64,000 nt of DNA from the NCBI GenBank assembly GCA_021791715.1, contig JAJYWB010000002.1:124001-188000 (forward strand), given 5' to 3'. The number at the start of each line of letters is the position of its first letter. The stretch's first letter is position 1. Shown here piece by piece: positions 1-64,000 of the stretch. The translations under genes and the position numbers were made by a program. This DNA is from Planctomycetota bacterium. GTDB taxonomy: Bacteria; Planctomycetota; Planctomycetia; Isosphaerales; Isosphaeraceae. The notes under the pieces were generated by a model that saw nothing but the letters and a program-made list of their open reading frames with translations, was not told where the DNA came from and ran no database searches.

Positions 1-15
1 GTTCGTTGGATGCGT

Positions 16-1197
16 TTAGATTTTGAGTTTGGCGATTCGATCGACCGCCTCGACGAGCCTGGGGGTTTCGACGGTGAGAGCGGCTCGAATGAAGCCGTCG
101 GCGGATTCGCCGAAGCCGCGTCCGGGAGTCGTGACGAGGTCCGCCTGATCGAGCAAGAGCGAACAGAGCTCGGTCGAGGTGTATCCCTTGGGACACGGAA
201 TCCAGACGTAAAAGGTCGCTTGCGGCGTCGGCGCGTCGAAACCGATTTTCTTCAGGCCGTCGACGAACGCGTCGCGACGTTCTTTGTAGAGCGCGCGAAT
301 CGGCGGCGTGAGGGTGTCGTATTCGTCGAGCGCCGTGATCGCCGCGAATTGGATCGCGGTGAAGATTCCCGAATCGGTGTTCGATTTCACCTGTCCGAGC
401 GCCGAGATCAAAGGCGCCCCGCCGATCGCGAATCCAACCCGCCAGCCCGTCATGTTGAACGTTTTGGAAAGGCTGTGGAATTCGATCGTTCGGTCGCGAG
501 CCCCCGGGATTTGCAGCAGGCTTGGGGCGGGTTCGTCGAAATACATCTCGTTGTACGCGGCGTCCTGCGCGACGACGAAATCATGCATCTCGGCGAGGTC
601 GAAGACCCGCTGAAAAAATCCGAGATCGGCGGTCGCCGCGGTCGGATTGTTCGGGTAATTCAAGAACATCAATTTTGTTTTGTTATATACAGATGCTGGG
701 ATCGCGTCGAAATCGGGTTGAAAGCCGAGTTCGGGTCGAAGAGGCATGATATGAACATCGCCCCCCGCGAATCGGCTCGAGCTGCGATAAACCGGGTAGC
801 ACGGGTCGGGGACGAGCGCGTAATCGCCCGGGTTGAGGACGGCGAGGGGGAAATGTGCGATACCCTCCTTCGAGCCGATGAGCGGAAGGATTTCGGTTTC
901 GGGGTCGAGTTCGATTCCGTAACGCTTGGCGCAGAAGTTCGCGATCGAGCGACGGAGTTCGGGAGCGCCTTGATCGAGCGCGTACTGGTGAAACTTGGAG
1001 TTTTCAACATGTTTTTGCAAACTTTTGATGATCGCGGCGGGGGTGGGGCGATCGGGGTCGCCGACGCCGAGGTTGAGAACGTCGCGACCTTGCGCGATCG
1101 CGGCTTTCTTCTTTTTATCGATCTCGGCGAAAAGGTACGGGGGAAGCTTTTGGAGACGGTCGGATTTCACGAAGCCGGGTCGAACGGTCGACGCCAT
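16..1197 (-). CDS. dapL: LL-diaminopimelate aminotransferase (class I/II, PLP-dependent)
   Basis: This 393-residue fold-type I aminotransferase probably makes LL-diaminopimelate from tetrahydrodipicolinate in lysine and peptidoglycan precursor synthesis, in the cytoplasm. Visible motifs are NLGVGDPD near residue 42, the YPNNPT cofactor-binding stretch at 181-186, and SLSKTFNMTGWRVG, which places the Schiff-base lysine at about K245 and the phosphate-binding arginine at about R253. Length and motif order fit DapL; a general aspartate or alanine aminotransferase cannot be excluded from sequence alone. The ATG at 1197 follows an AGGGA ribosome site seven bases upstream. It lies about 110 bases downstream of the YebC-like gene on the same strand, with a long palindrome between them. 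Confidence 0.85.
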   Translation of the reverse strand: MASTVRPGFVKSDRLQKLPPYLFAEIDKKKKAAIAQGRDVLNLGVGDPDRPTPAAIIKSLQKHVENSKFHQYALDQGAPELRRSIANFCAKRYGIELDPETEILPLIGSKEGIAHFPLAVLNPGDYALVPDPCYPVYRSSSRFAGGDVHIMPLRPELGFQPDFDAIPASVYNKTKLMFLNYPNNPTAATADLGFFQRVFDLAEMHDFVVAQDAAYNEMYFDEPAPSLLQIPGARDRTIEFHSLSKTFNMTGWRVGFAIGGAPLISALGQVKSNTDSGIFTAIQFAAITALDEYDTLTPPIRALYKERRDAFVDGLKKIGFDAPTPQATFYVWIPCPKGYTSTELCSLLLDQADLVTTPGRGFGESADGFIRAALTVETPRLVEAVDRIAKLKI

Positions 1198-1249
1198 GAT
1201 CGGTCCCTAAAACAAGGTGTTGGATGAAACATCAAGATCGACGAAACTT

Positions 1250-1289
1250 CGCACGTCGACGCGTTTATAGATAAACATGTCGGCGTGCG
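1250..1289. other. 40-nt nested palindrome between yebC and dapL
   Basis: The two halves pair almost completely: outer CGCACG/CGTGCG, middle CGAC/GTCG and inner GTTTAT/ATAAAC around a two-base turn. No T-run follows on either strand, so a plain intrinsic terminator is unlikely. An intercistronic RNA hairpin or a protein-binding palindrome for dapL expression are both possible. Confidence 0.5.
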
Positions 1290-1304
1290 AGGATGTTGAA
1301 CGAT

Positions 1305-2042
1305 TCAGGCCGGCGCCTCCTCGGCGATGATCTCGTTGGCGTGGACCGACTGAACGTCGTCGTTGTCTTCGAGCAGGTCGCGGAGTTTGAGCATTTTCTT
1401 GGCGTTTTCCCCCTCGAGTTCGACGGTCGTCGTGGGAATGTAGCGGGTTTCGGCGGTGATCGTTTCGATTTTGTGATCGGCGAGCGCCCGGCTGACGGAA
1501 TCGAAAATTTTGGCGTCGCACGTGATCTCAAAAACGTCCTCGCCGCGAACGACGTCGTCGGCGCCGGCCTCGAGCGCGATTTCCATCAGTTTATCTTCGT
1601 CGATCGATTCGTTATCAATGACGAACCAACCTTTATAATTGAACAGATACGAGACGCTTCCCGCTCCGCCGAGGTTTCCGCCGCAGATCTCGAACGTTTT
1701 GCGGATTTCGCCCGCGGTTCGGTTGCGGTTGTCGGTGAGGATTTCGCAGAGGACCGCGACTCCCCCCGGTCCGAAGCCTTCGTAAAGGATTTCTTCGTAA
1801 TTGGCGCCGCCGAGTTCCCCGGTCCCTTTTTTGATCGCGCGTTCGATGTTTTCTTTGGGGCAACTGAACGATCGAGCCTTGTCGATCGCGTAGCGCAGCT
1901 TCAGGTTCGAATCGGGATCTCCCCCGCCCAGGCGGGCGGCGACATAAACCGCGCGGCAAAGCTTGCTGAACAGCTTGCCTCGTTTGGCGTCGACGATCCC
2001 CTTGCGATGCGCGATGTTCGCCGCGTGCGAATGACCTGCCAT
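1305..2042 (-). CDS. yebC: YebC/PmpR family DNA-binding regulator / TACO1-like translation factor
   Basis: The product is a 245-residue YebC-family protein. Members are described as transcriptional regulators and, more recently, as ribosome-associated factors that help translation of proline-rich stretches. The hallmark N-terminus MAGHSHAANIAHRKG is intact, followed by the AKRGKLFSKLCR segment and the central GPGGVAVLCEILTDNRNRT stretch of the family. An in-frame TTG lies 21 bases further upstream, but the ATG at 2042 is preferred: it begins the conserved N-terminus and has AGGAG eleven bases upstream. It sits between the TPR gene and dapL on the same strand. Confidence 0.92.
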   Translation of the reverse strand: MAGHSHAANIAHRKGIVDAKRGKLFSKLCRAVYVAARLGGGDPDSNLKLRYAIDKARSFSCPKENIERAIKKGTGELGGANYEEILYEGFGPGGVAVLCEILTDNRNRTAGEIRKTFEICGGNLGGAGSVSYLFNYKGWFVIDNESIDEDKLMEIALEAGADDVVRGEDVFEITCDAKIFDSVSRALADHKIETITAETRYIPTTTVELEGENAKKMLKLRDLLEDNDDVQSVHANEIIAEEAPA

Positions 2043-2148
2043 AACCGAATCGGCTCCTATCAACGATAAAGATATTGGTGAATTTCACATAGTTGTGACG
2101 TTGATTGATCAAAACGATTCGTCGTGTTCGGATCGTTTCGTCGTCGCG

Positions 2149-4683
2149 TCATATACTGTCGCTCGTCGCGGCCTTGGGCGCCTGTTTAAATTTTTTGAGC
2201 GATTCGAGCTTTTTGCGAATCTCGGGAAGGTGTTTATCGGGAGGATGCGATTTCGCTCCCTTTTTTTCGGCGGTTTCCCAGGCCTCGCGCGCCTTGTCGT
2301 ATTCTTGGAGTTCGAAGTAAACATCGCCCAGATGTTCATGAACGGTGGTGTCGGTTCCCTCGCGGTCTTGCGCGGCGCGGGTGAGGGGTTCGACCGCCTC
2401 TTTCGCCTTGCCTCGTTTGAATAAAACCCAGCCGAGGCTGTCGAGATATGCCGTGTTGTCCTTCTCCTCTTCGAGCGCCTTGCGGATCATCGCCTCGGCT
2501 TTTTCAAGATTTTTTCCCTGATCGGCGTAAAGGTAGCCGAGGTCGTTGTTCACCTCGGGGTCGTCGGGGAATTTTTCGAGGAGGATTTCGAGCTCTTTCT
2601 CTCCCGCGGCGTAATCGTTTTTGTTCGTATAAGCGATCGATAAACCGAGCCGAGCCGCCTTGACGAACGATTCGTCGTCTTCTTTGCGCTCGAGCATTTC
2701 TTTGAAGAATCGGATCGCGTCGTCGTTGCGTCCCGCTTGCGCCAGCAGAAGCCCGTGCATTCGGAACAAAGCGATGTTGTCGGGATCGAGTTTCTCGGCG
2801 TTTTTGAGGAGATCCACGGCCTCGTCGACTCGGCCGGCGCGAGCCAAAATGAAGGCGCCTCGATAAATCGTCTCGGAATTGTTCGGCTCCATCTTGACCG
2901 CACGCCGAGCCGCGTCGATCGCAACTTCTTCGTCGCCGGCGTCGATCTTGATCAAACCGATCTGAATCAGATAAGTCGCGTTGCGCTCCGGAGGATACCG
3001 AACCACAAGTTCCTCAAGCGTTTTGACGGCGTCGTCGTAACGCCCGGCTTTTTGCTGGGTCGTCGCGAGTTCGCGGTAATTCGCCGGAGCCGGAAAAAGT
3101 TTGACCAAAAGTTTTTCGATTTCAATCAGTTTATCGGTGAACTTCGCTTTGTTCGCGATGTAAGCGAGAACGTTCAGGCCGTTCAGATCGGCCGACGCGA
3201 GATTATTCGTAAACATCTTAATCCCCGCGTCGATCAAGTCCTTCGCGATTTGACGATCGTCTATAACCTCGTTGATCTGAGACTCGATAAGCTTGATACC
3301 GACGGTCGTCTTCGACGCTTGCGAAAAAAGCTTGATTAAATCTTCCCATTTTTTTTCTTTGATGTAAGCCGAGGCGAGGACTCCGTAGGTTTGCGGAGCG
3401 GGGGCGAGTTGCATGATCGATTCGAGAGCTTTGGTCGATTTGTCGATTCGGCCCGCCGAGCGATACTCGTCCGACAAAGTTAACAGCAGGCTGACGTTCT
3501 GAGGATCGGCTTTGGCCGCGGCCTCGAGCCGCGGGATGATCTCTTTTTCACGCTTGAGAGCGCGATAAACCCGCGCCAAGAGCGCGTAACCCTCGCGTCC
3601 CTGGGGGCGTCGCCGCACCCATTGCTCGACGATTTCGAGCGCCTCGGTCTTCTTCCCCGATTCGAGATACGCCTCGCCGAGTTTGACGGGAAGCGTGAAA
3701 TTATCGGGATCGTACGTCATTCCGCGGCGAAACGCCTTGATCGCCAAGTCGTAACGCCCCGCTCGTTGGAACCCGACGCCGAATTCGAGATAAGAGTTCG
3801 CTTCTTCATTTCCAAGAATCAACCGTTGTTCAACAACACTGAAACGATTCGCGGCTTTGTCGTCGAGCGCCTCGACGACCTTCGCCCAAGCGTCGGCGGT
3901 TTCTTGAATTTTGTCGGGGCGAATCGAATACAACAGGCCGAGATCGCGCTCGATCACCAAGTACGCCGCCGATCGTTTGTCGAGCTTGGGATTCGCCTCG
4001 GCCTTCAAAAGCAGCTCGATCGCCGCCTCGGAACGCGCCGAACGCGAATAACGCGCGATCATTTGCCGTAATGTAAATAAATCGCCGGGGTCGACATCGA
4101 GAACCCGCTCGCCGTAACGTTCGGCCTCGTCGCCTCGATTGAGCGCGAAACAAATGCGACTTAAACGTTTGAGCGAGGCGATCGATTCGGGATCGTCGTC
4201 GAGCGCTTTTTTGAGGAGGTCGATCGCGGCCTCGAGCTTCCGCTCGTCCTCCAGCACCCGAGCGCGAACGTACGCCTTCACCGCCTCGATCCGCTTCCGC
4301 TCCTCGACCGTTCTGGGCCTGAGCGGAACAAACGGATAAACCGGATCTTCCCATGGAGAAAATTGCACGCCTTCATCCGCTCGGAGCGGAGGGAGTTTCG
4401 AAGCTTCGGCTTTCGCTTTGTCGTCTTTCTCCTCGGCCTTCGACACGACGACCGCGGCTTCGGCGTTCGCGACTCCCGCCTTCGATTTCAATTCGATCGT
4501 CGGATCAGAATCTGAACGCTTGTTTGAAGGCTGATGATCAGGGGGCGCGGCGGCGAGCGAGCACGCGATCCAAAGGGGCGCGGCTTGAAGAAGCGATGTG
4601 AAAATCGCGGGGCGGATGAGGGAAAATCGCCGTGGACCGCGCGGGGGCGCGGTCGATTCGCGGGGCTCGCATTCACGTCGCAT
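2149..4683 (-). CDS. Large exported TPR-repeat protein
   Basis: This 844-residue protein has a basic N-terminus and hydrophobic segment (IFTSLLQAAPLWIACSLAAA) that look like a signal peptide, a charged Ala/Lys/Glu linker to about residue 110, then tetratricopeptide repeats almost to the C-terminus. Repeat signatures such as YLESGKKTEALEIVEQ, AGRYDDAVKTLEEL, DLGYLYADQGKNLEKAEAMI and HLGDVYFELQEYDKAREAW recur at about 34-residue spacing. TPRs are protein-interaction scaffolds; the partner is unknown, and the protein probably acts in the periplasm. A TTG lies 18 bases upstream, but the ATG at 4683 is chosen because GGAGG is correctly spaced before it. yebC follows about 105 bases downstream. Confidence 0.85.
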   Translation of the reverse strand: MRRECEPRESTAPPRGPRRFSLIRPAIFTSLLQAAPLWIACSLAAAPPDHQPSNKRSDSDPTIELKSKAGVANAEAAVVVSKAEEKDDKAKAEASKLPPLRADEGVQFSPWEDPVYPFVPLRPRTVEERKRIEAVKAYVRARVLEDERKLEAAIDLLKKALDDDPESIASLKRLSRICFALNRGDEAERYGERVLDVDPGDLFTLRQMIARYSRSARSEAAIELLLKAEANPKLDKRSAAYLVIERDLGLLYSIRPDKIQETADAWAKVVEALDDKAANRFSVVEQRLILGNEEANSYLEFGVGFQRAGRYDLAIKAFRRGMTYDPDNFTLPVKLGEAYLESGKKTEALEIVEQWVRRRPQGREGYALLARVYRALKREKEIIPRLEAAAKADPQNVSLLLTLSDEYRSAGRIDKSTKALESIMQLAPAPQTYGVLASAYIKEKKWEDLIKLFSQASKTTVGIKLIESQINEVIDDRQIAKDLIDAGIKMFTNNLASADLNGLNVLAYIANKAKFTDKLIEIEKLLVKLFPAPANYRELATTQQKAGRYDDAVKTLEELVVRYPPERNATYLIQIGLIKIDAGDEEVAIDAARRAVKMEPNNSETIYRGAFILARAGRVDEAVDLLKNAEKLDPDNIALFRMHGLLLAQAGRNDDAIRFFKEMLERKEDDESFVKAARLGLSIAYTNKNDYAAGEKELEILLEKFPDDPEVNNDLGYLYADQGKNLEKAEAMIRKALEEEKDNTAYLDSLGWVLFKRGKAKEAVEPLTRAAQDREGTDTTVHEHLGDVYFELQEYDKAREAWETAEKKGAKSHPPDKHLPEIRKKLESLKKFKQAPKAATSDSI

Positions 4684-5304
4684 CGCGCGGAACCTCCTCA
4701 ATCAGCCGTTACGGCCTTGGAATTCTCTCTCACTATGTTAACAAGGACGCTTGAACGATGCCAACCCCGAAGAATTGAGCCCTCGAACCCCCGATACGAC
4801 GATCTCTGAATCTCTAAAACTCTATTCGACTCAAACTCGCATCCGTTATGATCGCGCCGAAACGTCTTTCATATTGCCAAAAGCGCCGAGTTAAAGAGTC
4901 AAATCAGGCCGTACCAACAACGGATTCAACGCGGATGATTCCGAGCCGAATTCGATTTCATCGACTTCTCAGAGTTGCAATCGATTTAAGCAGCACCGCC
5001 GCGCAATCGGGCGTCGGACGATATCGAATCGCTCGTCGAGCCGGGATCGGCGCCGCGGTCGGTTCGTTTAAAACGACGTAACATGCTGTAAATCAGTAGG
5101 ATACGCCATCAAATCAAAAACGATCGAACGCGCGGCATCGATTTTGCTTTGATCCTTACGCAATCGTCGTTTGATTGAGCACGCGAATTTGATCGCATCG
5201 ATCGAACGATTCGAGTCGTTTCGATTTCGGCATCGTCGTGCGTCCGAAATCGTCGAACTTATCGAAACTCTCCTCGGTCGACCCGACATCGCGAGACCAA
5301 TACG
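4684..5304. other. Intergenic region, divergent TPR gene / amt
   Basis: No credible coding sequence or RNA is visible here. The stretch separates two divergent genes and should hold both promoters, but no clear -35/-10 pair stands out by eye. Short ORFs on either strand lack ribosome sites and family features. Confidence 0.4.
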
Positions 5305-6855
5305 ATGATGAAGACGCCCAAAAGTATTTGGAAATCCTTATTTGCATTCGCGGCCCTGGTTTTGGCCGCACCCTCGGCGACATTCGCCGATGAACCGACT
5401 TCGGCGGCCGTTTCGTCCGCTCCCGCGACCGCGAGCGGGTCGTCCGCTCCCGCCGACTCCTCGGCGACGACAGCGGCGCCCGCGACCCCCGCTCCGACCG
5501 TCAACGGCGCCGACACCGCGTTCGTGCTCGCGGGCGCGGGGCTCGTTATGTTGATGACTCCCGGCCTCGGCCTCTTTTACGGCGGTATGGTGCGGAGGAA
5601 GAACGTCCTCGCCACGTTTCAACAAAGCTTTATTCTCCTCGGCGTGATCACGATCCAATGGGCCTTGATCGGCTACAGCTTGGCGTTCGGTCCAAGTTCG
5701 GGCGCGCTCAAACCCTTTATCGGCGGATTAAGCTGGTTCGGTCTCAACGGAGTGGGGCTTGAACCGAACGCCGATTACGCCGCGACGATCCCTCACTTGC
5801 TATTCATGGTTTATCAAATGATGTTCGCGGTGATCACCCCCGCGCTCATCTCGGGAGCTTTCGCCGAGCGGATGAAATTCTCGGCTTATCTCGTGTTCAC
5901 TTTATTATGGGCGACGCTCGTTTACGATCCGGTGGCTCACTGGGTTTGGGGAACGGGGGGCTGGATCAAGGAGATGGGGGCGTTCGACTTCGCCGGCGGA
6001 TTGGTGGTTCACGTGATCTCGGGGGTCGCGGCGTTGACCTGCGCCCTGTATATGGGGCGGCGGAAGGGATACGGCGAGGATCAAATGCATCCTCATAATT
6101 TGACGATGACCGCGATCGGCACGGGAATTCTTTGGTTCGGCTGGTTCGGTTTCAATCCAGGGAGCGCGCTCGCGGCGGGAACCTCGGCGACGATCGCTTT
6201 CGTGACGACGCACATCGCCGCGGCGAGCGCCGCGGTTTCGTGGTCGGCGATCGAATGGCTGCACCGCGGCAAGGCGACGGTTCTGGGCGCCTGCACCGGA
6301 GCGGTCGCGGGGTTGGTCGCGATCACACCCGCGGCGGGTTATGTCTCGCCGATGGGGGGGCTTTTGATCGGCCTTCTTGTTTCACTCGTTTGCTACGGCG
6401 CGGTGATGCTTAAGGGTAAATTTGGATATGACGATTCGCTCGACGTGTTCGGGATTCACGGAGTGGGGGGCGCTTTCGGCGCTCTCGCGGTCGGCGTTTT
6501 CGCGACCAAGGTGATCAGCGGCGGCCCGTCGGGGCTTTTGGACGGCAACGCGGCCCAGCTTGGCAAGCAGGCGATTTCGCTCCTCGCCGCGGCGGCTTAC
6601 AGCGGAATCGTGACCGTCGGCGTTCTCAAGGTCGTCGATTTGGTGATCGGTTTGCGTGTTTCCACGGAATTCGAGGAAATCGGCCTCGATCTCAGTCAGC
6701 ACGGCGAGCGCGGTTACATTATGGAGATCGACGAGTTGAGCTTCCCGGTCGATCGGCCCGCGGCCGCCGCGAGCGTCGGCTCGGCGTACGGAATCGATTC
6801 GGCCGAGTCTCCGGTTCTCGACGCCGCGACTCGACCCGATCCCGCGGTCGCCTAA
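5305..6855 (+). CDS. amt: Ammonium transporter (Amt/MEP/Rh family)
   Basis: This 516-residue inner-membrane channel for ammonium has the usual multi-helix core from about residue 70 to 450, with FYGGMVRRKN, the NPGSALAAG stretch, and the two pore histidines in the VVHVISGVAALTCALYMG and DVFGIHGVGGAFGAL segments. It starts with a cleavable-looking signal sequence (MMKTPKSIWKSLFAFAALVLAAPSATFA) and a Ser/Ala/Pro-rich stretch before the first helix, as in several Gram-negative Amt proteins. A hydrophilic tail of about 50 residues follows the last helix. No PII gene (glnK) is adjacent, so any PII partner is encoded elsewhere. The ribosome site is weak. A strong terminator lies about 40 bases downstream, so the gene is probably monocistronic. 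Confidence 0.93.
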   Translation: MMKTPKSIWKSLFAFAALVLAAPSATFADEPTSAAVSSAPATASGSSAPADSSATTAAPATPAPTVNGADTAFVLAGAGLVMLMTPGLGLFYGGMVRRKNVLATFQQSFILLGVITIQWALIGYSLAFGPSSGALKPFIGGLSWFGLNGVGLEPNADYAATIPHLLFMVYQMMFAVITPALISGAFAERMKFSAYLVFTLLWATLVYDPVAHWVWGTGGWIKEMGAFDFAGGLVVHVISGVAALTCALYMGRRKGYGEDQMHPHNLTMTAIGTGILWFGWFGFNPGSALAAGTSATIAFVTTHIAAASAAVSWSAIEWLHRGKATVLGACTGAVAGLVAITPAAGYVSPMGGLLIGLLVSLVCYGAVMLKGKFGYDDSLDVFGIHGVGGAFGALAVGVFATKVISGGPSGLLDGNAAQLGKQAISLLAAAAYSGIVTVGVLKVVDLVIGLRVSTEFEEIGLDLSQHGERGYIMEIDELSFPVDRPAAAASVGSAYGIDSAESPVLDAATRPDPAVA

Positions 6856-6891
6856 AAGGCGCTTTCGATCTTCATTCCAAAGCAAAATCAA

Positions 6892-6927
6892 GGGCTCGCC
6901 GTCGACCGCGACGGCGGCCCTTTTTTT
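6892..6927 (+). terminator. Intrinsic terminator of amt
   Basis: GGGC and GCCGTCG on the left pair with CGACGGC and GCCC on the right around a four-base loop, and a run of seven T follows directly. It is placed just after the amt stop codon. Confidence 0.85.
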
Positions 6928-7290
6928 ACGTCTCGTCTCGACCGCTCGCCACAAATTAAAATAGCGATATAATATTATACTAAAAATCCATAAAGTTTTC
7001 GATTATTAAATTTGATCGTTGAGGTTCTTGCTTCGGAGCGTCTTCGGTTTAGAATCGACGCATCTTGATTTCGATAGGGCTGATTCATTCATCTCGGATA
7101 TGGATAGGATTGAAATCGGGTGAGCGATCAAGAACAAGCCGAGCGACGAGACGATCGTCTTGAATGCGACGAGGCGATTCCGTCGGATTTGACCGAGGAG
7201 AGCGCGGCGCCTGGGACGTCGGGGGGAACGAAGGCGATCCGCCGGCATCGCGACGCGGTCGTGACGATTCAAGGAGGGGGGATTTTCGGA
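6928..7290. other. AT-rich intergenic region before repeat copy A
   Basis: A markedly AT-rich stretch around 6950-7020 follows the amt terminator. A 66-codon reading frame starting with GTG at 7120 runs into repeat A and has no family signature, so it is not called as a gene. Nothing else is recognisable. Confidence 0.35.
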
Positions 7291-7620
7291 TTGATAGGTT
7301 ATCCCGAAAGAAAACCGTGAATTCGGCGGGAATTGAGGGCGAACACGAAATTGGGAGGGCGAACCTCCTGGTGAGCCGTATTAAGATGTTTGCGATTATT
7401 GACCGAAAAATCCGCCACTTCTCATGAGTTTATGAAAAGAGGCTCACCAGGAGGTTCGCCCTCCCAAATAGAAAGAATCGAACATCTAGGTTCGTTACAT
7501 CTCCCAAATAGAAAGAATCGAACATCTAGGTTTGTTACATCTCCCAAATAGAAAGAATCGAACATCTAGGTTTGTTACATCTAGTGGTTTTATTGGTGAA
7601 TTGGCGCCGAAACCGGTATA
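7291..7620 (+). repeat. Dispersed inverted-repeat element, copy A
   Basis: The element has an outer end resembling GGTTATCCCGAAAGAAAACC, then a left arm (7353-7377, starting GGGAGGGCGAACCTCC), a 63-base loop, and a perfectly complementary right arm (7441-7465). After a short tandem array it ends with the conserved tail TTATTGGTGAAT...GGCGCCGAAACCGGTA. The same arms and flanks recur at four other places in the window. No open reading frame is associated with it. It resembles a non-autonomous mobile element or a REP/BIME-like repeat. Confidence 0.8.
7461..7580 (+). repeat. Three tandem 40-bp units inside repeat copy A
   Basis: Three consecutive 40-base units begin at 7461, 7501 and 7541, differing by a single base (TTCG versus TTTG). 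Each starts with the last bases of the right inverted-repeat arm (CTCCC) and continues AAATAGAAAGAATCGAAC. The array is an expansion of the element's right flank; repeat copy C has a single unit. Confidence 0.9.
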
Positions 7621-7848
7621 TTAGTATCGATTTATCCACGAAAGCTTTTCGGATAATCTCTTGGCGGTTTTATGTCTTGATTCCAATCTCGATTATCGTA
7701 AACTGAATTTGGATGAAAACTGTGCGGTACAATTGATTGGCACGCGTGTTCGAGCGCTGCTCGATAACATGCAATCGGTCTCCAGGCGAATCGCGGCGAT
7801 TCTCTTCGGAGGATTCGCGGTGGAAACGCCTATCAAAAGGTGACGGCG

Positions 7849-8043
7849 ATGGCCGAAACAAACCCGCGATTGAATTCGACCTTCCAAGGCGATTCTTCCG
7901 CCAAAGCCGAGTCGAAGCGCCGACTCGACGAGGCGATCGCCTATGAAACGGCGAGTAACGAGCGTTGCGCCAATATGAGACGCGATCGCGACGAGTTTTT
8001 CCGTCAAATGAGCGACGCCTCGTTCGTTCCGCGGAAGAAATAA
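7849..8043 (+). CDS. Small hypothetical protein (64 aa)
   Basis: This is a short charged, helical-looking protein beginning MAETNPRLNSTF and rich in Asp, Glu, Arg and Lys, without cysteine pairs, signal peptide or membrane segment. An AGGTGA ribosome site sits about six bases before the ATG, and codon choice (GCG, GCC, GAT CGC, TCG) matches the surrounding real genes. A GTG nine bases upstream is an alternative start. A longer minus-strand frame covers the same bases (7693-8184), but its arginine-rich composition looks like a shadow. No family is recognised. Confidence 0.5.
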   Translation: MAETNPRLNSTFQGDSSAKAESKRRLDEAIAYETASNERCANMRRDRDEFFRQMSDASFVPRKK

Positions 8044-8548
8044 AAGCTCGACTCGTCGGCTCGACGACGCTTCGACCGTCCGCGCTCGATTACGTAAGCT
8101 AAAGCCGATCAACAAGATACGAACATCGATCCGCGCCGCGCGGCGATCGATTCGACCGTTTCGATCCGAAGCCGAATTCTTCATCCGGTTTCGGCTTCGG
8201 GTCGCCGTGTTATCAGTTCAAGCCGACGCGCCGCCGCGGTCGATCCTGGCGAGTCTCGCGTTTTGGATCGGTCGCGAGTTTTCCCGCGCTCTGTCGCCGA
8301 TTCGTCTTTTCCGCAGTTCTTGAATCGCGGTCTTAGCGTTGCGCAGATCGCGCGATTTCCCCGGAATGAATCTGGAATGAAAATTCAATTAAATCAATAA
8401 TATTACAAATAGAGTGAATCGAGTCGACGAATTCGCTCGGCGATCGCGGCGTACTTGACCCGGCTCGCGGATGCTTTCTACAATCGACTGCTCTTCGACC
8501 CGTATCGATCGGCGATTCGGATCCTCTCACAGGCGCGAATATATTCCG
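8044..8548. other. Intergenic region
   Basis: About 500 bases without a supportable gene or RNA. A short AT-rich patch near 8385-8410 may belong to the promoter of the exoribonuclease/RNase R pair, but no clear hexamers were found. Confidence 0.35.
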
Positions 8549-9577
8549 ATGCGACAATACGTTAACACGCTTTCGAACGGCGTCTCGGTGGACGAGGTTT
8601 TCCTGGTGGCCGATAAGCAGTTGCGTGCCAACCGGCAAGGGAACCTGTATCTGCACCTTGATTTGCGTGATAAGACGGGGACGGTGGGGGCTCGGCTTTG
8701 GAACGCGACCGAGCGAATCGCCGCGGGTTTCGAGCCCGGCGATTACCTTCGCGTACGCGCCAAGGTTCAGGTGTTTCAGGGCGCTCTTCAGATGATCGTC
8801 TCGCATCTCGAGGTCGCCGATTCGTCGGGGCTCGATCCCGACGACTTCACGCCACGATCGACGCTCAACGGAACGAAGTTGCTCGCTCGCCTCAAAGAGA
8901 TTTTGCTCAAGCTTTCGAATCCCCACCTCCGCGCTCTCGTCGAATGCTTTTTGATCGACGACGAATTCGTCCGCAAATTCGTGTCGGCGCCCGCGGGTAT
9001 CAAAAATCATCACGCATATAACGGCGGGTTGCTTGAGCATGTCGTTACGCTTTTGGAAACCGCCCGGGCGATCTGCGAGTTTTATCCCGAGATCGACCGC
9101 GATCTGCTGCTGACCGGGGTTTTTCTTCACGATATCGGAAAGATCGACGAGCTTTCGTATGATCGCGCTTTTTCATACACCGACGAGGGGCAATTGATCG
9201 GTCATCTGGTGATGGGGGTCGAGATGCTCCGCGACAAGGTGGAGCGAACCGCCGATCTGACGGGCGATCCGTTCCCCGCCGAGCTTTTGCTACGTGTTAA
9301 ACATATGATTGTTAGTCATCACGGTTTGTACGAATACGGCAGTCCCAAGTTGCCGATGACTCCCGAGGCGATCGCGCTTCATTATCTTGATAATCTCGAC
9401 GCGAAGATTCATTCTTTCACGCGTGAGATTCGCGACGATCCGGGTCGCGAATCGCGCTGGACGCCTTATCAGCAGGATTTGGGGCGTCGTCTCTTTAAGG
9501 GATCGAGCGGTCTCGCGGCGGCGACCGAGGGGGAGAACGGCGAGCCCGCGACCGCGGCCGAGGTCGCCGGGGAATGA
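8549..9577 (+). CDS. 3'-5' exoribonuclease, YhaM-like (OB fold + HD domain)
   Basis: The 342-residue product has an N-terminal OB-fold nucleic-acid binding region (about residues 10-105, with GNLYLHLDLRDKTGTVGARLWNA) and a metal-dependent HD phosphohydrolase domain carrying HNAYNGGLLEHVV, FLHDIGKI and the later VSHHG histidines. This combination is that of YhaM/CBF1-type 3'-5' exoribonucleases of RNA turnover. The start is placed at MRQYVNTL (8549), because the 26 residues upstream do not match the fold. RNase R begins 40 bases downstream on the same strand, so the two form a likely RNA-decay operon. Confidence 0.85.
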   Translation: MRQYVNTLSNGVSVDEVFLVADKQLRANRQGNLYLHLDLRDKTGTVGARLWNATERIAAGFEPGDYLRVRAKVQVFQGALQMIVSHLEVADSSGLDPDDFTPRSTLNGTKLLARLKEILLKLSNPHLRALVECFLIDDEFVRKFVSAPAGIKNHHAYNGGLLEHVVTLLETARAICEFYPEIDRDLLLTGVFLHDIGKIDELSYDRAFSYTDEGQLIGHLVMGVEMLRDKVERTADLTGDPFPAELLLRVKHMIVSHHGLYEYGSPKLPMTPEAIALHYLDNLDAKIHSFTREIRDDPGRESRWTPYQQDLGRRLFKGSSGLAAATEGENGEPATAAEVAGE

Positions 9578-9617
9578 GTTTCGCGGTCTTTTTTAATCAC
9601 GGAACGGCCGGGCGAGA

Positions 9618-11954
9618 ATGACGCGAGACGAAGCCGAGGCGAGGATTCTGAAGGAACTGCGCGAGCGATCCCGCAAACCGCCGACGGCGCGCGGGCTCTG
9701 GAAGCTTTCGGGCCTGTTCGCCGACGATTATCCCGAATTTAAACGAATCATCAAGCATATGCTTGACGAGGGGGTGATCGTTCGCCGTTCCGATCGAGCG
9801 TTGCTCGTCGCGGGTTCCGACGAGGGTTCCTCGCCGGCCTCGACCGCGGGCAAAGGAGTGATCGTCGGCGTTTTTCGCCGCAACCGCAAAGGTTTCGGCT
9901 TCGTCCGCCAGACCGGAGTAACGGATAAAAACAAAGATATTTATATTCCTGTTGAATCCGCGGGAGACGCCTCGACCGGCGACGTCGTCGCGGTGCGGCT
10001 GAAGCCGAGATCGCGCGATCGCGGGCCGAATCGTCGCGGCGAGATCGTCGAGGTCCGTTCCCGCGCCTCGTCGTTATTTGTGGGAACATATCTTGAACTG
10101 GAAGGCTCGGGCTTCGTCAAGATCGACGGGGGGACGTTCCACGATCCGATTTATGTGGGCGATCCGGGCGCCAAGGGGGCGAAGCCTGGCGACAAGGCGA
10201 CGGTCGAGATCGTCCGCTACCCCTCCGCGTATGAAGGAGGCGAGGGGGTTTTGATCGAAATCCTCGGCCGTCGCGGCGAGCCCGGGGTCGACACCCTCTC
10301 GATTATCAAAAGCTTTGAACTTCCCGATCAATTTGACGAAGAGACGTTGATCGAGGCGCGGCGGAGAGCGAACGAATTCGACCCGGAACACGTTTCGGGC
10401 CGGCTCGACTTGCGCGATCTGCCGACGATCACGATCGATCCCGTGAACGCGCGTGATTTTGACGATGCGATTTCGCTCTCGCGCGATGAAAAAGGCTTTT
10501 ACACCCTCGGCGTGCACATCGCCGACGTCTCCTGGTTCGTCGAGCCCGGTTCGCACGTCGATCGCTCGGCTCGGGAGCGTGGAACGAGCGTTTATCTCCC
10601 CGATCGCGTGCTGCCGATGATCCCCGAGGTCGTCTCGAACGGAGTCGCGAGCCTTCAGGCGGGTCGAACGCGCTACACGGTCAGCGTTTTCATCGAGTTC
10701 GACCCCGAGGGACGAAAAACCGACGTCAAATTCGCGCGATCCGCGATCCGCGTTTTACAAAGATTTACCTATGAACAAGCTTATGAAGTAATTCAGCATG
10801 GAAAGATGAATCATTCGAACGGGGAGTCTTCGTTCGATCGGGTCGCGGTCGATTTGATCGCGCCGATGCGCGAATTGGCTTTGATTTTGCGGAGGCGTCG
10901 AGTCGAGCGGGGAGCGCTCGAGCTCGACATGCCCGAGATCGCGGTCGAACTGGGGGATTCGGGCGAGGTGACGGGGGCTCGGATCGTCGCGCACGACGAG
11001 AGTCATCGGTTGATCGAGGAGTTCATGCTCGCGGCGAACGAGGCCGCGGCCGAGTTTTTGACCGAGCGCGGAGTCGGTTTTTTGAGACGCGGACACGAGG
11101 ATCCCGACCCGCTCAAACTGCTTCAATTCGCCGAATTTGTGAGGAGTTTGGGGATAACGATCGACGAACCGCGCAGTCGATTCGAGCTGCAACGGCTGCT
11201 CCGTGAGACGGCTTCGCTACCCGAGGCGCACGCGATCCATTACGGCATGCTGAGGAGTTTAAAACAAGCGCGGTACACGCCCGAGGAGATCGGTCATTAC
11301 GCGCTCGCGAGCGATGATTACTGTCATTTCACCTCGCCGATCCGTCGATATCCCGATCTTCAGGTTCATCGCCAAATATTGGCGATTCTGGCGGGAAAGA
11401 AGCCGAAAAGCGATTTCGACGAACTGACGGTTTTGGGGGATCATTGCACCAAATTGGAGCGAAGGGCCGAGGCCGCCGAACGCGAGCTGATACGCGTGAA
11501 ATTACTTTCGTATCTTGAACCGAAAATCGGCGAGTTGTTTCACGCGGTCGTCGTCGGGGTCGAGGAGTTCGGGCTTTTTTGTCGACTGATCGAATTCCCG
11601 GTCGAAGGTTTGCTGCACGTCGCGGTGCTCGACGAGGCCGAATCGGGACTAGATTATTATATATATGATCCATATACGCATTCGTTGACGAGTCGACGCA
11701 AGGGCTTGCGTTATCGGTTGGGGGATCGTCTCGAGGTTCGGATCGCGCGGGTCGACGTCGACGGGCGCGAACTCGATTTGATCTTACCGCATCAAGGGGT
11801 CGATCGAGTCGCGCGTCGCGGGCCCGCGAGGAGGCGCGGCGGATCGCCGCCGCGGCGTTTCGTCGAGCCGGTGCGAGAACGATCCGCGGTTCCCAAAAAG
11901 ACGAAGGCCAAGGCCAAAACGAAAGCGAAAAAGAAGGGAAAAAAGAAACGTTGA
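9618..11954 (+). CDS. rnr: Ribonuclease R (RNB family 3'-5' exoribonuclease)
   Basis: This 778-residue processive hydrolytic exoribonuclease degrades structured RNA. In order it has a winged-helix region (residues 1-65), cold-shock domains (about 80-220, with RNRKGFGFV), the RNB catalytic domain (about 265-600) with metal-binding aspartates in TIDPVNARDFDDA (D274, D280, D282, D283), an S1 domain (about 665-740), and a lysine-rich tail. The tail after residue 755 is almost only Lys, Ala and Thr, as in other RNase R enzymes that bind structured RNA or ribosomes. The ATG at 9618 is the only sensible start. It probably shares a transcript with the upstream YhaM-like exonuclease. Confidence 0.95.
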   Translation: MTRDEAEARILKELRERSRKPPTARGLWKLSGLFADDYPEFKRIIKHMLDEGVIVRRSDRALLVAGSDEGSSPASTAGKGVIVGVFRRNRKGFGFVRQTGVTDKNKDIYIPVESAGDASTGDVVAVRLKPRSRDRGPNRRGEIVEVRSRASSLFVGTYLELEGSGFVKIDGGTFHDPIYVGDPGAKGAKPGDKATVEIVRYPSAYEGGEGVLIEILGRRGEPGVDTLSIIKSFELPDQFDEETLIEARRRANEFDPEHVSGRLDLRDLPTITIDPVNARDFDDAISLSRDEKGFYTLGVHIADVSWFVEPGSHVDRSARERGTSVYLPDRVLPMIPEVVSNGVASLQAGRTRYTVSVFIEFDPEGRKTDVKFARSAIRVLQRFTYEQAYEVIQHGKMNHSNGESSFDRVAVDLIAPMRELALILRRRRVERGALELDMPEIAVELGDSGEVTGARIVAHDESHRLIEEFMLAANEAAAEFLTERGVGFLRRGHEDPDPLKLLQFAEFVRSLGITIDEPRSRFELQRLLRETASLPEAHAIHYGMLRSLKQARYTPEEIGHYALASDDYCHFTSPIRRYPDLQVHRQILAILAGKKPKSDFDELTVLGDHCTKLERRAEAAERELIRVKLLSYLEPKIGELFHAVVVGVEEFGLFCRLIEFPVEGLLHVAVLDEAESGLDYYIYDPYTHSLTSRRKGLRYRLGDRLEVRIARVDVDGRELDLILPHQGVDRVARRGPARRRGGSPPRRFVEPVRERSAVPKKTKAKAKTKAKKKGKKKR

Positions 11955-12075
11955 TCGCGAGGACGTTCCCCTCGCGCTCGCGGCTTCGCTCGAGCCGACG
12001 AGTATCGTTAGTATGATTAAATCAGAGATTTTTGTCGGGTTTGTCGAGTCGCCGGCCGAGCGTTTATTTATCTTT

Positions 12076-12350
12076 AGAGGCTATCCGGAAAGAAAACCGC
12101 ATATTCGGCGGTTTTCACGGTGTATCATCTCATCGGGAGGGCGAACCTCCCGGTGAGCCGGCTTGATATGATTTATTCCCTATGCGATTAAAACCTCCCA
12201 TTCAATAGGGATTTACAAAACGAGGCTCACCGTGAGGTTCGCCCTCCCAAAAGAAAATAATAGCATGTGTGTATGCATAGAATATAATAATTATACTGAT
12301 AATATGAGGCTAAAAACTTAAAATCAAGCCGAGATCGATACGATGGAGTT
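12076..12350 (+). repeat. Dispersed inverted-repeat element, copy B
   Basis: The outer end reads GAGGCTATCCGGAAAGAAAA, then come left arm 12135-12159, a 64-base loop and right arm 12224-12248 with one mismatch to perfect complementarity. The right-hand tail (AAATCAAGCCGAGATCGATA followed by CGATGGA) matches that of copy D rather than copies A and C, so two sub-families seem to exist. It lies between convergent rnr and the zinc-ribbon gene. Confidence 0.75.
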
Positions 12351-12534
12351 TCCGGATAGACTCTTAACACGATCAAAAGAGAGGGTGTTTTCAACCGAGT
12401 CGAGGCGTCGACCCGGTTTATAAGTTTGGAGTCTTCGCGTGGTTCTTCCACGCGCCGTGCGCGGATCTTTTGAGCCGACTGAAGTAGAGTTTATATTAAC
12501 TGAAGGCACAGGCGAGGGTCCGATCAAATGATCA

Positions 12535-12572
12535 ATCGAAAGTTTTCTCGATATTATTAGAAGACTTTCGAT
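12535..12572 (+). other. Imperfect hairpin downstream of rnr
   Basis: ATCGAAAGTTTTCT pairs with AGAAGACTTTCGAT around a ten-base AT-rich loop; the single non-Watson-Crick position is a U-G pair on the plus strand. There is no following T-run. It could be a 3' processing or stability hairpin. The flanking 12351-12749 stretch shows no gene. Confidence 0.4.
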
Positions 12573-12749
12573 CGTGCGTCGGGCGGGTATGATCGCGGCT
12601 CCGCCGGTTTAAGGAATTATGAAATTATCAGTTAAAAGAAATAAGCTCGCGGCGGTTCGCCTTTCCTGGATTGGATTAGCGAACCACGGTGTGGAAAAGC
12701 GTCTTGTGACGTCGGCGAATTGGAGACGTCGCCGAGATCGGGCCTGGGA

Positions 12750-13064
12750 TCAGCGATTCGGTTTCGACGACTTCGAATTGGGTTTGGCGTTCGCCGATTC
12801 GATCGCTTTCCGCAATTCTTGAGCGTCGGGGATGCGCGCCACGATGATATCGGATTCGTTTTCGGGGTCGATCTCGATCAAATACCACGACCCGCAATCG
12901 CCGCAAACGCCCAGCAATCGCTCGGGAACCTCGGCCTCGGGTTGATTGATATCAAGATTCGATTCACACCGAAGGCATAAAAACCCGGAGAGTTCGTGTT
13001 CGGAATCGACCTGACTTTGGAATTCCAAATGGACAGGAACGCTTTTTCTGGACGAATCAGACAT
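12750..13064 (-). CDS. Small zinc-ribbon protein
   Basis: A 104-residue soluble protein with two CxxC knuckles, C30-LR-C33 and C54-GD-C57, spaced as in a zinc ribbon, followed by an acidic stretch and a Ser/Lys-rich tail. The segment GVCGDCGSWYLIEIDPENES resembles Zn-ribbon modules found in nucleic-acid or protein-binding proteins. The molecular role is not recognisable. The ATG at 13064 has GAGGA seven bases upstream. The gene is isolated and convergent with rnr. Confidence 0.75.
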   Translation of the reverse strand: MSDSSRKSVPVHLEFQSQVDSEHELSGFLCLRCESNLDINQPEAEVPERLLGVCGDCGSWYLIEIDPENESDIIVARIPDAQELRKAIESANAKPNSKSSKPNR

Positions 13065-13750
13065 CGGAGTGTCCTCGAACTCGAAGCACGCCAGGCTCCT
13101 AATTGAATCGTAGAGAATAACAAACGGTTTCAGCCTGTCGAAATGAAGCTCCGGATGAATCCGGAACTCATCGCTCGGATTTCACGCCGTGATACGATCG
13201 TCTCGCGAAGATCGATCAAGGCGGTCGAATCGTCGATCAGGCCCGCAAGCCGAACCGATCGCCGTCTCGGTCATTTGTAATGCGTCCTCCGATAACGGAT
13301 GATGCGAAACGCTAACGCGCGAGCGAGAAACCGCGACCATTTGGATTCGGAAAGAACCCGAAACCGACTTCTTAAGAATCGACTAGGTTTCAGTAACAAC
13401 GGCTTCGCGATATCCGCCGCGGGTCGTCGAATGTTCCAACCGAAACCTGAATTCACCCTTATCAATATCCCAACAGCCGCAAGTCAAGTCTAGTGGTTTT
13501 TTTGCGTCGGTTCGAAGACTTCCGATCGCGATCTCATCGACGACGGAGACGCCGAGGGGCGAACTTCACAATTGGAGATGTGTTCTGTTTTCGATCATTC
13601 TGTATTTGGGCTTAATTGAACCGACTTGCTTGCGCGCCGATGTTGTGCGAGTTTTGAATTCGTCGCGTCGAGCGGATTTCTCGAAAAGCCGATGTCCGGT
13701 TTCGCCGTCACGTGCGGGATAAAATGAATCGTCGTTTCGAGGGTCGGCGG
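13065..13750. other. Intergenic region upstream of sigma factor
   Basis: About 690 bases between divergent genes, with only short arginine-rich frames lacking ribosome sites. It should contain the promoter of the sigma/FecR operon; no motif could be assigned with confidence. Confidence 0.35.
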
Positions 13751-14281
13751 ATGAATCGCGAAGAAGCACATGCCGCACAGGTGTTTATGGCGCACCACGG
13801 GTTTGTGATGGGGTTGGCGCTCAAGCACGCCCCCTGGCCTGGGCTCGCCGAAGACGTTCTGCAGCAGGTTTTTCTTGAATTTATCTCGAAAGCGGGCCGG
13901 TGGGATCTCGATTCCGACCCCAAGCCGTTGCTCGCGACGATGACTCGACTTGTCGCTCAACGCTATTGGCGCGAACGCTCGCGCGAAATGCCCGAAATGA
14001 TGCGCAAGCTCGCCGATCATGTACGGATGCTCGCCGAAGAACGAACCGCGCCCGCTCGGTACGAGGAAGAAACCGACGCCCTCAGACGTTGCCTCGAAAA
14101 ACTGCCCGAAAAAAGCCGTTCATTAATTGATATGTATTATTACGCCGATCTTTCGACCGCCGAGATCGCGTCTCAAACCGGAACGCGCGCCGACACGGTT
14201 TGCCGAGCAATCTGTCGCTTACGCGAAAAACTTCGTATCTGCATCAACCGTGCGACCCGGGGGGGAGAGGCTTATGTCTAG
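13751..14281 (+). CDS. ECF-like RNA polymerase sigma factor (planctomycete type)
   Basis: The protein is 176 residues. Region 2 resembles AEDVLQQVFLEFISKA and is followed by a WRERSREMPE stretch. Region 4 is a helix-turn-helix of the form LPEKSRSLIDMYYYADLSTAEIASQTG...VCRAICRLREKL. It is expected to direct RNA polymerase to a small regulon. Starts at 13712 (GTG) and 13724 (ATG) are also open; 13751 is preferred because GAGGG lies seven bases upstream. Its stop codon overlaps the next gene's start by eight bases, so the FecR-type membrane protein is translationally coupled and is the likely partner or regulator. Confidence 0.85.
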   Translation: MNREEAHAAQVFMAHHGFVMGLALKHAPWPGLAEDVLQQVFLEFISKAGRWDLDSDPKPLLATMTRLVAQRYWRERSREMPEMMRKLADHVRMLAEERTAPARYEEETDALRRCLEKLPEKSRSLIDMYYYADLSTAEIASQTGTRADTVCRAICRLREKLRICINRATRGGEAYV

Positions 14282-15944
14282 CGCGCCCGAACCTTCCGAC
14301 GCCGAGCGATCGATCGACGAAGTCGACGTTTTGATCGAACGGTACCTGACCGGAACGTTGACCTCAGACGACGCCGAGATCTTGCTCAAACGGCTGGAAG
14401 CCGACCCCGATCTGGGAAAAAACATACTGGATCAGTTTTATATTGATGCGATGCTGAAAAGTTCGTGCGGATCGCGGACACGCGTCTTCGACGATTTATC
14501 GCGGTCCGGGCGAAGCGGCGAGGGAGCTTTCGAGCGTGTTTCGAAGCGAGTCGGGCGATTCAAGCGGTCGGCTCGGGCGATTTCCGCGGCGTGTTTCGCG
14601 ATCGTCGTCGGCGCGATTGTTTTATCGACGGGCGCCGCTCGATTTTGGCCGCGAGGCGATCGAAGCCGTGAAGCCGCCCAGTCGGTTTCGCTCGTCGAGC
14701 CGACGACGGCGTCGGTCGCGGTGTTGGCTCGCTCGGTCGACGCGACCTGGTCCGATCCGTCCCGCTCTTACGATGTCGGTTCGCCGCTCAACCCAGGCGG
14801 GTTACGGCTCAAATCGGGGCTTGTGGAAATCGAGTTTTACAGCGGAGCGCGTGTCGTGCTCGAAGGCCCCGGCGAGCTCGAACTCCGGTCGTCGCTCGAG
14901 GCTTATTGTAAGTCGGGCAGGTTGAGCGCCGAGACGCCCCCTTCGGCTCGAGGGTTTCGGATCGGCACTCCCAACGGCGCGGTCGTCGATCTGGGAACCG
15001 AATTCGGCCTCGACGTCACGGGTGCAGGATCGGAAGTTCATGTGTTTAAAGGCGAGGTGGAACTTCACGCCGATTCGACGCCTAAGCGTAGTTTGAAGGA
15101 AGGTGAGGCCGCGGCGATCGGCAAGAAAACCTCGGTTCGGGTGTTTTCGGCGAACCCGACGGCGTTTAACACCCCCGCGATGATTCGAAGCAAATCGGCC
15201 GCGGCTCTGAAACGTCAATTTGAAGCGTGGCGTTCGGCGAGCGCTCGCTGGAATTCGGATCCTTCATTGCTCGCTCGGTTTGATATCGAGGGGCTCGCTC
15301 CCGGCGATCGAACGCTTTTGAACCGGGCGGAGGGTTCGCCGATCGGTCCCGCGACGATCGTCGGTTGCGGCCGAGTGGATGGACGTTGGCCGGGCAAGGG
15401 GGCGTTGGAATTCCGAGGCGTCGGCGACCGCGTACGTCTCGAAGTTCCCTGCGAGATTTCTTCGTTCACGTTCGCGGCTTGGGTTCGAGTGAACGGATTG
15501 GACCGAAGGTTCAATTCGCTTTTCATGTCGGACGATTTCAAGCCGGGGGCGACTCACTGGCAAATCCTCCACGACGGTCGCATCCGCCTCGGCGTCGCGG
15601 GGCGTAACGGATCGGTTTCGGTCGATTACGATAGCCCCGTCGTCTTCACGCCCGAACGGCTGGGGCGCTGGGTTCATCTCGCGGTCGTGTTCGACTCCGA
15701 CAAACGACAGGTTATTCACTACGTGGACGGTCGAACCGTCGGTTCCAGGCCCGTGCGCAACGTCTTTCCGTTACGCGTCGGATCGGCCGAGATCGGCAAC
15801 TGGAGTTCGGCCGCACGCGTCGATCGGTCGCCGATTCGCCACTATAGCGGTCGGATCGACGAGTTTTCGTTTTATCGTAGAGCGCTCGAAGAGGCGGAAA
15901 TCGGCGCGATTTCCGGCCTCGAAGCGAACTCGGACGATTCCTGA
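14274..15944 (+). CDS. FecR-domain membrane protein with C-terminal LamG domain
   Basis: This 556-residue protein has a cytoplasmic N-terminal part with the IERYLTGTLTSDDAEILLKRLEADP helix region typical of anti-sigma-like proteins. One membrane helix lies near residues 100-125 (ISAACFAIVVGAIVLSTGA). A FecR-type domain follows (about 180-290, with GRLSAETPPSARGFRIGTP, VDLGTEFGL and VFKGEVEL), and then a concanavalin-like LamG domain (about 375-550, ending GRIDEFSFYRRALEEAEI). The architecture suggests signalling between the periplasm and the upstream sigma factor, with carbohydrate or glycoprotein sensing inferred from LamG. GGGGGAGAGG precedes the ATG, which overlaps the sigma factor stop. 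Confidence 0.85.
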   Translation: MSSAPEPSDAERSIDEVDVLIERYLTGTLTSDDAEILLKRLEADPDLGKNILDQFYIDAMLKSSCGSRTRVFDDLSRSGRSGEGAFERVSKRVGRFKRSARAISAACFAIVVGAIVLSTGAARFWPRGDRSREAAQSVSLVEPTTASVAVLARSVDATWSDPSRSYDVGSPLNPGGLRLKSGLVEIEFYSGARVVLEGPGELELRSSLEAYCKSGRLSAETPPSARGFRIGTPNGAVVDLGTEFGLDVTGAGSEVHVFKGEVELHADSTPKRSLKEGEAAAIGKKTSVRVFSANPTAFNTPAMIRSKSAAALKRQFEAWRSASARWNSDPSLLARFDIEGLAPGDRTLLNRAEGSPIGPATIVGCGRVDGRWPGKGALEFRGVGDRVRLEVPCEISSFTFAAWVRVNGLDRRFNSLFMSDDFKPGATHWQILHDGRIRLGVAGRNGSVSVDYDSPVVFTPERLGRWVHLAVVFDSDKRQVIHYVDGRTVGSRPVRNVFPLRVGSAEIGNWSSAARVDRSPIRHYSGRIDEFSFYRRALEEAEIGAISGLEANSDDS

Positions 15945-16163
15945 ACCCCGATTCAACGAACAAGCCTTTTTATGACAAGAAAGAACAAGTGAATCAGGAT
16001 TTCAAGGTTTCGTGCATAAATGATTATAAAGCAATGCGAATTCATCGAAAGCGTGTTCGTCGGTCGGCCGAGCGACGGTACGTCTCCGCCGGGCTCGACG
16101 GCGATCTCCGCCGTCGTTTTTCGTGATTCTCCCGTGATTTCCCTCTCATCGAAAGGCATGGTT

Positions 16164-17609
16164 ATGTCGAATCGAGGAAATTTATCGCGTCGCGGGTTTA
16201 TGACCCGGTCGCTCGCCGCGCTCTCGGCCGCCGGTCTTCCCGGCTGGTACGCCGAGCGTCTGTTCGCCGCGGCTTCGGCCGAGGCCGCGGACGATAAGGC
16301 GGTCGGAGCGAACGAAAAACTTCAGATGGGGGTGATCGGCGTCGGTCCGAATCCTCGTCGCTCGAATTCGCTTTACGGAGCGGCGAAGAAATTCAAGCAC
16401 GTTTCCTTCACAGGGGTGTGCGATGTCGACGGTCGACACCGGGAACACGCGGTGAAGCAGTATGGCAAAGACGGTTACGACGTGAAGAGTTACAAGGATT
16501 TCCGCGAGATCTGCGGCCGCGACGATATCGACGCGTTGATCATCGCGATTCCCGATCATTGGCACGCTCTCGTCGCGCTCGAGGCGCTTCGACGCGGCAA
16601 AGACGTTTATCTTGAAAAACCGCTCACGCTGACGGTTCAGGAGGCGCTCGTTTTATCCAAAGCGGTTCACGATTCGGGGCGTGTTCTTCAAACCGGGAGC
16701 CAGCAGCGATGCGAATTCGGCGGCAGGTTTCGGCTCGCCGCCGAGCTTGCGCGATCGGGTCGAATCGGCAAGATCAAAACGATTGAATGCCGTGTCGGCG
16801 GCAATCCGGTCAGCGGACCGATCAAGGCGGTCGAGCCTCCCAAGGAGCTCGATTGGGACATGTGGCTCGGCCCGACGGCGCAGGTTCCTTATCGCTACGA
16901 AAGCGAGAAGAAAACGAACTGTCATTACGAATACCGTTGGTTCTACGAATACAGCGGCGGCAAGATGACCGACTGGGGCGCGCACCATCTTGATATCGCT
17001 CAATGGTGCCTGGGCAAAGACGGGAGCGGCCCGACCGGAGTCGAGCGAGTTTCCGCGGTCGAGCCGCATCAGGGAACCGACGGTTACAACACGCATCCAA
17101 GTTTCAAGCTTCGTTATACGTATCCCGGCGGGGTCGACGTCTTCGCGATGTCGGGCGGGGGATCGACCGTCGACGGACTTGTCGACGCCCACGGCCAGAA
17201 GCGCAAGGACAGGCAAGGGAAGGTTTATGAGGGGATCGACGGCGACGAGAACGGCCTGCTGATCAAAGGCGACGCGGGGACGATTTTCGTGGGGAGGGGA
17301 TTCATCCTGGCGAACGATTCCAAGATTTTGAGCGAGCCGATCAAGAACGATCCGATGCTCTATCCGAGTCGGCCGACCGATCATATGAAGAACTTTCTCG
17401 ATTGTGTGAAAAGCCGAGAAAAACCGATCGCCGAGGTGACCGTCGGCGCGGGTTCGGTGATCGTTTGCCACATCGGCGTGATCGCGTTGATGACGGGCAA
17501 ACCGTTGACCTGGGATCCCGCGGCTCATCGGTTTACCGGACAAAACGCCGACGACGGCAACAGGCTTCTAAGCCGCGAGATGCGTTCTCCCTGGAAGCTC
17601 GAAGCGTAA
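16164..17609 (+). CDS. Tat-exported Gfo/Idh/MocA family oxidoreductase
   Basis: This 481-residue predicted NAD(P)-dependent oxidoreductase acts on a sugar or inositol-type substrate. The N-terminus MSNRGNLSRRGFMTRSLAAL is a twin-arginine signal, so the enzyme is exported folded. A Rossmann domain follows (MGVIGVGPNPR) with the family motif EKPLTLTVQEA, and then the C-terminal alpha/beta domain. Two ATGs six bases apart are possible; 16164 has GAAAGG at the proper distance. It lies between the sigma/FecR pair and the cytochrome fusion, as is common in planctomycete polysaccharide and sugar catabolic clusters. The true substrate cannot be read from the sequence. Confidence 0.88.
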   Translation: MSNRGNLSRRGFMTRSLAALSAAGLPGWYAERLFAAASAEAADDKAVGANEKLQMGVIGVGPNPRRSNSLYGAAKKFKHVSFTGVCDVDGRHREHAVKQYGKDGYDVKSYKDFREICGRDDIDALIIAIPDHWHALVALEALRRGKDVYLEKPLTLTVQEALVLSKAVHDSGRVLQTGSQQRCEFGGRFRLAAELARSGRIGKIKTIECRVGGNPVSGPIKAVEPPKELDWDMWLGPTAQVPYRYESEKKTNCHYEYRWFYEYSGGKMTDWGAHHLDIAQWCLGKDGSGPTGVERVSAVEPHQGTDGYNTHPSFKLRYTYPGGVDVFAMSGGGSTVDGLVDAHGQKRKDRQGKVYEGIDGDENGLLIKGDAGTIFVGRGFILANDSKILSEPIKNDPMLYPSRPTDHMKNFLDCVKSREKPIAEVTVGAGSVIVCHIGVIALMTGKPLTWDPAAHRFTGQNADDGNRLLSREMRSPWKLEA

Positions 17610-17752
17610 CGACGACCGCGGCGAGGCGGGCCGAGAGCCGCGCGGTTCTCGGCCGTCGCCGTTTCGTTTCACCCGCCGATTCCTCAATTTCCGCCGCGAG
17701 GCGCCTCGAATTCATGACGCTTTCCCCACGAACAATCAAGCCGAGGAAGAAT

Positions 17753-20700
17753 ATGACGCGTTGTATTTATCATACCGTTCTTGTCGGTTTACTTTTAACC
17801 GCCGCGATCGCGTCGATCGCTCCGTCGTCGGCTTACGCTCAGGCGAGGCGTCGGCGCGAATTTCCGACGGGAGAAGCCGACGCGCTTCTCAAACCGAAGC
17901 CGCGTCCTCGTCGTCCCGATCTGAGCCCGAGCGAGATTCCGCTCAAATTCATCAAGGGAGAGCGAATCGCGTTTGTGGGGAATTCGACCGCCGAGCGGAT
18001 GAATTTATTTGGACATTTTGAAACATTACTCCTTTTACGGTTTCCGAACAAGGAGTTGGAGATTCGTAATTTCGGTTGGCCCGCGGACGAGGTCGGTCTG
18101 CGGCAGCGGCCGAGCGATTACACGCGGCTCGACGACCCGATGTTCGCGTTCGGTCCCGATACGATCTTGTGTTTCTTCGGCTGGAACGAATCGCACGCGG
18201 GGGAGGGAGGGATTGAGAAGTTTAAAAATGATTATGAGAATCTGCTCGATCATTACGCCAAAACGTACCCGCGCGACGACACGGGATCGACGCCTCGGTT
18301 CGTGTTGATTTCGCCGATCGCATTCGAGCCGACGGGGGATCGTTATCTGCCGGGCGGCGAAGCCGAGAACGCACGAATCAAGCTTTACACCGCGGCGGTC
18401 TCGGAGGTCGCGGCGAAGCGGAAATTGGCGTATGTCGATCTTTTCACGCCGACGCTCGCGTTGTTCACGGCTCAGCCCGGAATGCAATACACGATCAACG
18501 GATGCCATCTGAACGAGGCCGGCGACAAGGCGACGGGGGTGATGCTCGACAAGGCGTTGTTTGGAACCGAGAATCCCGCGGGGGTGAACGCTCTGAATTT
18601 TGAGAAGCTCCGCGCCGCGGTGATCGACAAGTCGTGGGTTCACCTGCAAGATTATCGCATGATTAACGGTTGGTATGTTTACGGCGGCCGACGGACGTTC
18701 GACACCGAGACGTTCCCGCGTGAATTTATCAAGATCCGTAACATGGTCGCGGTGCGCGATCGGTATGTTTGGGATATCGCCGCGGGAAAACGCGTTTCTC
18801 AGGCGCCCGACGACAGCCAAACCGGCGAGCTTTACACCCCCGAGACGCGATTCGGCCAGGTGAGGTATTCCGAGGCGCCCGACGGCCCTCGGATTCTCGC
18901 GCCCGACGAATTTATCAAAACATGCTCGGTTCCGGATGGGTTTGAGGTCAAGCTGTTCGCCGACGAAAAGCGTTTCCCCGAGCTGGCGAAACCCGTCCAG
19001 CTTGGGTTCGACAATAAAGGACGGCTTTGGATTTCGACGATGCCGACTTACCCGATGTGGAAGCCGGGTCAACCCAAACCCTCGGATAAGTTGCTGATCC
19101 TTGAGGATCTCGACGGCGACGGTAAAGCCGATAAGTGCACAACTTTTTATGATAAGCTCCACTGTCCGACGGGGTTCGAGTTTTGGAACGGCGGAATTCT
19201 TGTCGTCGACCAGCCGAGGATGCTTTTTCTCAAGGATACCGACGGCGACGATCACGCCGACGTCGTCGTTCACTTGATCGACGGTTGGGCGACTCAGGAT
19301 ACGCATCACGTGATTAACGCGTGGGAATACGGTCCCGGCGGTCTGCTTTATTTGCTCGAAGGCGTGTCGATGAGCACGACCGTCGAGACGCCGTGGGGGC
19401 CGTTCCGTAATTTCGGGTCGTCGGGGTGTTATGTTCTCGACCCGCGCACACTCAAAATTCGACACTTCAACACGCCGGGATATGGTAATCCCTGGTGCTA
19501 CGTGTTCAACGAATGGGGTCAGGGCTTCTGCGGCGACGGGACCGGCGCCAACCAGCATTGGGACACTCCCCTTTCGGGCGCTCAATATATGGGACGCAAG
19601 GGGCTCAATCCCGTTTTCCCGATCGAATCGATGCGCCCCGTCGTCGGCAGTGAATTTTTGGTCAGTCGTCATTTCCCCGACGACGTGCAGGGGCAATTCA
19701 TTTACGCGTGCGTGATCAACACCAACGGCATGCCGCGCTGGATCTTCAGCGACGACGGCGGCGGTTATAAAGGAACGCGCGTTCGGCACAACCCGAACGA
19801 TCCCAAGACAGCGTTCGACCTGCTCAAATCAACCGACAAGCACTTCCGCCCGGTCGATCCTCATATCGGCCCCGACGGCGCGCTTTGGTTCGGCGATTGG
19901 GCGAACCCGTTGATTGGTCATATGCAATACTCTCAGCGCGATCCCAATCGCGACCACAAAAACGGTCGGATCTACCGGCTCGTCTATAAAAACAAGCCGA
20001 CGCTCACCCCCGTCACTCAGTACAAAAAATCCGAAAACGAAATTCTTGAACAATTTCGGATTTACGAATGGAGAACGCGATACACGGCGCGCGCCGAGCT
20101 GCGCGAGCGGCCCGCCGAGGTCGTCCTTTCGGCGGTGAAAGCGTGGGTTTCGAAGCTCGATCCTGGCGATAAAGATTTCGATCGGCTTTGTTGCGAGGCG
20201 CTTTGGGTTCAGCAAGGGTTCCACGAGGTCGACCCTGCGCTTTTGAACAAGGTTCTCGCCGCCAAAACGCCCGACGCGCGCGCCGCGGCGGTTCGAATCG
20301 CCGCCGACGAACGTGAATATCTTTCCGATGTGCAAAAGATCCTGATCGCCGCCGCGGGCGACGAGAACGCGAGGGTTCGTGTCGAGGCGTGCCGAGGGTT
20401 GAGTTTCTTCCCGACGTCCGAGGCGATGGCCGCGGTGATCAAGGCGTTGCGCGCCGGCAAGGATTATTGGGTGGAATACACCGCCGAGGCCGCGCTCGCG
20501 GCGAATCCAACGGCGTGGCTCCAAGATCATCTGCGAGGGTCTTTGGCCAAGAACGATCGCAGAACGAAGGCGATTTTGGACGGAATCATTTCGCAATCGA
20601 AAACGGGAGCTCAGCTCGTTCCGTACCTTCAAATTTTGCTTGATCGCGAACCTCAGCCCGCCGAGGCGCGGTCGAAGGCGATCCAGGCGATCTCGGATAT

Positions 20701-21121
20701 GAAGGGCGGAAACGCCGAGAACGGCAAGCAAGTCTTCCGGCGGAACTGCGTCGCGTGCCACCGCGTGATGAACGAGGGGGCGGATTACGGACCTCGGATG
20801 GACGGCGAAAATCCCGTCGGCAAGCGGCTGACGAAATACAAGATCGTCGAATCGATCGTCAATCCCAACGCCGACGTGGATGCGAAGTATATGTCGACAT
20901 CGATCGCGACTTCCGACGGCAAAACGACGACGGGTCTGCTCGTGAGCGAGACGAAAGACGAGGTCATTCTCTTCGACGGCAAGGAGAAGAAGCGGATCAA
21001 AACCGCCGATATCGAAGAACGGAAGACGCTTAAGCAAAGCAGCATGCCGGACGGGCTCGTCGGCACGCTCGCGCCGGTCGAATTCCTCGATCTCATCGCC
21101 TTCCTGAGCGGTTTGCGTTGA
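17753..21121 (+). CDS. SGNH hydrolase + beta-propeller + HEAT + CxxCH cytochrome fusion
   Basis: This is a 1122-residue secreted protein. A signal peptide (VLVGLLLTAAIASIAPSSAYA) is followed by an SGNH/GDSL-hydrolase-like domain (residues about 60-290, with FVGNSTAERM as block I and GCHLNEAG carrying the C-terminal histidine). Next is the PVC membrane-bound dehydrogenase/beta-propeller domain (about 385-760, with LEDLDGDGKADKCTTF), then HEAT-like helices (about 800-970). A c-type cytochrome domain follows, with CVACH near residue 1000, typical of the PVC CxxCH family. The combination suggests an esterase and a haem-linked sugar oxidation activity in one exported protein. The ATG at 17753 has GAGGAA close upstream. 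It follows the oxidoreductase on the same strand and ends at a hairpin terminator. Confidence 0.88.
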   Translation: MTRCIYHTVLVGLLLTAAIASIAPSSAYAQARRRREFPTGEADALLKPKPRPRRPDLSPSEIPLKFIKGERIAFVGNSTAERMNLFGHFETLLLLRFPNKELEIRNFGWPADEVGLRQRPSDYTRLDDPMFAFGPDTILCFFGWNESHAGEGGIEKFKNDYENLLDHYAKTYPRDDTGSTPRFVLISPIAFEPTGDRYLPGGEAENARIKLYTAAVSEVAAKRKLAYVDLFTPTLALFTAQPGMQYTINGCHLNEAGDKATGVMLDKALFGTENPAGVNALNFEKLRAAVIDKSWVHLQDYRMINGWYVYGGRRTFDTETFPREFIKIRNMVAVRDRYVWDIAAGKRVSQAPDDSQTGELYTPETRFGQVRYSEAPDGPRILAPDEFIKTCSVPDGFEVKLFADEKRFPELAKPVQLGFDNKGRLWISTMPTYPMWKPGQPKPSDKLLILEDLDGDGKADKCTTFYDKLHCPTGFEFWNGGILVVDQPRMLFLKDTDGDDHADVVVHLIDGWATQDTHHVINAWEYGPGGLLYLLEGVSMSTTVETPWGPFRNFGSSGCYVLDPRTLKIRHFNTPGYGNPWCYVFNEWGQGFCGDGTGANQHWDTPLSGAQYMGRKGLNPVFPIESMRPVVGSEFLVSRHFPDDVQGQFIYACVINTNGMPRWIFSDDGGGYKGTRVRHNPNDPKTAFDLLKSTDKHFRPVDPHIGPDGALWFGDWANPLIGHMQYSQRDPNRDHKNGRIYRLVYKNKPTLTPVTQYKKSENEILEQFRIYEWRTRYTARAELRERPAEVVLSAVKAWVSKLDPGDKDFDRLCCEALWVQQGFHEVDPALLNKVLAAKTPDARAAAVRIAADEREYLSDVQKILIAAAGDENARVRVEACRGLSFFPTSEAMAAVIKALRAGKDYWVEYTAEAALAANPTAWLQDHLRGSLAKNDRRTKAILDGIISQSKTGAQLVPYLQILLDREPQPAEARSKAIQAISDMKGGNAENGKQVFRRNCVACHRVMNEGADYGPRMDGENPVGKRLTKYKIVESIVNPNADVDAKYMSTSIATSDGKTTTGLLVSETKDEVILFDGKEKKRIKTADIEERKTLKQSSMPDGLVGTLAPVEFLDLIAFLSGLR

Positions 21122-21140
21122 GAATCGAAGCTTGGACGAA

Positions 21141-21171
21141 GCGGAGCGCCCCGACCGCGAGGGCGCTCCGC
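21141..21171 (+). terminator. Hairpin terminator after the cytochrome fusion gene
   Basis: GCGGAGCGCCC pairs perfectly with GGGCGCTCCGC around a nine-base loop, 20 bases after the stop codon. The following T content is modest (CTTCATTCGCGTTTTC), so termination may be partial. Confidence 0.65.
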
Positions 21172-21518
21172 CTTCATTCGCGTTTTCGATCTTCATCTCA
21201 TGCCGATTACAAAATATGTGATTGTATAATTTATCCAATAACAAGGTTCCGCGGAAAGCCGCGATCCCGCGCGCGAGAACGGAGATACAATATTACATAT
21301 CATGTTACAATATAAAAAGAAAAATAAAATAATTTCATGATCTTAAAATCGATCGAGTCGGCGCTCGCGGACGGGTCGTATCGCGAAGCGGGTCGAGCGG
21401 TTAAAATGAAAAACATCGAGTCCGGGGGGTCGAAAACGCCGACCCGGACGTTTGGATTGTTTGAGATTCGATCACGCTTTGGTTCACGCCCGATTTAACG
21501 TCAAGGATTCTTCAGCCG
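21172..21518. other. AT-rich intergenic region
   Basis: It contains very AT-rich stretches around 21205-21240 and 21285-21340, likely the promoter zone of the following dehydrogenase. No gene or structured RNA is visible. Confidence 0.35.
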
Positions 21519-24434
21519 ATGCCCGTCGCGATCAACGCCTCGAAGTTGCAAGAACGACTTAATCGTGAGACGCGGTGCGACCTTCGATTCGACCGTCCCG
21601 GTCGGATGCTGTATTCGACCGACGCGAGTTTGTATCAGATCGAGCCGATCGGCGTCGCGGTACCGAAGACGATCGACGACGTGATCCGCGCCGTGAGGAT
21701 CGCCGCCGAGCTGAACGTGCCGATCGTCCCGAGGGGGAGCGCGACGAGTCTTTCGGGTCAAACGATCGGCGAGGCGCTGATCCTCGATTTTTCGCGTCAT
21801 ATCAATCGGATCGGCGTCGTCGACCGCGATAAGATGACGGTTCGCGTCGAGCCGGGGCTCGTCCTCGATCACTTCAACGATCATTTAAAACCGCTTGGCT
21901 TGATGTTCGCCCCCGACGTTTCGACGAGCAACCGCGCCACGCTCGGCGGCATGATGGGGAACAATTCGGCGGGCGCTCGCTCGCTCCGTTACGGTAAGAC
22001 GATCGATCACGTGCGCTCGATCGACGTCGTTTTGGCCGACGGAACCGCGACGACCTTCGGCCCGCTCGATCCCGATCGCCTCGCGGCGATCTGCGACCGC
22101 GACGATACGATCGGCCGCGTTCATCGCACCGTGCGCGACGTCGTCGCTAAGCATAAAAATGCGATTATCGCTAAATATCCAAGGATTTTACGTCGAGTCA
22201 GCGGATACAACCTTGATGAATTCGTGCCGGGATTGCCGGTGCGCGCCGAGGGGTGGGTCGACGATCCTTGGAAATTCAATTTGGCCAAGTTGATCGTCGG
22301 ATCGGAGGGAACGCTTTCGGTGGCGACGGGCGCCGAGGTGAGGGTCGTCGATCTTCCCAAGGCCCAAGGGCTCGTCGTATTTTCATTTTCCAATACGATT
22401 GATGCGTTTGAGCGAGTCGGGGAGATGCTCGAAAGCAAGCCCGTTTCGGTCGAGATGCTCGATCGTTTGATTTTGGAACTCGCCGCGGCGAATTCCGAAT
22501 ATGCCAAGTATCTCACGTTTACCGAGGGACGTCCCGAGGCGGTACTCGCGGCGCAATTTTACTGCGATTCGGCCGACGAACTCGCCGAACGATGCGAAAA
22601 ATTGGCTCGGCGTTTCGAGGGTCGCCCCGGCGTTCTCGCGGTTCGTCAATGTCTCACGCAAAAAGCGCGCGACGATTTTTGGAAGGTGCGCAAAGGAGGG
22701 TTGGCGATTTTGATGGGGATGCTCGGAGACGCCAAACCCGTCGCTTTTGTGGAGGACACCGCGGTTTCGGTCGAGCGACTTCCCGAGTTTTACCGGCGGT
22801 TTCAACAGATCCTCGACAGTCACGGCGTTCCCGCGGCGTGTTACGGTCACGCCGACGTCGGATGCCTGCACATCCGACCGATCTTAAACATGAAAACTCA
22901 GGAACACGTTGACGCGGTGAGGACGATTGCGCGCGACGTCTCGGATCTGGTGATCGAATTCGGCGGATCGATGAGCGGCGAGCACGGCGACGGACTGGCG
23001 CGAAGCGTCTGGAATCCCAAGCTGTTCGGGCCCGAGGTTTACTCGGCGTTCGAGGAGGTGAAACGCGCGTTCGATCCCGAAAATCGGCTCAATCCCGGCA
23101 AGGTCGTCGCGCAGCCCGATCCCGCGGCGAACCTCCGCTACGGGGTTTCGTATCACGCGCAGGAGCCCGCGTCGACCGTGCTCGATTTCTCGAATCAAGG
23201 AGGGTTCGCAGCCGCGGTCGAAATGTGCTCGGGGGTGGGCGAATGCCGCAAAACGACCTCGGGTACGATGTGTCCAAGTTATATGATCACGCGAGACGAA
23301 GAGCATTCGACGCGTGGTCGCGCCAACGCGCTTCGGCTGGTGATGTCGGGGGCGGTTCCCTCGGAGGGGCTGGCGAACGACGCGCTCTATCAAACGCTCG
23401 ATCTTTGTCTCGAATGCAAGGCGTGCAAAACCGAATGCCCGTCGAACGTCGACGTCGCCAAGTTGAAAGCCGAGTTTCTTTATCAATATTATTTATCAAA
23501 TCCGATGCCGATCGGTTATCGGTTGATGGGACGGATCGCGACGGTGAATCGGATCTCGGCGGCGATCGCTCCGCTCGCCAATCGCGCAGGGGGGCTCGCG
23601 ATCACGCGGTATTTGCTCGAGAAAATCGCCGGGATCGATCGCCGGAGAATTATGCCGACGTTTGAGTTCAATCATTTGCGACGTTGGTTTAAGAAACACA
23701 AGGTCGATCCCAAAGCGGGAACGCGGGGCGCGGTTTTGTTGCTCGACGATTGTTTTACAACGTATAATAATTCGAGCGTGGGCAAGGCGGCGGTGCGGGT
23801 TTTGGAGCGCGCGGGGTATCGCGTCGAGCTCGCGGGGCTCGAATGTTGCGGCCGCGCCGCGATCTCGAAGGGGCTGGCGCCGTATGCGCGCGATCTCGCA
23901 CGGAGGAACGTCTCGCGGCTGATCGGTCGCGTTCGCGAGGGGGTTCCGATCGTCGGTTGCGAGCCGAGCTGTCTTTTAACAATCGCCGACGAATATAAAG
24001 ATTTTCGGATCGGACCCGACGCGATCGCGGTCGCGGGGGCGACGATTCTCGTCGACGATTTTGTGGCCGATCGCGGTCGAGTTCCCGAGCTCGATCTCGC
24101 TCCCCGGCCCGGCAAGGCGATCCTCCACGGGCATTGCCAACAGAAGGCTCTCGTGGGCATGGCGGGGTCGATCGCGGCTCTCAAGCGGATCGAAGGGCTC
24201 GAGGTCGAGGCTCTCGATTCGGGATGTTGCGGCATGGCGGGGTCGTTCGGTTACGAATTGGGACATTATGAATTGAGCGTGGCGTTGGCGAATCGCGTCC
24301 TCCTCCCCGCGATCGCCAAACGTCCCGACGCGGTCGTCGCGGCGCCCGGGTTTTCGTGCCGATCGCAAATCAAGGGGCTTTCGACCGCCAAGCCGCTCCA
24401 CCCGATCGAGATCCTTGCCGAACAATTGCCGTAA
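21519..24434 (+). CDS. FAD-linked oxidase / Fe-S fusion dehydrogenase (D-lactate or glycolate type)
   Basis: A 971-residue flavin dehydrogenase. The N-terminal FAD_binding_4 domain (about 35-260) shows VPRGSATSLSGQ and MMGNNSAGARSLRYGKT; the FAD-oxidase C-terminal domain (about 270-530) ends with GEHGDGLARS and NPGKV. A ferredoxin-like segment (CSGVGECRKTTSGTMCPSY and CLECKACKTECPSNV) lies at about 570-650. Two CCG-type cysteine-rich domains follow (LECCGRA, GCEPSCL, DSGCCGMAGSFGYE). This is the single-chain GlcD-GlcF-like layout, which oxidises a 2-hydroxyacid such as D-lactate and passes electrons to the quinone pool. The exact hydroxyacid is unknown. It is convergent with the porin gene. 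Confidence 0.9.
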   Translation: MPVAINASKLQERLNRETRCDLRFDRPGRMLYSTDASLYQIEPIGVAVPKTIDDVIRAVRIAAELNVPIVPRGSATSLSGQTIGEALILDFSRHINRIGVVDRDKMTVRVEPGLVLDHFNDHLKPLGLMFAPDVSTSNRATLGGMMGNNSAGARSLRYGKTIDHVRSIDVVLADGTATTFGPLDPDRLAAICDRDDTIGRVHRTVRDVVAKHKNAIIAKYPRILRRVSGYNLDEFVPGLPVRAEGWVDDPWKFNLAKLIVGSEGTLSVATGAEVRVVDLPKAQGLVVFSFSNTIDAFERVGEMLESKPVSVEMLDRLILELAAANSEYAKYLTFTEGRPEAVLAAQFYCDSADELAERCEKLARRFEGRPGVLAVRQCLTQKARDDFWKVRKGGLAILMGMLGDAKPVAFVEDTAVSVERLPEFYRRFQQILDSHGVPAACYGHADVGCLHIRPILNMKTQEHVDAVRTIARDVSDLVIEFGGSMSGEHGDGLARSVWNPKLFGPEVYSAFEEVKRAFDPENRLNPGKVVAQPDPAANLRYGVSYHAQEPASTVLDFSNQGGFAAAVEMCSGVGECRKTTSGTMCPSYMITRDEEHSTRGRANALRLVMSGAVPSEGLANDALYQTLDLCLECKACKTECPSNVDVAKLKAEFLYQYYLSNPMPIGYRLMGRIATVNRISAAIAPLANRAGGLAITRYLLEKIAGIDRRRIMPTFEFNHLRRWFKKHKVDPKAGTRGAVLLLDDCFTTYNNSSVGKAAVRVLERAGYRVELAGLECCGRAAISKGLAPYARDLARRNVSRLIGRVREGVPIVGCEPSCLLTIADEYKDFRIGPDAIAVAGATILVDDFVADRGRVPELDLAPRPGKAILHGHCQQKALVGMAGSIAALKRIEGLEVEALDSGCCGMAGSFGYELGHYELSVALANRVLLPAIAKRPDAVVAAPGFSCRSQIKGLSTAKPLHPIEILAEQLP

Positions 24435-24440
24435 ATCGCA

Positions 24441-24575
24441 TGATTTGATATCAAAGACCGGGTCGGAAAAAGAGCCGGCGTCGAATCCAAAATATGATCT
24501 GGTATCAATGGCCGGGTCAGAAAAAGAACTGGCATCGAATCCAAAACATGTTGATATTTTTTTGGCCGGGTCCGG
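24441..24575. repeat. 54-bp tandem duplication of the porin 3' end
   Basis: Two 54-base units (24441-24494 and 24495-24548) lie next to a third, partial one (24549-24575). Units two and three form the end of the porin gene, including its terminal WIRCQFFF codons and stop; unit one is a diverged extra copy in which the stop triplet has changed (TCA to TCG on the plus strand). It therefore lies between the convergent FAD oxidase and porin. Confidence 0.8.
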
Positions 24576-26292
24576 CGCGGAACGTGACGGGGGAACCGAA
24601 TCCCGCGTATTGCCAATCGAAATAAACTTTGAAGAATTGATTCCAATACCAATTGATTCCGGTGTCGACGATATACGCGCTGTCGCTCCAAAGATTGGGA
24701 TCGGCGAGGCCCGCCGTGAACACCTGTTTGCCCATGTTGAGCGCGCTGTAACGCGTGTGAAGCTCGATCGCTCCCGGTCCGCGCTGCGATTTGCTGAAGG
24801 GGAGATACGGTTTGAGCGGAACGACGAGCCCGCGCCGCTCGAACGTCTCTCCCGTTATGAAATAAGAACCCTGCGCAAACCAGCCGCCGAGCGGAATCCT
24901 CGTGTTGTAAGGATCGCCGATCGTGCTCATCGATTGAAAACCGTGCTCCCATTCCGCTAAGAATTGGATGTTTTTATAATAATATGTGGCGTGCAATGCG
25001 CCGAGCGATCTCAGCCCCTTTTCGACGACGTTATTTCCGAAAACGAGAAACGTGGGAGACGCGTTCAAATTGAGGAATCGAACGCCCGAAGTCGAAGGAA
25101 TGGCCGAGGTTTGAAGCTCGCCGGGGAAGACGGGATTGTCTTGTTGACCGACGTCGAACGACCCGCCGACGCTGAAATCGGTCCACGGTTTTTGCTTGGA
25201 ATCGCTCGCGAGCAGCCGGAACGGCCGAGCCTCGAACAATCCCATCACGTCTTTACTGTTGTTGTAATCGCCGTAAGAGTTGCGCGGACCGTCGAATATC
25301 CCGATCTTATAAACGAATGATCGATGCGGGAATTCGCCGTGCGCCATCAAACCCACCTGACGAAGCCCGCTAAAATTGTTGGCGAACAGCGACCGTTCGG
25401 GAGCGATCAAATCATAAGCGCTCAATTCGCTGAATTCATACGTGAAGGGCGTTCGAAACCGACCGAAACGGACCTGAAAACGATCGTCTTCACGATAATT
25501 CAAATATAAATTCAAAACATTGAATGCGCCGAAATCGCGAGTCATCGACGCCTCGAATTCGAGCGGCCGAGTCATGTGACCCTCGAAATACCAGCGTTGT
25601 CTCGGAATATAAAAACCGTCGGCGATCTCCCCCTCGGCCGTGCTGTTGAAAATGCGGGTGTCGAGCTGGGTGAGATTGCGCAATCGGAGCTCGAATTCGT
25701 CGTCGTCGTCGGCGATCTTGAAGCCCCGATCGTAATTGACGTAAAACGATCGCGGACTGATCAGCGAATACGGTTTCGTCGGCAAAGTCCAGTCGTCCCT
25801 CGAAGGCGGAGGATCGCCGATCCGCGTCGATTCCACCCCCGTGCGACGCTGTGGATGAATCGGACGCTCCCGTTTTTTCTCCAACGCTTCGCGCTCGTCG
25901 AGCTTCTTCTTAATCGTAGAATAATCATTCGATAATTTATCATATTTCTCACTCATTCTTTGATTTTGTTCCAACAGGTTCTGGTTCATTTCTTCGAGTT
26001 TGCGTAATCGCTCCTCGACGCTCGCTGCCGCCGATCGGGGAGCGAACGGGCTCGAACTTGTCGCGGACGCGGCGGCGGGGGAGGGGGGAGAAGCCGAGGA
26101 GGGGGAGGTCGCGGGAGACGTGTCGGAAGGGGGATTCGACGCTTGTTGAGCCGAGGATATCGCGACGAATAATGCGATCAATCCGATCGATAAGGCGAAC
26201 GATTTCAAGCCGTTTCGCCACGCGCGCACGACGAACGCTCGATCGGTCACGGCTCGATCTAAGATCGGCGCCGTTCGATCGGACGAATACAT
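24517..26292 (-). CDS. OprP/OprO-type outer-membrane porin
   Basis: A 591-residue precursor. A signal sequence (FALSIGLIALFVAISSA) is followed by a Pro/Ser-rich stretch and a short coiled coil (LRKLEEMNQNLLEQNQRMSEKYDKL cut at its ends, about residues 92-130). A phosphate-selective-porin-like beta-barrel then runs to the C-terminus. Alternating aromatic strands, FGRFRTPFTYE and the terminal phenylalanine are outer-membrane features. The substrate could be phosphate, pyrophosphate or another anion. The ATG at 26292 has no ribosome site, yet AGGAGG lies about 33 bases upstream with only an in-frame ATC at normal spacing, so the start is uncertain. The 3' end has been tandemly duplicated downstream. 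Confidence 0.8.
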   Translation of the reverse strand: MYSSDRTAPILDRAVTDRAFVVRAWRNGLKSFALSIGLIALFVAISSAQQASNPPSDTSPATSPSSASPPSPAAASATSSSPFAPRSAAASVEERLRKLEEMNQNLLEQNQRMSEKYDKLSNDYSTIKKKLDEREALEKKRERPIHPQRRTGVESTRIGDPPPSRDDWTLPTKPYSLISPRSFYVNYDRGFKIADDDDEFELRLRNLTQLDTRIFNSTAEGEIADGFYIPRQRWYFEGHMTRPLEFEASMTRDFGAFNVLNLYLNYREDDRFQVRFGRFRTPFTYEFSELSAYDLIAPERSLFANNFSGLRQVGLMAHGEFPHRSFVYKIGIFDGPRNSYGDYNNSKDVMGLFEARPFRLLASDSKQKPWTDFSVGGSFDVGQQDNPVFPGELQTSAIPSTSGVRFLNLNASPTFLVFGNNVVEKGLRSLGALHATYYYKNIQFLAEWEHGFQSMSTIGDPYNTRIPLGGWFAQGSYFITGETFERRGLVVPLKPYLPFSKSQRGPGAIELHTRYSALNMGKQVFTAGLADPNLWSDSAYIVDTGINWYWNQFFKVYFDWQYAGFGSPVTFRAGPGQKNINMFWIRCQFFF

Positions 26293-26558
26293 CGATTCGT
26301 CGCGGCTTTGTTCGATCGATCGTCCTCCTGTCGAACGCGGCGACGAGGCGCGGGCGCTCGCGCCTCAAACCGGCTTGATCGTCGCCCCAAATCCGCCCGG
26401 CGCGCGCTCGATCATCGAGAAGACAAATCCCCCCGTATTGGATCGGCTCGGTACAACCCGCGACTTCAGCAAAATCGCGCAAATCGATCGTGACCGAATC
26501 GGTTCGATCGGCTTGCAGGCTATAAGGACAAGATCACGAGACCCTATCGGCTACATTT

Positions 26559-26817
26559 TACCGGTTTCGGCGCCGATTCACCAATAAAACAAACATATTA
26601 TATAAGTATAGATGTCTGTTCTTTCTATTTGGGCGAACCTCCAGGTGAGCCTCCATTCGTAAACTCAGGCTACGAAGCGGTTTTCGACATCAAGAAAATT
26701 AAACATAAGAATGCGGCTCACCAGGAGGTTCGCACTCCCATAAGAGATCGCCCTCCCAATTTTAGGTTCGCACTCGGTTCCCGCCGAATACGCGGCGTTC
26801 TTTCCGGAATGGCTCGC
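26559..26817 (-). repeat. Dispersed inverted-repeat element, copy C (inverted orientation)
   Basis: Read on the minus strand it matches copy A: outer end with TTCCGGAAAGAACGCCGCG, arm 26715-26739, a 63-base loop, a shortened arm at 26631-26651, AAATAGAAAGAA, and the GGCGCCGAAACCGGTA tail near 26559. An extra partial arm (26749-26760, CGCCCTCCCAA) suggests a small internal duplication. It fills most of the 26293-26857 gap between the porin and cytochrome genes, whose remainder shows nothing else. Confidence 0.75.
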
Positions 26818-26857
26818 AGATTGCGTTGAGCGAGGTTCGCGAACGTAACCCGAGTGA

Positions 26858-28729
26858 TTACAATGTTTTAAGGTAAGCGATCAGGTCGGCGATTTCGGAA
26901 TCGGAGAGAGGTTCGCCGCCGCTTACGGTTTCGGGGCCGTGGGGTCCTTTGAGCATCTCGCGCAAGGTCGCGGATCGGCCGTCGTGGAGATACGGATCTT
27001 TATCGTAAACGCCGCGAAGCGAGGGGGTGTTGAACCCGCGATACACATCATACGACTCTTCCAGCCCCACAATGTGAATTTTGCCGTCGGTGAATTCGGG
27101 CCCTTTATGGCAGGTTGCGCACGCGGCCTTCGCCGAACGGAAGATCGATTCGCCCCGTTTCGCCGCGTCCGAGAGCGAACCGTCGGGCTCGCGATTCGGA
27201 TTGGGAGGATAATCGAGCGTTCCCAGATACGCGACGACCGCCTTCGCTTCCTCGGCCGATGGAGCGGGTCCGCGCATGCTTTTGGTGAACGATTCGACCG
27301 TCGCCTGTTCCAGGCTTTTCTGCCATCCGTGCCAAGTCCACGGCGCGGTGAAGGAGACGCGTCGCAACGTGGGGACTTTTTTCCTGCTCTTTAAATGCGC
27401 TGTGCTTAAATCTTGATATCCGTCGTTGAGCGTATCAAAATCGAGTCCGTCGGTGTGTCCGTCGGAATGGCATGTGTTGCAGCTATACCATTGATTGAAC
27501 GAACGCCGTGCCTCGTGGAAGAGGATCTCGCCGCGTCGAGCGAGCGAGGGCTCGCTCGGTCCGCCGAGTTCGATCGTCCGCGCGAGCTCGGCCTTCTCGC
27601 AATCTACTATTTGTATGGAATTGTTCAAATAATTGGCGACATATAAAGTTTTATGATCGGGAGCGAAAGCGAGTTCGGTCGGCCTGCCGCCGAGATCGAC
27701 GCGGCGGAATCGACCGTCGTTTTTGAGCAGTTCTTGCGGAATCAGATCGCGCGAATTACCCGTGCGCCAGGGGAGTTCGCCGAGATCGGTCCGGAACAGC
27801 AACACCTCGTGCGTTCCGCCGCACGAAACCGCCAAAAGCCGTCCGTCGCCGCCGATCGCGACGCCGTGCGCGTCGGCGGTCGCCTTGCCGCGCGGGTCGA
27901 GCGAAAGCGTGTCGAAGGGAGAATCGTCGACCAGCGAAACGCGGGTCAATCGTTGACCCAATACCCAACCCAAATCGATATGATTGGAAACGGTTGCGAA
28001 TCCACGATTCTTCATCCCGGCGATATAAGCGAATTTGCCTTCCTTATCGATCGCCGCCTGCCGCAGATTGTCGCCGTCGATCGGAATCGTTCGCGTGATC
28101 TGAAAATCACTTGTGTTGATTAAAGATACGTTTCGCGAACGCGAATTGCCGACGAGAATCGTCGCGCCGTCGGCCGAGATCGCGATTCCGCGCGGCTCGC
28201 GTCCGACGGTCAATCGACCCGTCGTCGCAAGCGTGGGAAGATCGACGCGAACGACCTCGTTCGCCGCCCCGACGGCTGCGTAAGCCGTTTTACCGTCGGG
28301 AGAAAGAACGACCCCGCGCGGTTCGGCGCCGATCTTCACGCGGCCGGCGATCTTCATCCGATCGCCTTCGATACGAATCATCGCGAGATCATATCCATAC
28401 CAATGAGTGACGACGGCGATCGTTCCGTCGCGGGTGATCGCGATTCCCGCGGGCTTTTCTCCGGTGACGATCTCGTCCAAAACTCGGCCCGCGGCGAGAT
28501 CGACGAGCGCGACCGAATTTGAAGTTTGATTCGCCGTGACGAGTTTGGATCCGTCGGCGGAGAGCGCGAGGGCGATCGGCGATCGATCGGATTCGGCGGG
28601 GATGATCGCCGGAATCGATCGGTCTCGATCCGAAGCGATCGCGTCGCGAGGTTTGCCGTCGCCCGCCCAAGAATCGCTCGGCGAGCCGAACATTGGAGCC
28701 AAAAGCGTGAGAATCGCGAGGAATCGCAT
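26858..28729 (-). CDS. Exported YVTN beta-propeller / di-haem cytochrome c protein
   Basis: This 623-residue protein has a signal peptide (MRFLAILTLLAPMFGS), an N-terminal YVTN-type seven-bladed beta-propeller (about 45-400, blades such as SADGSKLVTANQTSNSVALVDL and SPDGKTAYAAVGAANEVVRVDL), and a C-terminal part with two haem-attachment motifs, CNTCH and CATCH. The C-terminal end resembles MauG/cytochrome-c-peroxidase-like proteins (GFNTPSLRGVYDKDPYLHDGR). A periplasmic electron-transfer or peroxidase role is likely; the donor is unknown. The start is set at 28729, with GGGAGG about ten bases upstream, which gives a clean signal peptide. Confidence 0.85.
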   Translation of the reverse strand: MRFLAILTLLAPMFGSPSDSWAGDGKPRDAIASDRDRSIPAIIPAESDRSPIALALSADGSKLVTANQTSNSVALVDLAAGRVLDEIVTGEKPAGIAITRDGTIAVVTHWYGYDLAMIRIEGDRMKIAGRVKIGAEPRGVVLSPDGKTAYAAVGAANEVVRVDLPTLATTGRLTVGREPRGIAISADGATILVGNSRSRNVSLINTSDFQITRTIPIDGDNLRQAAIDKEGKFAYIAGMKNRGFATVSNHIDLGWVLGQRLTRVSLVDDSPFDTLSLDPRGKATADAHGVAIGGDGRLLAVSCGGTHEVLLFRTDLGELPWRTGNSRDLIPQELLKNDGRFRRVDLGGRPTELAFAPDHKTLYVANYLNNSIQIVDCEKAELARTIELGGPSEPSLARRGEILFHEARRSFNQWYSCNTCHSDGHTDGLDFDTLNDGYQDLSTAHLKSRKKVPTLRRVSFTAPWTWHGWQKSLEQATVESFTKSMRGPAPSAEEAKAVVAYLGTLDYPPNPNREPDGSLSDAAKRGESIFRSAKAACATCHKGPEFTDGKIHIVGLEESYDVYRGFNTPSLRGVYDKDPYLHDGRSATLREMLKGPHGPETVSGGEPLSDSEIADLIAYLKTL

Positions 28730-29032
28730 CAAGGGAAAGCCTCCCGGCGGATCTTCCGGCGTGATATTCGGCGGAAACGAGGCGGATCGTCGACCCCTTT
28801 CGGGCGGATCGTCGATCACGGTCGATCGCGAGCACGCGAGTGTTCGACGATTTTTCTAGCAGACGTAAGAATAGCCGCTCGGGGAGGGGTTCGACAAGAT
28901 TTCCGCGCGAGATCGCGATCAAGGGCGACGGGGAAACGACTCGCTCCGCGAGTTTTTTATAACGCGAGCGACCGCGGCGCCGCGCCCGCCCGATTCATGA
29001 ATCAAGTAGAATGCATATACATAGAAGTAAGT

Positions 29033-29350
29033 AACCGGCCCGGGACGGGAAACCCACGCGGGTCGATGCGACTCGTCCCTGAGCGATCGAGATCCGCTCG
29101 GTCATTTGTCCCAAATCACTCGGGTTTCCCATCCCAAGCCGGTTCATTGCCAAACTGGAACACGTACGCGGTGAGAATCACCCGCCTGCTGAACCAGTGT
29201 CTCGAACCAAGAGCCCCTCAAGCGAACGTCGGTTGAGAGGATCGAGATTGCGCGAGAACAGCTTTGTATAGCTGAAAGCTCGCGCGGTATACGGGGTCGA
29301 CCGGTAGAACTAAGCCGATGTCCGGCTTTGGATCGGCCGTACTTGCTTAA
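29033..29350 (-). ncRNA. Candidate large structured RNA, unknown family
   Basis: About 318 bases carry no credible gene but a chain of stems. Stem pairs are 29312-29317/29323-29328; 29250-29256/29279-29285 with an inner 29259-29262/29271-29274; 29217-29221/29233-29237; and 29154-29158/29194-29198 enclosing 29168-29174/29178-29185. The 3' domain is a long stem, 29033-29055/29122-29144, holding a further hairpin at 29081-29085/29095-29099. In the long stem, three C-A mismatches on the plus strand become G-U pairs on the minus strand, which assigns the direction. A good promoter lies just upstream. It does not show the signatures of tmRNA, RNase P, SRP RNA or 6S RNA. Confidence 0.6.
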
Positions 29351-29356
29351 TTGAAA

Positions 29357-29384
29357 AGCATAACGCCGCCGTTCTAGGTGTCAA
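29357..29384 (-). promoter_or_regulatory. Sigma-70-type promoter of the structured RNA
   Basis: On the minus strand a perfect TTGACA (29379-29384) is followed after 16 bases by TATGCT (29357-29362). Predicted transcription start is about 29350, exactly where the folded region begins. Confidence 0.55.
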
Positions 29385-29402
29385 TAATCAACCGGGTCGA
29401 TT

Positions 29403-30023
29403 TTATGGAATTTTTCGACGCGATCGTTCGAGTCGGTTGGGGCTGGCAACGCCGTCGAGTGTTTGATCGTGCGGTTCTTTGGGAAGAACTTCGACCCACT
29501 GTTCGTTGAAAGCGAGCGCCCAGCGTGCCGCGGCCTGATTCAAAAGGGGCAGGAGGCGGTCGTAATAGCCCGCGCCGCGGCCGAGACGATCGCAAGCCTT
29601 GTCGAACGCGATTCCCGGTATGAGCGCCCAGTCGATCTCCTGAGGCGGTATTTCGACGAGATTACGATCGGGTTCGGGAATGCCGAGCGAGCCCGGTTTC
29701 AGATCGGTTGAGGGATCGCGAATCTCGTGGAGCACGAGCCTCCGCTCGCGTCGATTCACTCGCGGACACGCGACGCGTTTGCCTTCATCGAGCGCCGAAG
29801 CGATCAGCGGCCGCGTGTCGATCTCCTCGGGTAAAGCGCCCACGTAAAGGAGGACGGTTGCGGCTTGAGCGTAACCCGGAAGCCGGCTGAATAAGGCCGG
29901 CATCAGACGCTCTTGTTCGGCTCGGTCGCGCGGCGCCAACGCCAAAACACGACCGATCACCTCGCGGCGCAGCGCGCTTTTAAGAGTAGCGATTTCGGCG
30001 GGGGGAAGCGAAGAATCACTCAA
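29403..30023 (-). CDS. fau: 5-formyltetrahydrofolate cyclo-ligase (MTHFS)
   Basis: This 206-residue cytoplasmic enzyme uses ATP to turn 5-formyl-THF into 5,10-methenyl-THF, keeping the folate one-carbon pool active. Characteristic segments are LKSALRREVIGR at the N-terminus, VLLYVGALPEEIDTRPL, and the signature GIAFDKACDRLGRGAGYYDRLL around residues 138-160. The start seems to be TTG (30023), as no ATG or GTG fits the family N-terminus and no ribosome site is evident. It lies 27 bases downstream of the 6S RNA gene on the same strand, the same arrangement as ssrS-ygfA in enterobacteria, so processing from one transcript is possible. Confidence 0.9.
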   Translation of the reverse strand: MSDSSLPPAEIATLKSALRREVIGRVLALAPRDRAEQERLMPALFSRLPGYAQAATVLLYVGALPEEIDTRPLIASALDEGKRVACPRVNRRERRLVLHEIRDPSTDLKPGSLGIPEPDRNLVEIPPQEIDWALIPGIAFDKACDRLGRGAGYYDRLLPLLNQAAARWALAFNEQWVEVLPKEPHDQTLDGVASPNRLERSRRKIP

Positions 30024-30050
30024 ACATATGAACCAAATGAGAAGGTAAAG

Positions 30051-30220
30051 AAAAAAACCTCCACCGCAATGCCGTTAGGATGCTTTTGAGAACCCGCAGT
30101 TCAAGTGGGGAGCTAAGGCGCCGGGCTCGAAGCCGAAGAGCCTTGAATAAAGTCCCCAACGGGTTTATTCGTTGGTTCGCCAAAAGGAACATCCTTGACG
30201 AACATGGCAGAGGTTTTTTT
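30051..30220 (-). ncRNA. ssrS: 6S RNA
   Basis: On the minus strand the ends form the closing stem: A7 + CCTCTGCC (30206-30220) pairs fully with GGTGGAGG + T7 (30051-30065), counting two G-U pairs. The 3' half contains CACTTGAACTGCGGGTTCTC, closely matching the CACCTTGAACCAAGGGTTC region of the E. coli 6S RNA. A mostly paired rod with a central open region fits 6S RNA, which traps housekeeping RNA polymerase. Its length of about 156-170 bases is slightly short. The T7 tract also makes the closing stem look like an intrinsic terminator. fau follows directly. Confidence 0.85.
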
Positions 30221-30243
30221 GTCCGGACGAGCCGAACAATAAG

Positions 30244-30272
30244 ATCGTAGTCGCGCTCGGTCGGAGGTGCAA
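30244..30272 (-). promoter_or_regulatory. Promoter of 6S RNA
   Basis: On the minus strand, TTGCAC (30267-30272), a 17-base spacer and TACGAT (30244-30249). The predicted start near 30237 is about 17 bases upstream of the A7/CCTCTGCC stem, so a short 5' leader may be processed away. Confidence 0.5.
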
Positions 30273-30452
30273 GCGGGAATCGACCGAAACAGGAGGAAAC
30301 GTTCGGTCGAAAGCATTGAATCTTCGCGACCCGCGCGATCGTCGCTTTCGCAACGCCGCGAATCGAGCCGAAACGCGATCGCTCCGGCCGCGCCGAAGAC
30401 GGATTTCGGAACAACACGTATTGTTATCTAGAATACAGCGAATCAGGATATT

Positions 30453-31229
30453 TTACGGATGAGGCTGTTCGGATTCGGCCGTTCCCGGCGCGCCGAGGCG
30501 ACGAATTTGATCGCGCAGCCGCGCGGCCTCTTCGTAATCTTCGCTCGCGATCGCGAGTTCGAGCCGTTCGCGCAGTTGTTCGGCGGGATCGATCGATCGT
30601 TGTCGTTGAAGATCTTCACGCCATTGATTTAAGAAATTGATTTCGACGTTCTGTTCTTCGCGACCCTCCTGGCCGTATTCGCGGAGGAATCCTCGGATCG
30701 CGGCGATCCCCTCGTCGATGCGTCGGATCGCCGCGGCGGTGTTCCGCAACGAAAGCGCCGTTTTGGCGAGCGCCTGGGCGCGCATCATCAAAACATAAGG
30801 ACGATATTGATCGAACGCGATCGCCTCGCGACGGTCCTCGGTGTGCTCGACGACGAACGAGAAGAGACGAAGATTCCGTTCAGTGTCGCGCGCCACGAGA
30901 TCAAATTTTTCAAGATGAAAAAGCGCGATATAGCGGTGATAATATTGGACACCTTCACGCATTAAATCGGCGTGCGCCTGGCGATCGAGCATGCGGCGTT
31001 CGCCCCGCGCCGCGGCCTCGCGCGTCAGCGATTCGTAATAATCGAGCCACGAATCGAACCCGTGGGGTTTTTGGCCGTCGGGGCGTCCGTCGATCTCCAT
31101 TTGAAGCAGGCCGAGATCGAGCCTGGTTTGGATTTTGACGCGACCGTCTTCGCCTTCGATGAGGCGCACCTGAAGCGTCGACGGGTCGTGTTTCCAGGCT
31201 TCGAGAATCGGACCGATATCGAGAGACAC
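30453..31229 (-). CDS. UVR-motif (UvrB/UvrC domain) protein
   Basis: A 258-residue soluble protein, all-helical in its centre, with a C-terminal UVR motif ([22 protein letters not shown] split at its end, near residues 215-240). The UVR motif mediates contacts in UvrB, UvrC, ClpC-associated McsA and related proteins. The N-terminal region (PSTLQVRLIEGEDGRVKIQT...LGLLQMEIDGRPDG) has no family that I recognise with certainty. The role in the cell is unknown; DNA repair should not be assumed from the motif alone. It is co-directional with the DUF4912 gene about 95 bases upstream, so they may share a transcript. Confidence 0.8.
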   Translation of the reverse strand: MSLDIGPILEAWKHDPSTLQVRLIEGEDGRVKIQTRLDLGLLQMEIDGRPDGQKPHGFDSWLDYYESLTREAAARGERRMLDRQAHADLMREGVQYYHRYIALFHLEKFDLVARDTERNLRLFSFVVEHTEDRREAIAFDQYRPYVLMMRAQALAKTALSLRNTAAAIRRIDEGIAAIRGFLREYGQEGREEQNVEINFLNQWREDLQRQRSIDPAEQLRERLELAIASEDYEEAARLRDQIRRLGAPGTAESEQPHP

Positions 31230-31323
31230 GCGCGCAGACTCCGAATAAGCGAAAAGAGGCGGCGGCGAGCCTGGTCGCTGCGCCGTCGCCTCGATGTTCG
31301 TGTGATTGGTCGCTTCGAGCGAT

Positions 31324-32610
31324 TTACAACTCGTTGCCGTCGTGGATCATCGGTTCCAATTCCTTGGTGTTGCGTTCGACCGCGAGGACGATCGTGCGCT
31401 CCTCGATGCCGTCGGCGCTCGAAGCGACCGCGGGAAGGATTTGACGACAATCGGGAAGGCTGAAGCGGACGGTGAACGAACCGTCGTGACGGATCGGCAC
31501 GGGCTCTCCCTGAATCGTCACATGCGCGTTGGGTTCGGTCGATCCGTAAACGATCAGTTCGGCGTCGACCTCGAAGTGAAACTTGCGCGACGACCCCAAT
31601 CCACCCAGGCCGAGTCCCTGAAGCGACATGCTTTGGAGGGGCCTGCGAAGGCGATCCTCAAACAATTCGCGGAGGTCGTCGGAGAGATTCGAGGGGTTTC
31701 CGCCCCCCGATTGATGATAAATTTTTTCGAATTGACCGCGCGGGCTCGCCCAGCTTTCATCGACGGTATCGGAGACGCCGGCTTTGGGGGTGGTGACGAC
31801 GTTCGATCGAGCGAGGACGAAAAAACGCCCTTTTTTCGAAACATAACCGACGTCGACGCGGAACGAGCGGGGCGGCGACGTGACGTCGATGTACCAGGTG
31901 TTCACTCCGCCGTGAACCTCGATATCACGGATGTGACGCTCGGTCGCCGAAGTCGTGTCTTCGCTGGAGACATCCATAAGTCGAAGGATCGGCTTGGCGC
32001 CGTGCCAATCTTGCCCGAGCGCCGCCTGGGCGCGCGCCAGGGTCGACCGGCTCAATTCCCAATAAGCCTGTAACCAGTAGGGGTCGCGAACGATCACGAC
32101 CAAACGATCTTTGACGCATGAATGATCGAGCGAACGGGGCGGCAACGGCGCGAGCGGCTTGCCGTCTTCGCCGTTGCGGTCGGGACGTCGCGTCGATCCG
32201 TTCGATCCATTCAACTTGACGCCGTTGGCGGCGGAAGTTTGCTTGCCGTTGTTCGAGTGCGACGACGAGTCGCTTACGGTCGCCGCGTCGATTGGAGCCG
32301 ACGTCACGGCCGAGCCTTTCGACCGACCGGAGTCGGCCTTGGACACGCCCGAGGCCGCCGATCCGTTCGCTTCGGACTTCGCCGAGCGCGACGATTTGGC
32401 GGCCGATCCGTTCGCCGACGCGGTCGATGGAGTCGCCGTCGGAGCGGTCGTCGCCGCGTCGCCGACGCGTTTGCGGCCGTTCGACGGCGCCGGAGCGAGT
32501 GCACGGATCAATTGATCCTTACGCATCGCGTGCCACCCCACGACGCCTTGATCCTTGGCCATCTGAACAAGGACCTTCTTATTGCATTCCTTGAGCGATT
32601 CGACGGTCAT
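31324..32610 (-). CDS. DUF4912 protein with Rho-N/SAP-like N-terminus
   Basis: A 428-residue protein in three parts. A short helical N-terminus (MTVESLKECNKKVLVQMAKD) looks like a Rho N-terminal/SAP-like fold. A Ser/Ala/Asn-rich low-complexity linker spans about residues 50-145. The DUF4912 domain starts at VVIVRDPYWLQAYWELSRST, with ARLE-free VDVGYVSKKGRFFVLARSN near residue 260. DUF4912 has no established function; the domain is common in planctomycetes and cyanobacteria. ATG at 32610 has GGAG eight bases upstream and is preferred over a GTG nine bases earlier, which would touch that site. Confidence 0.8.
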   Translation of the reverse strand: MTVESLKECNKKVLVQMAKDQGVVGWHAMRKDQLIRALAPAPSNGRKRVGDAATTAPTATPSTASANGSAAKSSRSAKSEANGSAASGVSKADSGRSKGSAVTSAPIDAATVSDSSSHSNNGKQTSAANGVKLNGSNGSTRRPDRNGEDGKPLAPLPPRSLDHSCVKDRLVVIVRDPYWLQAYWELSRSTLARAQAALGQDWHGAKPILRLMDVSSEDTTSATERHIRDIEVHGGVNTWYIDVTSPPRSFRVDVGYVSKKGRFFVLARSNVVTTPKAGVSDTVDESWASPRGQFEKIYHQSGGGNPSNLSDDLRELFEDRLRRPLQSMSLQGLGLGGLGSSRKFHFEVDAELIVYGSTEPNAHVTIQGEPVPIRHDGSFTVRFSLPDCRQILPAVASSADGIEERTIVLAVERNTKELEPMIHDGNEL

Positions 32611-32817
32611 ACGGGCCACTCCGTCTCGCTCCGCGGCGGTGAAATTCGACTCTGGAGATCCGCACGCGGAGAAAAAGAAAGACGCGGTAATTCATCCGTG
32701 AGTGGACCGATCCGGAATGCTCCCTGCCGACCGGATGCACGCTTGATCACACCAATCGAAAACCGCTTGAATCTCGGTGCACGACCCGTTTCGGTTCCCC
32801 ACGCCCCGGAAACACGA

Positions 32818-32853
32818 ACGGCTCGTCCCTCTCGTTCACGAGAGGCGAGCCGT
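32818..32853. other. Strong hairpin in DUF4912 / ATP operon divergent region
   Basis: ACGGCTCG pairs with CGAGCCGT, and inside it CTCTCG pairs with CGAGAG around a TTCA loop, leaving small bulges. It lies about 210 bases upstream of the DUF4912 start with no T-run on either strand. It may be a leader-RNA structure. The rest of 32611-33110 shows nothing recognisable. Confidence 0.45.
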
Positions 32854-33111
32854 TAATCCGCTATAGCCGGACGTTGATCGCTTGAGGAACGACATTGCGA
32901 GCCCTCTTGATCGAAGGATCCGTTTTCTCAATCGGTGGATTTTGTAGCAAATCGCTTTTACCAACTCGGGCCTAGCTTGTCAATAAAAAAAATTCTCTCG
33001 CATGCCTAACTTCTCCCATTTTCGCATCGATGCGTGCTTGCGACGCGGAGAGGTCCGCGCTCGCTTTCGACGACATTGTGAAAAATTTCTCGATTCCCAC
33101 GCGCTGGGGAG

Positions 33112-33141
33112 TTGACAACCTCCGGCGACGGTCGATACAAC
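33112..33141 (+). promoter_or_regulatory. Probable promoter of the ATP synthase operon
   Basis: A perfect TTGACA (33112-33117) is followed, after 18 bases, by TACAAC (33136-33141). It lies about 120 bases upstream of the first operon gene. Confidence 0.45.
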
Positions 33142-33260
33142 ATCTAACGCGTTGGGTCATGAACGTCGTCAACCTTGAGGCGATCGAGCGAATCCACGGG
33201 TTCCACACCGCTCGCTGAACGGGGTCGGGTGGATTCTCTCTCGACGCGACCGGATCGTCC

Positions 33261-33479
33261 ATGCCGCCTCCCGACCGTCCCGAAGATTCCCTGGCGAAAG
33301 GGTTTACATGGGCGTATCGGGCGACCGCCGTCGGGCTCGAATTCGTCACTCCCGCGATCGGAGGTTTAATCCTCGATCGATACGCGGGAACGAACCCCTG
33401 GGGAATCTTGGGGGGGGTGATCCTCGGGTTTATCGTCGGTATGACGCATCTGCTGAGAATCGCGAAGCAATCTCACTAA
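33261..33479 (+). CDS. AtpZ/AtpI-family ATP synthase accessory membrane protein
   Basis: This 72-residue protein has two membrane helices joined by a short loop (VGLEFVTPAIGGLILDRYAGTNPWGILGGVILGFIVG interrupted by RYAGTN). The LEFVTPAIGGLILDRY pattern is that of AtpI/AtpZ proteins encoded at the head of ATP synthase operons, which help assemble the c-ring or carry divalent cations. It opens the operon, followed by atpB after 67 bases. Its ATG at 33261 agrees with the usual length. Confidence 0.8.
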   Translation: MPPPDRPEDSLAKGFTWAYRATAVGLEFVTPAIGGLILDRYAGTNPWGILGGVILGFIVGMTHLLRIAKQSH

Positions 33480-33546
33480 TTCATTCCGTCTCGTCCGAAC
33501 CCGGTCGTGCCCGGGCGGAGACGGCGTATTCTCTTTCGGCGGTATC

Positions 33547-34359
33547 ATGGCGCAGGGACATTCCGAAAGCCCGCTTAGTCATGTGGTGGATCATCCCTCC
33601 CTGGAATTCCCGGGCGTTGAGATTCACCTGGGATCGATCGGCGGGATTCAGATCACGCGATTCATGGTGATGGAACTCGTCGCCGCCTGCCTGATCGCGG
33701 CGATCGTCATCCCGCTTTCGCGTCACGCGGCGAAAAACCGCGTCACCCGCGGCAAGCTGCTCAACGCCTTCGAGGCGATCCTTCTTTTTATTCGCGATCG
33801 CGTGGCTCGACCCGCGATCGGCGGCCACGGCGCCGACGATTTCGTCCCGTTTCTTTGGACGATCTTTCTCTTCGTCTTGTTTTGCAATCTCCTGGGAATG
33901 ATCCCGGGAGGCGCGTCGCCGACGGGTAATATCAACGTCACGGGAACTCTCGCCGTCGTCACGCTTTGCGCCGTCATAGTCGCGGGCTCGCGTGAAAAGG
34001 GAATCATCGGTTTTTGGACGGGAATCGTCCCGCATCTCGACGTTCCCAAGCTGCTCAAGCCGCCGCTTTGGGGTTTGATGTTCGTCATCGAGGTCGCGGG
34101 GCTGCTCATCCGTCACGTGGTGCTTTCGGTGCGGTTGTTCGCGAACATGCTCGCGGGGCACATCGTGCTCGCGGTGATTCTCGGCTTCATCCTCCAAGTG
34201 GCGGGAATGCTTATTTATATCAAGGTTCCCGTTACGATGGCGAGCGTCGCCGGCGCCGCGGCGCTGTCGGTTCTCGAACTGTTCGTCGCATTTTTACAAG
34301 CGTACATCTTCACGTTTCTGGCGGCGATCTTCATCGGTTCGGCGGTGCATTCGCACTGA
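33547..34359 (+). CDS. atpB: ATP synthase F0 subunit a
   Basis: A 270-residue integral membrane subunit that forms the proton half-channels next to the c-ring. The essential arginine is in VVLSVRLFANMLAGH, and the last helices (VLELFVAFLQAYIFTFLAAIFIGSAV) carry the conserved Gln. Helices are evenly spread over the sequence and the length fits. It sits between the AtpI/Z-like gene and atpE. The 140-base gap before atpE holds a small hairpin (TTGCCG/CGGCAA) close to the atpE ribosome site. Confidence 0.96.
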   Translation: MAQGHSESPLSHVVDHPSLEFPGVEIHLGSIGGIQITRFMVMELVAACLIAAIVIPLSRHAAKNRVTRGKLLNAFEAILLFIRDRVARPAIGGHGADDFVPFLWTIFLFVLFCNLLGMIPGGASPTGNINVTGTLAVVTLCAVIVAGSREKGIIGFWTGIVPHLDVPKLLKPPLWGLMFVIEVAGLLIRHVVLSVRLFANMLAGHIVLAVILGFILQVAGMLIYIKVPVTMASVAGAAALSVLELFVAFLQAYIFTFLAAIFIGSAVHSH

Positions 34360-34499
34360 TCGATCGAGCGGATCGTCCTGGAGTTTTGAGGTTCGACATC
34401 CCCCCCGGCGAGGACAACGGGTTTTCGTCCGATAGGCGGGCTTAAGCGTTGGTGATTTTCAACTTGCCGAATCCCGGCAAATCAGGAGTTTAGGTTCCG

Positions 34500-34820
34500 A
34501 TGAAATTCTTGAAGTCCGCCATGTTGCTTACGGCGTTGTTTCTCCTTTCGCAAGTTCCCGCCTCGGCTCAAACCGTCGACGCTCCCGCGGTGATCGCGCA
34601 AACGTATCCGTTCGCCGACCTGCGCGCGTTCGCCGCGGGGCTCGTGATCATCGGCGCCGCGATGGGAATCGGCGGCCTCACCAAATCGGCGGTCGAAAGC
34701 ATGGCGCGTCAACCCGAGATGGCGGGAAACATTCAGACCGCGATGATCATCTCGGCCGCGCTGATCGAAGGCGTTACATTCTTCGCGCTCATCATCATCG
34801 GTTTTATTTTGAAGAGTTGA
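34500..34820 (+). CDS. atpE: ATP synthase F0 subunit c with N-terminal signal-like extension
   Basis: The c-ring subunit, 106 residues against the usual 70-85. The extra length is an N-terminal stretch, MKFLKSAMLLTALFLLSQVP followed by ASAQ, which reads as a signal peptide with an A-S-A cleavage site. The two canonical helices follow (FAAGLVIIGAAMGIGGLTKSAVESMARQPE and the helix with ALIEGVTFFALIII), and the proton-carrying carboxylate is the Glu of ALIEG. Lack of the Glu-Ser/Thr pattern points to a proton rather than a sodium ring. AGGAG lies twelve bases before the ATG. Confidence 0.95.
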   Translation: MKFLKSAMLLTALFLLSQVPASAQTVDAPAVIAQTYPFADLRAFAAGLVIIGAAMGIGGLTKSAVESMARQPEMAGNIQTAMIISAALIEGVTFFALIIIGFILKS

Positions 34821-34970
34821 TCGATCGCGGAGCGGCTCGCCGAGCGAAGAATTTCAGCCGAAGCGTCGGGGATCGCGATCGATATTCGATCGCACCCGAG
34901 CGCGTTTTGGCGAATTCGACGCGAAGTTCTCCCCCCGATCGATCGACGTTGGAACCGAGGTGAATCGACC

Positions 34971-35663
34971 ATGATTTGGCGGCGATTATTGATTTTAACA
35001 GCGATTTTTTCGTGGATCGTCTCGGTTTCGACGGTCGTAAAGGCCGCGGACGAGCCCTCCGTGAAGAAATCGGCCTCGGCCGACGCCGAACCCGCCGCGG
35101 AGCACGGCGGGGCTTCGCACGGCGAAGGCGGAGGCGACGAGAATCCGAACATTCTCGAGCCCAGTCCGCCGTTGGCGATCTGGACGCTCGTCGTCTTTTT
35201 GGTGCTTTTGGGGGGGCTTTGGAAGTTCGCCTGGAAGCCGCTTTCGAAGGCGCTGCACGATCGCGAGACGTATCACGAGACGTTGCTCCGCGACGCCGAG
35301 AACGCGCGGGCCGAGAGCGCCCGATTGCTCGAAGAACATCGCAGGAGGATGGACGCCGCGGCCGACGAGGTGCGAACGTTGATCGAGCAAGGCCGCAAGG
35401 ACGCGACCGCCGCGGCCGACGCGATCGTCCGCAAGGCTCAAGAAGACGCCGAATCGGCGCGCAGGCAAGCGAAACAAGAAATTTTCGCGGCGCGTGATCA
35501 AGCGTTGATGGAAATTTGGTCGAAGACCGCCGATCTCGCGGTGTCGGTGGCGGGGAAGGTTTTGGCGCGCGATCTCGGCGACGACGATCATCGTCGGCTC
35601 CTCGCCGCGGCGGTTGAAGAGCTTCCCCGGGCGGGCTCGAACGGGGCGGGGAGGAACGGCTAA
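34971..35663 (+). CDS. atpF: ATP synthase F0 subunit b with N-terminal signal-like extension
   Basis: A 230-residue peripheral stalk subunit. It begins with a hydrophobic signal-like segment (MIWRRLLILTAIFSWIVSVS), then a Glu/Gly/His-rich stretch. The true membrane anchor follows (LAIWTLVVFLVLLGGLWKFAW, residues about 66-88), and then the long charged coiled coil (LLEEHRRRMDAAADEVRTLI) that reaches F1. Usual b subunits are about 160 residues, so roughly 60 residues are added at the N-terminus. The stop codon overlaps the atpH start by one base (TAATG), so the two are translationally coupled. Confidence 0.93.
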   Translation: MIWRRLLILTAIFSWIVSVSTVVKAADEPSVKKSASADAEPAAEHGGASHGEGGGDENPNILEPSPPLAIWTLVVFLVLLGGLWKFAWKPLSKALHDRETYHETLLRDAENARAESARLLEEHRRRMDAAADEVRTLIEQGRKDATAAADAIVRKAQEDAESARRQAKQEIFAARDQALMEIWSKTADLAVSVAGKVLARDLGDDDHRRLLAAAVEELPRAGSNGAGRNG

Positions 35664-36304
35664 TGACCGCGGAAGCCGTCGTTCCGAACGTTCGCCGAAG
35701 AACGGTGTTGGACGAATCCGCCGGGGTCGTCGCGCGGTCGTACGCCGAGGCTCTCGTCGACGCCGCTGCGAAATCGGGCCGCGAGGACGAAATCCTCGAC
35801 GAACTCGAATCGATCGCCGCGACGGTGTTCGACGCGAAGCCCGAATTCGCGGCGATTTTTGAATCTCCCACGATCTCTCCGGCGGTCAAAGATCGCGTAC
35901 TCGCCGAAACGTTCGACGGCCGTGTCGAATCGATGAATCTCGACTTTTTACGGGTGCTCAATCGTCACGGGCGGATCGATATTTTGCCGCTCGTCGTTCG
36001 TTCGGCGCGCGCGATCGTCGATAAGCGGCGCAATCGTATTCATGTGAAAGTAAAATCAGCCGTTCCGCTCGACGACGACGCGCGATCGGCGCTCGTCGCG
36101 CGGCTCGGCGAGCTTTCGCGGGGAACTCCCGTGTTGCACGAGGAGGTCGATCCGGCGTTGATCGCGGGGCTCGTCGTTCAGATCGGCGACGTGGTGTACG
36201 ACTCCTCGGCACGAAATAGGCTTGAACAAATTCGCGACCATTTGATCGAAGGGAAACTCCATGAAATTTCGTCCCGACGAAATCAGTTCTGTGATTCAGA
36301 ATGA
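35663..36304 (+). CDS. atpH: ATP synthase F1 subunit delta
   Basis: The 213-residue delta subunit (OSCP homologue) joins the b stalk to the top of F1. N-terminal helical bundle from [18 protein letters not shown] (A for a V here) and the C-terminal motif [28 protein letters not shown] are diagnostic. It is longer than the usual ~180 by an N-terminal extension. The start overlaps the atpF stop by one base, and its 3' end overlaps atpA by 44 bases, which ties translation of these subunits together. Confidence 0.93.
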
Positions 36305-37976
36305 GATCGAGCAATTTCACGCCGAGACGGCGCGGGTCGAGGTGGGCCGGGTGCTCGAGGTCGGCGACGGAATCGCCCGCGTACACGGTCTTTCGGGCGT
36401 GATGGCCGGCGAGATGGTCGGCTTTGAAAACGGCGTCAAGGGGCTCGCGTTCAACCTTGAGGAATCGTCGGTCGGCGTGATCATCCTTGGTGAATACACC
36501 GATATTCATGAAGGCGAAACCGTCACCGCGATGGGGAGGTTGTTGCGCGTTCCGGTCGGCGAGGGTTTGATCGGCCGCGTGGTCGATCCGCTCGGCAATC
36601 CGATCGACAATCGCGGGCCGATCCCCGGCGATTTAACGCGTTTGGTCGAATCGAACGCCCCCGGAATCGCCGAGCGTCAACCCGTCGACGAGCCGCTGCA
36701 AACGGGCGTCAAGGCGATCGACACGATGATTCCGATCGGCCGGGGCCAGCGCGAACTCATCATCGGCGACCGCAAAACGGGCAAAACCGCGATCGCGATC
36801 GACACGATCCTCAACCAAAAAGGGCAGGGGGTTATCTGCGTTTACGTGGCGATCGGCCAGAAAGAATCGACGACCGCGGCGATTGTCGATACGTTTAAGC
36901 GTTACGGCGCGATGGATTACACGATCGTCGTCGCCGCGGGAGCGAGCGATCCCAATCCGCTCCGGTTTATCGCTCCGTATTCGGGCTGCGCGATGGCCGA
37001 GTATTTCATGTACGAGAAGGGAATGGCCACTCTTTGCATTTATGACGACTTGTCGAAGCAAGCGGTTTCGTACCGCGAGCTCTCGCTCTTGTTGCGTCGG
37101 CCTCCCGGACGCGAGGCTTATCCCGGCGATATCTTCTACGCGCACTCGCGTTTGTTGGAACGGTCGGCGAAACTTGCGAACAAGTATGTGATCGTTCCCG
37201 AGCACGCTCCCGTCGACAAAGAGGAGGTGACCGAGAGCTGGGGAGTCGACGGCAAGTTTTATCTCGGCGTTCCCGGGCTCGAGGAGGCGAAACACGTTCT
37301 TAAAGAGAGTTACCCGACGGGTCATAAGATCGTTAAGACGACGAAATCGGGGGGGTCGCTGACGGCGTTGCCGATCATCGAGACTCTTGAAGGCGAGGTT
37401 TCGGCTTACATTCCCACGAACGTGATTTCGATCACCGACGGGCAGATTTATTTACAGCCCGATTTGTTCTTCGCGGGGGTTCGGCCCGCGGTCGACGTCG
37501 GCATCAGCGTGTCGCGGGTGGGCGGCAAGGCGCAGATTCCGGCGATGAAGAAGGTGGCGGGGAGTCTTCGGCTCGATCTCGCGGCGTTCCGCGAGCTCGA
37601 GGCGTTCGCGCAGCTCGGCACCGAGCTCGACAAGGCGTCTCAGCTTCAGCTCGATCGGGGCTATCGGATGGTCGAATTGCTCAAGCAGCCGCAATATCGC
37701 CCGCGCGACGTCGCCGATCAGGTAATGAGCATGTTCGCGGGATCGGAAGGTTTCCTCGACGACGTTCCGGTGAAGGAGACGTCGAAATGGGAGGCCGAGT
37801 TCCTCGATTTCATGCGCGATCAAAAGACGAGCGTGCGTGATGCGCTTTCGCGTGAGAAGAAGCTCACCGACGCGATCGTCGCCGATCTTCGCAAGGCGAT
37901 CGGCGAGTTCAAGGAACGGTATCGGCGAAGTTCGTCGACCGACAAGGCTCGCGCCGCGGGAGTTTCGGCGGCCTGA
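36261..37976 (+). CDS. atpA: ATP synthase F1 subunit alpha, with central insertion
   Basis: The 571-residue alpha subunit forms the non-catalytic nucleotide sites of F1. Walker A is GDRKTGKT (169-176), Walker B-like [10 protein letters not shown] (258-267), then [16 protein letters not shown] and the signature [13 protein letters not shown]. It is longer than usual by about 55 residues at 306-361, inserted between [10 protein letters not shown] and [12 protein letters not shown], where most bacteria have only a few residues. GAAGGG precedes the ATG within the end of atpH. A long hairpin follows before atpG. Confidence 0.96.
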
Positions 37977-37989
37977 TTTTTTTCCCGAG

Positions 37990-38031
37990 CGATCGCGTTC
38001 GGCGCTCGAGTCGAAGCGCCGATCGCGATCG
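37990..38031 (+). other. Intercistronic hairpin atpA-atpG
   Basis: CGATCGCG and TCGGCGCT on the left pair with AGCGCCGA and CGCGATCG on the right, with one T-T mismatch and an eight-base loop: 16 base pairs in all. No T-run follows directly. It is within the operon, so it probably affects mRNA stability, partial termination or relative subunit expression. Confidence 0.6.
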
Positions 38032-38130
38032 TGAACGGCTTCGCCGACCGGTTTTCGGCCCGGACTCGTTTATCGTATCGAATATTTACACGTAGTTTCT
38101 TTTTATTGATGAACTTGCAGGTGTTCCCCG

Positions 38131-39042
38131 ATGGCTAAAGCTCGAGCGATCGTCACCCGCCGCAAGGCGGTGCAAAACATTCGCAAGATCACCCGGACGA
38201 TGGAGCTGATCGCGACGGCTCGGTTTAAGAAGGCGCAGGATCGCGCCGTCCAGGCCGACGCGTACACGCGTAAGATCGCCGAGATCGTCGCCGATCTGGG
38301 GGCGACGTCGACCGAGGTCTCGCATCCGCTTTTGACGGCTCACGATCCCGTGAAGAACGTGCTTTTGCTGGCGCTCACTTCGAATCGAGGTCTCGCGGGG
38401 GGTTACAACTCGAACGTCGTTCGGATCACGGCGCAATCGTATCAAGAGAATTTAGCCGATTCGATCGGAACGAGGCTCGAGGTCGCGGGTAAGCGCGGCG
38501 TCAGTTACTGCCGGTTCCGCGGCCTCAAGGTCGATCTTTCTTACACGCAGTTCGAGGATCGTCCTCAATTCGAGCAGGTCGAGGCGATCGCCGATCGATA
38601 TATCGAGATGTACGTATCGGGCAAGATCGATCGCGTCGACGCGGCTTATACCAAATATCTGAGCGCTTCGCGGCAAGAGGCGGTTCGAGTGACGCTATTG
38701 CCGATGACCTCGCTGGGGGATTTTTCGACCCGCGCGGTCAAAAAAGAAGCCTCCGCCAAGCCCGTCGCGGGCCGGGGAGAACGCGTTCCGTACGAATTCT
38801 TGCCGAGCGCCGCGAGCATCCTTGAGGAGATCGTTCCCGTTTCGTTTAAAATTCGCTTGTTCAAGTGTTTTTTAGACGCCGCGGTGAGCGAACAGATCGC
38901 GCGGATGGTGGCGATGAAGGGGGCGACCGAGAACGCCGACGACATGATCAAATCGCTCACGCGTATGTACAACCGTGCGCGGCAGGCGCAAATCACCCGC
39001 GAACTCGCCGAGATTATCGGCGGTTCCGCGGCGCTCGAATGA
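38131..39042 (+). CDS. atpG: ATP synthase F1 subunit gamma
   Basis: The 303-residue central-stalk rotor subunit. N-terminal helix RKAVQNIRKITRTMELIATARFKKA and the C-terminal helix MKGATENADDMIKSLTRMYNRARQAQITRELAEI are the two halves of the coiled coil that turns inside alpha3beta3; LTSNRGLAGGYN is the family signature in between. It is flanked by 155-base and 117-base gaps on its two sides, each with a strong hairpin, unlike the tightly packed upstream genes. Confidence 0.96.
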   Translation: MAKARAIVTRRKAVQNIRKITRTMELIATARFKKAQDRAVQADAYTRKIAEIVADLGATSTEVSHPLLTAHDPVKNVLLLALTSNRGLAGGYNSNVVRITAQSYQENLADSIGTRLEVAGKRGVSYCRFRGLKVDLSYTQFEDRPQFEQVEAIADRYIEMYVSGKIDRVDAAYTKYLSASRQEAVRVTLLPMTSLGDFSTRAVKKEASAKPVAGRGERVPYEFLPSAASILEEIVPVSFKIRLFKCFLDAAVSEQIARMVAMKGATENADDMIKSLTRMYNRARQAQITRELAEIIGGSAALE

Positions 39043-39050
39043 CGACCGAC

Positions 39051-39110
39051 GCTCGATCGAACGCGAACCCGCGGCGCGAACGCCGCGCGGGAAACGACGA
39101 ACGATCGAGC
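39051..39110 (+). other. Two-storey hairpin between atpG and atpD
   Basis: Outer arms GCTCGATCG (39051-39059) and CGATCGAGC (39102-39110) are perfectly complementary. Inside, CCCGCGGCG (39068-39076) pairs with CGCCGCGCGGG (39081-39091) around a CGAA loop, with a two-base bulge. It starts about ten bases after the atpG stop. Confidence 0.6.
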
Positions 39111-39144
39111 GACCAAGATCTTTCAAGTTGATAGAACGTTTTGA

Positions 39145-40602
<1,458 letters not shown>

Positions 40603-40636
40603 AGCCTTCGGCCCACGATTCATTGAATCGATCAAG

Positions 40637-40669
40637 CGTCCGATCCCCGTCGGGGTCGGACGTTTTTTT
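40637..40669 (+). terminator. Terminator of the ATP synthase operon
   Basis: CGTCCGA and CCCC pair with GGGG and TCGGACG around a short GT turn, followed directly by seven T. It is a strong intrinsic terminator about 35 bases after the atpD stop. Confidence 0.88.
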
Positions 40670-40752
40670 GTTGGACGGTCGCCGCGGTTTGTCGATATGC
40701 TTTAAGAATCGAGGTTCGGCGAGGCGAGACTGAAATCGATCGAGTTTTCGTT

Positions 40753-41319
40753 ATGATCCATATAGATACGAGTGAAATCACTCGGCCGGAGGTTTGGGAT
40801 CATTTCGATTCCTACGCCCGGCGGCTTGATCCGCTGGGGAGCGTGGAATTCGCGTTGTATTCGCGTGGAATGCTTGAAAAATCGGTTCGATTACTGATAA
40901 ACGATCGTTTTTGGTGGCGATTCTTATATTGTTTGGAATTCGGAGCGATTTTCATCGCTTTGATGGAGACCGGACTGATACCGAATCTGATCGTCGTTCT
41001 CATTGTCGGCGTTCCTTTATTTATCATCATTTTCAACGGTTTCGAGGATTCGGCGACTCCCCGGTTCGCGGTTTGTGAACGTGGTTTATGGCTTGAGAAG
41101 AGACCCGTCGCGTGGGATCGAGTACGCTCGTGTTCGTGGAGCCGATATCGAAAAAACGAGCTTGTCGTTTCGGTCAACGACTTCACGAAGCGGGTCCAAA
41201 TTCCCGCCGATCGTTGTGAAGAGGTCGAGGCGGCGGTGAGTAAACACGCCAAAATGCGTCGCGTTATTCTTCAAGCCGCGCCGATCACGGGCGGCGATTT
41301 GAGCGAGGACGGATCATGA
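40753..41319 (+). CDS. Tandem paralogous membrane protein 1 of 3, unknown family
   Basis: This 188-residue protein has two adjacent membrane helices (FLYCLEFGAIFIALME and IVVLIVGVPLFIIIF, about residues 58-95). The C-terminal cytosolic-looking domain has the pattern RFAVCERGLWLE, then W-(5)-CSW-(2)-YRKNELVVS, then VQIPADRCEEVEAAV. This beta-rich block resembles YcxB/bacterial PH-like domains that follow two transmembrane helices, but that is inference. The next paralogue starts four bases before this stop (ATGA-type overlap). All three genes share the C-terminal motifs while their N-termini differ. Confidence 0.8.
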   Translation: MIHIDTSEITRPEVWDHFDSYARRLDPLGSVEFALYSRGMLEKSVRLLINDRFWWRFLYCLEFGAIFIALMETGLIPNLIVVLIVGVPLFIIIFNGFEDSATPRFAVCERGLWLEKRPVAWDRVRSCSWSRYRKNELVVSVNDFTKRVQIPADRCEEVEAAVSKHAKMRRVILQAAPITGGDLSEDGS

Positions 41320-41861
41320 AGGCTTCCGATGCCGTCTCGCACGAAAAATCGAAGCGTTGGAAAATATTTGGGTACGCCGATCGATTGGCGCAGCTTGGTC
41401 CCGTAGAGGTCGCGGTTTATACGAAGACGACGATCGAGCATCTCAAGAGACTAATTAAGAATGAAAACATTCTGGTTCTAATTCCTCAAGTATTTGTAAC
41501 TGCAGATGTGTTTATTATGTACATTTCTAGAAGTCTAAGTACATCTTGGATTATATTTTATATGTCATTACTAGTAAGTGGGTTTATTCTTGATTCTGTT
41601 ATCATTTACTGTACTATTCAAGACGTGATAAAAAGTCCTCGGTTCGCCGTTTGCGAACAAGGCCTTTGGCTCGATCACACCGCTTTCGTGTGGGAATCGA
41701 TAGAGAATTGTTACTGGAATCGGTTTAAAGAGAATGAGCTGATTGTTAAGAGCGGGAAAGCCTTGATTTTGACGGCGATTCCCGCCGATTGTCGTGAAGA
41801 GGTCGAGGCGGCGATTCAAAAGCGCGATAAAATGAAACCCTTGGTCGAGCCGACGGATTGA
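41316..41861 (+). CDS. Tandem paralogous membrane protein 2 of 3, unknown family
   Basis: This 181-residue paralogue repeats the layout: N-terminal YADRLAQLGPVEVAVYTKT, two membrane helices (about 50-100), then RFAVCEQGLWLDHTAFVWES, CYWNRFKENELIVKS and IPADCREEVEAAIQKRDKM. Its membrane part is noticeably more AT-rich than the neighbours (41450-41630), which may mark faster divergence or a different origin. It overlaps the previous gene and is followed by the third after about 35 bases. Function unknown. Confidence 0.8.
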   Translation: MKASDAVSHEKSKRWKIFGYADRLAQLGPVEVAVYTKTTIEHLKRLIKNENILVLIPQVFVTADVFIMYISRSLSTSWIIFYMSLLVSGFILDSVIIYCTIQDVIKSPRFAVCEQGLWLDHTAFVWESIENCYWNRFKENELIVKSGKALILTAIPADCREEVEAAIQKRDKMKPLVEPTD

Positions 41862-41898
41862 AGTTCGATCGCGATGAGATTTCAAACGAGGTCGATTG

Positions 41899-42408
41899 AT
41901 GAAAAGCGACGAGCGGAATTCACGAGATCAGTCCAAGCCGAGCGTCTTTCGATCGTCACCCGATCAACTCGCGATGTTGGGTGAAATCGAGCTCGCCGCA
42001 CGCGATCCGTTTCCTCCGGGAAGGGTTTTGAGTCTGATCAGGAATTATCATTTGATCTTATTCGTCTGGGCGGCGATTTCGATCGTAATGCAATTAATTC
42101 TTATTATGAATGGGCATAAAATCGAGCTCGTCGATTTTTTCGAGTTCGCCTTGATGCTTTTCATTTCAATCGTCTCGGGTCGGCGGTTGTTCTCGAGACG
42201 TTTGATCCCAAAATTCGCGGTTTGCGAACGCGGGTTATGGATCGATCCTTTTCCGGCGCCTTGGGAAATGATTCATGATTGTTCGTGGAATCGATTTCGG
42301 AAGAACGAACTCGTCGTTTCGCTCGTTCACGCCAAAGAATTTATCCGAATCCCCGCCGATCAGGCCGAAGCCTTCGAAACGGCGATTCGTAAACACGGAA
42401 AAATGTAA
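41899..42408 (+). CDS. Tandem paralogous membrane protein 3 of 3, unknown family
   Basis: This 169-residue paralogue has SPDQLAMLGEIELAARDPFP, two membrane helices (about 48-95), then KFAVCERGLWIDPFPAPWEM, CSWNRFRKNELVVSL and IRIPADQAEAFETAIRKHGKM. GAGG lies seven bases before the ATG at 41899; a TTG precedes it directly. The three genes form an operon between the ATP synthase terminator and the FHA gene. Conservation is concentrated in FAVCE(R/Q)GLW, W-x-R-(F/Y)-(R/K)-(K/E)NEL(I/V)V and IPAD. Confidence 0.8.
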   Translation: MKSDERNSRDQSKPSVFRSSPDQLAMLGEIELAARDPFPPGRVLSLIRNYHLILFVWAAISIVMQLILIMNGHKIELVDFFEFALMLFISIVSGRRLFSRRLIPKFAVCERGLWIDPFPAPWEMIHDCSWNRFRKNELVVSLVHAKEFIRIPADQAEAFETAIRKHGKM

Positions 42409-42501
42409 AAATTCGATCGCGCTTCGATCTCATAACGAAAAAGAAGCAATTCATGTGTTTGTGATTCAGGATCGGTCGGTCGGATCGAAGCCGAGCGGCG
42501 A

Positions 42502-43110
42502 TCAATCGTCCTGGATTTCCTCGGTGATCAGTTTGAAGAAGTCTTCGTCGGCGACGGGGGTCGCGGATGGATTGGGGGATTTCGCGGCGAAATCCTCGGG
42601 AACCGCGTCTTCAAATTCGGCCTCGTCGACCGAGAGTCGTTCGATCGGTTGATGCCGGCGTGGACCAGCCGGCTGCGGCCTTGAGCGCGCCCGATCGTCG
42701 TCTTCAAAGCCCGCGAGTTCCATCAACGACTTCCGTTGCCGCGTCTCGACGATGTCTTCTTCGGAAGCCAAAACCTTGTTGCTCTCTCGTAATCGCGAAT
42801 GACCCGTCGGTTCATAATCGATCCGGAAGTAATGCGAGGCGACTCCGAGCTGATCGTCGGGGAGAATGTGATGCTCGGCGGCGAGCTTCACACCGTTGAC
42901 CGTCGTTCCGTTACTGCTCGCCAAATCCCGCGCATGCCAAACACCGTTAATAAAACGGAGCACGCAGTGTTTGCCTGAAACGTTTTCGAAATCAAGGCAA
43001 ATATCGCAACTTTTTCGCCGGCCCACGGTGAGCTCGGTTTTATAGAGGGGGACGGGATCTCCTCCCCCGACGGGCGTTAAAACGCCGAGCGGCTTCCCTT
43101 GCGCGGACAT
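42502..43110 (-). CDS. FHA-domain protein
   Basis: A 202-residue cytoplasmic protein with one forkhead-associated domain at about residues 20-95, showing VGRRKSCDICLDFENVSGKHC and DLASSNGTTVNG, the residues that contact phosphothreonine. The remainder is a charged, low-complexity tail ending in acidic residues. FHA domains bind phosphothreonine peptides and usually work with Ser/Thr kinases; no kinase is adjacent. The start is put at 43110 because GGGAGG is eight bases upstream; the longer frame upstream is arginine-rich and unlike the family. Confidence 0.88.
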   Translation of the reverse strand: MSAQGKPLGVLTPVGGGDPVPLYKTELTVGRRKSCDICLDFENVSGKHCVLRFINGVWHARDLASSNGTTVNGVKLAAEHHILPDDQLGVASHYFRIDYEPTGHSRLRESNKVLASEEDIVETRQRKSLMELAGFEDDDRARSRPQPAGPRRHQPIERLSVDEAEFEDAVPEDFAAKSPNPSATPVADEDFFKLITEEIQDD

Positions 43111-43428
43111 ACGTTTCGCCTCCCACCGCCGTGCATGCAAGTACGTTCCGCAAAAATCATTCGTGCGCGGAGCGTACGAGTCAAGCGGGCGTCGATCCGT
43201 TTTTTTCGCTCCGACCCGAGCGACCGTTGAGAACCGGCGCGTCGATCGCGATAGCGACCGCGAAAGCGCGCAGCCTTCCCCCATAAAAGACGAACTCGAA
43301 CCGCTGGCGTGACGCTCACCGATCTGTTACGGTCAAAAAAATCAGCCGACGCGAGGCGAAACGATCGGACCGGCGCGAAGGCTCGACTCGAACCCGCGGT
43401 GAACCCGCCTTGATCGGAGCGAACATCA
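43111..43428. other. Divergent intergenic region FHA / isomerase-like gene
   Basis: No gene or RNA is recognisable. It should hold two divergent promoters, but no clear hexamers were found. Confidence 0.35.
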
Positions 43429-44307
43429 ATGCATAACTCGTCTTCGTCGTCCTCGTTTATGACGCGCCGCGATCTGCTCGCCGCGGGGCTCGCGGTCGCC
43501 GGCGGTGCGGCCATCGCCGGCGGGAAAACCCGCGCGGCGATCCTTCAAACCGAAAACGGCGGCTACGGCCCGTTCAAAATGGGGCTGCAAAGCTACTCGC
43601 TCCGCGGCTTCAAAACCGCCGACGGCAAAATGGATTTTGAAACCGCGCTCGCCAAAACCCAGGAGCTCGGAATCAAATATTGGGAATCGTTCAACGGGCA
43701 CATTCCCCTCCTTTCCGATCCCAAGGCGGTGCTCGCGGTGAAGCAAAAGCTCGACGCGCACGGCGTCACCGTTCTCGGCTACGGCGTGATCCATTTCGGC
43801 AAGAACGCCGACGAGAACAAGCGGATGTTCGATTTCGGCAAGATGATGGGGCTGCGGTATTTCTCGGCCGATCCCGATCCCGAGAGCTTTGATCAGCTCG
43901 ATCATCTCGTCGACCAGTATCAAATCGCGGTCGGGATTCACAATCACGGTCCAGGCCACCGTTACGCCAAGATCGATACGATCGCGGCGGCGGTGAAGGA
44001 TCATCATGAGCTGATCGGGCTTTGTAACGACACGGGGCATTTCCTTCGATCGCGTGAAGATCCCGTCCGCGCCGTCGAGGTTTTCGGCAAGCGGACGTAC
44101 GGGGTGCACCTGAAGGACGTGAAAGACGCGTCCAAGTTCACGATCTTGGGCCAGGGAGATTTGCGGCTGAACGAGATGCTCAAAAAGCTTGCGGATCTTC
44201 ATTACAATTACTGTTTGGCGCTTGAATACGAAGAGAATGAAAAGGCGCCGGTCGACGACATTCGCGCGTGTCTCGCCGCCGCGAAGAAGGCCGCGGCTTC
44301 GTTATGA
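43429..44307 (+). CDS. Tat-exported sugar phosphate isomerase/epimerase-like protein
   Basis: This 292-residue protein carries a twin-arginine signal (MTRRDLLAAGLAVAGGAAIA) and an AP-endonuclease-2-like TIM barrel. Visible are MGLQSYSLRGF at the first strand, VGIHNHGPGHRY, LIGLCNDTGHFLRS (metal-site D and H), TYGVHLKDVKD and NYCLALEYEENE. This is the xylose-isomerase-like (IolE/YcjR type) fold common in exported planctomycete sugar pathways. The substrate is unknown. GGAG lies about nine bases before the ATG. The methyltransferase gene follows after 37 bases. Confidence 0.87.
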   Translation: MHNSSSSSSFMTRRDLLAAGLAVAGGAAIAGGKTRAAILQTENGGYGPFKMGLQSYSLRGFKTADGKMDFETALAKTQELGIKYWESFNGHIPLLSDPKAVLAVKQKLDAHGVTVLGYGVIHFGKNADENKRMFDFGKMMGLRYFSADPDPESFDQLDHLVDQYQIAVGIHNHGPGHRYAKIDTIAAAVKDHHELIGLCNDTGHFLRSREDPVRAVEVFGKRTYGVHLKDVKDASKFTILGQGDLRLNEMLKKLADLHYNYCLALEYEENEKAPVDDIRACLAAAKKAAASL

Positions 44308-44344
44308 ACGCGAGTTCGCACGTTCGAGAGCGCGGGGCTTCGTT

Positions 44345-45016
44345 ATGATTCCCCGCATGCTCGAGCCAGAGGCGATGGATACGGCCGAGGAGGCTCGCGA
44401 ATACGACGCGATGGATCACGCCGCGGTCAACGCCGCGTTCGTCGCCGATTTTTTGGCGGCGCGGGGCGAAAGCCGCGGCGGAACGATCGTCGACCTCGGC
44501 TGCGGCACGGGGCGGATCGCGATCCTGATCGCGCGCGCCGATCCGCTCGCGCGCGTCGTCGCGATTGATATCGCCGAACATATGCTTACAGTGGCACATG
44601 AAAATATTCAAGCCGCGGGGCTTTCCGATCGGATCGAGCTCGTTCGCGCCGACGCGAAGGGGATGAGCGAGATCGCGTCGGGGTCGATCGCCGCGGTCGT
44701 TTCGAATTCGATCGTGCATCACATACCCGAGCCTTCGCGAGTTTTGGCCGAGATCGTTCGGGTGATCGAGCCGGGAGGGATCGCGTTCGTTCGCGATCTG
44801 TTTCGTCCCGATTCGGCGGACGAGGTCGATCGCCTCGTTTCGCTTTACGCGAGCAATGAAACCGAGCGAGCGCGGGGATTGTTCCGCGATTCGCTCGGCG
44901 CTGCGCTCACTTTGGCCGAGGTGCGAGAAACGCTCGAGCGAATCGGCGTGAGCGATCCCGAAGTCGCTCAAACCTCGGATCGTCACTGGACGTGGACGCT
45001 ACGCAAAGCGCTATGA
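44345..45016 (+). CDS. Class I SAM-dependent methyltransferase
   Basis: A 223-residue cytoplasmic methyltransferase. Motif I VDLGCGTGRIAI binds S-adenosylmethionine (about residues 48-59), AIDIAEHML is the ribose-binding acidic strand, and VVSNSIVHHIPEPSRVLAEIVRVIEPGG is the motif IV-VI region of Methyltransf_11/25. The target is not known. The ATG at 44345 gives a sensible N-terminus; longer frames upstream run through the isomerase gene in another frame. Repeat copy E starts 55 bases downstream of its stop. Confidence 0.85.
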   Translation: MIPRMLEPEAMDTAEEAREYDAMDHAAVNAAFVADFLAARGESRGGTIVDLGCGTGRIAILIARADPLARVVAIDIAEHMLTVAHENIQAAGLSDRIELVRADAKGMSEIASGSIAAVVSNSIVHHIPEPSRVLAEIVRVIEPGGIAFVRDLFRPDSADEVDRLVSLYASNETERARGLFRDSLGAALTLAEVRETLERIGVSDPEVAQTSDRHWTWTLRKAL

Positions 45017-45071
45017 CGCCGATGATATCGTTATGCTGTGTTTTCGCACGTTAATAATATCATAATAATAC

Positions 45072-45295
45072 GGCTCACCAGGAGGTTCGCCCTCCCAAAT
45101 AAAGGTTCGCCGTTCTCAATAAAGGATCGCCGTTCCAAATAAAGGTTCACCGTTCCAAATAAAGATTCGCCGTTCCCAATAAAGGATCGCCGTTCCCAAT
45201 AAAGGATCGCCGTTCCCAATAAAGGTTCGCCGTTCCAATCGAAAATTCGACGTCAAATCCCGCGGATGTGCGGTGTTCCTTCCGGATCGCCTCTG
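45072..45295 (-). repeat. Dispersed inverted-repeat element, copy E (half element with 20-bp array)
   Basis: A single perfect arm (45072-45096) is followed by seven tandem 20-base units (45101-45240; typical unit AAAGGTTCGCCGTTCCCAAT). The element's outer end, read on the minus strand as GATCCGGAAGGAACACCGCA, follows. The loop side continues for about 50 bases with the usual TATTATTATG start, but the second arm is missing because the methyltransferase gene ends there. The 20-base unit derives from the arm end. Confidence 0.75.
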
Positions 45296-45553
45296 AAAAA
45301 GCGCCGCGCCAAAACGAATAAGGAAGGATATTATGATTATCAAAAACGCCGCATACTAACCCGACGCGCAAGCGAGGGTCTTTTAATTTCTGAAGTCTAT
45401 TCATAATAACAAAATACATAAGCAAAAATTATTTGATCTTCTTGGACCCTTTGATCAATCGTCGCCGGCTCGCTGCGGTCGCTTGACGCGTTCCTCGGCG
45501 CGTTGTGGAATGAGGTTCGTTTCACCAAGCGCGTCGTCCCGGGGATCATGAAC

Positions 45554-47050
45554 ATGAAGATCGGCGTATTGGCTTTGCTGTTCGTTTGCGGCGGATCGAT
45601 TTGCCGTGCGGCGGAGGGAGGGTCGACTCCTTCGTCGTTGCCGAGGAGCGCTCCAGAGGCTCAGGGGGTGTCGTCGGCTGGAATTCTTTCGTTCGTCGAG
45701 GAGGCCGATCAATCGGCCGATCAGCTTCACAGTTTCATACTCGTGCGTCATGGACGCGTGGTCTCCGAGGGTTGGTGGTCGCCTTATAACGCAGAATCGC
45801 GGCACGAGCTTTATTCGCTGAGCAAGAGCTTCACGTCGACCGCGGTCGGGTTGGCGATTTCGGAGGGGAAGTTCAGCGTCGACGATCTCGTGATGAAGTT
45901 CTTTCCCGACGACGCCCCCGCCGAGCCGAGCGGTCAGCTCAAGTCGATGCGGGTGAGCGACTTGTTGCGGATGTCGACGGGGCAACAGACCGAACCTGCG
46001 CGGAAGGAGGGGGAGGTTTGGACGAAAACGTTCCTGGCGCATCCCGTGCCGTTCAAGCCCGGAACGCACTTCCTGTACAACACCTCGGCGACGTACATGC
46101 TTTCGGCGATCGTGCAAAAGACGACGGGTGAAACCGTGCTCGATTATTTGCGCCCTCGCTTGTTCAATCCGTTGGGTATCGAGAATCCGACATGGGGGAC
46201 GAGCCCGCAGGGGATCTCGCTGGGGGGTTACGGTTTGAGCGTGCGGACCGAGGACATCGCGAAATTCGGTCTTCTGTATTTGAACAAAGGTAAATGGAAC
46301 GGCGTTTCGCTTGTTCCCGAGGGGTGGATTGAGCGGGCGACTTCGCGGCAAACATCGAACGGGAGCGATCCCAAGAGCGATTGGGATCAGGGTTACGGGT
46401 ATCAATTTTGGCGGTGTCGGCACGGAGCGTTCCGCGGCGACGGCGCGTTCGGCCAGTATTGCGTGGTTCTTCCCGAGCAAGACGCGGTCGTCGCGATCAC
46501 GAGCGGGGTTAAGAACATGCAGGCGGTGCTCGATCTGGTGTGGGATAAGCTTTTGCCGGCGATGAAGGCCGAATCGCTTCCAGCCGACGACTCGGCGCGG
46601 GAGAAGCTGGAACACAAGCTCGCGGGGCTGATTGCGCGTCCTCAGCAAGGCTCGGCGGGTTCGGAAACGCTTGAAAAGGTATCGGGCAAAAAATATGTGT
46701 TCCCGACGAACAACAGCAAGATCGAGGCGATCGCGCTCAAAAAGAACGCCGACGGCGAAACGGCGTTGATCGTGCGAACCGACGGGGTCGATCGGACGAT
46801 CGATTGCGTTCGAGGGGGGTGGAGGAAGGGAAAGATCGCGTTCGACAGGTTTACCGAACAGCCCGCCGCGGCGAGCGGAGCGTGGACGGGGGACGATACA
46901 TTTAAAGCCAAGATCTGTTTTTATGAAACCCCGTTTATGATCAGCGTCGAGATCAAGTTCGCGGGAGACGAGGCGACGGTCGGGGTGGAATCGAACGTCG
47001 GCTTCGGCCCGTCTCGGCGGCCGAAACTGACGGGCAAGGTTGAGAAGTGA
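45554..47050 (+). CDS. Exported serine hydrolase (class C beta-lactamase / penicillin-binding-like)
   Basis: This 498-residue protein begins with a signal peptide (MKIGVLALLFVCGGSICRA). The beta-lactamase/transpeptidase-like domain (about 30-365) has the nucleophile motif SLSK in LYSLSKSFTSTAVG. The second motif appears as YNTSATYML rather than Y-x-N. A C-terminal domain of about 120 residues follows, of the kind seen in estB/DUF-type hydrolases. Activity could be an esterase, D-amino-peptidase or lactamase; resistance should not be assumed. ATG 45548 is an alternative start; 45554 is better spaced from GGGG. It lies between repeat copies E and D. Confidence 0.85.
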   Translation: MKIGVLALLFVCGGSICRAAEGGSTPSSLPRSAPEAQGVSSAGILSFVEEADQSADQLHSFILVRHGRVVSEGWWSPYNAESRHELYSLSKSFTSTAVGLAISEGKFSVDDLVMKFFPDDAPAEPSGQLKSMRVSDLLRMSTGQQTEPARKEGEVWTKTFLAHPVPFKPGTHFLYNTSATYMLSAIVQKTTGETVLDYLRPRLFNPLGIENPTWGTSPQGISLGGYGLSVRTEDIAKFGLLYLNKGKWNGVSLVPEGWIERATSRQTSNGSDPKSDWDQGYGYQFWRCRHGAFRGDGAFGQYCVVLPEQDAVVAITSGVKNMQAVLDLVWDKLLPAMKAESLPADDSAREKLEHKLAGLIARPQQGSAGSETLEKVSGKKYVFPTNNSKIEAIALKKNADGETALIVRTDGVDRTIDCVRGGWRKGKIAFDRFTEQPAAASGAWTGDDTFKAKICFYETPFMISVEIKFAGDEATVGVESNVGFGPSRRPKLTGKVEK

Positions 47051-47212
47051 ACGACGCGCTTCGTTTCCGTTGAAAAAACGGCGAGCCGAAGGAACGGCTC
47101 GCGAATCGCCGCGATCGTCGGACGGCCGGGGGTCGCGGCGTCGAATTTAGTTGATAGATTGAAATATTGATTAGAATAGAATGGTCGCGGTGAAGGAATA
47201 AGAATCTATCCG

Positions 47213-47475
47213 AAAATGAATTCCGCGAATTCCGCGGGTTTTCATCCTGGTTCCTAAATTGGGAGGGCGAACCTCCTGGTGAGCCATATTATCATTTGTA
47301 TTATTATTGTTTGAGGAACATAGCCGTTCGGCGGCGATTCCGATAAGAGGCTCACCGGGAGGTTCGCCCTCCCAAGCATGGAAAACTGAATGTGATATTG
47401 CTTAACATCTATTGATATAGCTGATATAATTCGCTGAAAACCGTAAAAACAAGCCGAGACGAAACGATGGAATAT
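47213..47475 (+). repeat. Dispersed inverted-repeat element, copy D
   Basis: The outer end reads CTATCCGAAAATGAATTCCG, with left arm 47261-47285, a 63-base loop and right arm 47349-47373 (one G-for-A difference from copy A). The tail AAACAAGCCGAGACGAAACG matches copy B. It stops just 17 bases short of the tRNA-Gln 3' end. Confidence 0.78.
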
Positions 47476-47491
47476 CGGGCGAGGCGCCAAG

Positions 47492-47562
47492 CTGGGGATC
47501 CTGGATTCGAACCAGGACTACTTGATCCAGAGTCAAGCGTGCTACCGTTACACCAATCCCCA
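47492..47562 (-). tRNA. tRNA-Gln (anticodon CTG)
   Basis: On the minus strand the acceptor arms TGGGGAT and ATCCCCA pair fully, with discriminator G. The anticodon arm is CTTGA-CTCTGGA-TCAAG, giving CTG, and the T arm contains GGTTCGAATCC. CCA is not encoded. It is a standard glutamine tRNA for CAG codons. Confidence 0.95.
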
Positions 47563-47895
47563 ATTATCGGCGTGGCCTCTTTTTGTAGCGGCGAGTGAGC
47601 GTGGATGTCAAGAACGGTTTGAGCGGCTCGACGCCCTTCAGGCCCGTCGACTTCCATGACGGCTTGATCCCGGGGTTGTCGGGGCGTCTTGCTCGGTTAC
47701 AATGCGGTTGCGAGCGGCCCGCGGCCGATGAGCCTCGGATCGAATGCGGCTGTGATGTCGGCGATCGCGCGGCGATTCGATCGGTTTATCGGCGTGCTCG
47801 CGAGTTCTGGAAGATTGGAAGGGTTTCGTCGATCGCGGGTTCGCGCGTGATCGAACGGAAGACGATTGATCGAGAAACGACCGAGGGATCGATTG
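47563..47895. other. Intergenic region tRNA-Gln / phosphatase
   Basis: A 126-codon plus-strand frame beginning at 47595 has no ribosome site and no family features, so no gene is called. The bases should hold divergent promoters of the tRNA and the phosphatase operon. Confidence 0.35.
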
Positions 47896-48588
47896 ATGAA
47901 GCGAAGGATTCGCCGTTTCGCGGTGATCGTCTTGGCGGTTCCGCTGATCGTCACGGGAAGTTGGTTCGGCTATAAGTTCGCGACATCGAATTTCGCCGAG
48001 GTCGTTCCGGGGGCGATTTATCGTTCGGGTCAGCTCGATTCGAAGCGGTTGGGACGAATTATCCGCGAGAAAAAGATCAAGACGGTGTTGAACTTACGCG
48101 GATCGCATCCCGAATCGGAATGGTATCGACGCGAGCGGGAAGCTACGCTTTCGGCGGGAGCGGTTCAGGTTGATATCGCGTTGTCTTCGAGCGAGTGGAT
48201 GTCTCGCGCGCAGGCGAAGGCTTTGCTTGAAGAACTTGATACCGCGGAATATCCGATATTGATTCACTGTTGGAGGGGCGCCGAGCGGACTGGGCTCGTT
48301 TCGGCGATCACCCGGCTGCTCGCGGCCGAGGGTTCGATCGCCGCGGCGGAGGGGCAGTTTTCGTGGCGTTATTTGTACTTTCCGGTGGGTCATGGAGTGA
48401 TGATGACGAAACACATTCGTCAATATCAAGAATGGCTTATCGATAAAAGGCTGGCGCACTCGCCCGAAACGTTTCGTCGTTGGGTTCGATCGGGATATCG
48501 TCCCGGCAGTCCGTGCCGCGAGGATTGGCCTTACGATCCTTATCCCGTGATCGTCGTCTCGAAGCCGAAAGCGACCGCGACGCGATGA
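47896..48588 (+). CDS. Membrane-anchored dual-specificity/tyrosine phosphatase
   Basis: This 230-residue protein has an N-terminal signal anchor (RFAVIVLAVPLIVTGSWFGY) and a cysteine-based phosphatase domain. The P-loop HCWRGAERTG has the CX5R signature, and the upstream GAIYRSGQLDSKRL and NLRGSHPESEW segments are typical of the DSP/SiW14-like family. It probably acts on phosphoproteins or phosphorylated lipids or inositols in the periplasm or at the membrane face. GAGGG lies ten bases before the ATG at 47896. The last base pairs overlap the thioesterase start (ATGA), so the two are coupled. Confidence 0.87.
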   Translation: MKRRIRRFAVIVLAVPLIVTGSWFGYKFATSNFAEVVPGAIYRSGQLDSKRLGRIIREKKIKTVLNLRGSHPESEWYRREREATLSAGAVQVDIALSSSEWMSRAQAKALLEELDTAEYPILIHCWRGAERTGLVSAITRLLAAEGSIAAAEGQFSWRYLYFPVGHGVMMTKHIRQYQEWLIDKRLAHSPETFRRWVRSGYRPGSPCREDWPYDPYPVIVVSKPKATATR

Positions 48589-48998
48589 GTGAAACGAACA
48601 AAGCTCCGGAGTTTCATGATACTTTGATTCGGGTGCGGTACGCCGAGACCGACCGGATGGGGTTGTTGCATCACGCGAATTACTTCGTGTACTTCGAGAC
48701 GGCTCGTACCGAAACGCTGCGATCGCGCGGTTTCTCTTATCGCGAGATCGAGGACGCGGGATGTTTTTTGGTCGTCGTCGAGATCGGCTGCAAATATAAG
48801 AAGCCGGCGTATTATGACGATCTTTTAACGATACGGACATTTGTTGAACGTGTGACGCACGTGAAGATTGTGCATCGATACGAAGTGAGGCGCGACGGGG
48901 CGTTGTTGGCCGAGGGGCGATCGACACTCGCGTGTGTGGATCGCGAGGGAAGGCCGCGGGCTCTTCCCGATTCGCTTCGCGGCGACGAAGCGGATTGA
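48585..48998 (+). CDS. YbgC/4-hydroxybenzoyl-CoA-type thioesterase (hot-dog fold)
   Basis: This 137-residue acyl-CoA thioesterase has the signature RVRYAETDRMGLLHHANYFVYFETARTE (split here for length: YAETDRMG with the catalytic Asp, then HHANYFVYFE). The hot-dog core continues to LACVDREGRPRALP. It likely hydrolyses acyl-CoA or acyl-ACP; a Tol-Pal neighbourhood, usual for YbgC, is not present here. The ATG overlaps the phosphatase stop by four bases (ATGA). Confidence 0.9.
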   Translation: MSETNKAPEFHDTLIRVRYAETDRMGLLHHANYFVYFETARTETLRSRGFSYREIEDAGCFLVVVEIGCKYKKPAYYDDLLTIRTFVERVTHVKIVHRYEVRRDGALLAEGRSTLACVDREGRPRALPDSLRGDEAD

Positions 48999-49167
48999 GG
49001 CGAGAGCGGGATCGTCGGTCGCGATGAGCGATCGACGAGCGTACAAACTTATTGGGTTCGGATATCAGAACGTAAAAATTTCGGTCGATCGGAGATCGTC
49101 GCGGTCGAGATTCGGAGTCTCGGCTCGACGGTCGAAACCGATCGGGAATCGGCGCGCTTGGGGTCGA

Positions 49168-49638
49168 TTAAACTCCTTCGATATTTCCGTCGAAGACGGT
49201 TTCGGCGTCGCTGACGACACCGTGGAGGATCGCCGCGGCGTCTTCTTCGGAGAGATTGAGCAGTTCGCGGATTTCGTCGAGTCGATCGTGTTCGCTCGGG
49301 GTGACGACGCGATCGGCGACGATGCGTCGAATCGCCCAGGCGAATTCTTCGCGTTTGCACGCGAGCGCCCAATCGGGGTCGAGATCGAGGGCTTTTTCGT
49401 CGGCTTCGAGGTTTGCGAATTCGGCCTGAGTTCGCGGATAAAGCTCGACCGCGCGGCGGAGTTTTCGCCGCCACTGCTCGCGATCGTAATCGGTTGTGGA
49501 AGCGGACGAAGACTTCGCGGCGGCTTCGGGCGAAAGCGTAACGCCGCTTTGCGCTCCGGGGTCGGGACGTTTGGCGTTGATCCCGGAAAGAGCGTGTCGA
49601 TCCTCAAGCACGCGCTTCAACCTGTCGAGAAATCTCAT
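49168..49638 (-). CDS. TerB-like helical protein
   Basis: A 156-residue soluble protein. After a polar linker, the C-terminal half (residues about 95-155) reads FAWAIRRIVADRVVTPSEHDRL...LLNLSEEDAAAILHGVVSDAE, the acidic helical pattern of TerB-like/DnaJ-associated domains. AAGGA stands eight bases before the ATG. It lies just downstream of the beta-lactamase-like gene, overlapping its nominal frame by 35 bases but not its likely frameshifted frame. Function unknown. Confidence 0.7.
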   Translation of the reverse strand: MRFLDRLKRVLEDRHALSGINAKRPDPGAQSGVTLSPEAAAKSSSASTTDYDREQWRRKLRRAVELYPRTQAEFANLEADEKALDLDPDWALACKREEFAWAIRRIVADRVVTPSEHDRLDEIRELLNLSEEDAAAILHGVVSDAETVFDGNIEGV

Positions 49639-50797
49639 CGGACGATTCCTTATAGAAAGAACTCTTCATCGAGAAGAACGATCGGCTTCGAATCGGCTCG
49701 TTTTGGGAGCGACCGAGTTCGGCGTGTAGGATTCGGCGGTGTCGGATCGTCCGCGGTTCGAATCGGGTCGATGAGTCGCCGAGGCGATCGTCGGGCCGGT
49801 TTTGAACGCGGGAACGTACGCCGCGGGGGTTTTCGCGGCGTCGGCCGGGGGCGACCGATCGGCATGTTTCGCCGCGTCGGTTTTCCCTTCCCCTTCCTTT
49901 TTTTCGGGCTTGGGGGGGATTGAAGAAATCATACACCGAGCGGGCGACCTGGGCGCAAAGCCGATTCCCCGCGTTGTCGGGCGCGTAACGCTTATCTTCG
50001 TTGTCTTTGGTTAAAACGCAAAGCGCGATCGGCCCGGCGGGGGTGTATAAAATCCCCGCGGCGGTGCGAATCTCGTCGACGCTTCCCGTTTTGAAAGCGA
50101 CCTTCACGCCAGGGGGGAGAAAACGCGGGAATTTATCTTTATCATCGCATGCTTTTAAATGCTCAAGCATCGCTTCGCATGCTTCTTTGGATACAAGTTC
50201 TTTTTTGTGGAGTTTTTCACACAAGGCGATCATATCGGCGGCGGTCGTGCTTCCGAGGCCGAATTTTTTGCTTCGGTCGGGGAAGATCGAGGTATCGCGG
50301 CGGTAAACTTTGGAGTGGATTTTGGTGTTCGGCATGCCGAGCGATTCCATCCGTTTGGCGGTGGAATCGAGGCCGATCTGGTCGAGCACGAGGTTGGTCG
50401 CGGTGTTGTCGGAATAAACGATCATGAGGTGGACGGCGTCGACCAGGGGGAAGGTCGTTCCGTCGGAAAAATGATACGTGAGAATGCCCGATCCGGGAAC
50501 TTTGTCGGCTTTTTTGAGGGTGATCGTTTTGGCGAGGTCGATTTTGTGATCGGCGGCCTGGAAGTAGGTTTCGATCATCACGGCGAGCTTGATGAGGCTC
50601 GCGGTGGGCATCGGCTCGGTTGCGTTGAGGTTGTACGAGACTCCGGTATCGAGGTGTTTGACGGCGATCGCGACCTTCCCCTTGTGTGCGTCGACGAGCG
50701 GTTTGAGGACCGATTCGAGAGTCGCCTCGGCGGCGGTTAAGATCGCGGGAGTTCCCGCGAAGAGACCGATCAAGACAATCCAGTGGAGCGTTTTCAT
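49604..50797 (-). CDS. Class A beta-lactamase-like serine hydrolase, 3' end frameshifted
   Basis: The product has a signal peptide (TLHWIVLIGLFAGTPAILTA) and a class A-type domain of about 270 residues with all three motifs: SLIK in TASLIKLAVMIE, SDN in YSDNTATN, and KTG in VAFKTGSVDE. Up to VYDFFNPP the frame is convincing. After a seven-base C/G tract (49912-49918) it turns arginine-rich and runs into the TerB-like gene. The other frame from the same tract (PKPEKKEGEGKTDAAKHADR and on to a stop at 49666) reads naturally and stops before that gene, so a one-base indel, phase-variable tract or sequencing error is likely. GTG at 50800 is an alternative start. Confidence 0.8.
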   Translation of the reverse strand: MKTLHWIVLIGLFAGTPAILTAAEATLESVLKPLVDAHKGKVAIAVKHLDTGVSYNLNATEPMPTASLIKLAVMIETYFQAADHKIDLAKTITLKKADKVPGSGILTYHFSDGTTFPLVDAVHLMIVYSDNTATNLVLDQIGLDSTAKRMESLGMPNTKIHSKVYRRDTSIFPDRSKKFGLGSTTAADMIALCEKLHKKELVSKEACEAMLEHLKACDDKDKFPRFLPPGVKVAFKTGSVDEIRTAAGILYTPAGPIALCVLTKDNEDKRYAPDNAGNRLCAQVARSVYDFFNPPQARKKGRGRENRRGETCRSVAPGRRRENPRGVRSRVQNRPDDRLGDSSTRFEPRTIRHRRILHAELGRSQNEPIRSRSFFSMKSSFYKESSDEISRQVEARA

Positions 50798-51370
50798 CAC
50801 GTATCCGCCGAGGTTTCGGGTGAATCGATCGTTCGGCGTTCGCCCGAGTTAAGGCGACGACGCGGTTCCAAAACGGAAGAGCGAACGTCATTCATTATGC
50901 CGGCGGCGCGGGTTTCGTCTCAAGCGGCGTGCGAGCGAGATCGGCGGGATCGATCCTCGATTCGCTGCGGATTCGGGTCGGTCGACCCCGACGAACGCCG
51001 AACGATCGCGCGTCGGTTTCAGCCGTCGGTCGTGTTATCAAATAAAAATCAATATTAAATCAAAATAAAATTAGATTTAACTGTTAGTTAATCAGAAGGA
51101 TTTAGAAATTCGCATTTATTAGTTCTTGAGCGCGGATCGGATCGACTTCGATCGGCGCTCGGGAGGGGGTCGTTTCTCGTCGCCCGAGCGTTTCGTTTCG
51201 CGGTCGATCGCGGAGGGGACGGGGATTCGCTGAGAGCGACCGAAACCGCGGCTTTGAATCGGTGTTCGATGATTGTGGAGTTCGGTTTGTCCGCGAGCTT
51301 TCGTTCGAGGATGAGCGTCTTCGCTCGGTCTTTCCAGGAATGAATCGGCTGTTTTGAAGGAGTCGACACG
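50798..51370. other. Intergenic region with AT-rich patch
   Basis: No gene is supportable. A sharply AT-rich segment (about 51035-51105) stands out against the local composition and may be the promoter region of the small secreted protein gene. Confidence 0.35.
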
Positions 51371-51586
51371 ATGAGACGAAAACTGATCGTATTGTTCGTA
51401 CTTGCGATTCTTGGTATTTCAGAAGTCGCGGCCGACGCGGGGGTTTCGGCGCCTGCTTCGAAGTCGAGCGATCGTCCGACGGTCGCGGCGAGTCGGGTCG
51501 CTTACGGCCGTCATCGTCGTCGTCACCGCCGTCCTCATCGACCGCGCCGCGCCGTCGGATCGACCGCGGGATCGCTGTTTTCATAA
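51371..51586 (+). CDS. Small secreted Arg/His-rich protein
   Basis: The 71-residue precursor begins with a clear signal peptide (MRRKLIVLFVLAILGISEVA, cleavage probably at AADA). The mature peptide is Ser/Ala-rich and then strongly basic, with YGRHRRRHRRPHRPRR. AAGGAG is eight bases before the ATG, which supports a real gene. Similar short secreted His/Arg-rich peptides occur in planctomycetes without known role; metal or polyanion binding is a guess from composition. Confidence 0.65.
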   Translation: MRRKLIVLFVLAILGISEVAADAGVSAPASKSSDRPTVAASRVAYGRHRRRHRRPHRPRRAVGSTAGSLFS

Positions 51587-51849
51587 AGGAACGATTTTCC
51601 AATCAATCGAGCCGTTAATTCGCAACTTGAATCGCTCGCTTATCGTTCAAGCCGTCGACGCTTCGAATCGTCGCGTCGACGGCGATCTTTTTAACAAACA
51701 ATATTTCTCATAATAAATTAGTGTTTAAGTTATCTGAATAACTTGATCGTTTGGATTCGGCCTCGTCGATTTTGGTTCGATCGACTAAAATGTTCACCGA
51801 GAATCGCCGCGGGCGAGGTTTTGGAACGACTTCAGACGAGGGACCGGGA

Positions 51850-52137
51850 ATGACCGACACGAGGACGATTTGGGGGATCATGTGGGCCGCGGCGATCCGC
51901 AACGGCGGTCAGCCGTTCGAGATCGACGAGATCGTACCCGAGATTTGTGAACGTTTAAAAATATCCGAGCGTGAAGCGAAGCGGACGACGGGGATGTTGC
52001 TGAAAGAGCTCGAGCGGATCCCCGAGGGGGAGCAATTTTTCACGCTCGAGGGGAACGCGATCGTTCCGCTTGAAGAGTTTATCAAGGGGTCGCACGACGC
52101 CGCGGCCGAAGAGGACGCGTATCCGTTCGAGGTGTGA
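51850..52137 (+). CDS. Hypothetical small helical protein (95 aa)
   Basis: A 95-residue soluble protein, starting MTDTRTIWGIMWAAAIRNGG, followed by FEIDEIVPEICERLKISEREAKRT (cut at its end), which looks like a winged-helix-type small domain with an acidic C-terminus. GAGGG precedes the ATG at 51850; an ATG at 51751 would add 33 residues unlike the rest. No family is recognised. It lies about 175 bases upstream of the MFS gene on the same strand, so it could act as a regulator, but this is inference. Confidence 0.65.
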   Translation: MTDTRTIWGIMWAAAIRNGGQPFEIDEIVPEICERLKISEREAKRTTGMLLKELERIPEGEQFFTLEGNAIVPLEEFIKGSHDAAAEEDAYPFEV

Positions 52138-52311
52138 AGCGATTACGGGCGTCGACGAATTGGCGTTAAGGGATCACGGGCGTCGACGAATCGTTGTGAA
52201 GACGACTCGAGCGAGTCGAGTCGGTTCGAGGGTTGAACCGAAACTCGGCTTGCCTGTCTTGTTACAATACGTGGGCGTGGCGTCGAGAATGTAAACCGAG
52301 GGGAATCGGTG

Positions 52312-53913
52312 ATGTCGGTGACCGAGGCCAAGGAGACGGAGCGAGGCTCGTCGGGTGGAGAGGCGAGCGATTCCGACGGGGATCGGTCGATATCGAAGAG
52401 CGATCGCCGCATCGTGACGGTCGCGCTTTTGCTGGCGATGGCGGTCGCGGCGCTCGAGCAAACGGTCGTTTCGACCGCGATGACGAGCATCATCGCTCAG
52501 CTTAAGGGGATACGGATATACCCCTGGGTATTCTCGGCGTATTTGTTGGCTTCGACGATCTCGACGCCGATTTACGGCAAGCTCGCCGATTTGATCGGTC
52601 GTCGACGCGTGTTGTTGTTTGGATTGTTGATGTTCAGCGTGGGGTCGATGCTTTCGGGGCTTTCCCGCAGCATGCCGCAGTTGATCGCGTTTCGGGTGAT
52701 CCAGGGATTGGGCGCGGGGGCGCTCGGCCCGATCGTTTTAACCATCATCAGCGACTTATATCCTTTGCATGAACGCCCCAAGGTTCAAGGGCTTTTTAGC
52801 GCGATTTGGGGAGTTTCGAGCGTCGTCGGCCCGCTCGTCGGCGGGGTGTTGACCGATCAACTTTCGTGGCGCTGGGTGTTTTTCCTCACGGTTCCGTTCA
52901 GCGCGTTTTCGGCTTGGATTTTGGTTCGCAGAGTGAGCGAGGTTTCACAACCGAAGGGGGGCGTTTCGCTCGATTGGCGAGGCGCCATGCTGTTGGCTTC
53001 GGGTTCGGCGGCGCTGTTGTGGGTGGTGCTTTCGGGGCGCGATCAACCGATCGGGGTGATCGCGGTCGTGTTCGGCTTCGCGGTCGCTCTTTTCTACCTC
53101 TTTATTAAGCACGAGCGATCGGCTTCGGACCCGATCTTGCCGATCGAACTCGCGACCGAACCGGCGATCGCCGCGGCTCTCGTCGGCAATTTTCTGGTCG
53201 GCTGTTTGTTATTTGGATTGGAAGTTTATGTTCCTCTTTTTATGCAAGGCGTGAAGGGGGGATCGGCGACGATCGCCGGGGGGTCGATGACCCCGTTGTT
53301 CCTCACCTGGTCGGTGAGCGTCGCGGTGGCGGCGTTCGTCGTGGTGCGATATGGGTTTCGTAAAAGCGCCGCGGTGGGGACGTTGTTTCTCGTCGTGGGG
53401 ACGTTTTTGTTGTACGCGGGTTCGGTTTGGAGCGGATCGTATCGCGTCTGTTTTCTGTTTGGGATGATCGCGATCGGCCTTGGCATGGGGCCGACTTCGC
53501 TGAGTTACTTGTTGAGCGTGCAGAACGCGGTCCCCTGGAATCGCCGCGGCGCGGCGACGGGCGCTTTGATTTTTTCGAGAACGATGGGGGGATCGATCGG
53601 CGTGGGTCTTTTGGGGGCGAGCCTTGGTTTCGAGCTCGCGGCGAGGCTTAAAGGGGATCTCGCCCGCGGGATCGACGTCGCCGCGGCGCTTCGTCCCGAA
53701 ACGCATCGATTGTTGGGGGGCGCGGCGCTCAAGCTGGTTCAGGAATCGCTCGGTTGGTCGCTTCAGCATGTGTTTTTAGAGATGTTTGTTTTAACCGTCG
53801 CGGGAATCGCTTGCGTTTATCGTCTTCCCGGCGGCAAGCCGACCTCTTACGGAGCGACCGAACGCGCCGAGATCGACGAGGGGGCGGCGATCGCGGTCGC
53901 CGAGGCGGTTTGA
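52312..53913 (+). CDS. MFS multidrug-type exporter, DHA2 family (14 TM)
   Basis: A 533-residue inner-membrane proton-driven exporter of the EmrB/QacA group. Motif A is seen as GKLADLIGRRRVLLFGLLMF, motif C-like GPLVGGVLTDQLSWRWVF, and about 14 helices can be counted through to VLTVAGIACVYRL. Acidic and Ser-rich cytoplasmic N-terminus of about 35 residues. No EmrA-type adaptor is adjacent, so efflux may be across the inner membrane only; the substrate is unknown. GAGGGG stands eight bases before the ATG at 52312. A tandem repeat follows the stop. Confidence 0.92.
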   Translation: MSVTEAKETERGSSGGEASDSDGDRSISKSDRRIVTVALLLAMAVAALEQTVVSTAMTSIIAQLKGIRIYPWVFSAYLLASTISTPIYGKLADLIGRRRVLLFGLLMFSVGSMLSGLSRSMPQLIAFRVIQGLGAGALGPIVLTIISDLYPLHERPKVQGLFSAIWGVSSVVGPLVGGVLTDQLSWRWVFFLTVPFSAFSAWILVRRVSEVSQPKGGVSLDWRGAMLLASGSAALLWVVLSGRDQPIGVIAVVFGFAVALFYLFIKHERSASDPILPIELATEPAIAAALVGNFLVGCLLFGLEVYVPLFMQGVKGGSATIAGGSMTPLFLTWSVSVAVAAFVVVRYGFRKSAAVGTLFLVVGTFLLYAGSVWSGSYRVCFLFGMIAIGLGMGPTSLSYLLSVQNAVPWNRRGAATGALIFSRTMGGSIGVGLLGASLGFELAARLKGDLARGIDVAAALRPETHRLLGGAALKLVQESLGWSLQHVFLEMFVLTVAGIACVYRLPGGKPTSYGATERAEIDEGAAIAVAEAV

Positions 53914-53916
53914 GGC

Positions 53917-54080
53917 AAGAACGCGGAAGACCGAGAATGTTTGGGAGCGGCCGCCTCGAGAAAAGCGTGAGCGTCTCGGCGGTGTGAAACAAGATTGCGG
54001 GCGCCGGAGAAACTTCGGGAGCGATGTCTTTCGGAAAAAGCGCGAGCGTCTCGGCGGTGAGAAGTAAGAACGCGGAAAAT
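53917..54080 (+). repeat. 74-bp tandem repeat between MFS and EVE genes
   Basis: Units begin AAGAACGCGGAAGACCGAGA (53917), AAGATTGCGGGCGCCGGAGA (53991) and AAGAACGCGG (54066, partial). They share AAAGCG(T/C)GAGCGTCTCGGCG close to their ends. Spacing is 74-75 bases. The array fills the gap between the MFS stop and the EVE start. Confidence 0.75.
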
Positions 54081-54112
54081 TGAGTACCATTTGAATCGGC
54101 AGAGATGAGCAT

Positions 54113-54706
54113 ATGAAGTATTGGCTGTTTAAAACCGAGCCTGGATCGTATTCGTTCGCCGATTTGGAGGCCGAGCGCGATCAAACGACGGGGTGGGACG
54201 GCGTGCGGAATTATCAGGCTCGGAATTTTTTGCGCGACGACGTGAAGATCGGCGATTTGGTGTTCTTTTATCATTCGAACGCCGAACCGTCGGGGATCGC
54301 CGGAATCGCCCGGGTCGTTCAAGAGGCGCATCCCGACCCGACCGCTTTCGACCCGACCGACAAGCATTTTGATCCCAAAAGCGATCGAGCGGCGCCCACA
54401 TGGTTTCAAGTTTCGATTCGCGCGGTCGTTCCGATCGACCCGATGCTCGATTTACCGCGGCTTAAGACGATTCCCGAGCTTAATGGAATGGAATTGCTGC
54501 GGAAAGGAAGCCGGCTTTCGGTTCAACCCGTAAGGAAATCGGAATGGGACGCGATCGTTAAGCTCGCGGGGATCGACCCCGAGACGATCGAGAAGTCGAA
54601 TTCCGGAGCGGGTTCTCAAACCGGGGGGCGATCGGAAACTTTGCGAGCGAATTCGGAGTCGAAGCGGGCGAATTCGAGCGAGCGGATCGGGAAATCTAAG
54701 AAGTGA
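54113..54706 (+). CDS. EVE-domain protein
   Basis: This 197-residue protein has a PUA-like EVE domain (residues 1-145) showing MKYWLFKTEPGSYSFADL, TTGWDGVRNYQARNFLRDD and GDLVFFYHSN, all classic for the THYN1/EVE family. The family binds modified bases in DNA or RNA, and in prokaryotes it is often linked to restriction of modified DNA or to methylation sensing. The last 45 residues are Ser/Arg/Asn-rich and disordered. It is followed by the VOC gene after ten bases, so they are probably co-transcribed. No restriction enzyme is seen nearby. Confidence 0.92.
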   Translation: MKYWLFKTEPGSYSFADLEAERDQTTGWDGVRNYQARNFLRDDVKIGDLVFFYHSNAEPSGIAGIARVVQEAHPDPTAFDPTDKHFDPKSDRAAPTWFQVSIRAVVPIDPMLDLPRLKTIPELNGMELLRKGSRLSVQPVRKSEWDAIVKLAGIDPETIEKSNSGAGSQTGGRSETLRANSESKRANSSERIGKSKK

Positions 54707-54716
54707 GTGAACGAAC

Positions 54717-55118
54717 ATGATACGAATCGAGCATTTCGCTCTGTACGCGTCGGATCTGGAGAAGCTGAAGACGTTTTATATCGACGTTTTTGGATTAAAA
54801 GTCGCGATCGACGCGAGCAAGGCGAAGCCTCCCGGTTATTTTTTGATCGACGAAAGGGGCGCGGCGATCGAATTGATCGAACGTCCCGCCGATTCTTCGC
54901 GGGTGAATCAGCGTTACGTGTGTCATCTCGCGTTTTGGGTCGACGATTACGACGGGGTTAAGGCCGAGATCGAGCGTCGAGGCTTGACGTTCGAGCTCGA
55001 TACCGCGGTCGAGACCGAAGCGATGCGGACCTCGTTTTTTCTCGATCCCGAGGGGAATCGGTGTCAGATTGTGAGGCGCGAGAAACGGCTCGACGATCGC
55101 GGCTCGAGTTCGCCCTAG
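54717..55118 (+). CDS. VOC-family (glyoxalase/dioxygenase-like) protein
   Basis: A 133-residue single VOC protein with two beta-alpha-beta-beta-beta modules. Likely metal ligands are the His in MIRIEHFALYASDLEKLK, the His in RYVCHLAFWVDDYD and the Glu in DPEGNRCQIV. It could be a lactoylglutathione-lyase-like, fosfomycin-resistance-like or dioxygenase-type enzyme; the small size fits a dimer with shared active site. The specific reaction cannot be assigned. It starts ten bases after the EVE stop. Confidence 0.87.
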   Translation: MIRIEHFALYASDLEKLKTFYIDVFGLKVAIDASKAKPPGYFLIDERGAAIELIERPADSSRVNQRYVCHLAFWVDDYDGVKAEIERRGLTFELDTAVETEAMRTSFFLDPEGNRCQIVRREKRLDDRGSSSP

Positions 55119-55439
55119 AAGCTTGACGACACGGGATCCAAACGATTCGTATTCGATCGCGACGCGACGGTTCGCGATTTAAACGCGTGGAATCAAGGTC
55201 GATGAAATTGCGACGAGCGATTCCTTCGATTCCGGAAAAATAACGAGTCGATCCAATTGATATGTTTAGCATAGAGGATATTGGATTCGGTTGTTGTTGA
55301 TGAAATCGAATTCTATAACATTTTCGATATCGCGGTTTTTTCGCCGCCGGGATAACGAATCGCTCGACAAACCTCGGTCGGCTCGTGAATAATACTTGGA
55401 ACTTTCGATTTCAGACTTCCCGCCCGCGAGACGGCGACG
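55119..55439. other. Intergenic region
   Basis: Nothing recognisable apart from an AT-rich patch near 55255-55320 that may be a promoter for the small lipoprotein. No gene, RNA or repeat is visible. Confidence 0.3.
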
Positions 55440-55616
55440 ATGCGATCTTGGCGAATTCGTTGCGCGATGATGCTTCTTTTCTGGAGCGGCCTTACGGGGT
55501 GCGGGGGTTCCGAAGAGCTTCAATCGGTTCCCGTGGCGAAAGGAGAGCCCCGAAGGGTTGAATCCGAGCCTCCCGGTCGTCGGGTGAATCCGCCTCGTGC
55601 GATCGCGACGCATTAA
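55440..55616 (+). CDS. Small lipoprotein (58 aa)
   Basis: The short frame from ATG 55440 encodes MRSWRIRCAMMLLFWSGLTG followed by CGG: a basic N-region, hydrophobic core and a lipobox (LTGC), so the mature product would be a lipid-anchored peptide of about 38 residues starting CGGSEELQSVPVAKGEP. Such tiny lipoproteins with a VPV-K-G stretch are typical of planctomycetes. The mature part is Pro/Arg/Glu-rich with no known fold. The ribosome site is weak. pdxA begins about 125 bases downstream. Confidence 0.65.
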   Translation: MRSWRIRCAMMLLFWSGLTGCGGSEELQSVPVAKGEPRRVESEPPGRRVNPPRAIATH

Positions 55617-55741
55617 ATTGGGCGGCGTCGGATCGACGGCGTGCTCGGAATTGCGTTTTGATTGAAGGCTTGTCAATTCATCGCGGCGACGATCAAACGG
55701 CGTGAATCTTGAACAACGAGCCGGTTTTCGAGGAGGCGCGG

Positions 55742-56806
55742 ATGGAACAAATCGACCAGCGGCCGTTGATCGCCCTGACGATGGGGGATATCGCCGGAAT
55801 CGGTCCCGAAATCATCGCCAAAGCTTGGGGTGAATCGACGCTTCGGTCGTTGGCGAAGCCGTTTGTGATCGGCAGTCAGGCGATTCTCGAGCGTGCGATT
55901 CGGCTAGTGGACAGTCGCGTGGAGGTTCAACCGATCTCGGTTCCCGGCGAGGCGCGATCGAGTTCCGACCGAATTCCGTGCCTCGATCCCGCGCCCGACG
56001 CCGATTGGAGCGACCCTCCCGTCGGTCGAGTCGATTCCCGCGCGGGTCGGTCGGCGTATTTGTACCTGACGACGGCGATCGATCTGGCGCTTTCGGGATC
56101 GATCGACGCGATCACGACGCTTCCGCTCAATAAAGAGACGCTCCACGCGGGAGGGATCGCGTATCCTGGACATACCGAGATCCTCGCCGAACGGTGCAAG
56201 GCGCCCGAGCACGCGATGATGCTTTATCTTGGACCCCCCGTGAGCCGTGGAGACGCGGGTTTGGGAGTCGTTCACGCCACGTTGCATGCGCCGCTTTCTT
56301 ATGTGCCTAAAATGCTGACGCAAGAGGGTATTTATCAAAAGATTCTTTTAGCCGATCGATCGATGCGGGCGTTGACTGGAGGGCGAAAGCCGCGGGTCGC
56401 GGTCGCGGGGTTGAATCCGCACGCGGGAGAGAACGGGCTTTTCGGCGACGAGGAGATTCGGCTGATCGCTCCCGCGGTTTCGATCGCGCACGGCGAGGGG
56501 ATCGACGTTTCCGGCCCGATCGCCGCCGACACGCTCTTTTATCGCGCAATCAACGGAGAATATGACGCGGTCGTGGCGATGTATCACGATCAGGGGCATG
56601 TCGCGCTCAAGACGATCGGCTTTCGGCATGCGGTGAACGTAACGCTCGGACTGCCGATCGTCCGCACGAGCGTGGCTCACGGAACGGCTTACGACATCGC
56701 GTGGAAGGGGGTCGCCGAGACGTTCAGCCTAATCGAGGCGGTGCGGGTGGCGTCGCGGATCGTGCTGGGTCGGAGGGCCGAAACGAAGGCGGCGAAAGGC
56801 GTATAA
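55742..56806 (+). CDS. pdxA: 4-hydroxythreonine-4-phosphate dehydrogenase
   Basis: The 354-residue NAD-dependent, metal-using enzyme of DXP-dependent pyridoxal-5'-phosphate synthesis. Diagnostic segments are MGDIAGIGPEI, TTLPLNKETLHAGG, YPGHTEILAE, AGLNPHAGENGLFGDEE and MYHDQGHVALK, carrying the metal-binding histidines. The start is placed at 55742 because AGGAGG is six bases before this ATG; a TTG 33 bases earlier is also open. PdxA-like paralogues (PdxA2) act in four-carbon acid sugar catabolism, which remains possible here. The histidine phosphatase follows on the same strand. Confidence 0.92.
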   Translation: MEQIDQRPLIALTMGDIAGIGPEIIAKAWGESTLRSLAKPFVIGSQAILERAIRLVDSRVEVQPISVPGEARSSSDRIPCLDPAPDADWSDPPVGRVDSRAGRSAYLYLTTAIDLALSGSIDAITTLPLNKETLHAGGIAYPGHTEILAERCKAPEHAMMLYLGPPVSRGDAGLGVVHATLHAPLSYVPKMLTQEGIYQKILLADRSMRALTGGRKPRVAVAGLNPHAGENGLFGDEEIRLIAPAVSIAHGEGIDVSGPIAADTLFYRAINGEYDAVVAMYHDQGHVALKTIGFRHAVNVTLGLPIVRTSVAHGTAYDIAWKGVAETFSLIEAVRVASRIVLGRRAETKAAKGV

Positions 56807-56892
56807 CGATACTTCGCGGAATCGATGTTAAAAGAACGACGCGAGCGGATGAAGAATCAAAACCTGCGAAGCGGAACGCTGAAAATTCCAAT

Positions 56893-57705
56893 ATGAAGAC
56901 GCGAGCGGATGAAGATTCCAAAATGACGACGCGAGCGACTGGAGACGCGGGGAGTAGGACGCGAACGGATGAAGATTCCAAAATGACGACGCGAGCGACT
57001 GGAGACGCGGGGAGTAGGACGCGAACGGATGAAGATTCCAAAATGACGACGCGAGCGACTGGAGACGCGGGGAGTACGACGCGGGTTTATCTTGTTCGGC
57101 ACGGGTCGACCGCGGCGAATCGCGACGTTCCGTATCGCCTGCAGGGTCGAGGGAGCGATCATCCGCTCGACGCGACGGGTCGGTCGCAGGCGCTCGCGGC
57201 GGCCACTGCTCTGGCGAAAGCGCCGATCGTCGCGGTTTATACGAGCCCGCTTCGAAGGGCGCGCGAAACCGCGTGCGCGATCGCGCGAGCTTCGGGGCTC
57301 GAGCCTGTCGAACTCGCCGCACTCGTCGAGGCCGATCTTGGACGCTGGGAAGGATTAACATGGGATGAGGTGAAAGAACGTTATCCCCAGGAATTCGATC
57401 GCTTCATGGCGAATCCTGGAACGGTTCCTTATCTTGAGGGAGAGTCGTTCGCCGAAGTTCGGATACGAGCTCTGGGAGCGATCGATCGGATCGTCGAGGC
57501 GCATCGCGGTCGATCGGTCGTCGTCGCGGCGCACAACGTCGTCAACCGCGCTCTCCTTTCGGGATGGCTCGGATCGCCGATCGATCGCGCGCGGTCGATC
57601 CGCCAGGCGAACGGCGGAATCAACCTCGTCGAGTTCGAAGGCGATCGGGCGACCGTCGTGATGATGAATTCGATTTTGCACTTGTTGGGAATCGAATCAC
57701 ATTGA
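56893..57705 (+). CDS. Histidine phosphatase family protein (PGM/CobC-like) with repeat-built N-terminus
   Basis: The core domain starts at TTRVYLVRHGSTAANRD, with the catalytic RHG histidine, LRRARETACAIA, EADLGRWEGLTWDEV and the second histidine in VVAAHNVVNRALL; CobC, phosphoglycerate mutase-like or alpha-ribazole phosphatase roles fit. The region before it is made of a 20-residue repeat (DEDSKMTTRATGDAGS core) encoded by 60-bp DNA repeats. In-frame ATGs stand at 56893, 56923, 56983 and 57043; the last gives a normal-length protein of 220 residues. Each repeat also holds a tiny ATG frame (MKIP) whose stop overlaps the in-frame ATG. No obvious ribosome site identifies the true start. Confidence 0.8.
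   Translation: MKTRADEDSKMTTRATGDAGSRTRTDEDSKMTTRATGDAGSRTRTDEDSKMTTRATGDAGSTTRVYLVRHGSTAANRDVPYRLQGRGSDHPLDATGRSQALAAATALAKAPIVAVYTSPLRRARETACAIARASGLEPVELAALVEADLGRWEGLTWDEVKERYPQEFDRFMANPGTVPYLEGESFAEVRIRALGAIDRIVEAHRGRSVVVAAHNVVNRALLSGWLGSPIDRARSIRQANGGINLVEFEGDRATVVMMNSILHLLGIESH
56907..57076 (+). repeat. 60-bp tandem repeat, three copies, at the phosphatase start
   Basis: Units starting CGGATGAAGATTCCAAAATG begin at 56907, 56967 and 57027, and the three are essentially identical; diverged material of the same kind extends upstream to about 56836. As 60 is a multiple of three, the repeat stays in frame with the phosphatase. It overlaps the 5' part of the gene. Confidence 0.92.
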
Positions 57706-57764
57706 TAAATGGATCCGATGTCTCAAAAATCAAAGTATTACAGTACAAATGAATCTAGATAATA

Positions 57765-58994
57765 TTATCTTCTAACGATTTGCGCTTCGATCCAATCGAC
57801 GACGATCGATTCGGGCCAAAGCGAGCGGATCGAAGGATCGCCCCATGCGAGTTCGAGATCGGCGACGAGTTTCGCCCTCAACCGAGCGGGGCCCGGTTCG
57901 AGTTGTGTCGCGACGCGATTTTCGCCGATTCGCAGCGGAAAACGGAGCTCGGAGCGATCATTCGAATCGGCGTTTCGCCTTTGCGCGCCGAGAACGACCG
58001 ATCCCGCTTCGAAGGCTTCGACCGATCCTTTACTTTCGATTTCGATCGTGATCCGATGCGCCAGATCGCAGGGGAGGGGGGTGATAACGAGGATCTTCGG
58101 AGGGTTTCGGAGCGCGACCTCGGAATCGAGCGGGAGAAACTCGGCGTCTTCCCCGTCGCGATCGGTTCGTTCGAGCCGAACCGCCTCCTGGAACGCCGCT
58201 CGACGCGTGTCGTCGGCGGTCGAAGCGAGCGATTCGGCCGCGAGCCCGGGATCGAGCTCAAACGTAAACGCCGTTTTTGGTAATTCACATTCCCATGCGT
58301 TTTCTTGAAAGACGGTTCGAACGCGTGTTTCCAGCGCCAGCCGATGCGGCCCCGAGCCGACGAAATCGGTCGGGTGAATCTCGAATTCGAAGCTTCCGGG
58401 GCCGTTTCGCCAGGGGTGGAACGTTTCGAGGCTCGCGCGCCTGGCGCCCGTGATTCGATGCGACCAGGCGAGATCGTCGGGGCCGATCTCGTTCTCGTTC
58501 TTACGTAAAAACATTACGCCGTATTCAACGGTAATTGGAATCGGCGCTTTGAGATCGCGTGGATAACGTTTGCGGCCGCGCCACGCGACCGAGAAGCCTC
58601 GTTTGACGAGAGCCTGCTCCTCCTCGGCGACGAGTTCGTCTTGCTTCCAAAGGCTCGCGATCGCGCGTCCCGCGGCGTCGCGGATCGCCGCGTCGGGCGC
58701 CTCGGCGAGAAGCCGAAACAACTCGAACAGCGCGTTCCTGCCGAATCGCGCCGATTCGAGAACCTCCGAAACCGAAACCCCCTCCTGTTCAAGCCGGCGG
58801 GTCGCTCGGCTCGCTTTCCAATCGCGCCAAAGCTTGCGACCCCCGCCGATTCCCAGCAACAAGCCGAGCGCCAAAAAGACGAAATTGCGCGAATCAAGCC
58901 ACCACGGAACGCCGCGCGGTTTCGCCCGGGACGATCTCTCGACCCTCCGGGAAACGACTTGAGCGAATACGACCGCGATAAGATATTTGAGCAT
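57765..58994 (-). CDS. Hypothetical membrane protein (409 aa)
   Basis: A hydrophobic N-terminus (MLKYLIAVVFAQVV), a Pro/Arg-rich stretch, and one clear membrane helix (NFVFLALGLLLGIGGG, about residues 37-53). A helical charged region follows, and then a large, mostly beta soluble domain from about residue 160 (IPITVEYGVMFLRKN...PHRLALETRVRTVF). No known family is recognised. The start is uncertain between ATG 58994 and a TTG twelve bases upstream; neither has a strong ribosome site. It ends about 60 bases from the convergent phosphatase gene. The STN-like protein gene lies just upstream. Confidence 0.7.
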   Translation of the reverse strand: MLKYLIAVVFAQVVSRRVERSSRAKPRGVPWWLDSRNFVFLALGLLLGIGGGRKLWRDWKASRATRRLEQEGVSVSEVLESARFGRNALFELFRLLAEAPDAAIRDAAGRAIASLWKQDELVAEEEQALVKRGFSVAWRGRKRYPRDLKAPIPITVEYGVMFLRKNENEIGPDDLAWSHRITGARRASLETFHPWRNGPGSFEFEIHPTDFVGSGPHRLALETRVRTVFQENAWECELPKTAFTFELDPGLAAESLASTADDTRRAAFQEAVRLERTDRDGEDAEFLPLDSEVALRNPPKILVITPLPCDLAHRITIEIESKGSVEAFEAGSVVLGAQRRNADSNDRSELRFPLRIGENRVATQLEPGPARLRAKLVADLELAWGDPSIRSLWPESIVVDWIEAQIVRR

Positions 58995-59020
58995 TCTTGA
59001 TTTCAAAAAAAGGTAAAGAT

Positions 59021-59920
59021 TTACATGCCTGGACGAGATTTGGGATCGATCGTCGCGGGTTTATCTTTGAGTTCGTCGGGAGCTTCTTCAATAATCGTCG
59101 GTTTGCGCAATTGACCGTCGCCGTCGATCAATCCCTGCAGCTCGCGGATGTCGTCGACCGCGTTTTGCAGGTCGTGAACGTCGCGGTGCAAGGCCTTGAG
59201 CTCGGTCCAGATCCGACCGATACGGTCGTCGGCGCCCGTCGAATCGGTGATGATTAATAGATTGTCCTCGGCGACGACTCGATACGTCAGGCCGATTTGA
59301 TCGAGCAGAAGTTTCAGCCCGGTTTTGAGCCGAACGCCGTCGAGTTCGAGCTGAACTTTGTCGTCGAGCTTGGCTTTCGTTCGCTTGAGCGCCGCGGCGT
59401 CGACGACGACGCGAATCCTGTACGTTTTTCGCAGATATTCGGCGACTTCGGCGAGCGACGTTTCGGCGGCGAACGGCAGACGAGTCGGTTGCAACAAAAC
59501 GTCTTGAACCGAGCCCGATACGTCGATCGCGCGAGCGCTTTTATTCGCGGGTTCAGGTTTGATCGCGGGTTCGGCGTTGATCGCGGGAGCGGTTTGGAAT
59601 GCGGGAGAGGCGGGCGCCGCGGGTTTCGCGAGGTTCCGTTGCGGCCGGTCGGGTTTGGCGGTTTGCGCCGCCCTCAACACATGATTCTTGATCGAAGCTC
59701 CCGCATTCTGTTTCGACTTGGTTTCGCGCTTCGTCGAAAGTTCAATCCGCGACGAGTCGGTTTCGCTCTTCGTCGAGATTTCATTCTTCGGCGTCGCCTC
59801 GGGCTTTTCCACGGATTGTAGCGGCTTTCCCGCGAGCGGTCGGCGAGCGAGCGCCGCTTGCGCGATCAAGAACGCCAAAATCGCAAGCCAGATCGATACA
59901 TTGTGATTGATACGTTTCAT
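59021..59920 (-). CDS. Exported STN/secretin-N0-like domain protein
   Basis: This 299-residue protein has a signal peptide (VSIWLAILAFLIAQAALA), then about 100 residues of low-complexity Ala/Pro/Lys linker. A globular domain follows at about 140-225: FAAETSLAEVAEYLRKTYRI, LELDGVRLKTGLKLLLDQIG and YRVVAEDNLLIITD match the alternating pattern of STN/secretin short domains. A coiled-coil-like segment (LKALHRDVHDLQNAVDDIRE) comes after. Secretin-type N domains occur in outer-membrane secretion and signalling complexes; no secretin gate is encoded here. AGGAGA lies ten bases before the ATG at 59920. Confidence 0.75.
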   Translation of the reverse strand: MKRINHNVSIWLAILAFLIAQAALARRPLAGKPLQSVEKPEATPKNEISTKSETDSSRIELSTKRETKSKQNAGASIKNHVLRAAQTAKPDRPQRNLAKPAAPASPAFQTAPAINAEPAIKPEPANKSARAIDVSGSVQDVLLQPTRLPFAAETSLAEVAEYLRKTYRIRVVVDAAALKRTKAKLDDKVQLELDGVRLKTGLKLLLDQIGLTYRVVAEDNLLIITDSTGADDRIGRIWTELKALHRDVHDLQNAVDDIRELQGLIDGDGQLRKPTIIEEAPDELKDKPATIDPKSRPGM

Positions 59921-60036
59921 CGCGTCGGCTTCTCCTGATCGCTCCCGGTCAATTCGCATCCTTACGGCCGCTCGTTGATGATTTTAGCGAAAAACGTCGG
60001 TCGCGCGACAGATCGGCTCGGAGAAATCGGTTGTTT

Positions 60037-61185
60037 TTAGGGAATCACGCCGTCTTGTACGGCGCGATCGATCGCGAATCGCGTGGGAAAACCGAAGCGA
60101 ACGAGGTCGAGTTCGAGCGCCGCGGCGGCCGAGGCGCGTTTCGCCGCGGCTTGAATCAACGCCGGGTCGACTCGATCGACCGTCCCGTTCAATTCGATCA
60201 ATGTAGTGACAAGCGTCGATGCGAACGCCTCGCCGGCTCGATTCGTATCGCGCGGCGGCCGTTCGCGCGGAAACGCGGGTTCCAAGATTTCGCGACGAAC
60301 CCCGGCGCGATCCCAAAAACGGACGACGCAGCCGTTCGCTCCGTCGGTCGTCGCGACAATTGGAGTCGACCGTTCGATCGCCTCGCGATCGCCGAGGGTT
60401 TCCCATTCGAGCCGATTGCAGCAAAGGAGGTTGAACTTCCCCGCGAACGAACCGACCGAAGGGGCGCGATCGCGCATATTTCGAATTGAAGGCGCAAACA
60501 GGCGAATCGATTGATCATTCACTTGAAACGCCTCGGCGACGATCCGATTGGGAAGGCCCGCGACGACGCGCAGATCGCACGGATCGGCCCAAGAATCTGG
60601 GAGACGCTCGATCGAGTCGTGCGCTCCGCGGAAGCCGATCGCGAGTTTGTCGCCGCGTCGACCGCTTGTGACTAAAAGCGTCCAGTCGGACGATTTTCCT
60701 GGAATAAAAATCGGATGATGTTCAATTGATTGATCCGATAGGAACGAAGCGACCCGCCCCCCGATCGGATCGTTCCCCGCGCCCAACGCGCTGAACAGCT
60801 TTCCCGCGAGCGCCGAGGCGTAGCCTGCGCCCATTCCACCCAGATCGTCGTGCCACGACGACGATTCGATCGAACGTCGAAAAGGTTGAAGGAATTCTTG
60901 TTTGTTCGTTCTCTTTAATAAATCGCTCGTCCAATCGGTCGCGATTTCGATTGTTCCGAACGGTCCCGGCCAGCTTTCTGGAAGCTTAATCGCGATCGTC
61001 GATTTTGACGCGTCGACGAGTTCGAGCGTTCGTCTCGGCGATCCTCCCGCGGCGAGCTTGCCGTCGACGCTGCGATCGACAGGGGGATCTCCCGGGGTTC
61101 GTTCGAGCGGCGATTCGTCGATCCCCAGAACGCGATCGAGATAAGCCGGACCGGCGACGAATATTTTTTTATTAGAATCAGACAT
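60037..61185 (-). CDS. Divergent PfkB/ribokinase-family protein
   Basis: A 382-residue protein of the PfkB kinase fold: KIFVAGPAYLDRVLGI at the N-terminus, GGMGAGYASALAGKLFSALGAGNDPIGG as the GG-containing first signature, IVATTDGANGCVVR, and DTNRAGEAF (313-321) as the second signature. In active kinases the last one reads DTxGAGDxF; here Gly is Arg316 and the catalytic-base Asp is Glu319. About 70 unusual residues (25-95) are inserted after the first strand. It may be a kinase of altered specificity or a non-catalytic homologue; substrate unknown. It lies between the STN-like and LysM genes on the minus strand. Confidence 0.75.
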   Translation of the reverse strand: MSDSNKKIFVAGPAYLDRVLGIDESPLERTPGDPPVDRSVDGKLAAGGSPRRTLELVDASKSTIAIKLPESWPGPFGTIEIATDWTSDLLKRTNKQEFLQPFRRSIESSSWHDDLGGMGAGYASALAGKLFSALGAGNDPIGGRVASFLSDQSIEHHPIFIPGKSSDWTLLVTSGRRGDKLAIGFRGAHDSIERLPDSWADPCDLRVVAGLPNRIVAEAFQVNDQSIRLFAPSIRNMRDRAPSVGSFAGKFNLLCCNRLEWETLGDREAIERSTPIVATTDGANGCVVRFWDRAGVRREILEPAFPRERPPRDTNRAGEAFASTLVTTLIELNGTVDRVDPALIQAAAKRASAAAALELDLVRFGFPTRFAIDRAVQDGVIP

Positions 61186-61267
61186 CTCTTGATGTTCTCG
61201 GATATTTCTTGAAGAAGCACGCGTCGCGTCGATTCGACGGAATTCGGCACGATCGTACCTTAAGCGA

Positions 61268-61345
61268 TCGATCGTCGCACGTTCGGATCGCTTCGCCGAG
61301 GGGGCTTCGATCGTCGCACGTTCGGATCGCTTCGCCGAGGGGGGC
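61268..61345. repeat. 39-bp direct repeat, two copies
   Basis: Two adjacent units begin TCGATCGTCGCACGTTCGGA at 61268 and 61307 and run through CGCTTCGCCGAGGGGG, nearly identical. They lie between the PfkB-like gene and the end of the LysM gene. Confidence 0.8.
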
Positions 61346-61366
61346 GACGTTCGTCGCGGTCGCTTT

Positions 61367-63862
61367 CTAGCGGAGGATCCGTCGCGGTCGGGCGTCTTCG
61401 GGAAGCAGAATCGTTCGACCGACCGGGAGGTTATCGGGATCGTCGATCAAGTCTTTGTTCATTTCAAGAATTTCTCGTGATCGAGCGACGTCTCCCAACA
61501 TGTCGCGGGCGATGCTTCGGATCGTATCGTAACGTTTTACGACATATTTTTGAGGGATCGGTCCTTCGGGCATGTCTTCAAAGCTCACTCGGCGTTTGGG
61601 GCGACGAACGGTCGAGCGGATCTCGGTCGGTTCGGCGATTGGTTCGGCGCGTTCGTCTTGATCGTCGAGGCGATCCGAGGAGACCCGAGCGATTGAACCG
61701 CCGCGCGTCGATCCCGATTTTTTCGCGATCCCGACGCGATTCGATCGATCGGGAAGCGGCGCCAATCCCGCGGGAGGCTCGATCAACGCGGGATCGAGCG
61801 CCTCGGGAGGAGGGATTCGCAAAGCCGTACCGACATATAATCGATCAATTGCAGGAACTCGGTCGCGATTCGCCGCCCAGAGGGCTTTGTAATACCTTCC
61901 CGAATCATAATAAAGGCGTGAAATCGTCCAGAAGTTTTCACCTCGTTCGACGACGTGACGGATCGGCTCGCGCGAGTCGACATCCGAATCGGTCGCTTCG
62001 TCGTTTGATTCGTTCGCCTCGGCGGTTGCGGCGGGCGGGTTCGACGCGTGCGTAACGATCGTCGCGGCGGGGGGAGAGCTCGGCTGAGATACGATCGTGT
62101 CGGACGATCGCACCGGGTTTTCGTTCAGGCTAGACCCGAATTCTCGATCGTTCGCGGCGAGTAAATCGCGTCGACCCGTCGCGTTGGGGATCGGGATCCA
62201 ATCTCCCGTGTTCATCGCCGACGAGTCGATCGATCGCGACGGCGAAGGGTCCGCCGGATTGTGATTCAATGGATTCGCATGCGTTGACTCCGCCGACGGT
62301 TCGGTCCGCGAATCCCGCGACGGATCGTTGACGATCGCATTGGCCGATCCGCGATCAAAGGCGGCGGGGTTCGGCTGCGCCGGATCGATTTTATCGGCGG
62401 GCGGAGGAGCGACCGGGTTCGACGAATTTACATCGATGGAATTACGATTCTCTTTTGCGTTTACAGGAAAAGACTCGTTACGCGTCGATTGAACGGCGGG
62501 GACGGCTGTCGTCGGCTTCGGTTCGTCGGGATTTTGCGCGAGCGGCTGCGCGGCTTGTTTTTGATCGTTCGAGTTGGGCGGTTCGACGGGATTTTGCGCG
62601 AGCGGCTGCGCGGCTTGTTTTTGATCGTTCGAGTTGGGCGGTTCGACGGGATTTTGCGCGATCGGCGGCGCGAGCGGTTTTTGATCGTTTGAGTTGGGCG
62701 GTTCGACGGGATTTTGCGCGATCGGCGGCGCGGCTTGTTTTTGATCGTTCGCGGGTGTGTTCGGCGAATCGATCGTCGCGGGTTGAGGCGCGGCCGCCGG
62801 GGGTAATTCGTTCGAGGCCGGCGACGGCGGCGGCGCGGGTAACGGACCGCTCGACCCCGCCGGTACCGGCGCGGGAGCGATCGGATCGGCGGACGGGGGA
62901 GCGACGACGGGCGCCTCGTTCGCCGCGACGATCGATGCTTCCGCGGATTTCGCCTGAGAATCGTCGCCCTTTGAAGGCCGATTATCGACTCCCTGTTTTG
63001 TATCAACAGATGAGTTGTTAGAGGATAAACTTGTTTGAGTGTTCGCTTGAGCGTTTTCGGGATTCGGCGCGGCCGGGGGGTCGGCGGCTTTATCCTGTGG
63101 TTTTTTGGGGGATTCTTTCGCCGAGGTTTCGGCGATCTTGGCGTCGTCGTTCGTCTTGGCGGATTCGGTCGAGGTTGAAGATCCGGTCGTATTCTTATCG
63201 GTTGAAGGTTTTTGATCGCCGTTCGCCGCGGTCGACCGCTCGCCCGGCTTCGATTCGTCGATCGACGCGGGAATCGCCGCGGGATCGGGTCGAGGGTCTG
63301 AAGGCGTTTGCGAAGACGAAGCGGGTTGAGATTCGTCGTTCGACGCGATCACGACGGGTTCTTCGGAATTCGGCGCGATCGCCGAGTCGTGCTCGCTCCC
63401 CTTCGCCGATTCGCCGCCGTTCGAGGTCGGATTTGAAGCGTGAGGAGTATTTTTGTTGTCGATATCGCTCGTCTTTTCATCCGAAGCGTTTTTATCGTCT
63501 GCTTGATCATCGTTTTTTGGATCTTTGGATGCGTCGTCGGCCGAGGCGACCGAGAGAGCATGCGGCTTGACCTTATGTTGTTTGATCAAGACGACTCCGA
63601 CGAGGATCGCGCCCGAGACGATCGCCGAAATCAGATAACGATTTTTCATGCTCAAAAAACGACCGTTCGATGCGTCCGATGCGATCGGTTCGGTCGTCTC
63701 GTCGAAGCCCGCCGCGGTCGGGTCGACGATCGGTTCGCCGCCGGCGGGGTGAAACGTCGGCGCGGTAAGCGGAGTCCCTGGAATCGAAGTTGGGACCGAC
63801 GACGGTACGGACGACGGAACGCCGATCAATCCTTCGGCCGGATTTGCTTCGTATTCAGGCAT
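61367..63862 (-). CDS. Membrane-anchored LysM protein with long low-complexity linker
   Basis: An 831-residue protein. A Pro/Thr-rich cytoplasmic N-terminus of about 70 residues is followed by a single helix (YLISAIVSGAILVGVVLI, about 75-92). A very long disordered Ser/Asn/Asp/Pro/Ala region comes next, including four 20-residue repeats (NPVEPPNSNDQKQAAQPLAQ type, about 365-445). Two C-terminal LysM domains follow: HVVERGENFWTISRLYYDSG (about 632-680) and YVVKRYDTIRSIARDMLGD (about 771-820). LysM binds peptidoglycan or chitin-like glycans, so it may link the inner membrane to the wall. The start at 63862 overlaps the end of rsmH by 37 bases, the position ftsL takes in many bacteria. Confidence 0.85.
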   Translation of the reverse strand: MPEYEANPAEGLIGVPSSVPSSVPTSIPGTPLTAPTFHPAGGEPIVDPTAAGFDETTEPIASDASNGRFLSMKNRYLISAIVSGAILVGVVLIKQHKVKPHALSVASADDASKDPKNDDQADDKNASDEKTSDIDNKNTPHASNPTSNGGESAKGSEHDSAIAPNSEEPVVIASNDESQPASSSQTPSDPRPDPAAIPASIDESKPGERSTAANGDQKPSTDKNTTGSSTSTESAKTNDDAKIAETSAKESPKKPQDKAADPPAAPNPENAQANTQTSLSSNNSSVDTKQGVDNRPSKGDDSQAKSAEASIVAANEAPVVAPPSADPIAPAPVPAGSSGPLPAPPPSPASNELPPAAAPQPATIDSPNTPANDQKQAAPPIAQNPVEPPNSNDQKPLAPPIAQNPVEPPNSNDQKQAAQPLAQNPVEPPNSNDQKQAAQPLAQNPDEPKPTTAVPAVQSTRNESFPVNAKENRNSIDVNSSNPVAPPPADKIDPAQPNPAAFDRGSANAIVNDPSRDSRTEPSAESTHANPLNHNPADPSPSRSIDSSAMNTGDWIPIPNATGRRDLLAANDREFGSSLNENPVRSSDTIVSQPSSPPAATIVTHASNPPAATAEANESNDEATDSDVDSREPIRHVVERGENFWTISRLYYDSGRYYKALWAANRDRVPAIDRLYVGTALRIPPPEALDPALIEPPAGLAPLPDRSNRVGIAKKSGSTRGGSIARVSSDRLDDQDERAEPIAEPTEIRSTVRRPKRRVSFEDMPEGPIPQKYVVKRYDTIRSIARDMLGDVARSREILEMNKDLIDDPDNLPVGRTILLPEDARPRRILR
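62521..62760 (-). repeat. 60-bp coding repeat inside the LysM gene
   Basis: Four consecutive 60-base units (starting 62521, 62581, 62641, 62701) share the sequence GGGATTTTGCGCGA and GTTTTTGATCGTTCGAGTTG (T for C in one unit). They encode 20-residue Pro/Asn/Gln repeats in the extracytoplasmic linker. The high nucleotide identity suggests recent expansion. Confidence 0.9.
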
Positions 63863-64000
63863 CGTTCGGCGACCCTCATTTTCGCGCTTCGGGACCTGGG
63901 ATTCTCGGCGCGTTCCTGGTCCTCGGCGGTGATCGGTTTTCGCGTTAACGGCGACCAGAGCGGATCGTCGCGGAACGCGTGTTTGACGATCCGATCTTCA
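63826..64000 (-). CDS. rsmH: 16S rRNA (cytosine-1402-N4)-methyltransferase, 3' end only
   Basis: The last 57 codons of a minus-strand gene cut by the window edge. The translation begins EDRIVKHAFRDDPLWSPLTR, then KPITAEDQERAENPRSRSAK and MRVAER: the invariant C-terminal signature of RsmH (MraW), which methylates C1402 in the ribosomal P site. The reading frame ends at 63826-63828, 37 bases inside the LysM gene. rsmH normally opens the division/cell-wall cluster, so that cluster or its planctomycete remnant should begin beyond this edge. Confidence 0.9.
   Translation of the reverse strand, partial: EDRIVKHAFRDDPLWSPLTRKPITAEDQERAENPRSRSAKMRVAERCLNTKQIRPKD

Follow-up and report, generated by a model that had tools for sequence, protein, structure and literature searches.

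The gene for 5-formyltetrahydrofolate cyclo-ligase, fau (ygfA), is known to stand beside that for 6S RNA in several other phyla (PMC9130861). The same arrangement is found in the window analyzed here (by which we mean the whole 64-kb stretch of DNA, from a member of the Isosphaeraceae), where 6S RNA lies upstream of fau (Table 1), and the order of the two is kept across Isosphaeraceae. Homologues of this 6S RNA were found by blastn in 41 of 45 Isosphaeraceae genomes, and in 25 of the 26 that are of good quality. The match to the Rfam 6S model in the window scores 46.3 bits, just short of the 46.4-bit cut-off, and at seven of the 20 Isosphaeraceae fau loci scanned there is a 6S match above the cut-off, so the model seems to underscore the 6S RNAs of this family. 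The annotation of 6S RNA beside fau is a firm by-product of the analysis.

The genes across 24.5-32.6 kb of the window are those for a porin, a protein with YncE-like and cytochrome domains (here called the cytochrome gene), Fau, a UVR protein, and a DUF4912 protein. Behind the fau stop at 29403 lies a candidate structured element, and about 300 nt separate it from the cytochrome gene, which starts at 28729. In the fau loci of relatives that were read, another coding sequence follows close behind fau; fau and the cytochrome gene are far apart in relatives, and orthologues of the latter are present in Isosphaeraceae, none of them close to fau. The fau-cytochrome junction that carries the element is lineage-specific and is not syntenic with relatives of the source genome, one of which within the family is Singulisphaera sp. 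GP187. A protein search of genome contigs returned relatives of the cytochrome protein at no more than 68% identity, with no congener among them, and the corresponding search with the Fau protein found nothing.

Table 1. Features of the fau-cytochrome junction and its flanks, in window coordinates
Feature	Position	Strand	Basis
YncE-like beta-propeller + cytochrome c peroxidase domains, next gene downstream of candidate	26858..28729	-	
Candidate structured RNA, ~325 nt (strand inferred)	29025..29352	-	fold z, no Rfam match, single copy in genome
Terminal helix, 3' strand TACTTACTT	29025..29033	-	
Uninterrupted rod, 23-24 bp, 66-nt apical region	29033..29144	-	z -6.5 minus, -5.7 plus
Hairpin ACTGG/CCAGT, inner GGTGA/TCACC	29154..29198	-	
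Hairpin TCTCGA/TCGAGA around CCTCTCAA/TTGAGGGG	29199..29248	-	
Hairpin GCGCGAG/CTCGCGC, inner CAGCT/AGCTG	29250..29285	-	
5' hairpin domain GTACGG...CCGTAT around AAGCCG/CGGCTT	29289..29342	-	minus-strand MFE = centroid for 29205-29352
Terminal helix, 5' strand AAGCAAGTA, one C-A mismatch on minus	29340..29348	-	
Sigma-70-like promoter TTGACA-16-TATGCT; expected start ~29348-29352	29357..29384	-	sequence match
fau, 5-formyltetrahydrofolate cyclo-ligase	29403..30023	-	PF01812, E 7e-34
6S RNA, upstream of fau	30054..30216	-	RF00013, 46.3 bits vs cut-off 46.4, E 3e-8

The initial annotation had described a 23-position stem in which three C-A mismatches of the plus strand become G-U pairs on the minus strand, and this was confirmed: the rod arms (29033-29055/29122-29144) are 23 nt long and form 20 Watson-Crick pairs, and at the other three positions the plus strand has C-A and the minus strand G-U. 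The further stems that it had noted, free of any open reading frame, were also seen, at 29154-29348; they include 29247-29256/29279-29288, 29214-29221/29233-29240, 29199-29205/29242-29248, and 29308-29338, and the ends of the element can form a terminal helix of nine pairs (29025-29033/29340-29348). No reading frame across the element is convincing or long enough to fill it. A possible switch, in which the 5' segment CCGATCCAAAGCCGG would pair instead with the 5' arm of the rod, was rejected as not significant, since 8% of shuffles were equally good.

On neither strand does any shuffle reach the predicted fold energy of the whole element (z -4.8 minus, -5.4 plus), and in a sliding scan of the window the element (z -5.75 minus, -5.89 plus) forms the strongest peak outside the dispersed palindromes. 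Without the rod, the 5' domain still gives a z of -4.1 on the minus strand, while the apical region of the rod folded alone gives about -0.4. Inverted repeats with at least 20 of 23 positions paired number six in the window, four of them dispersed repeats, and none in three 64-kb dinucleotide shuffles (192 kb in total). The element is a nonrandom, structured one; a fold predicted from a single sequence cannot, however, serve as evidence that an RNA has a functional structure (Rivas 2021, PMC8250186).

The G-U pairs of the rod had been taken to show that the minus strand is the transcribed one. The pairs themselves are real, but in other helices the G-U pairs fall on the plus strand (the terminal helix, the extension of the 29247-29288 hairpin, and the hairpin at 29058-29077), and because the element as a whole folds equally strongly on both strands, the argument does not set the strand. 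The neighboring 6S RNA is strand-asymmetric in the same sliding scan (-4.7 versus -2.5). The minus strand is nevertheless the likely one for the candidate, because of the promoter and of a 5' domain that is better defined on that strand, where its predicted MFE equals the centroid (29205-29352) and its mean entropy is 0.34, as against 0.65 on plus.

A promoter claimed at the predicted start just past the fau stop is indeed there (TTGACA-16-TATGCT, 29384-29357 on the minus strand); it stands 18 nt beyond that stop, lines up with the beginning of the terminal helix, and is the only promoter-like site within 28800-30400. Minus-strand promoter sites with at least ten of 12 positions matched number five in the 64-kb window, this one among them. 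No terminator was found between the element and the cytochrome gene.

Comparison with Rfam over 28700-29700 gave no match at gathering thresholds and, at a permissive E of 10, two chance matches above E 5, so that the Infernal search proposed earlier yielded no known family at either setting. The statement that the element bears no tmRNA, RNase P, SRP, or 6S signature likewise holds, inasmuch as no covariance model matches it and all four RNAs are present elsewhere in the genome, tmRNA (135 bits), RNase P (288 bits), and small SRP (60 bits) being on other contigs.

The element is single copy in its own genome by blastn, and the same program found no homologue in 44 other Isosphaeraceae genomes, 397 others of the class, or 391 others of the phylum (sets of 45, 398, and 392 counting the source genome), nor in plasmids and phages; the 41 of 45 family genomes with 6S RNA came from an identical search that served as the positive control. 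Exact-pattern scans of viral contigs gave no match. A single-sequence covariance model returned from the family genomes and 38 relatives only the source element and palindrome noise, and returned nothing at fau loci or upstream of cytochrome orthologues. The homologous fau-downstream regions from which the initial annotation proposed to build a covariance model were thus found neither by blastn nor by the single-sequence model. Among the weak matches of the class search, the two examined were the best short ones (L033 and L036); both overlap long reading frames, the L033 match lying inside a plausible protein gene, and they have nothing more in common with the element and were taken as chance. 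The only congener assembly is 68% complete and has no 6S, fau, or cytochrome orthologue, so the absence of the element from it carries no weight. The undescribed planctomycete RNA class suggested at the outset is not established, because no homologue was found in the family, class, or phylum genomes and hence there is no covariation to compare.

We put at about even the chance that the element is a structured noncoding RNA, restricted to a genus or species and provided with its own promoter. This reading is favored because the element forms the strongest fold peak outside repeats, has a 5' domain that is significant without the rod, carries a promoter at its start, has neither an Rfam match nor an open reading frame, and is not a dispersed repeat; it is weakened by the absence of a homologue, by a plus-strand fold of equal strength (unlike that of 6S RNA), and by the lack of a terminator. 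Such an RNA would be about 325 nt long and read from the minus strand, starting at a sigma-70-type promoter of its own that stands 18 nt past the fau stop. Its 5' part would form three or four hairpins, the 24-bp rod would come after them, and the nine-pair terminal helix might close the whole; the product would work in trans, as a stable RNA or RNP. Because there is no U-tract terminator, the 3' end would most probably be generated by processing. An uninterrupted rod of 24 bp is of sufficient length for cleavage by RNase III.

Palindromes abound in the source genome. One dispersed palindromic repeat, GGGAGGGCGAACCTCCTGGTGAGCC...GGCTCACCAGGAGGTTCGCCCTCCC, whose arm (GGCGAACCTCCNGGTGAGCC) has 1,188 matches in the 6.5-Mb genome, lies at 7351-7467, 12135-12250, 26631-26740, 45062-45098, and 47259-47375 of the window, and it often forms tandem arrays and often lies near contig ends. 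A second, AACCCGACGCGCGAGCGAGGG...CCCTCGCTCGCGCGTCGGGTT, with a loop of 46-56 nt, was seen in a sampled 464 kb (L109:1096-1193, L112:3315-3402, L114:16131-16218, L115:12174-12267, and L116:8452-8539). The window also holds a long inverted repeat at 50826-51008 (20/23, loop about 140 nt), directly upstream of a minus-strand beta-lactamase-like gene at 49604-50800, and tandem repeats at 7461-7582 (40-nt unit), 45083-45242 (20-nt), 56838-57083 (30-nt), and 62519-62811 (60-nt).

Against this background, the main rival to an RNA gene is a single-copy palindromic DNA element, such as a REP/MITE-like remnant or some other insertion, which we regard as possible but doubtful. It would explain the strand symmetry of the fold, because the symmetry of a palindrome makes both strands fold, and for dispersed palindromes, too (7141, 12081, and 47081), the z values of the two strands are equal. 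The repeats are shaped like the rod (in both families the arms measure 21-27 nt and the loops about 45-65 nt; in the rod they measure 23 and 66 nt), and the non-syntenic junction would suit an insertion. On the other hand, the rod arms differ in sequence from both families and have a single match in the genome, which rules out membership in either; no target-site duplication is visible by eye; the stems on the 5' side of the rod reach significance without it; and a good promoter stands in line with the start.

We consider it improbable that the element instead belongs to the cytochrome gene, as an extended, structured 5' leader that controls it in cis. The gene is on the same strand, about 300 nt away with no terminator in between, and the promoter lies upstream as a leader would require; yet in 18 relatives the orthologues are preceded by no such structure, the rod's apical portion does not fold in any special way, and closer to the cytochrome gene there is a weaker promoter-like site (TTGTCG-18-TATTCT). 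It is very unlikely that Rfam missed a strongly diverged representative of some known family, since, although the size would suit tmRNA, RNase P, or a large SRP, the genome has its tmRNA, RNase P, small SRP, and 6S elsewhere and no Rfam match falls below E 5 at permissive settings.

If the noncoding RNA that we favor is transcribed, the phylum, whose RNA biology has received little attention, would have in it a large structured RNA that is specific to one lineage and lies beside 6S-fau. More tentatively, it may be the founder of a class of large structured RNAs at the level of a genus within Isosphaeraceae, self-transcribed beside 6S-fau and without a relative among the described families. The locus also shows that in a palindrome-rich genome strong folding alone is no proof of an RNA gene.

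Several known systems resemble the candidate in part. It shares with the REP/MITE-like palindromes of the source genome an intergenic position, the dimensions of arms and loop, and folding on both strands, and differs from them in its single copy, unrelated arms, extra stems, and promoter. The likeness to a retron msr-msd RNA is one of appearance only (terminal inverted repeats, and several hairpins with a long one 3' of them), and a retron was rejected, there being no reverse transcriptase in the five neighboring genes scanned and no match in Rfam. Like 6S RNA, the candidate is long and rod-like and lies next to fau on the same strand, but the genuine 6S copy is separate (30054-30216), the 6S model does not match the candidate, and the candidate's rod lacks a central bubble. 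OLE, ROOL, GOLLD, and raiA differ from it in that it has neither an Rfam match nor any phylogenetic distribution; if it is an RNA gene, it would nonetheless be, like them, a long, structured RNA with a transcription unit of its own.
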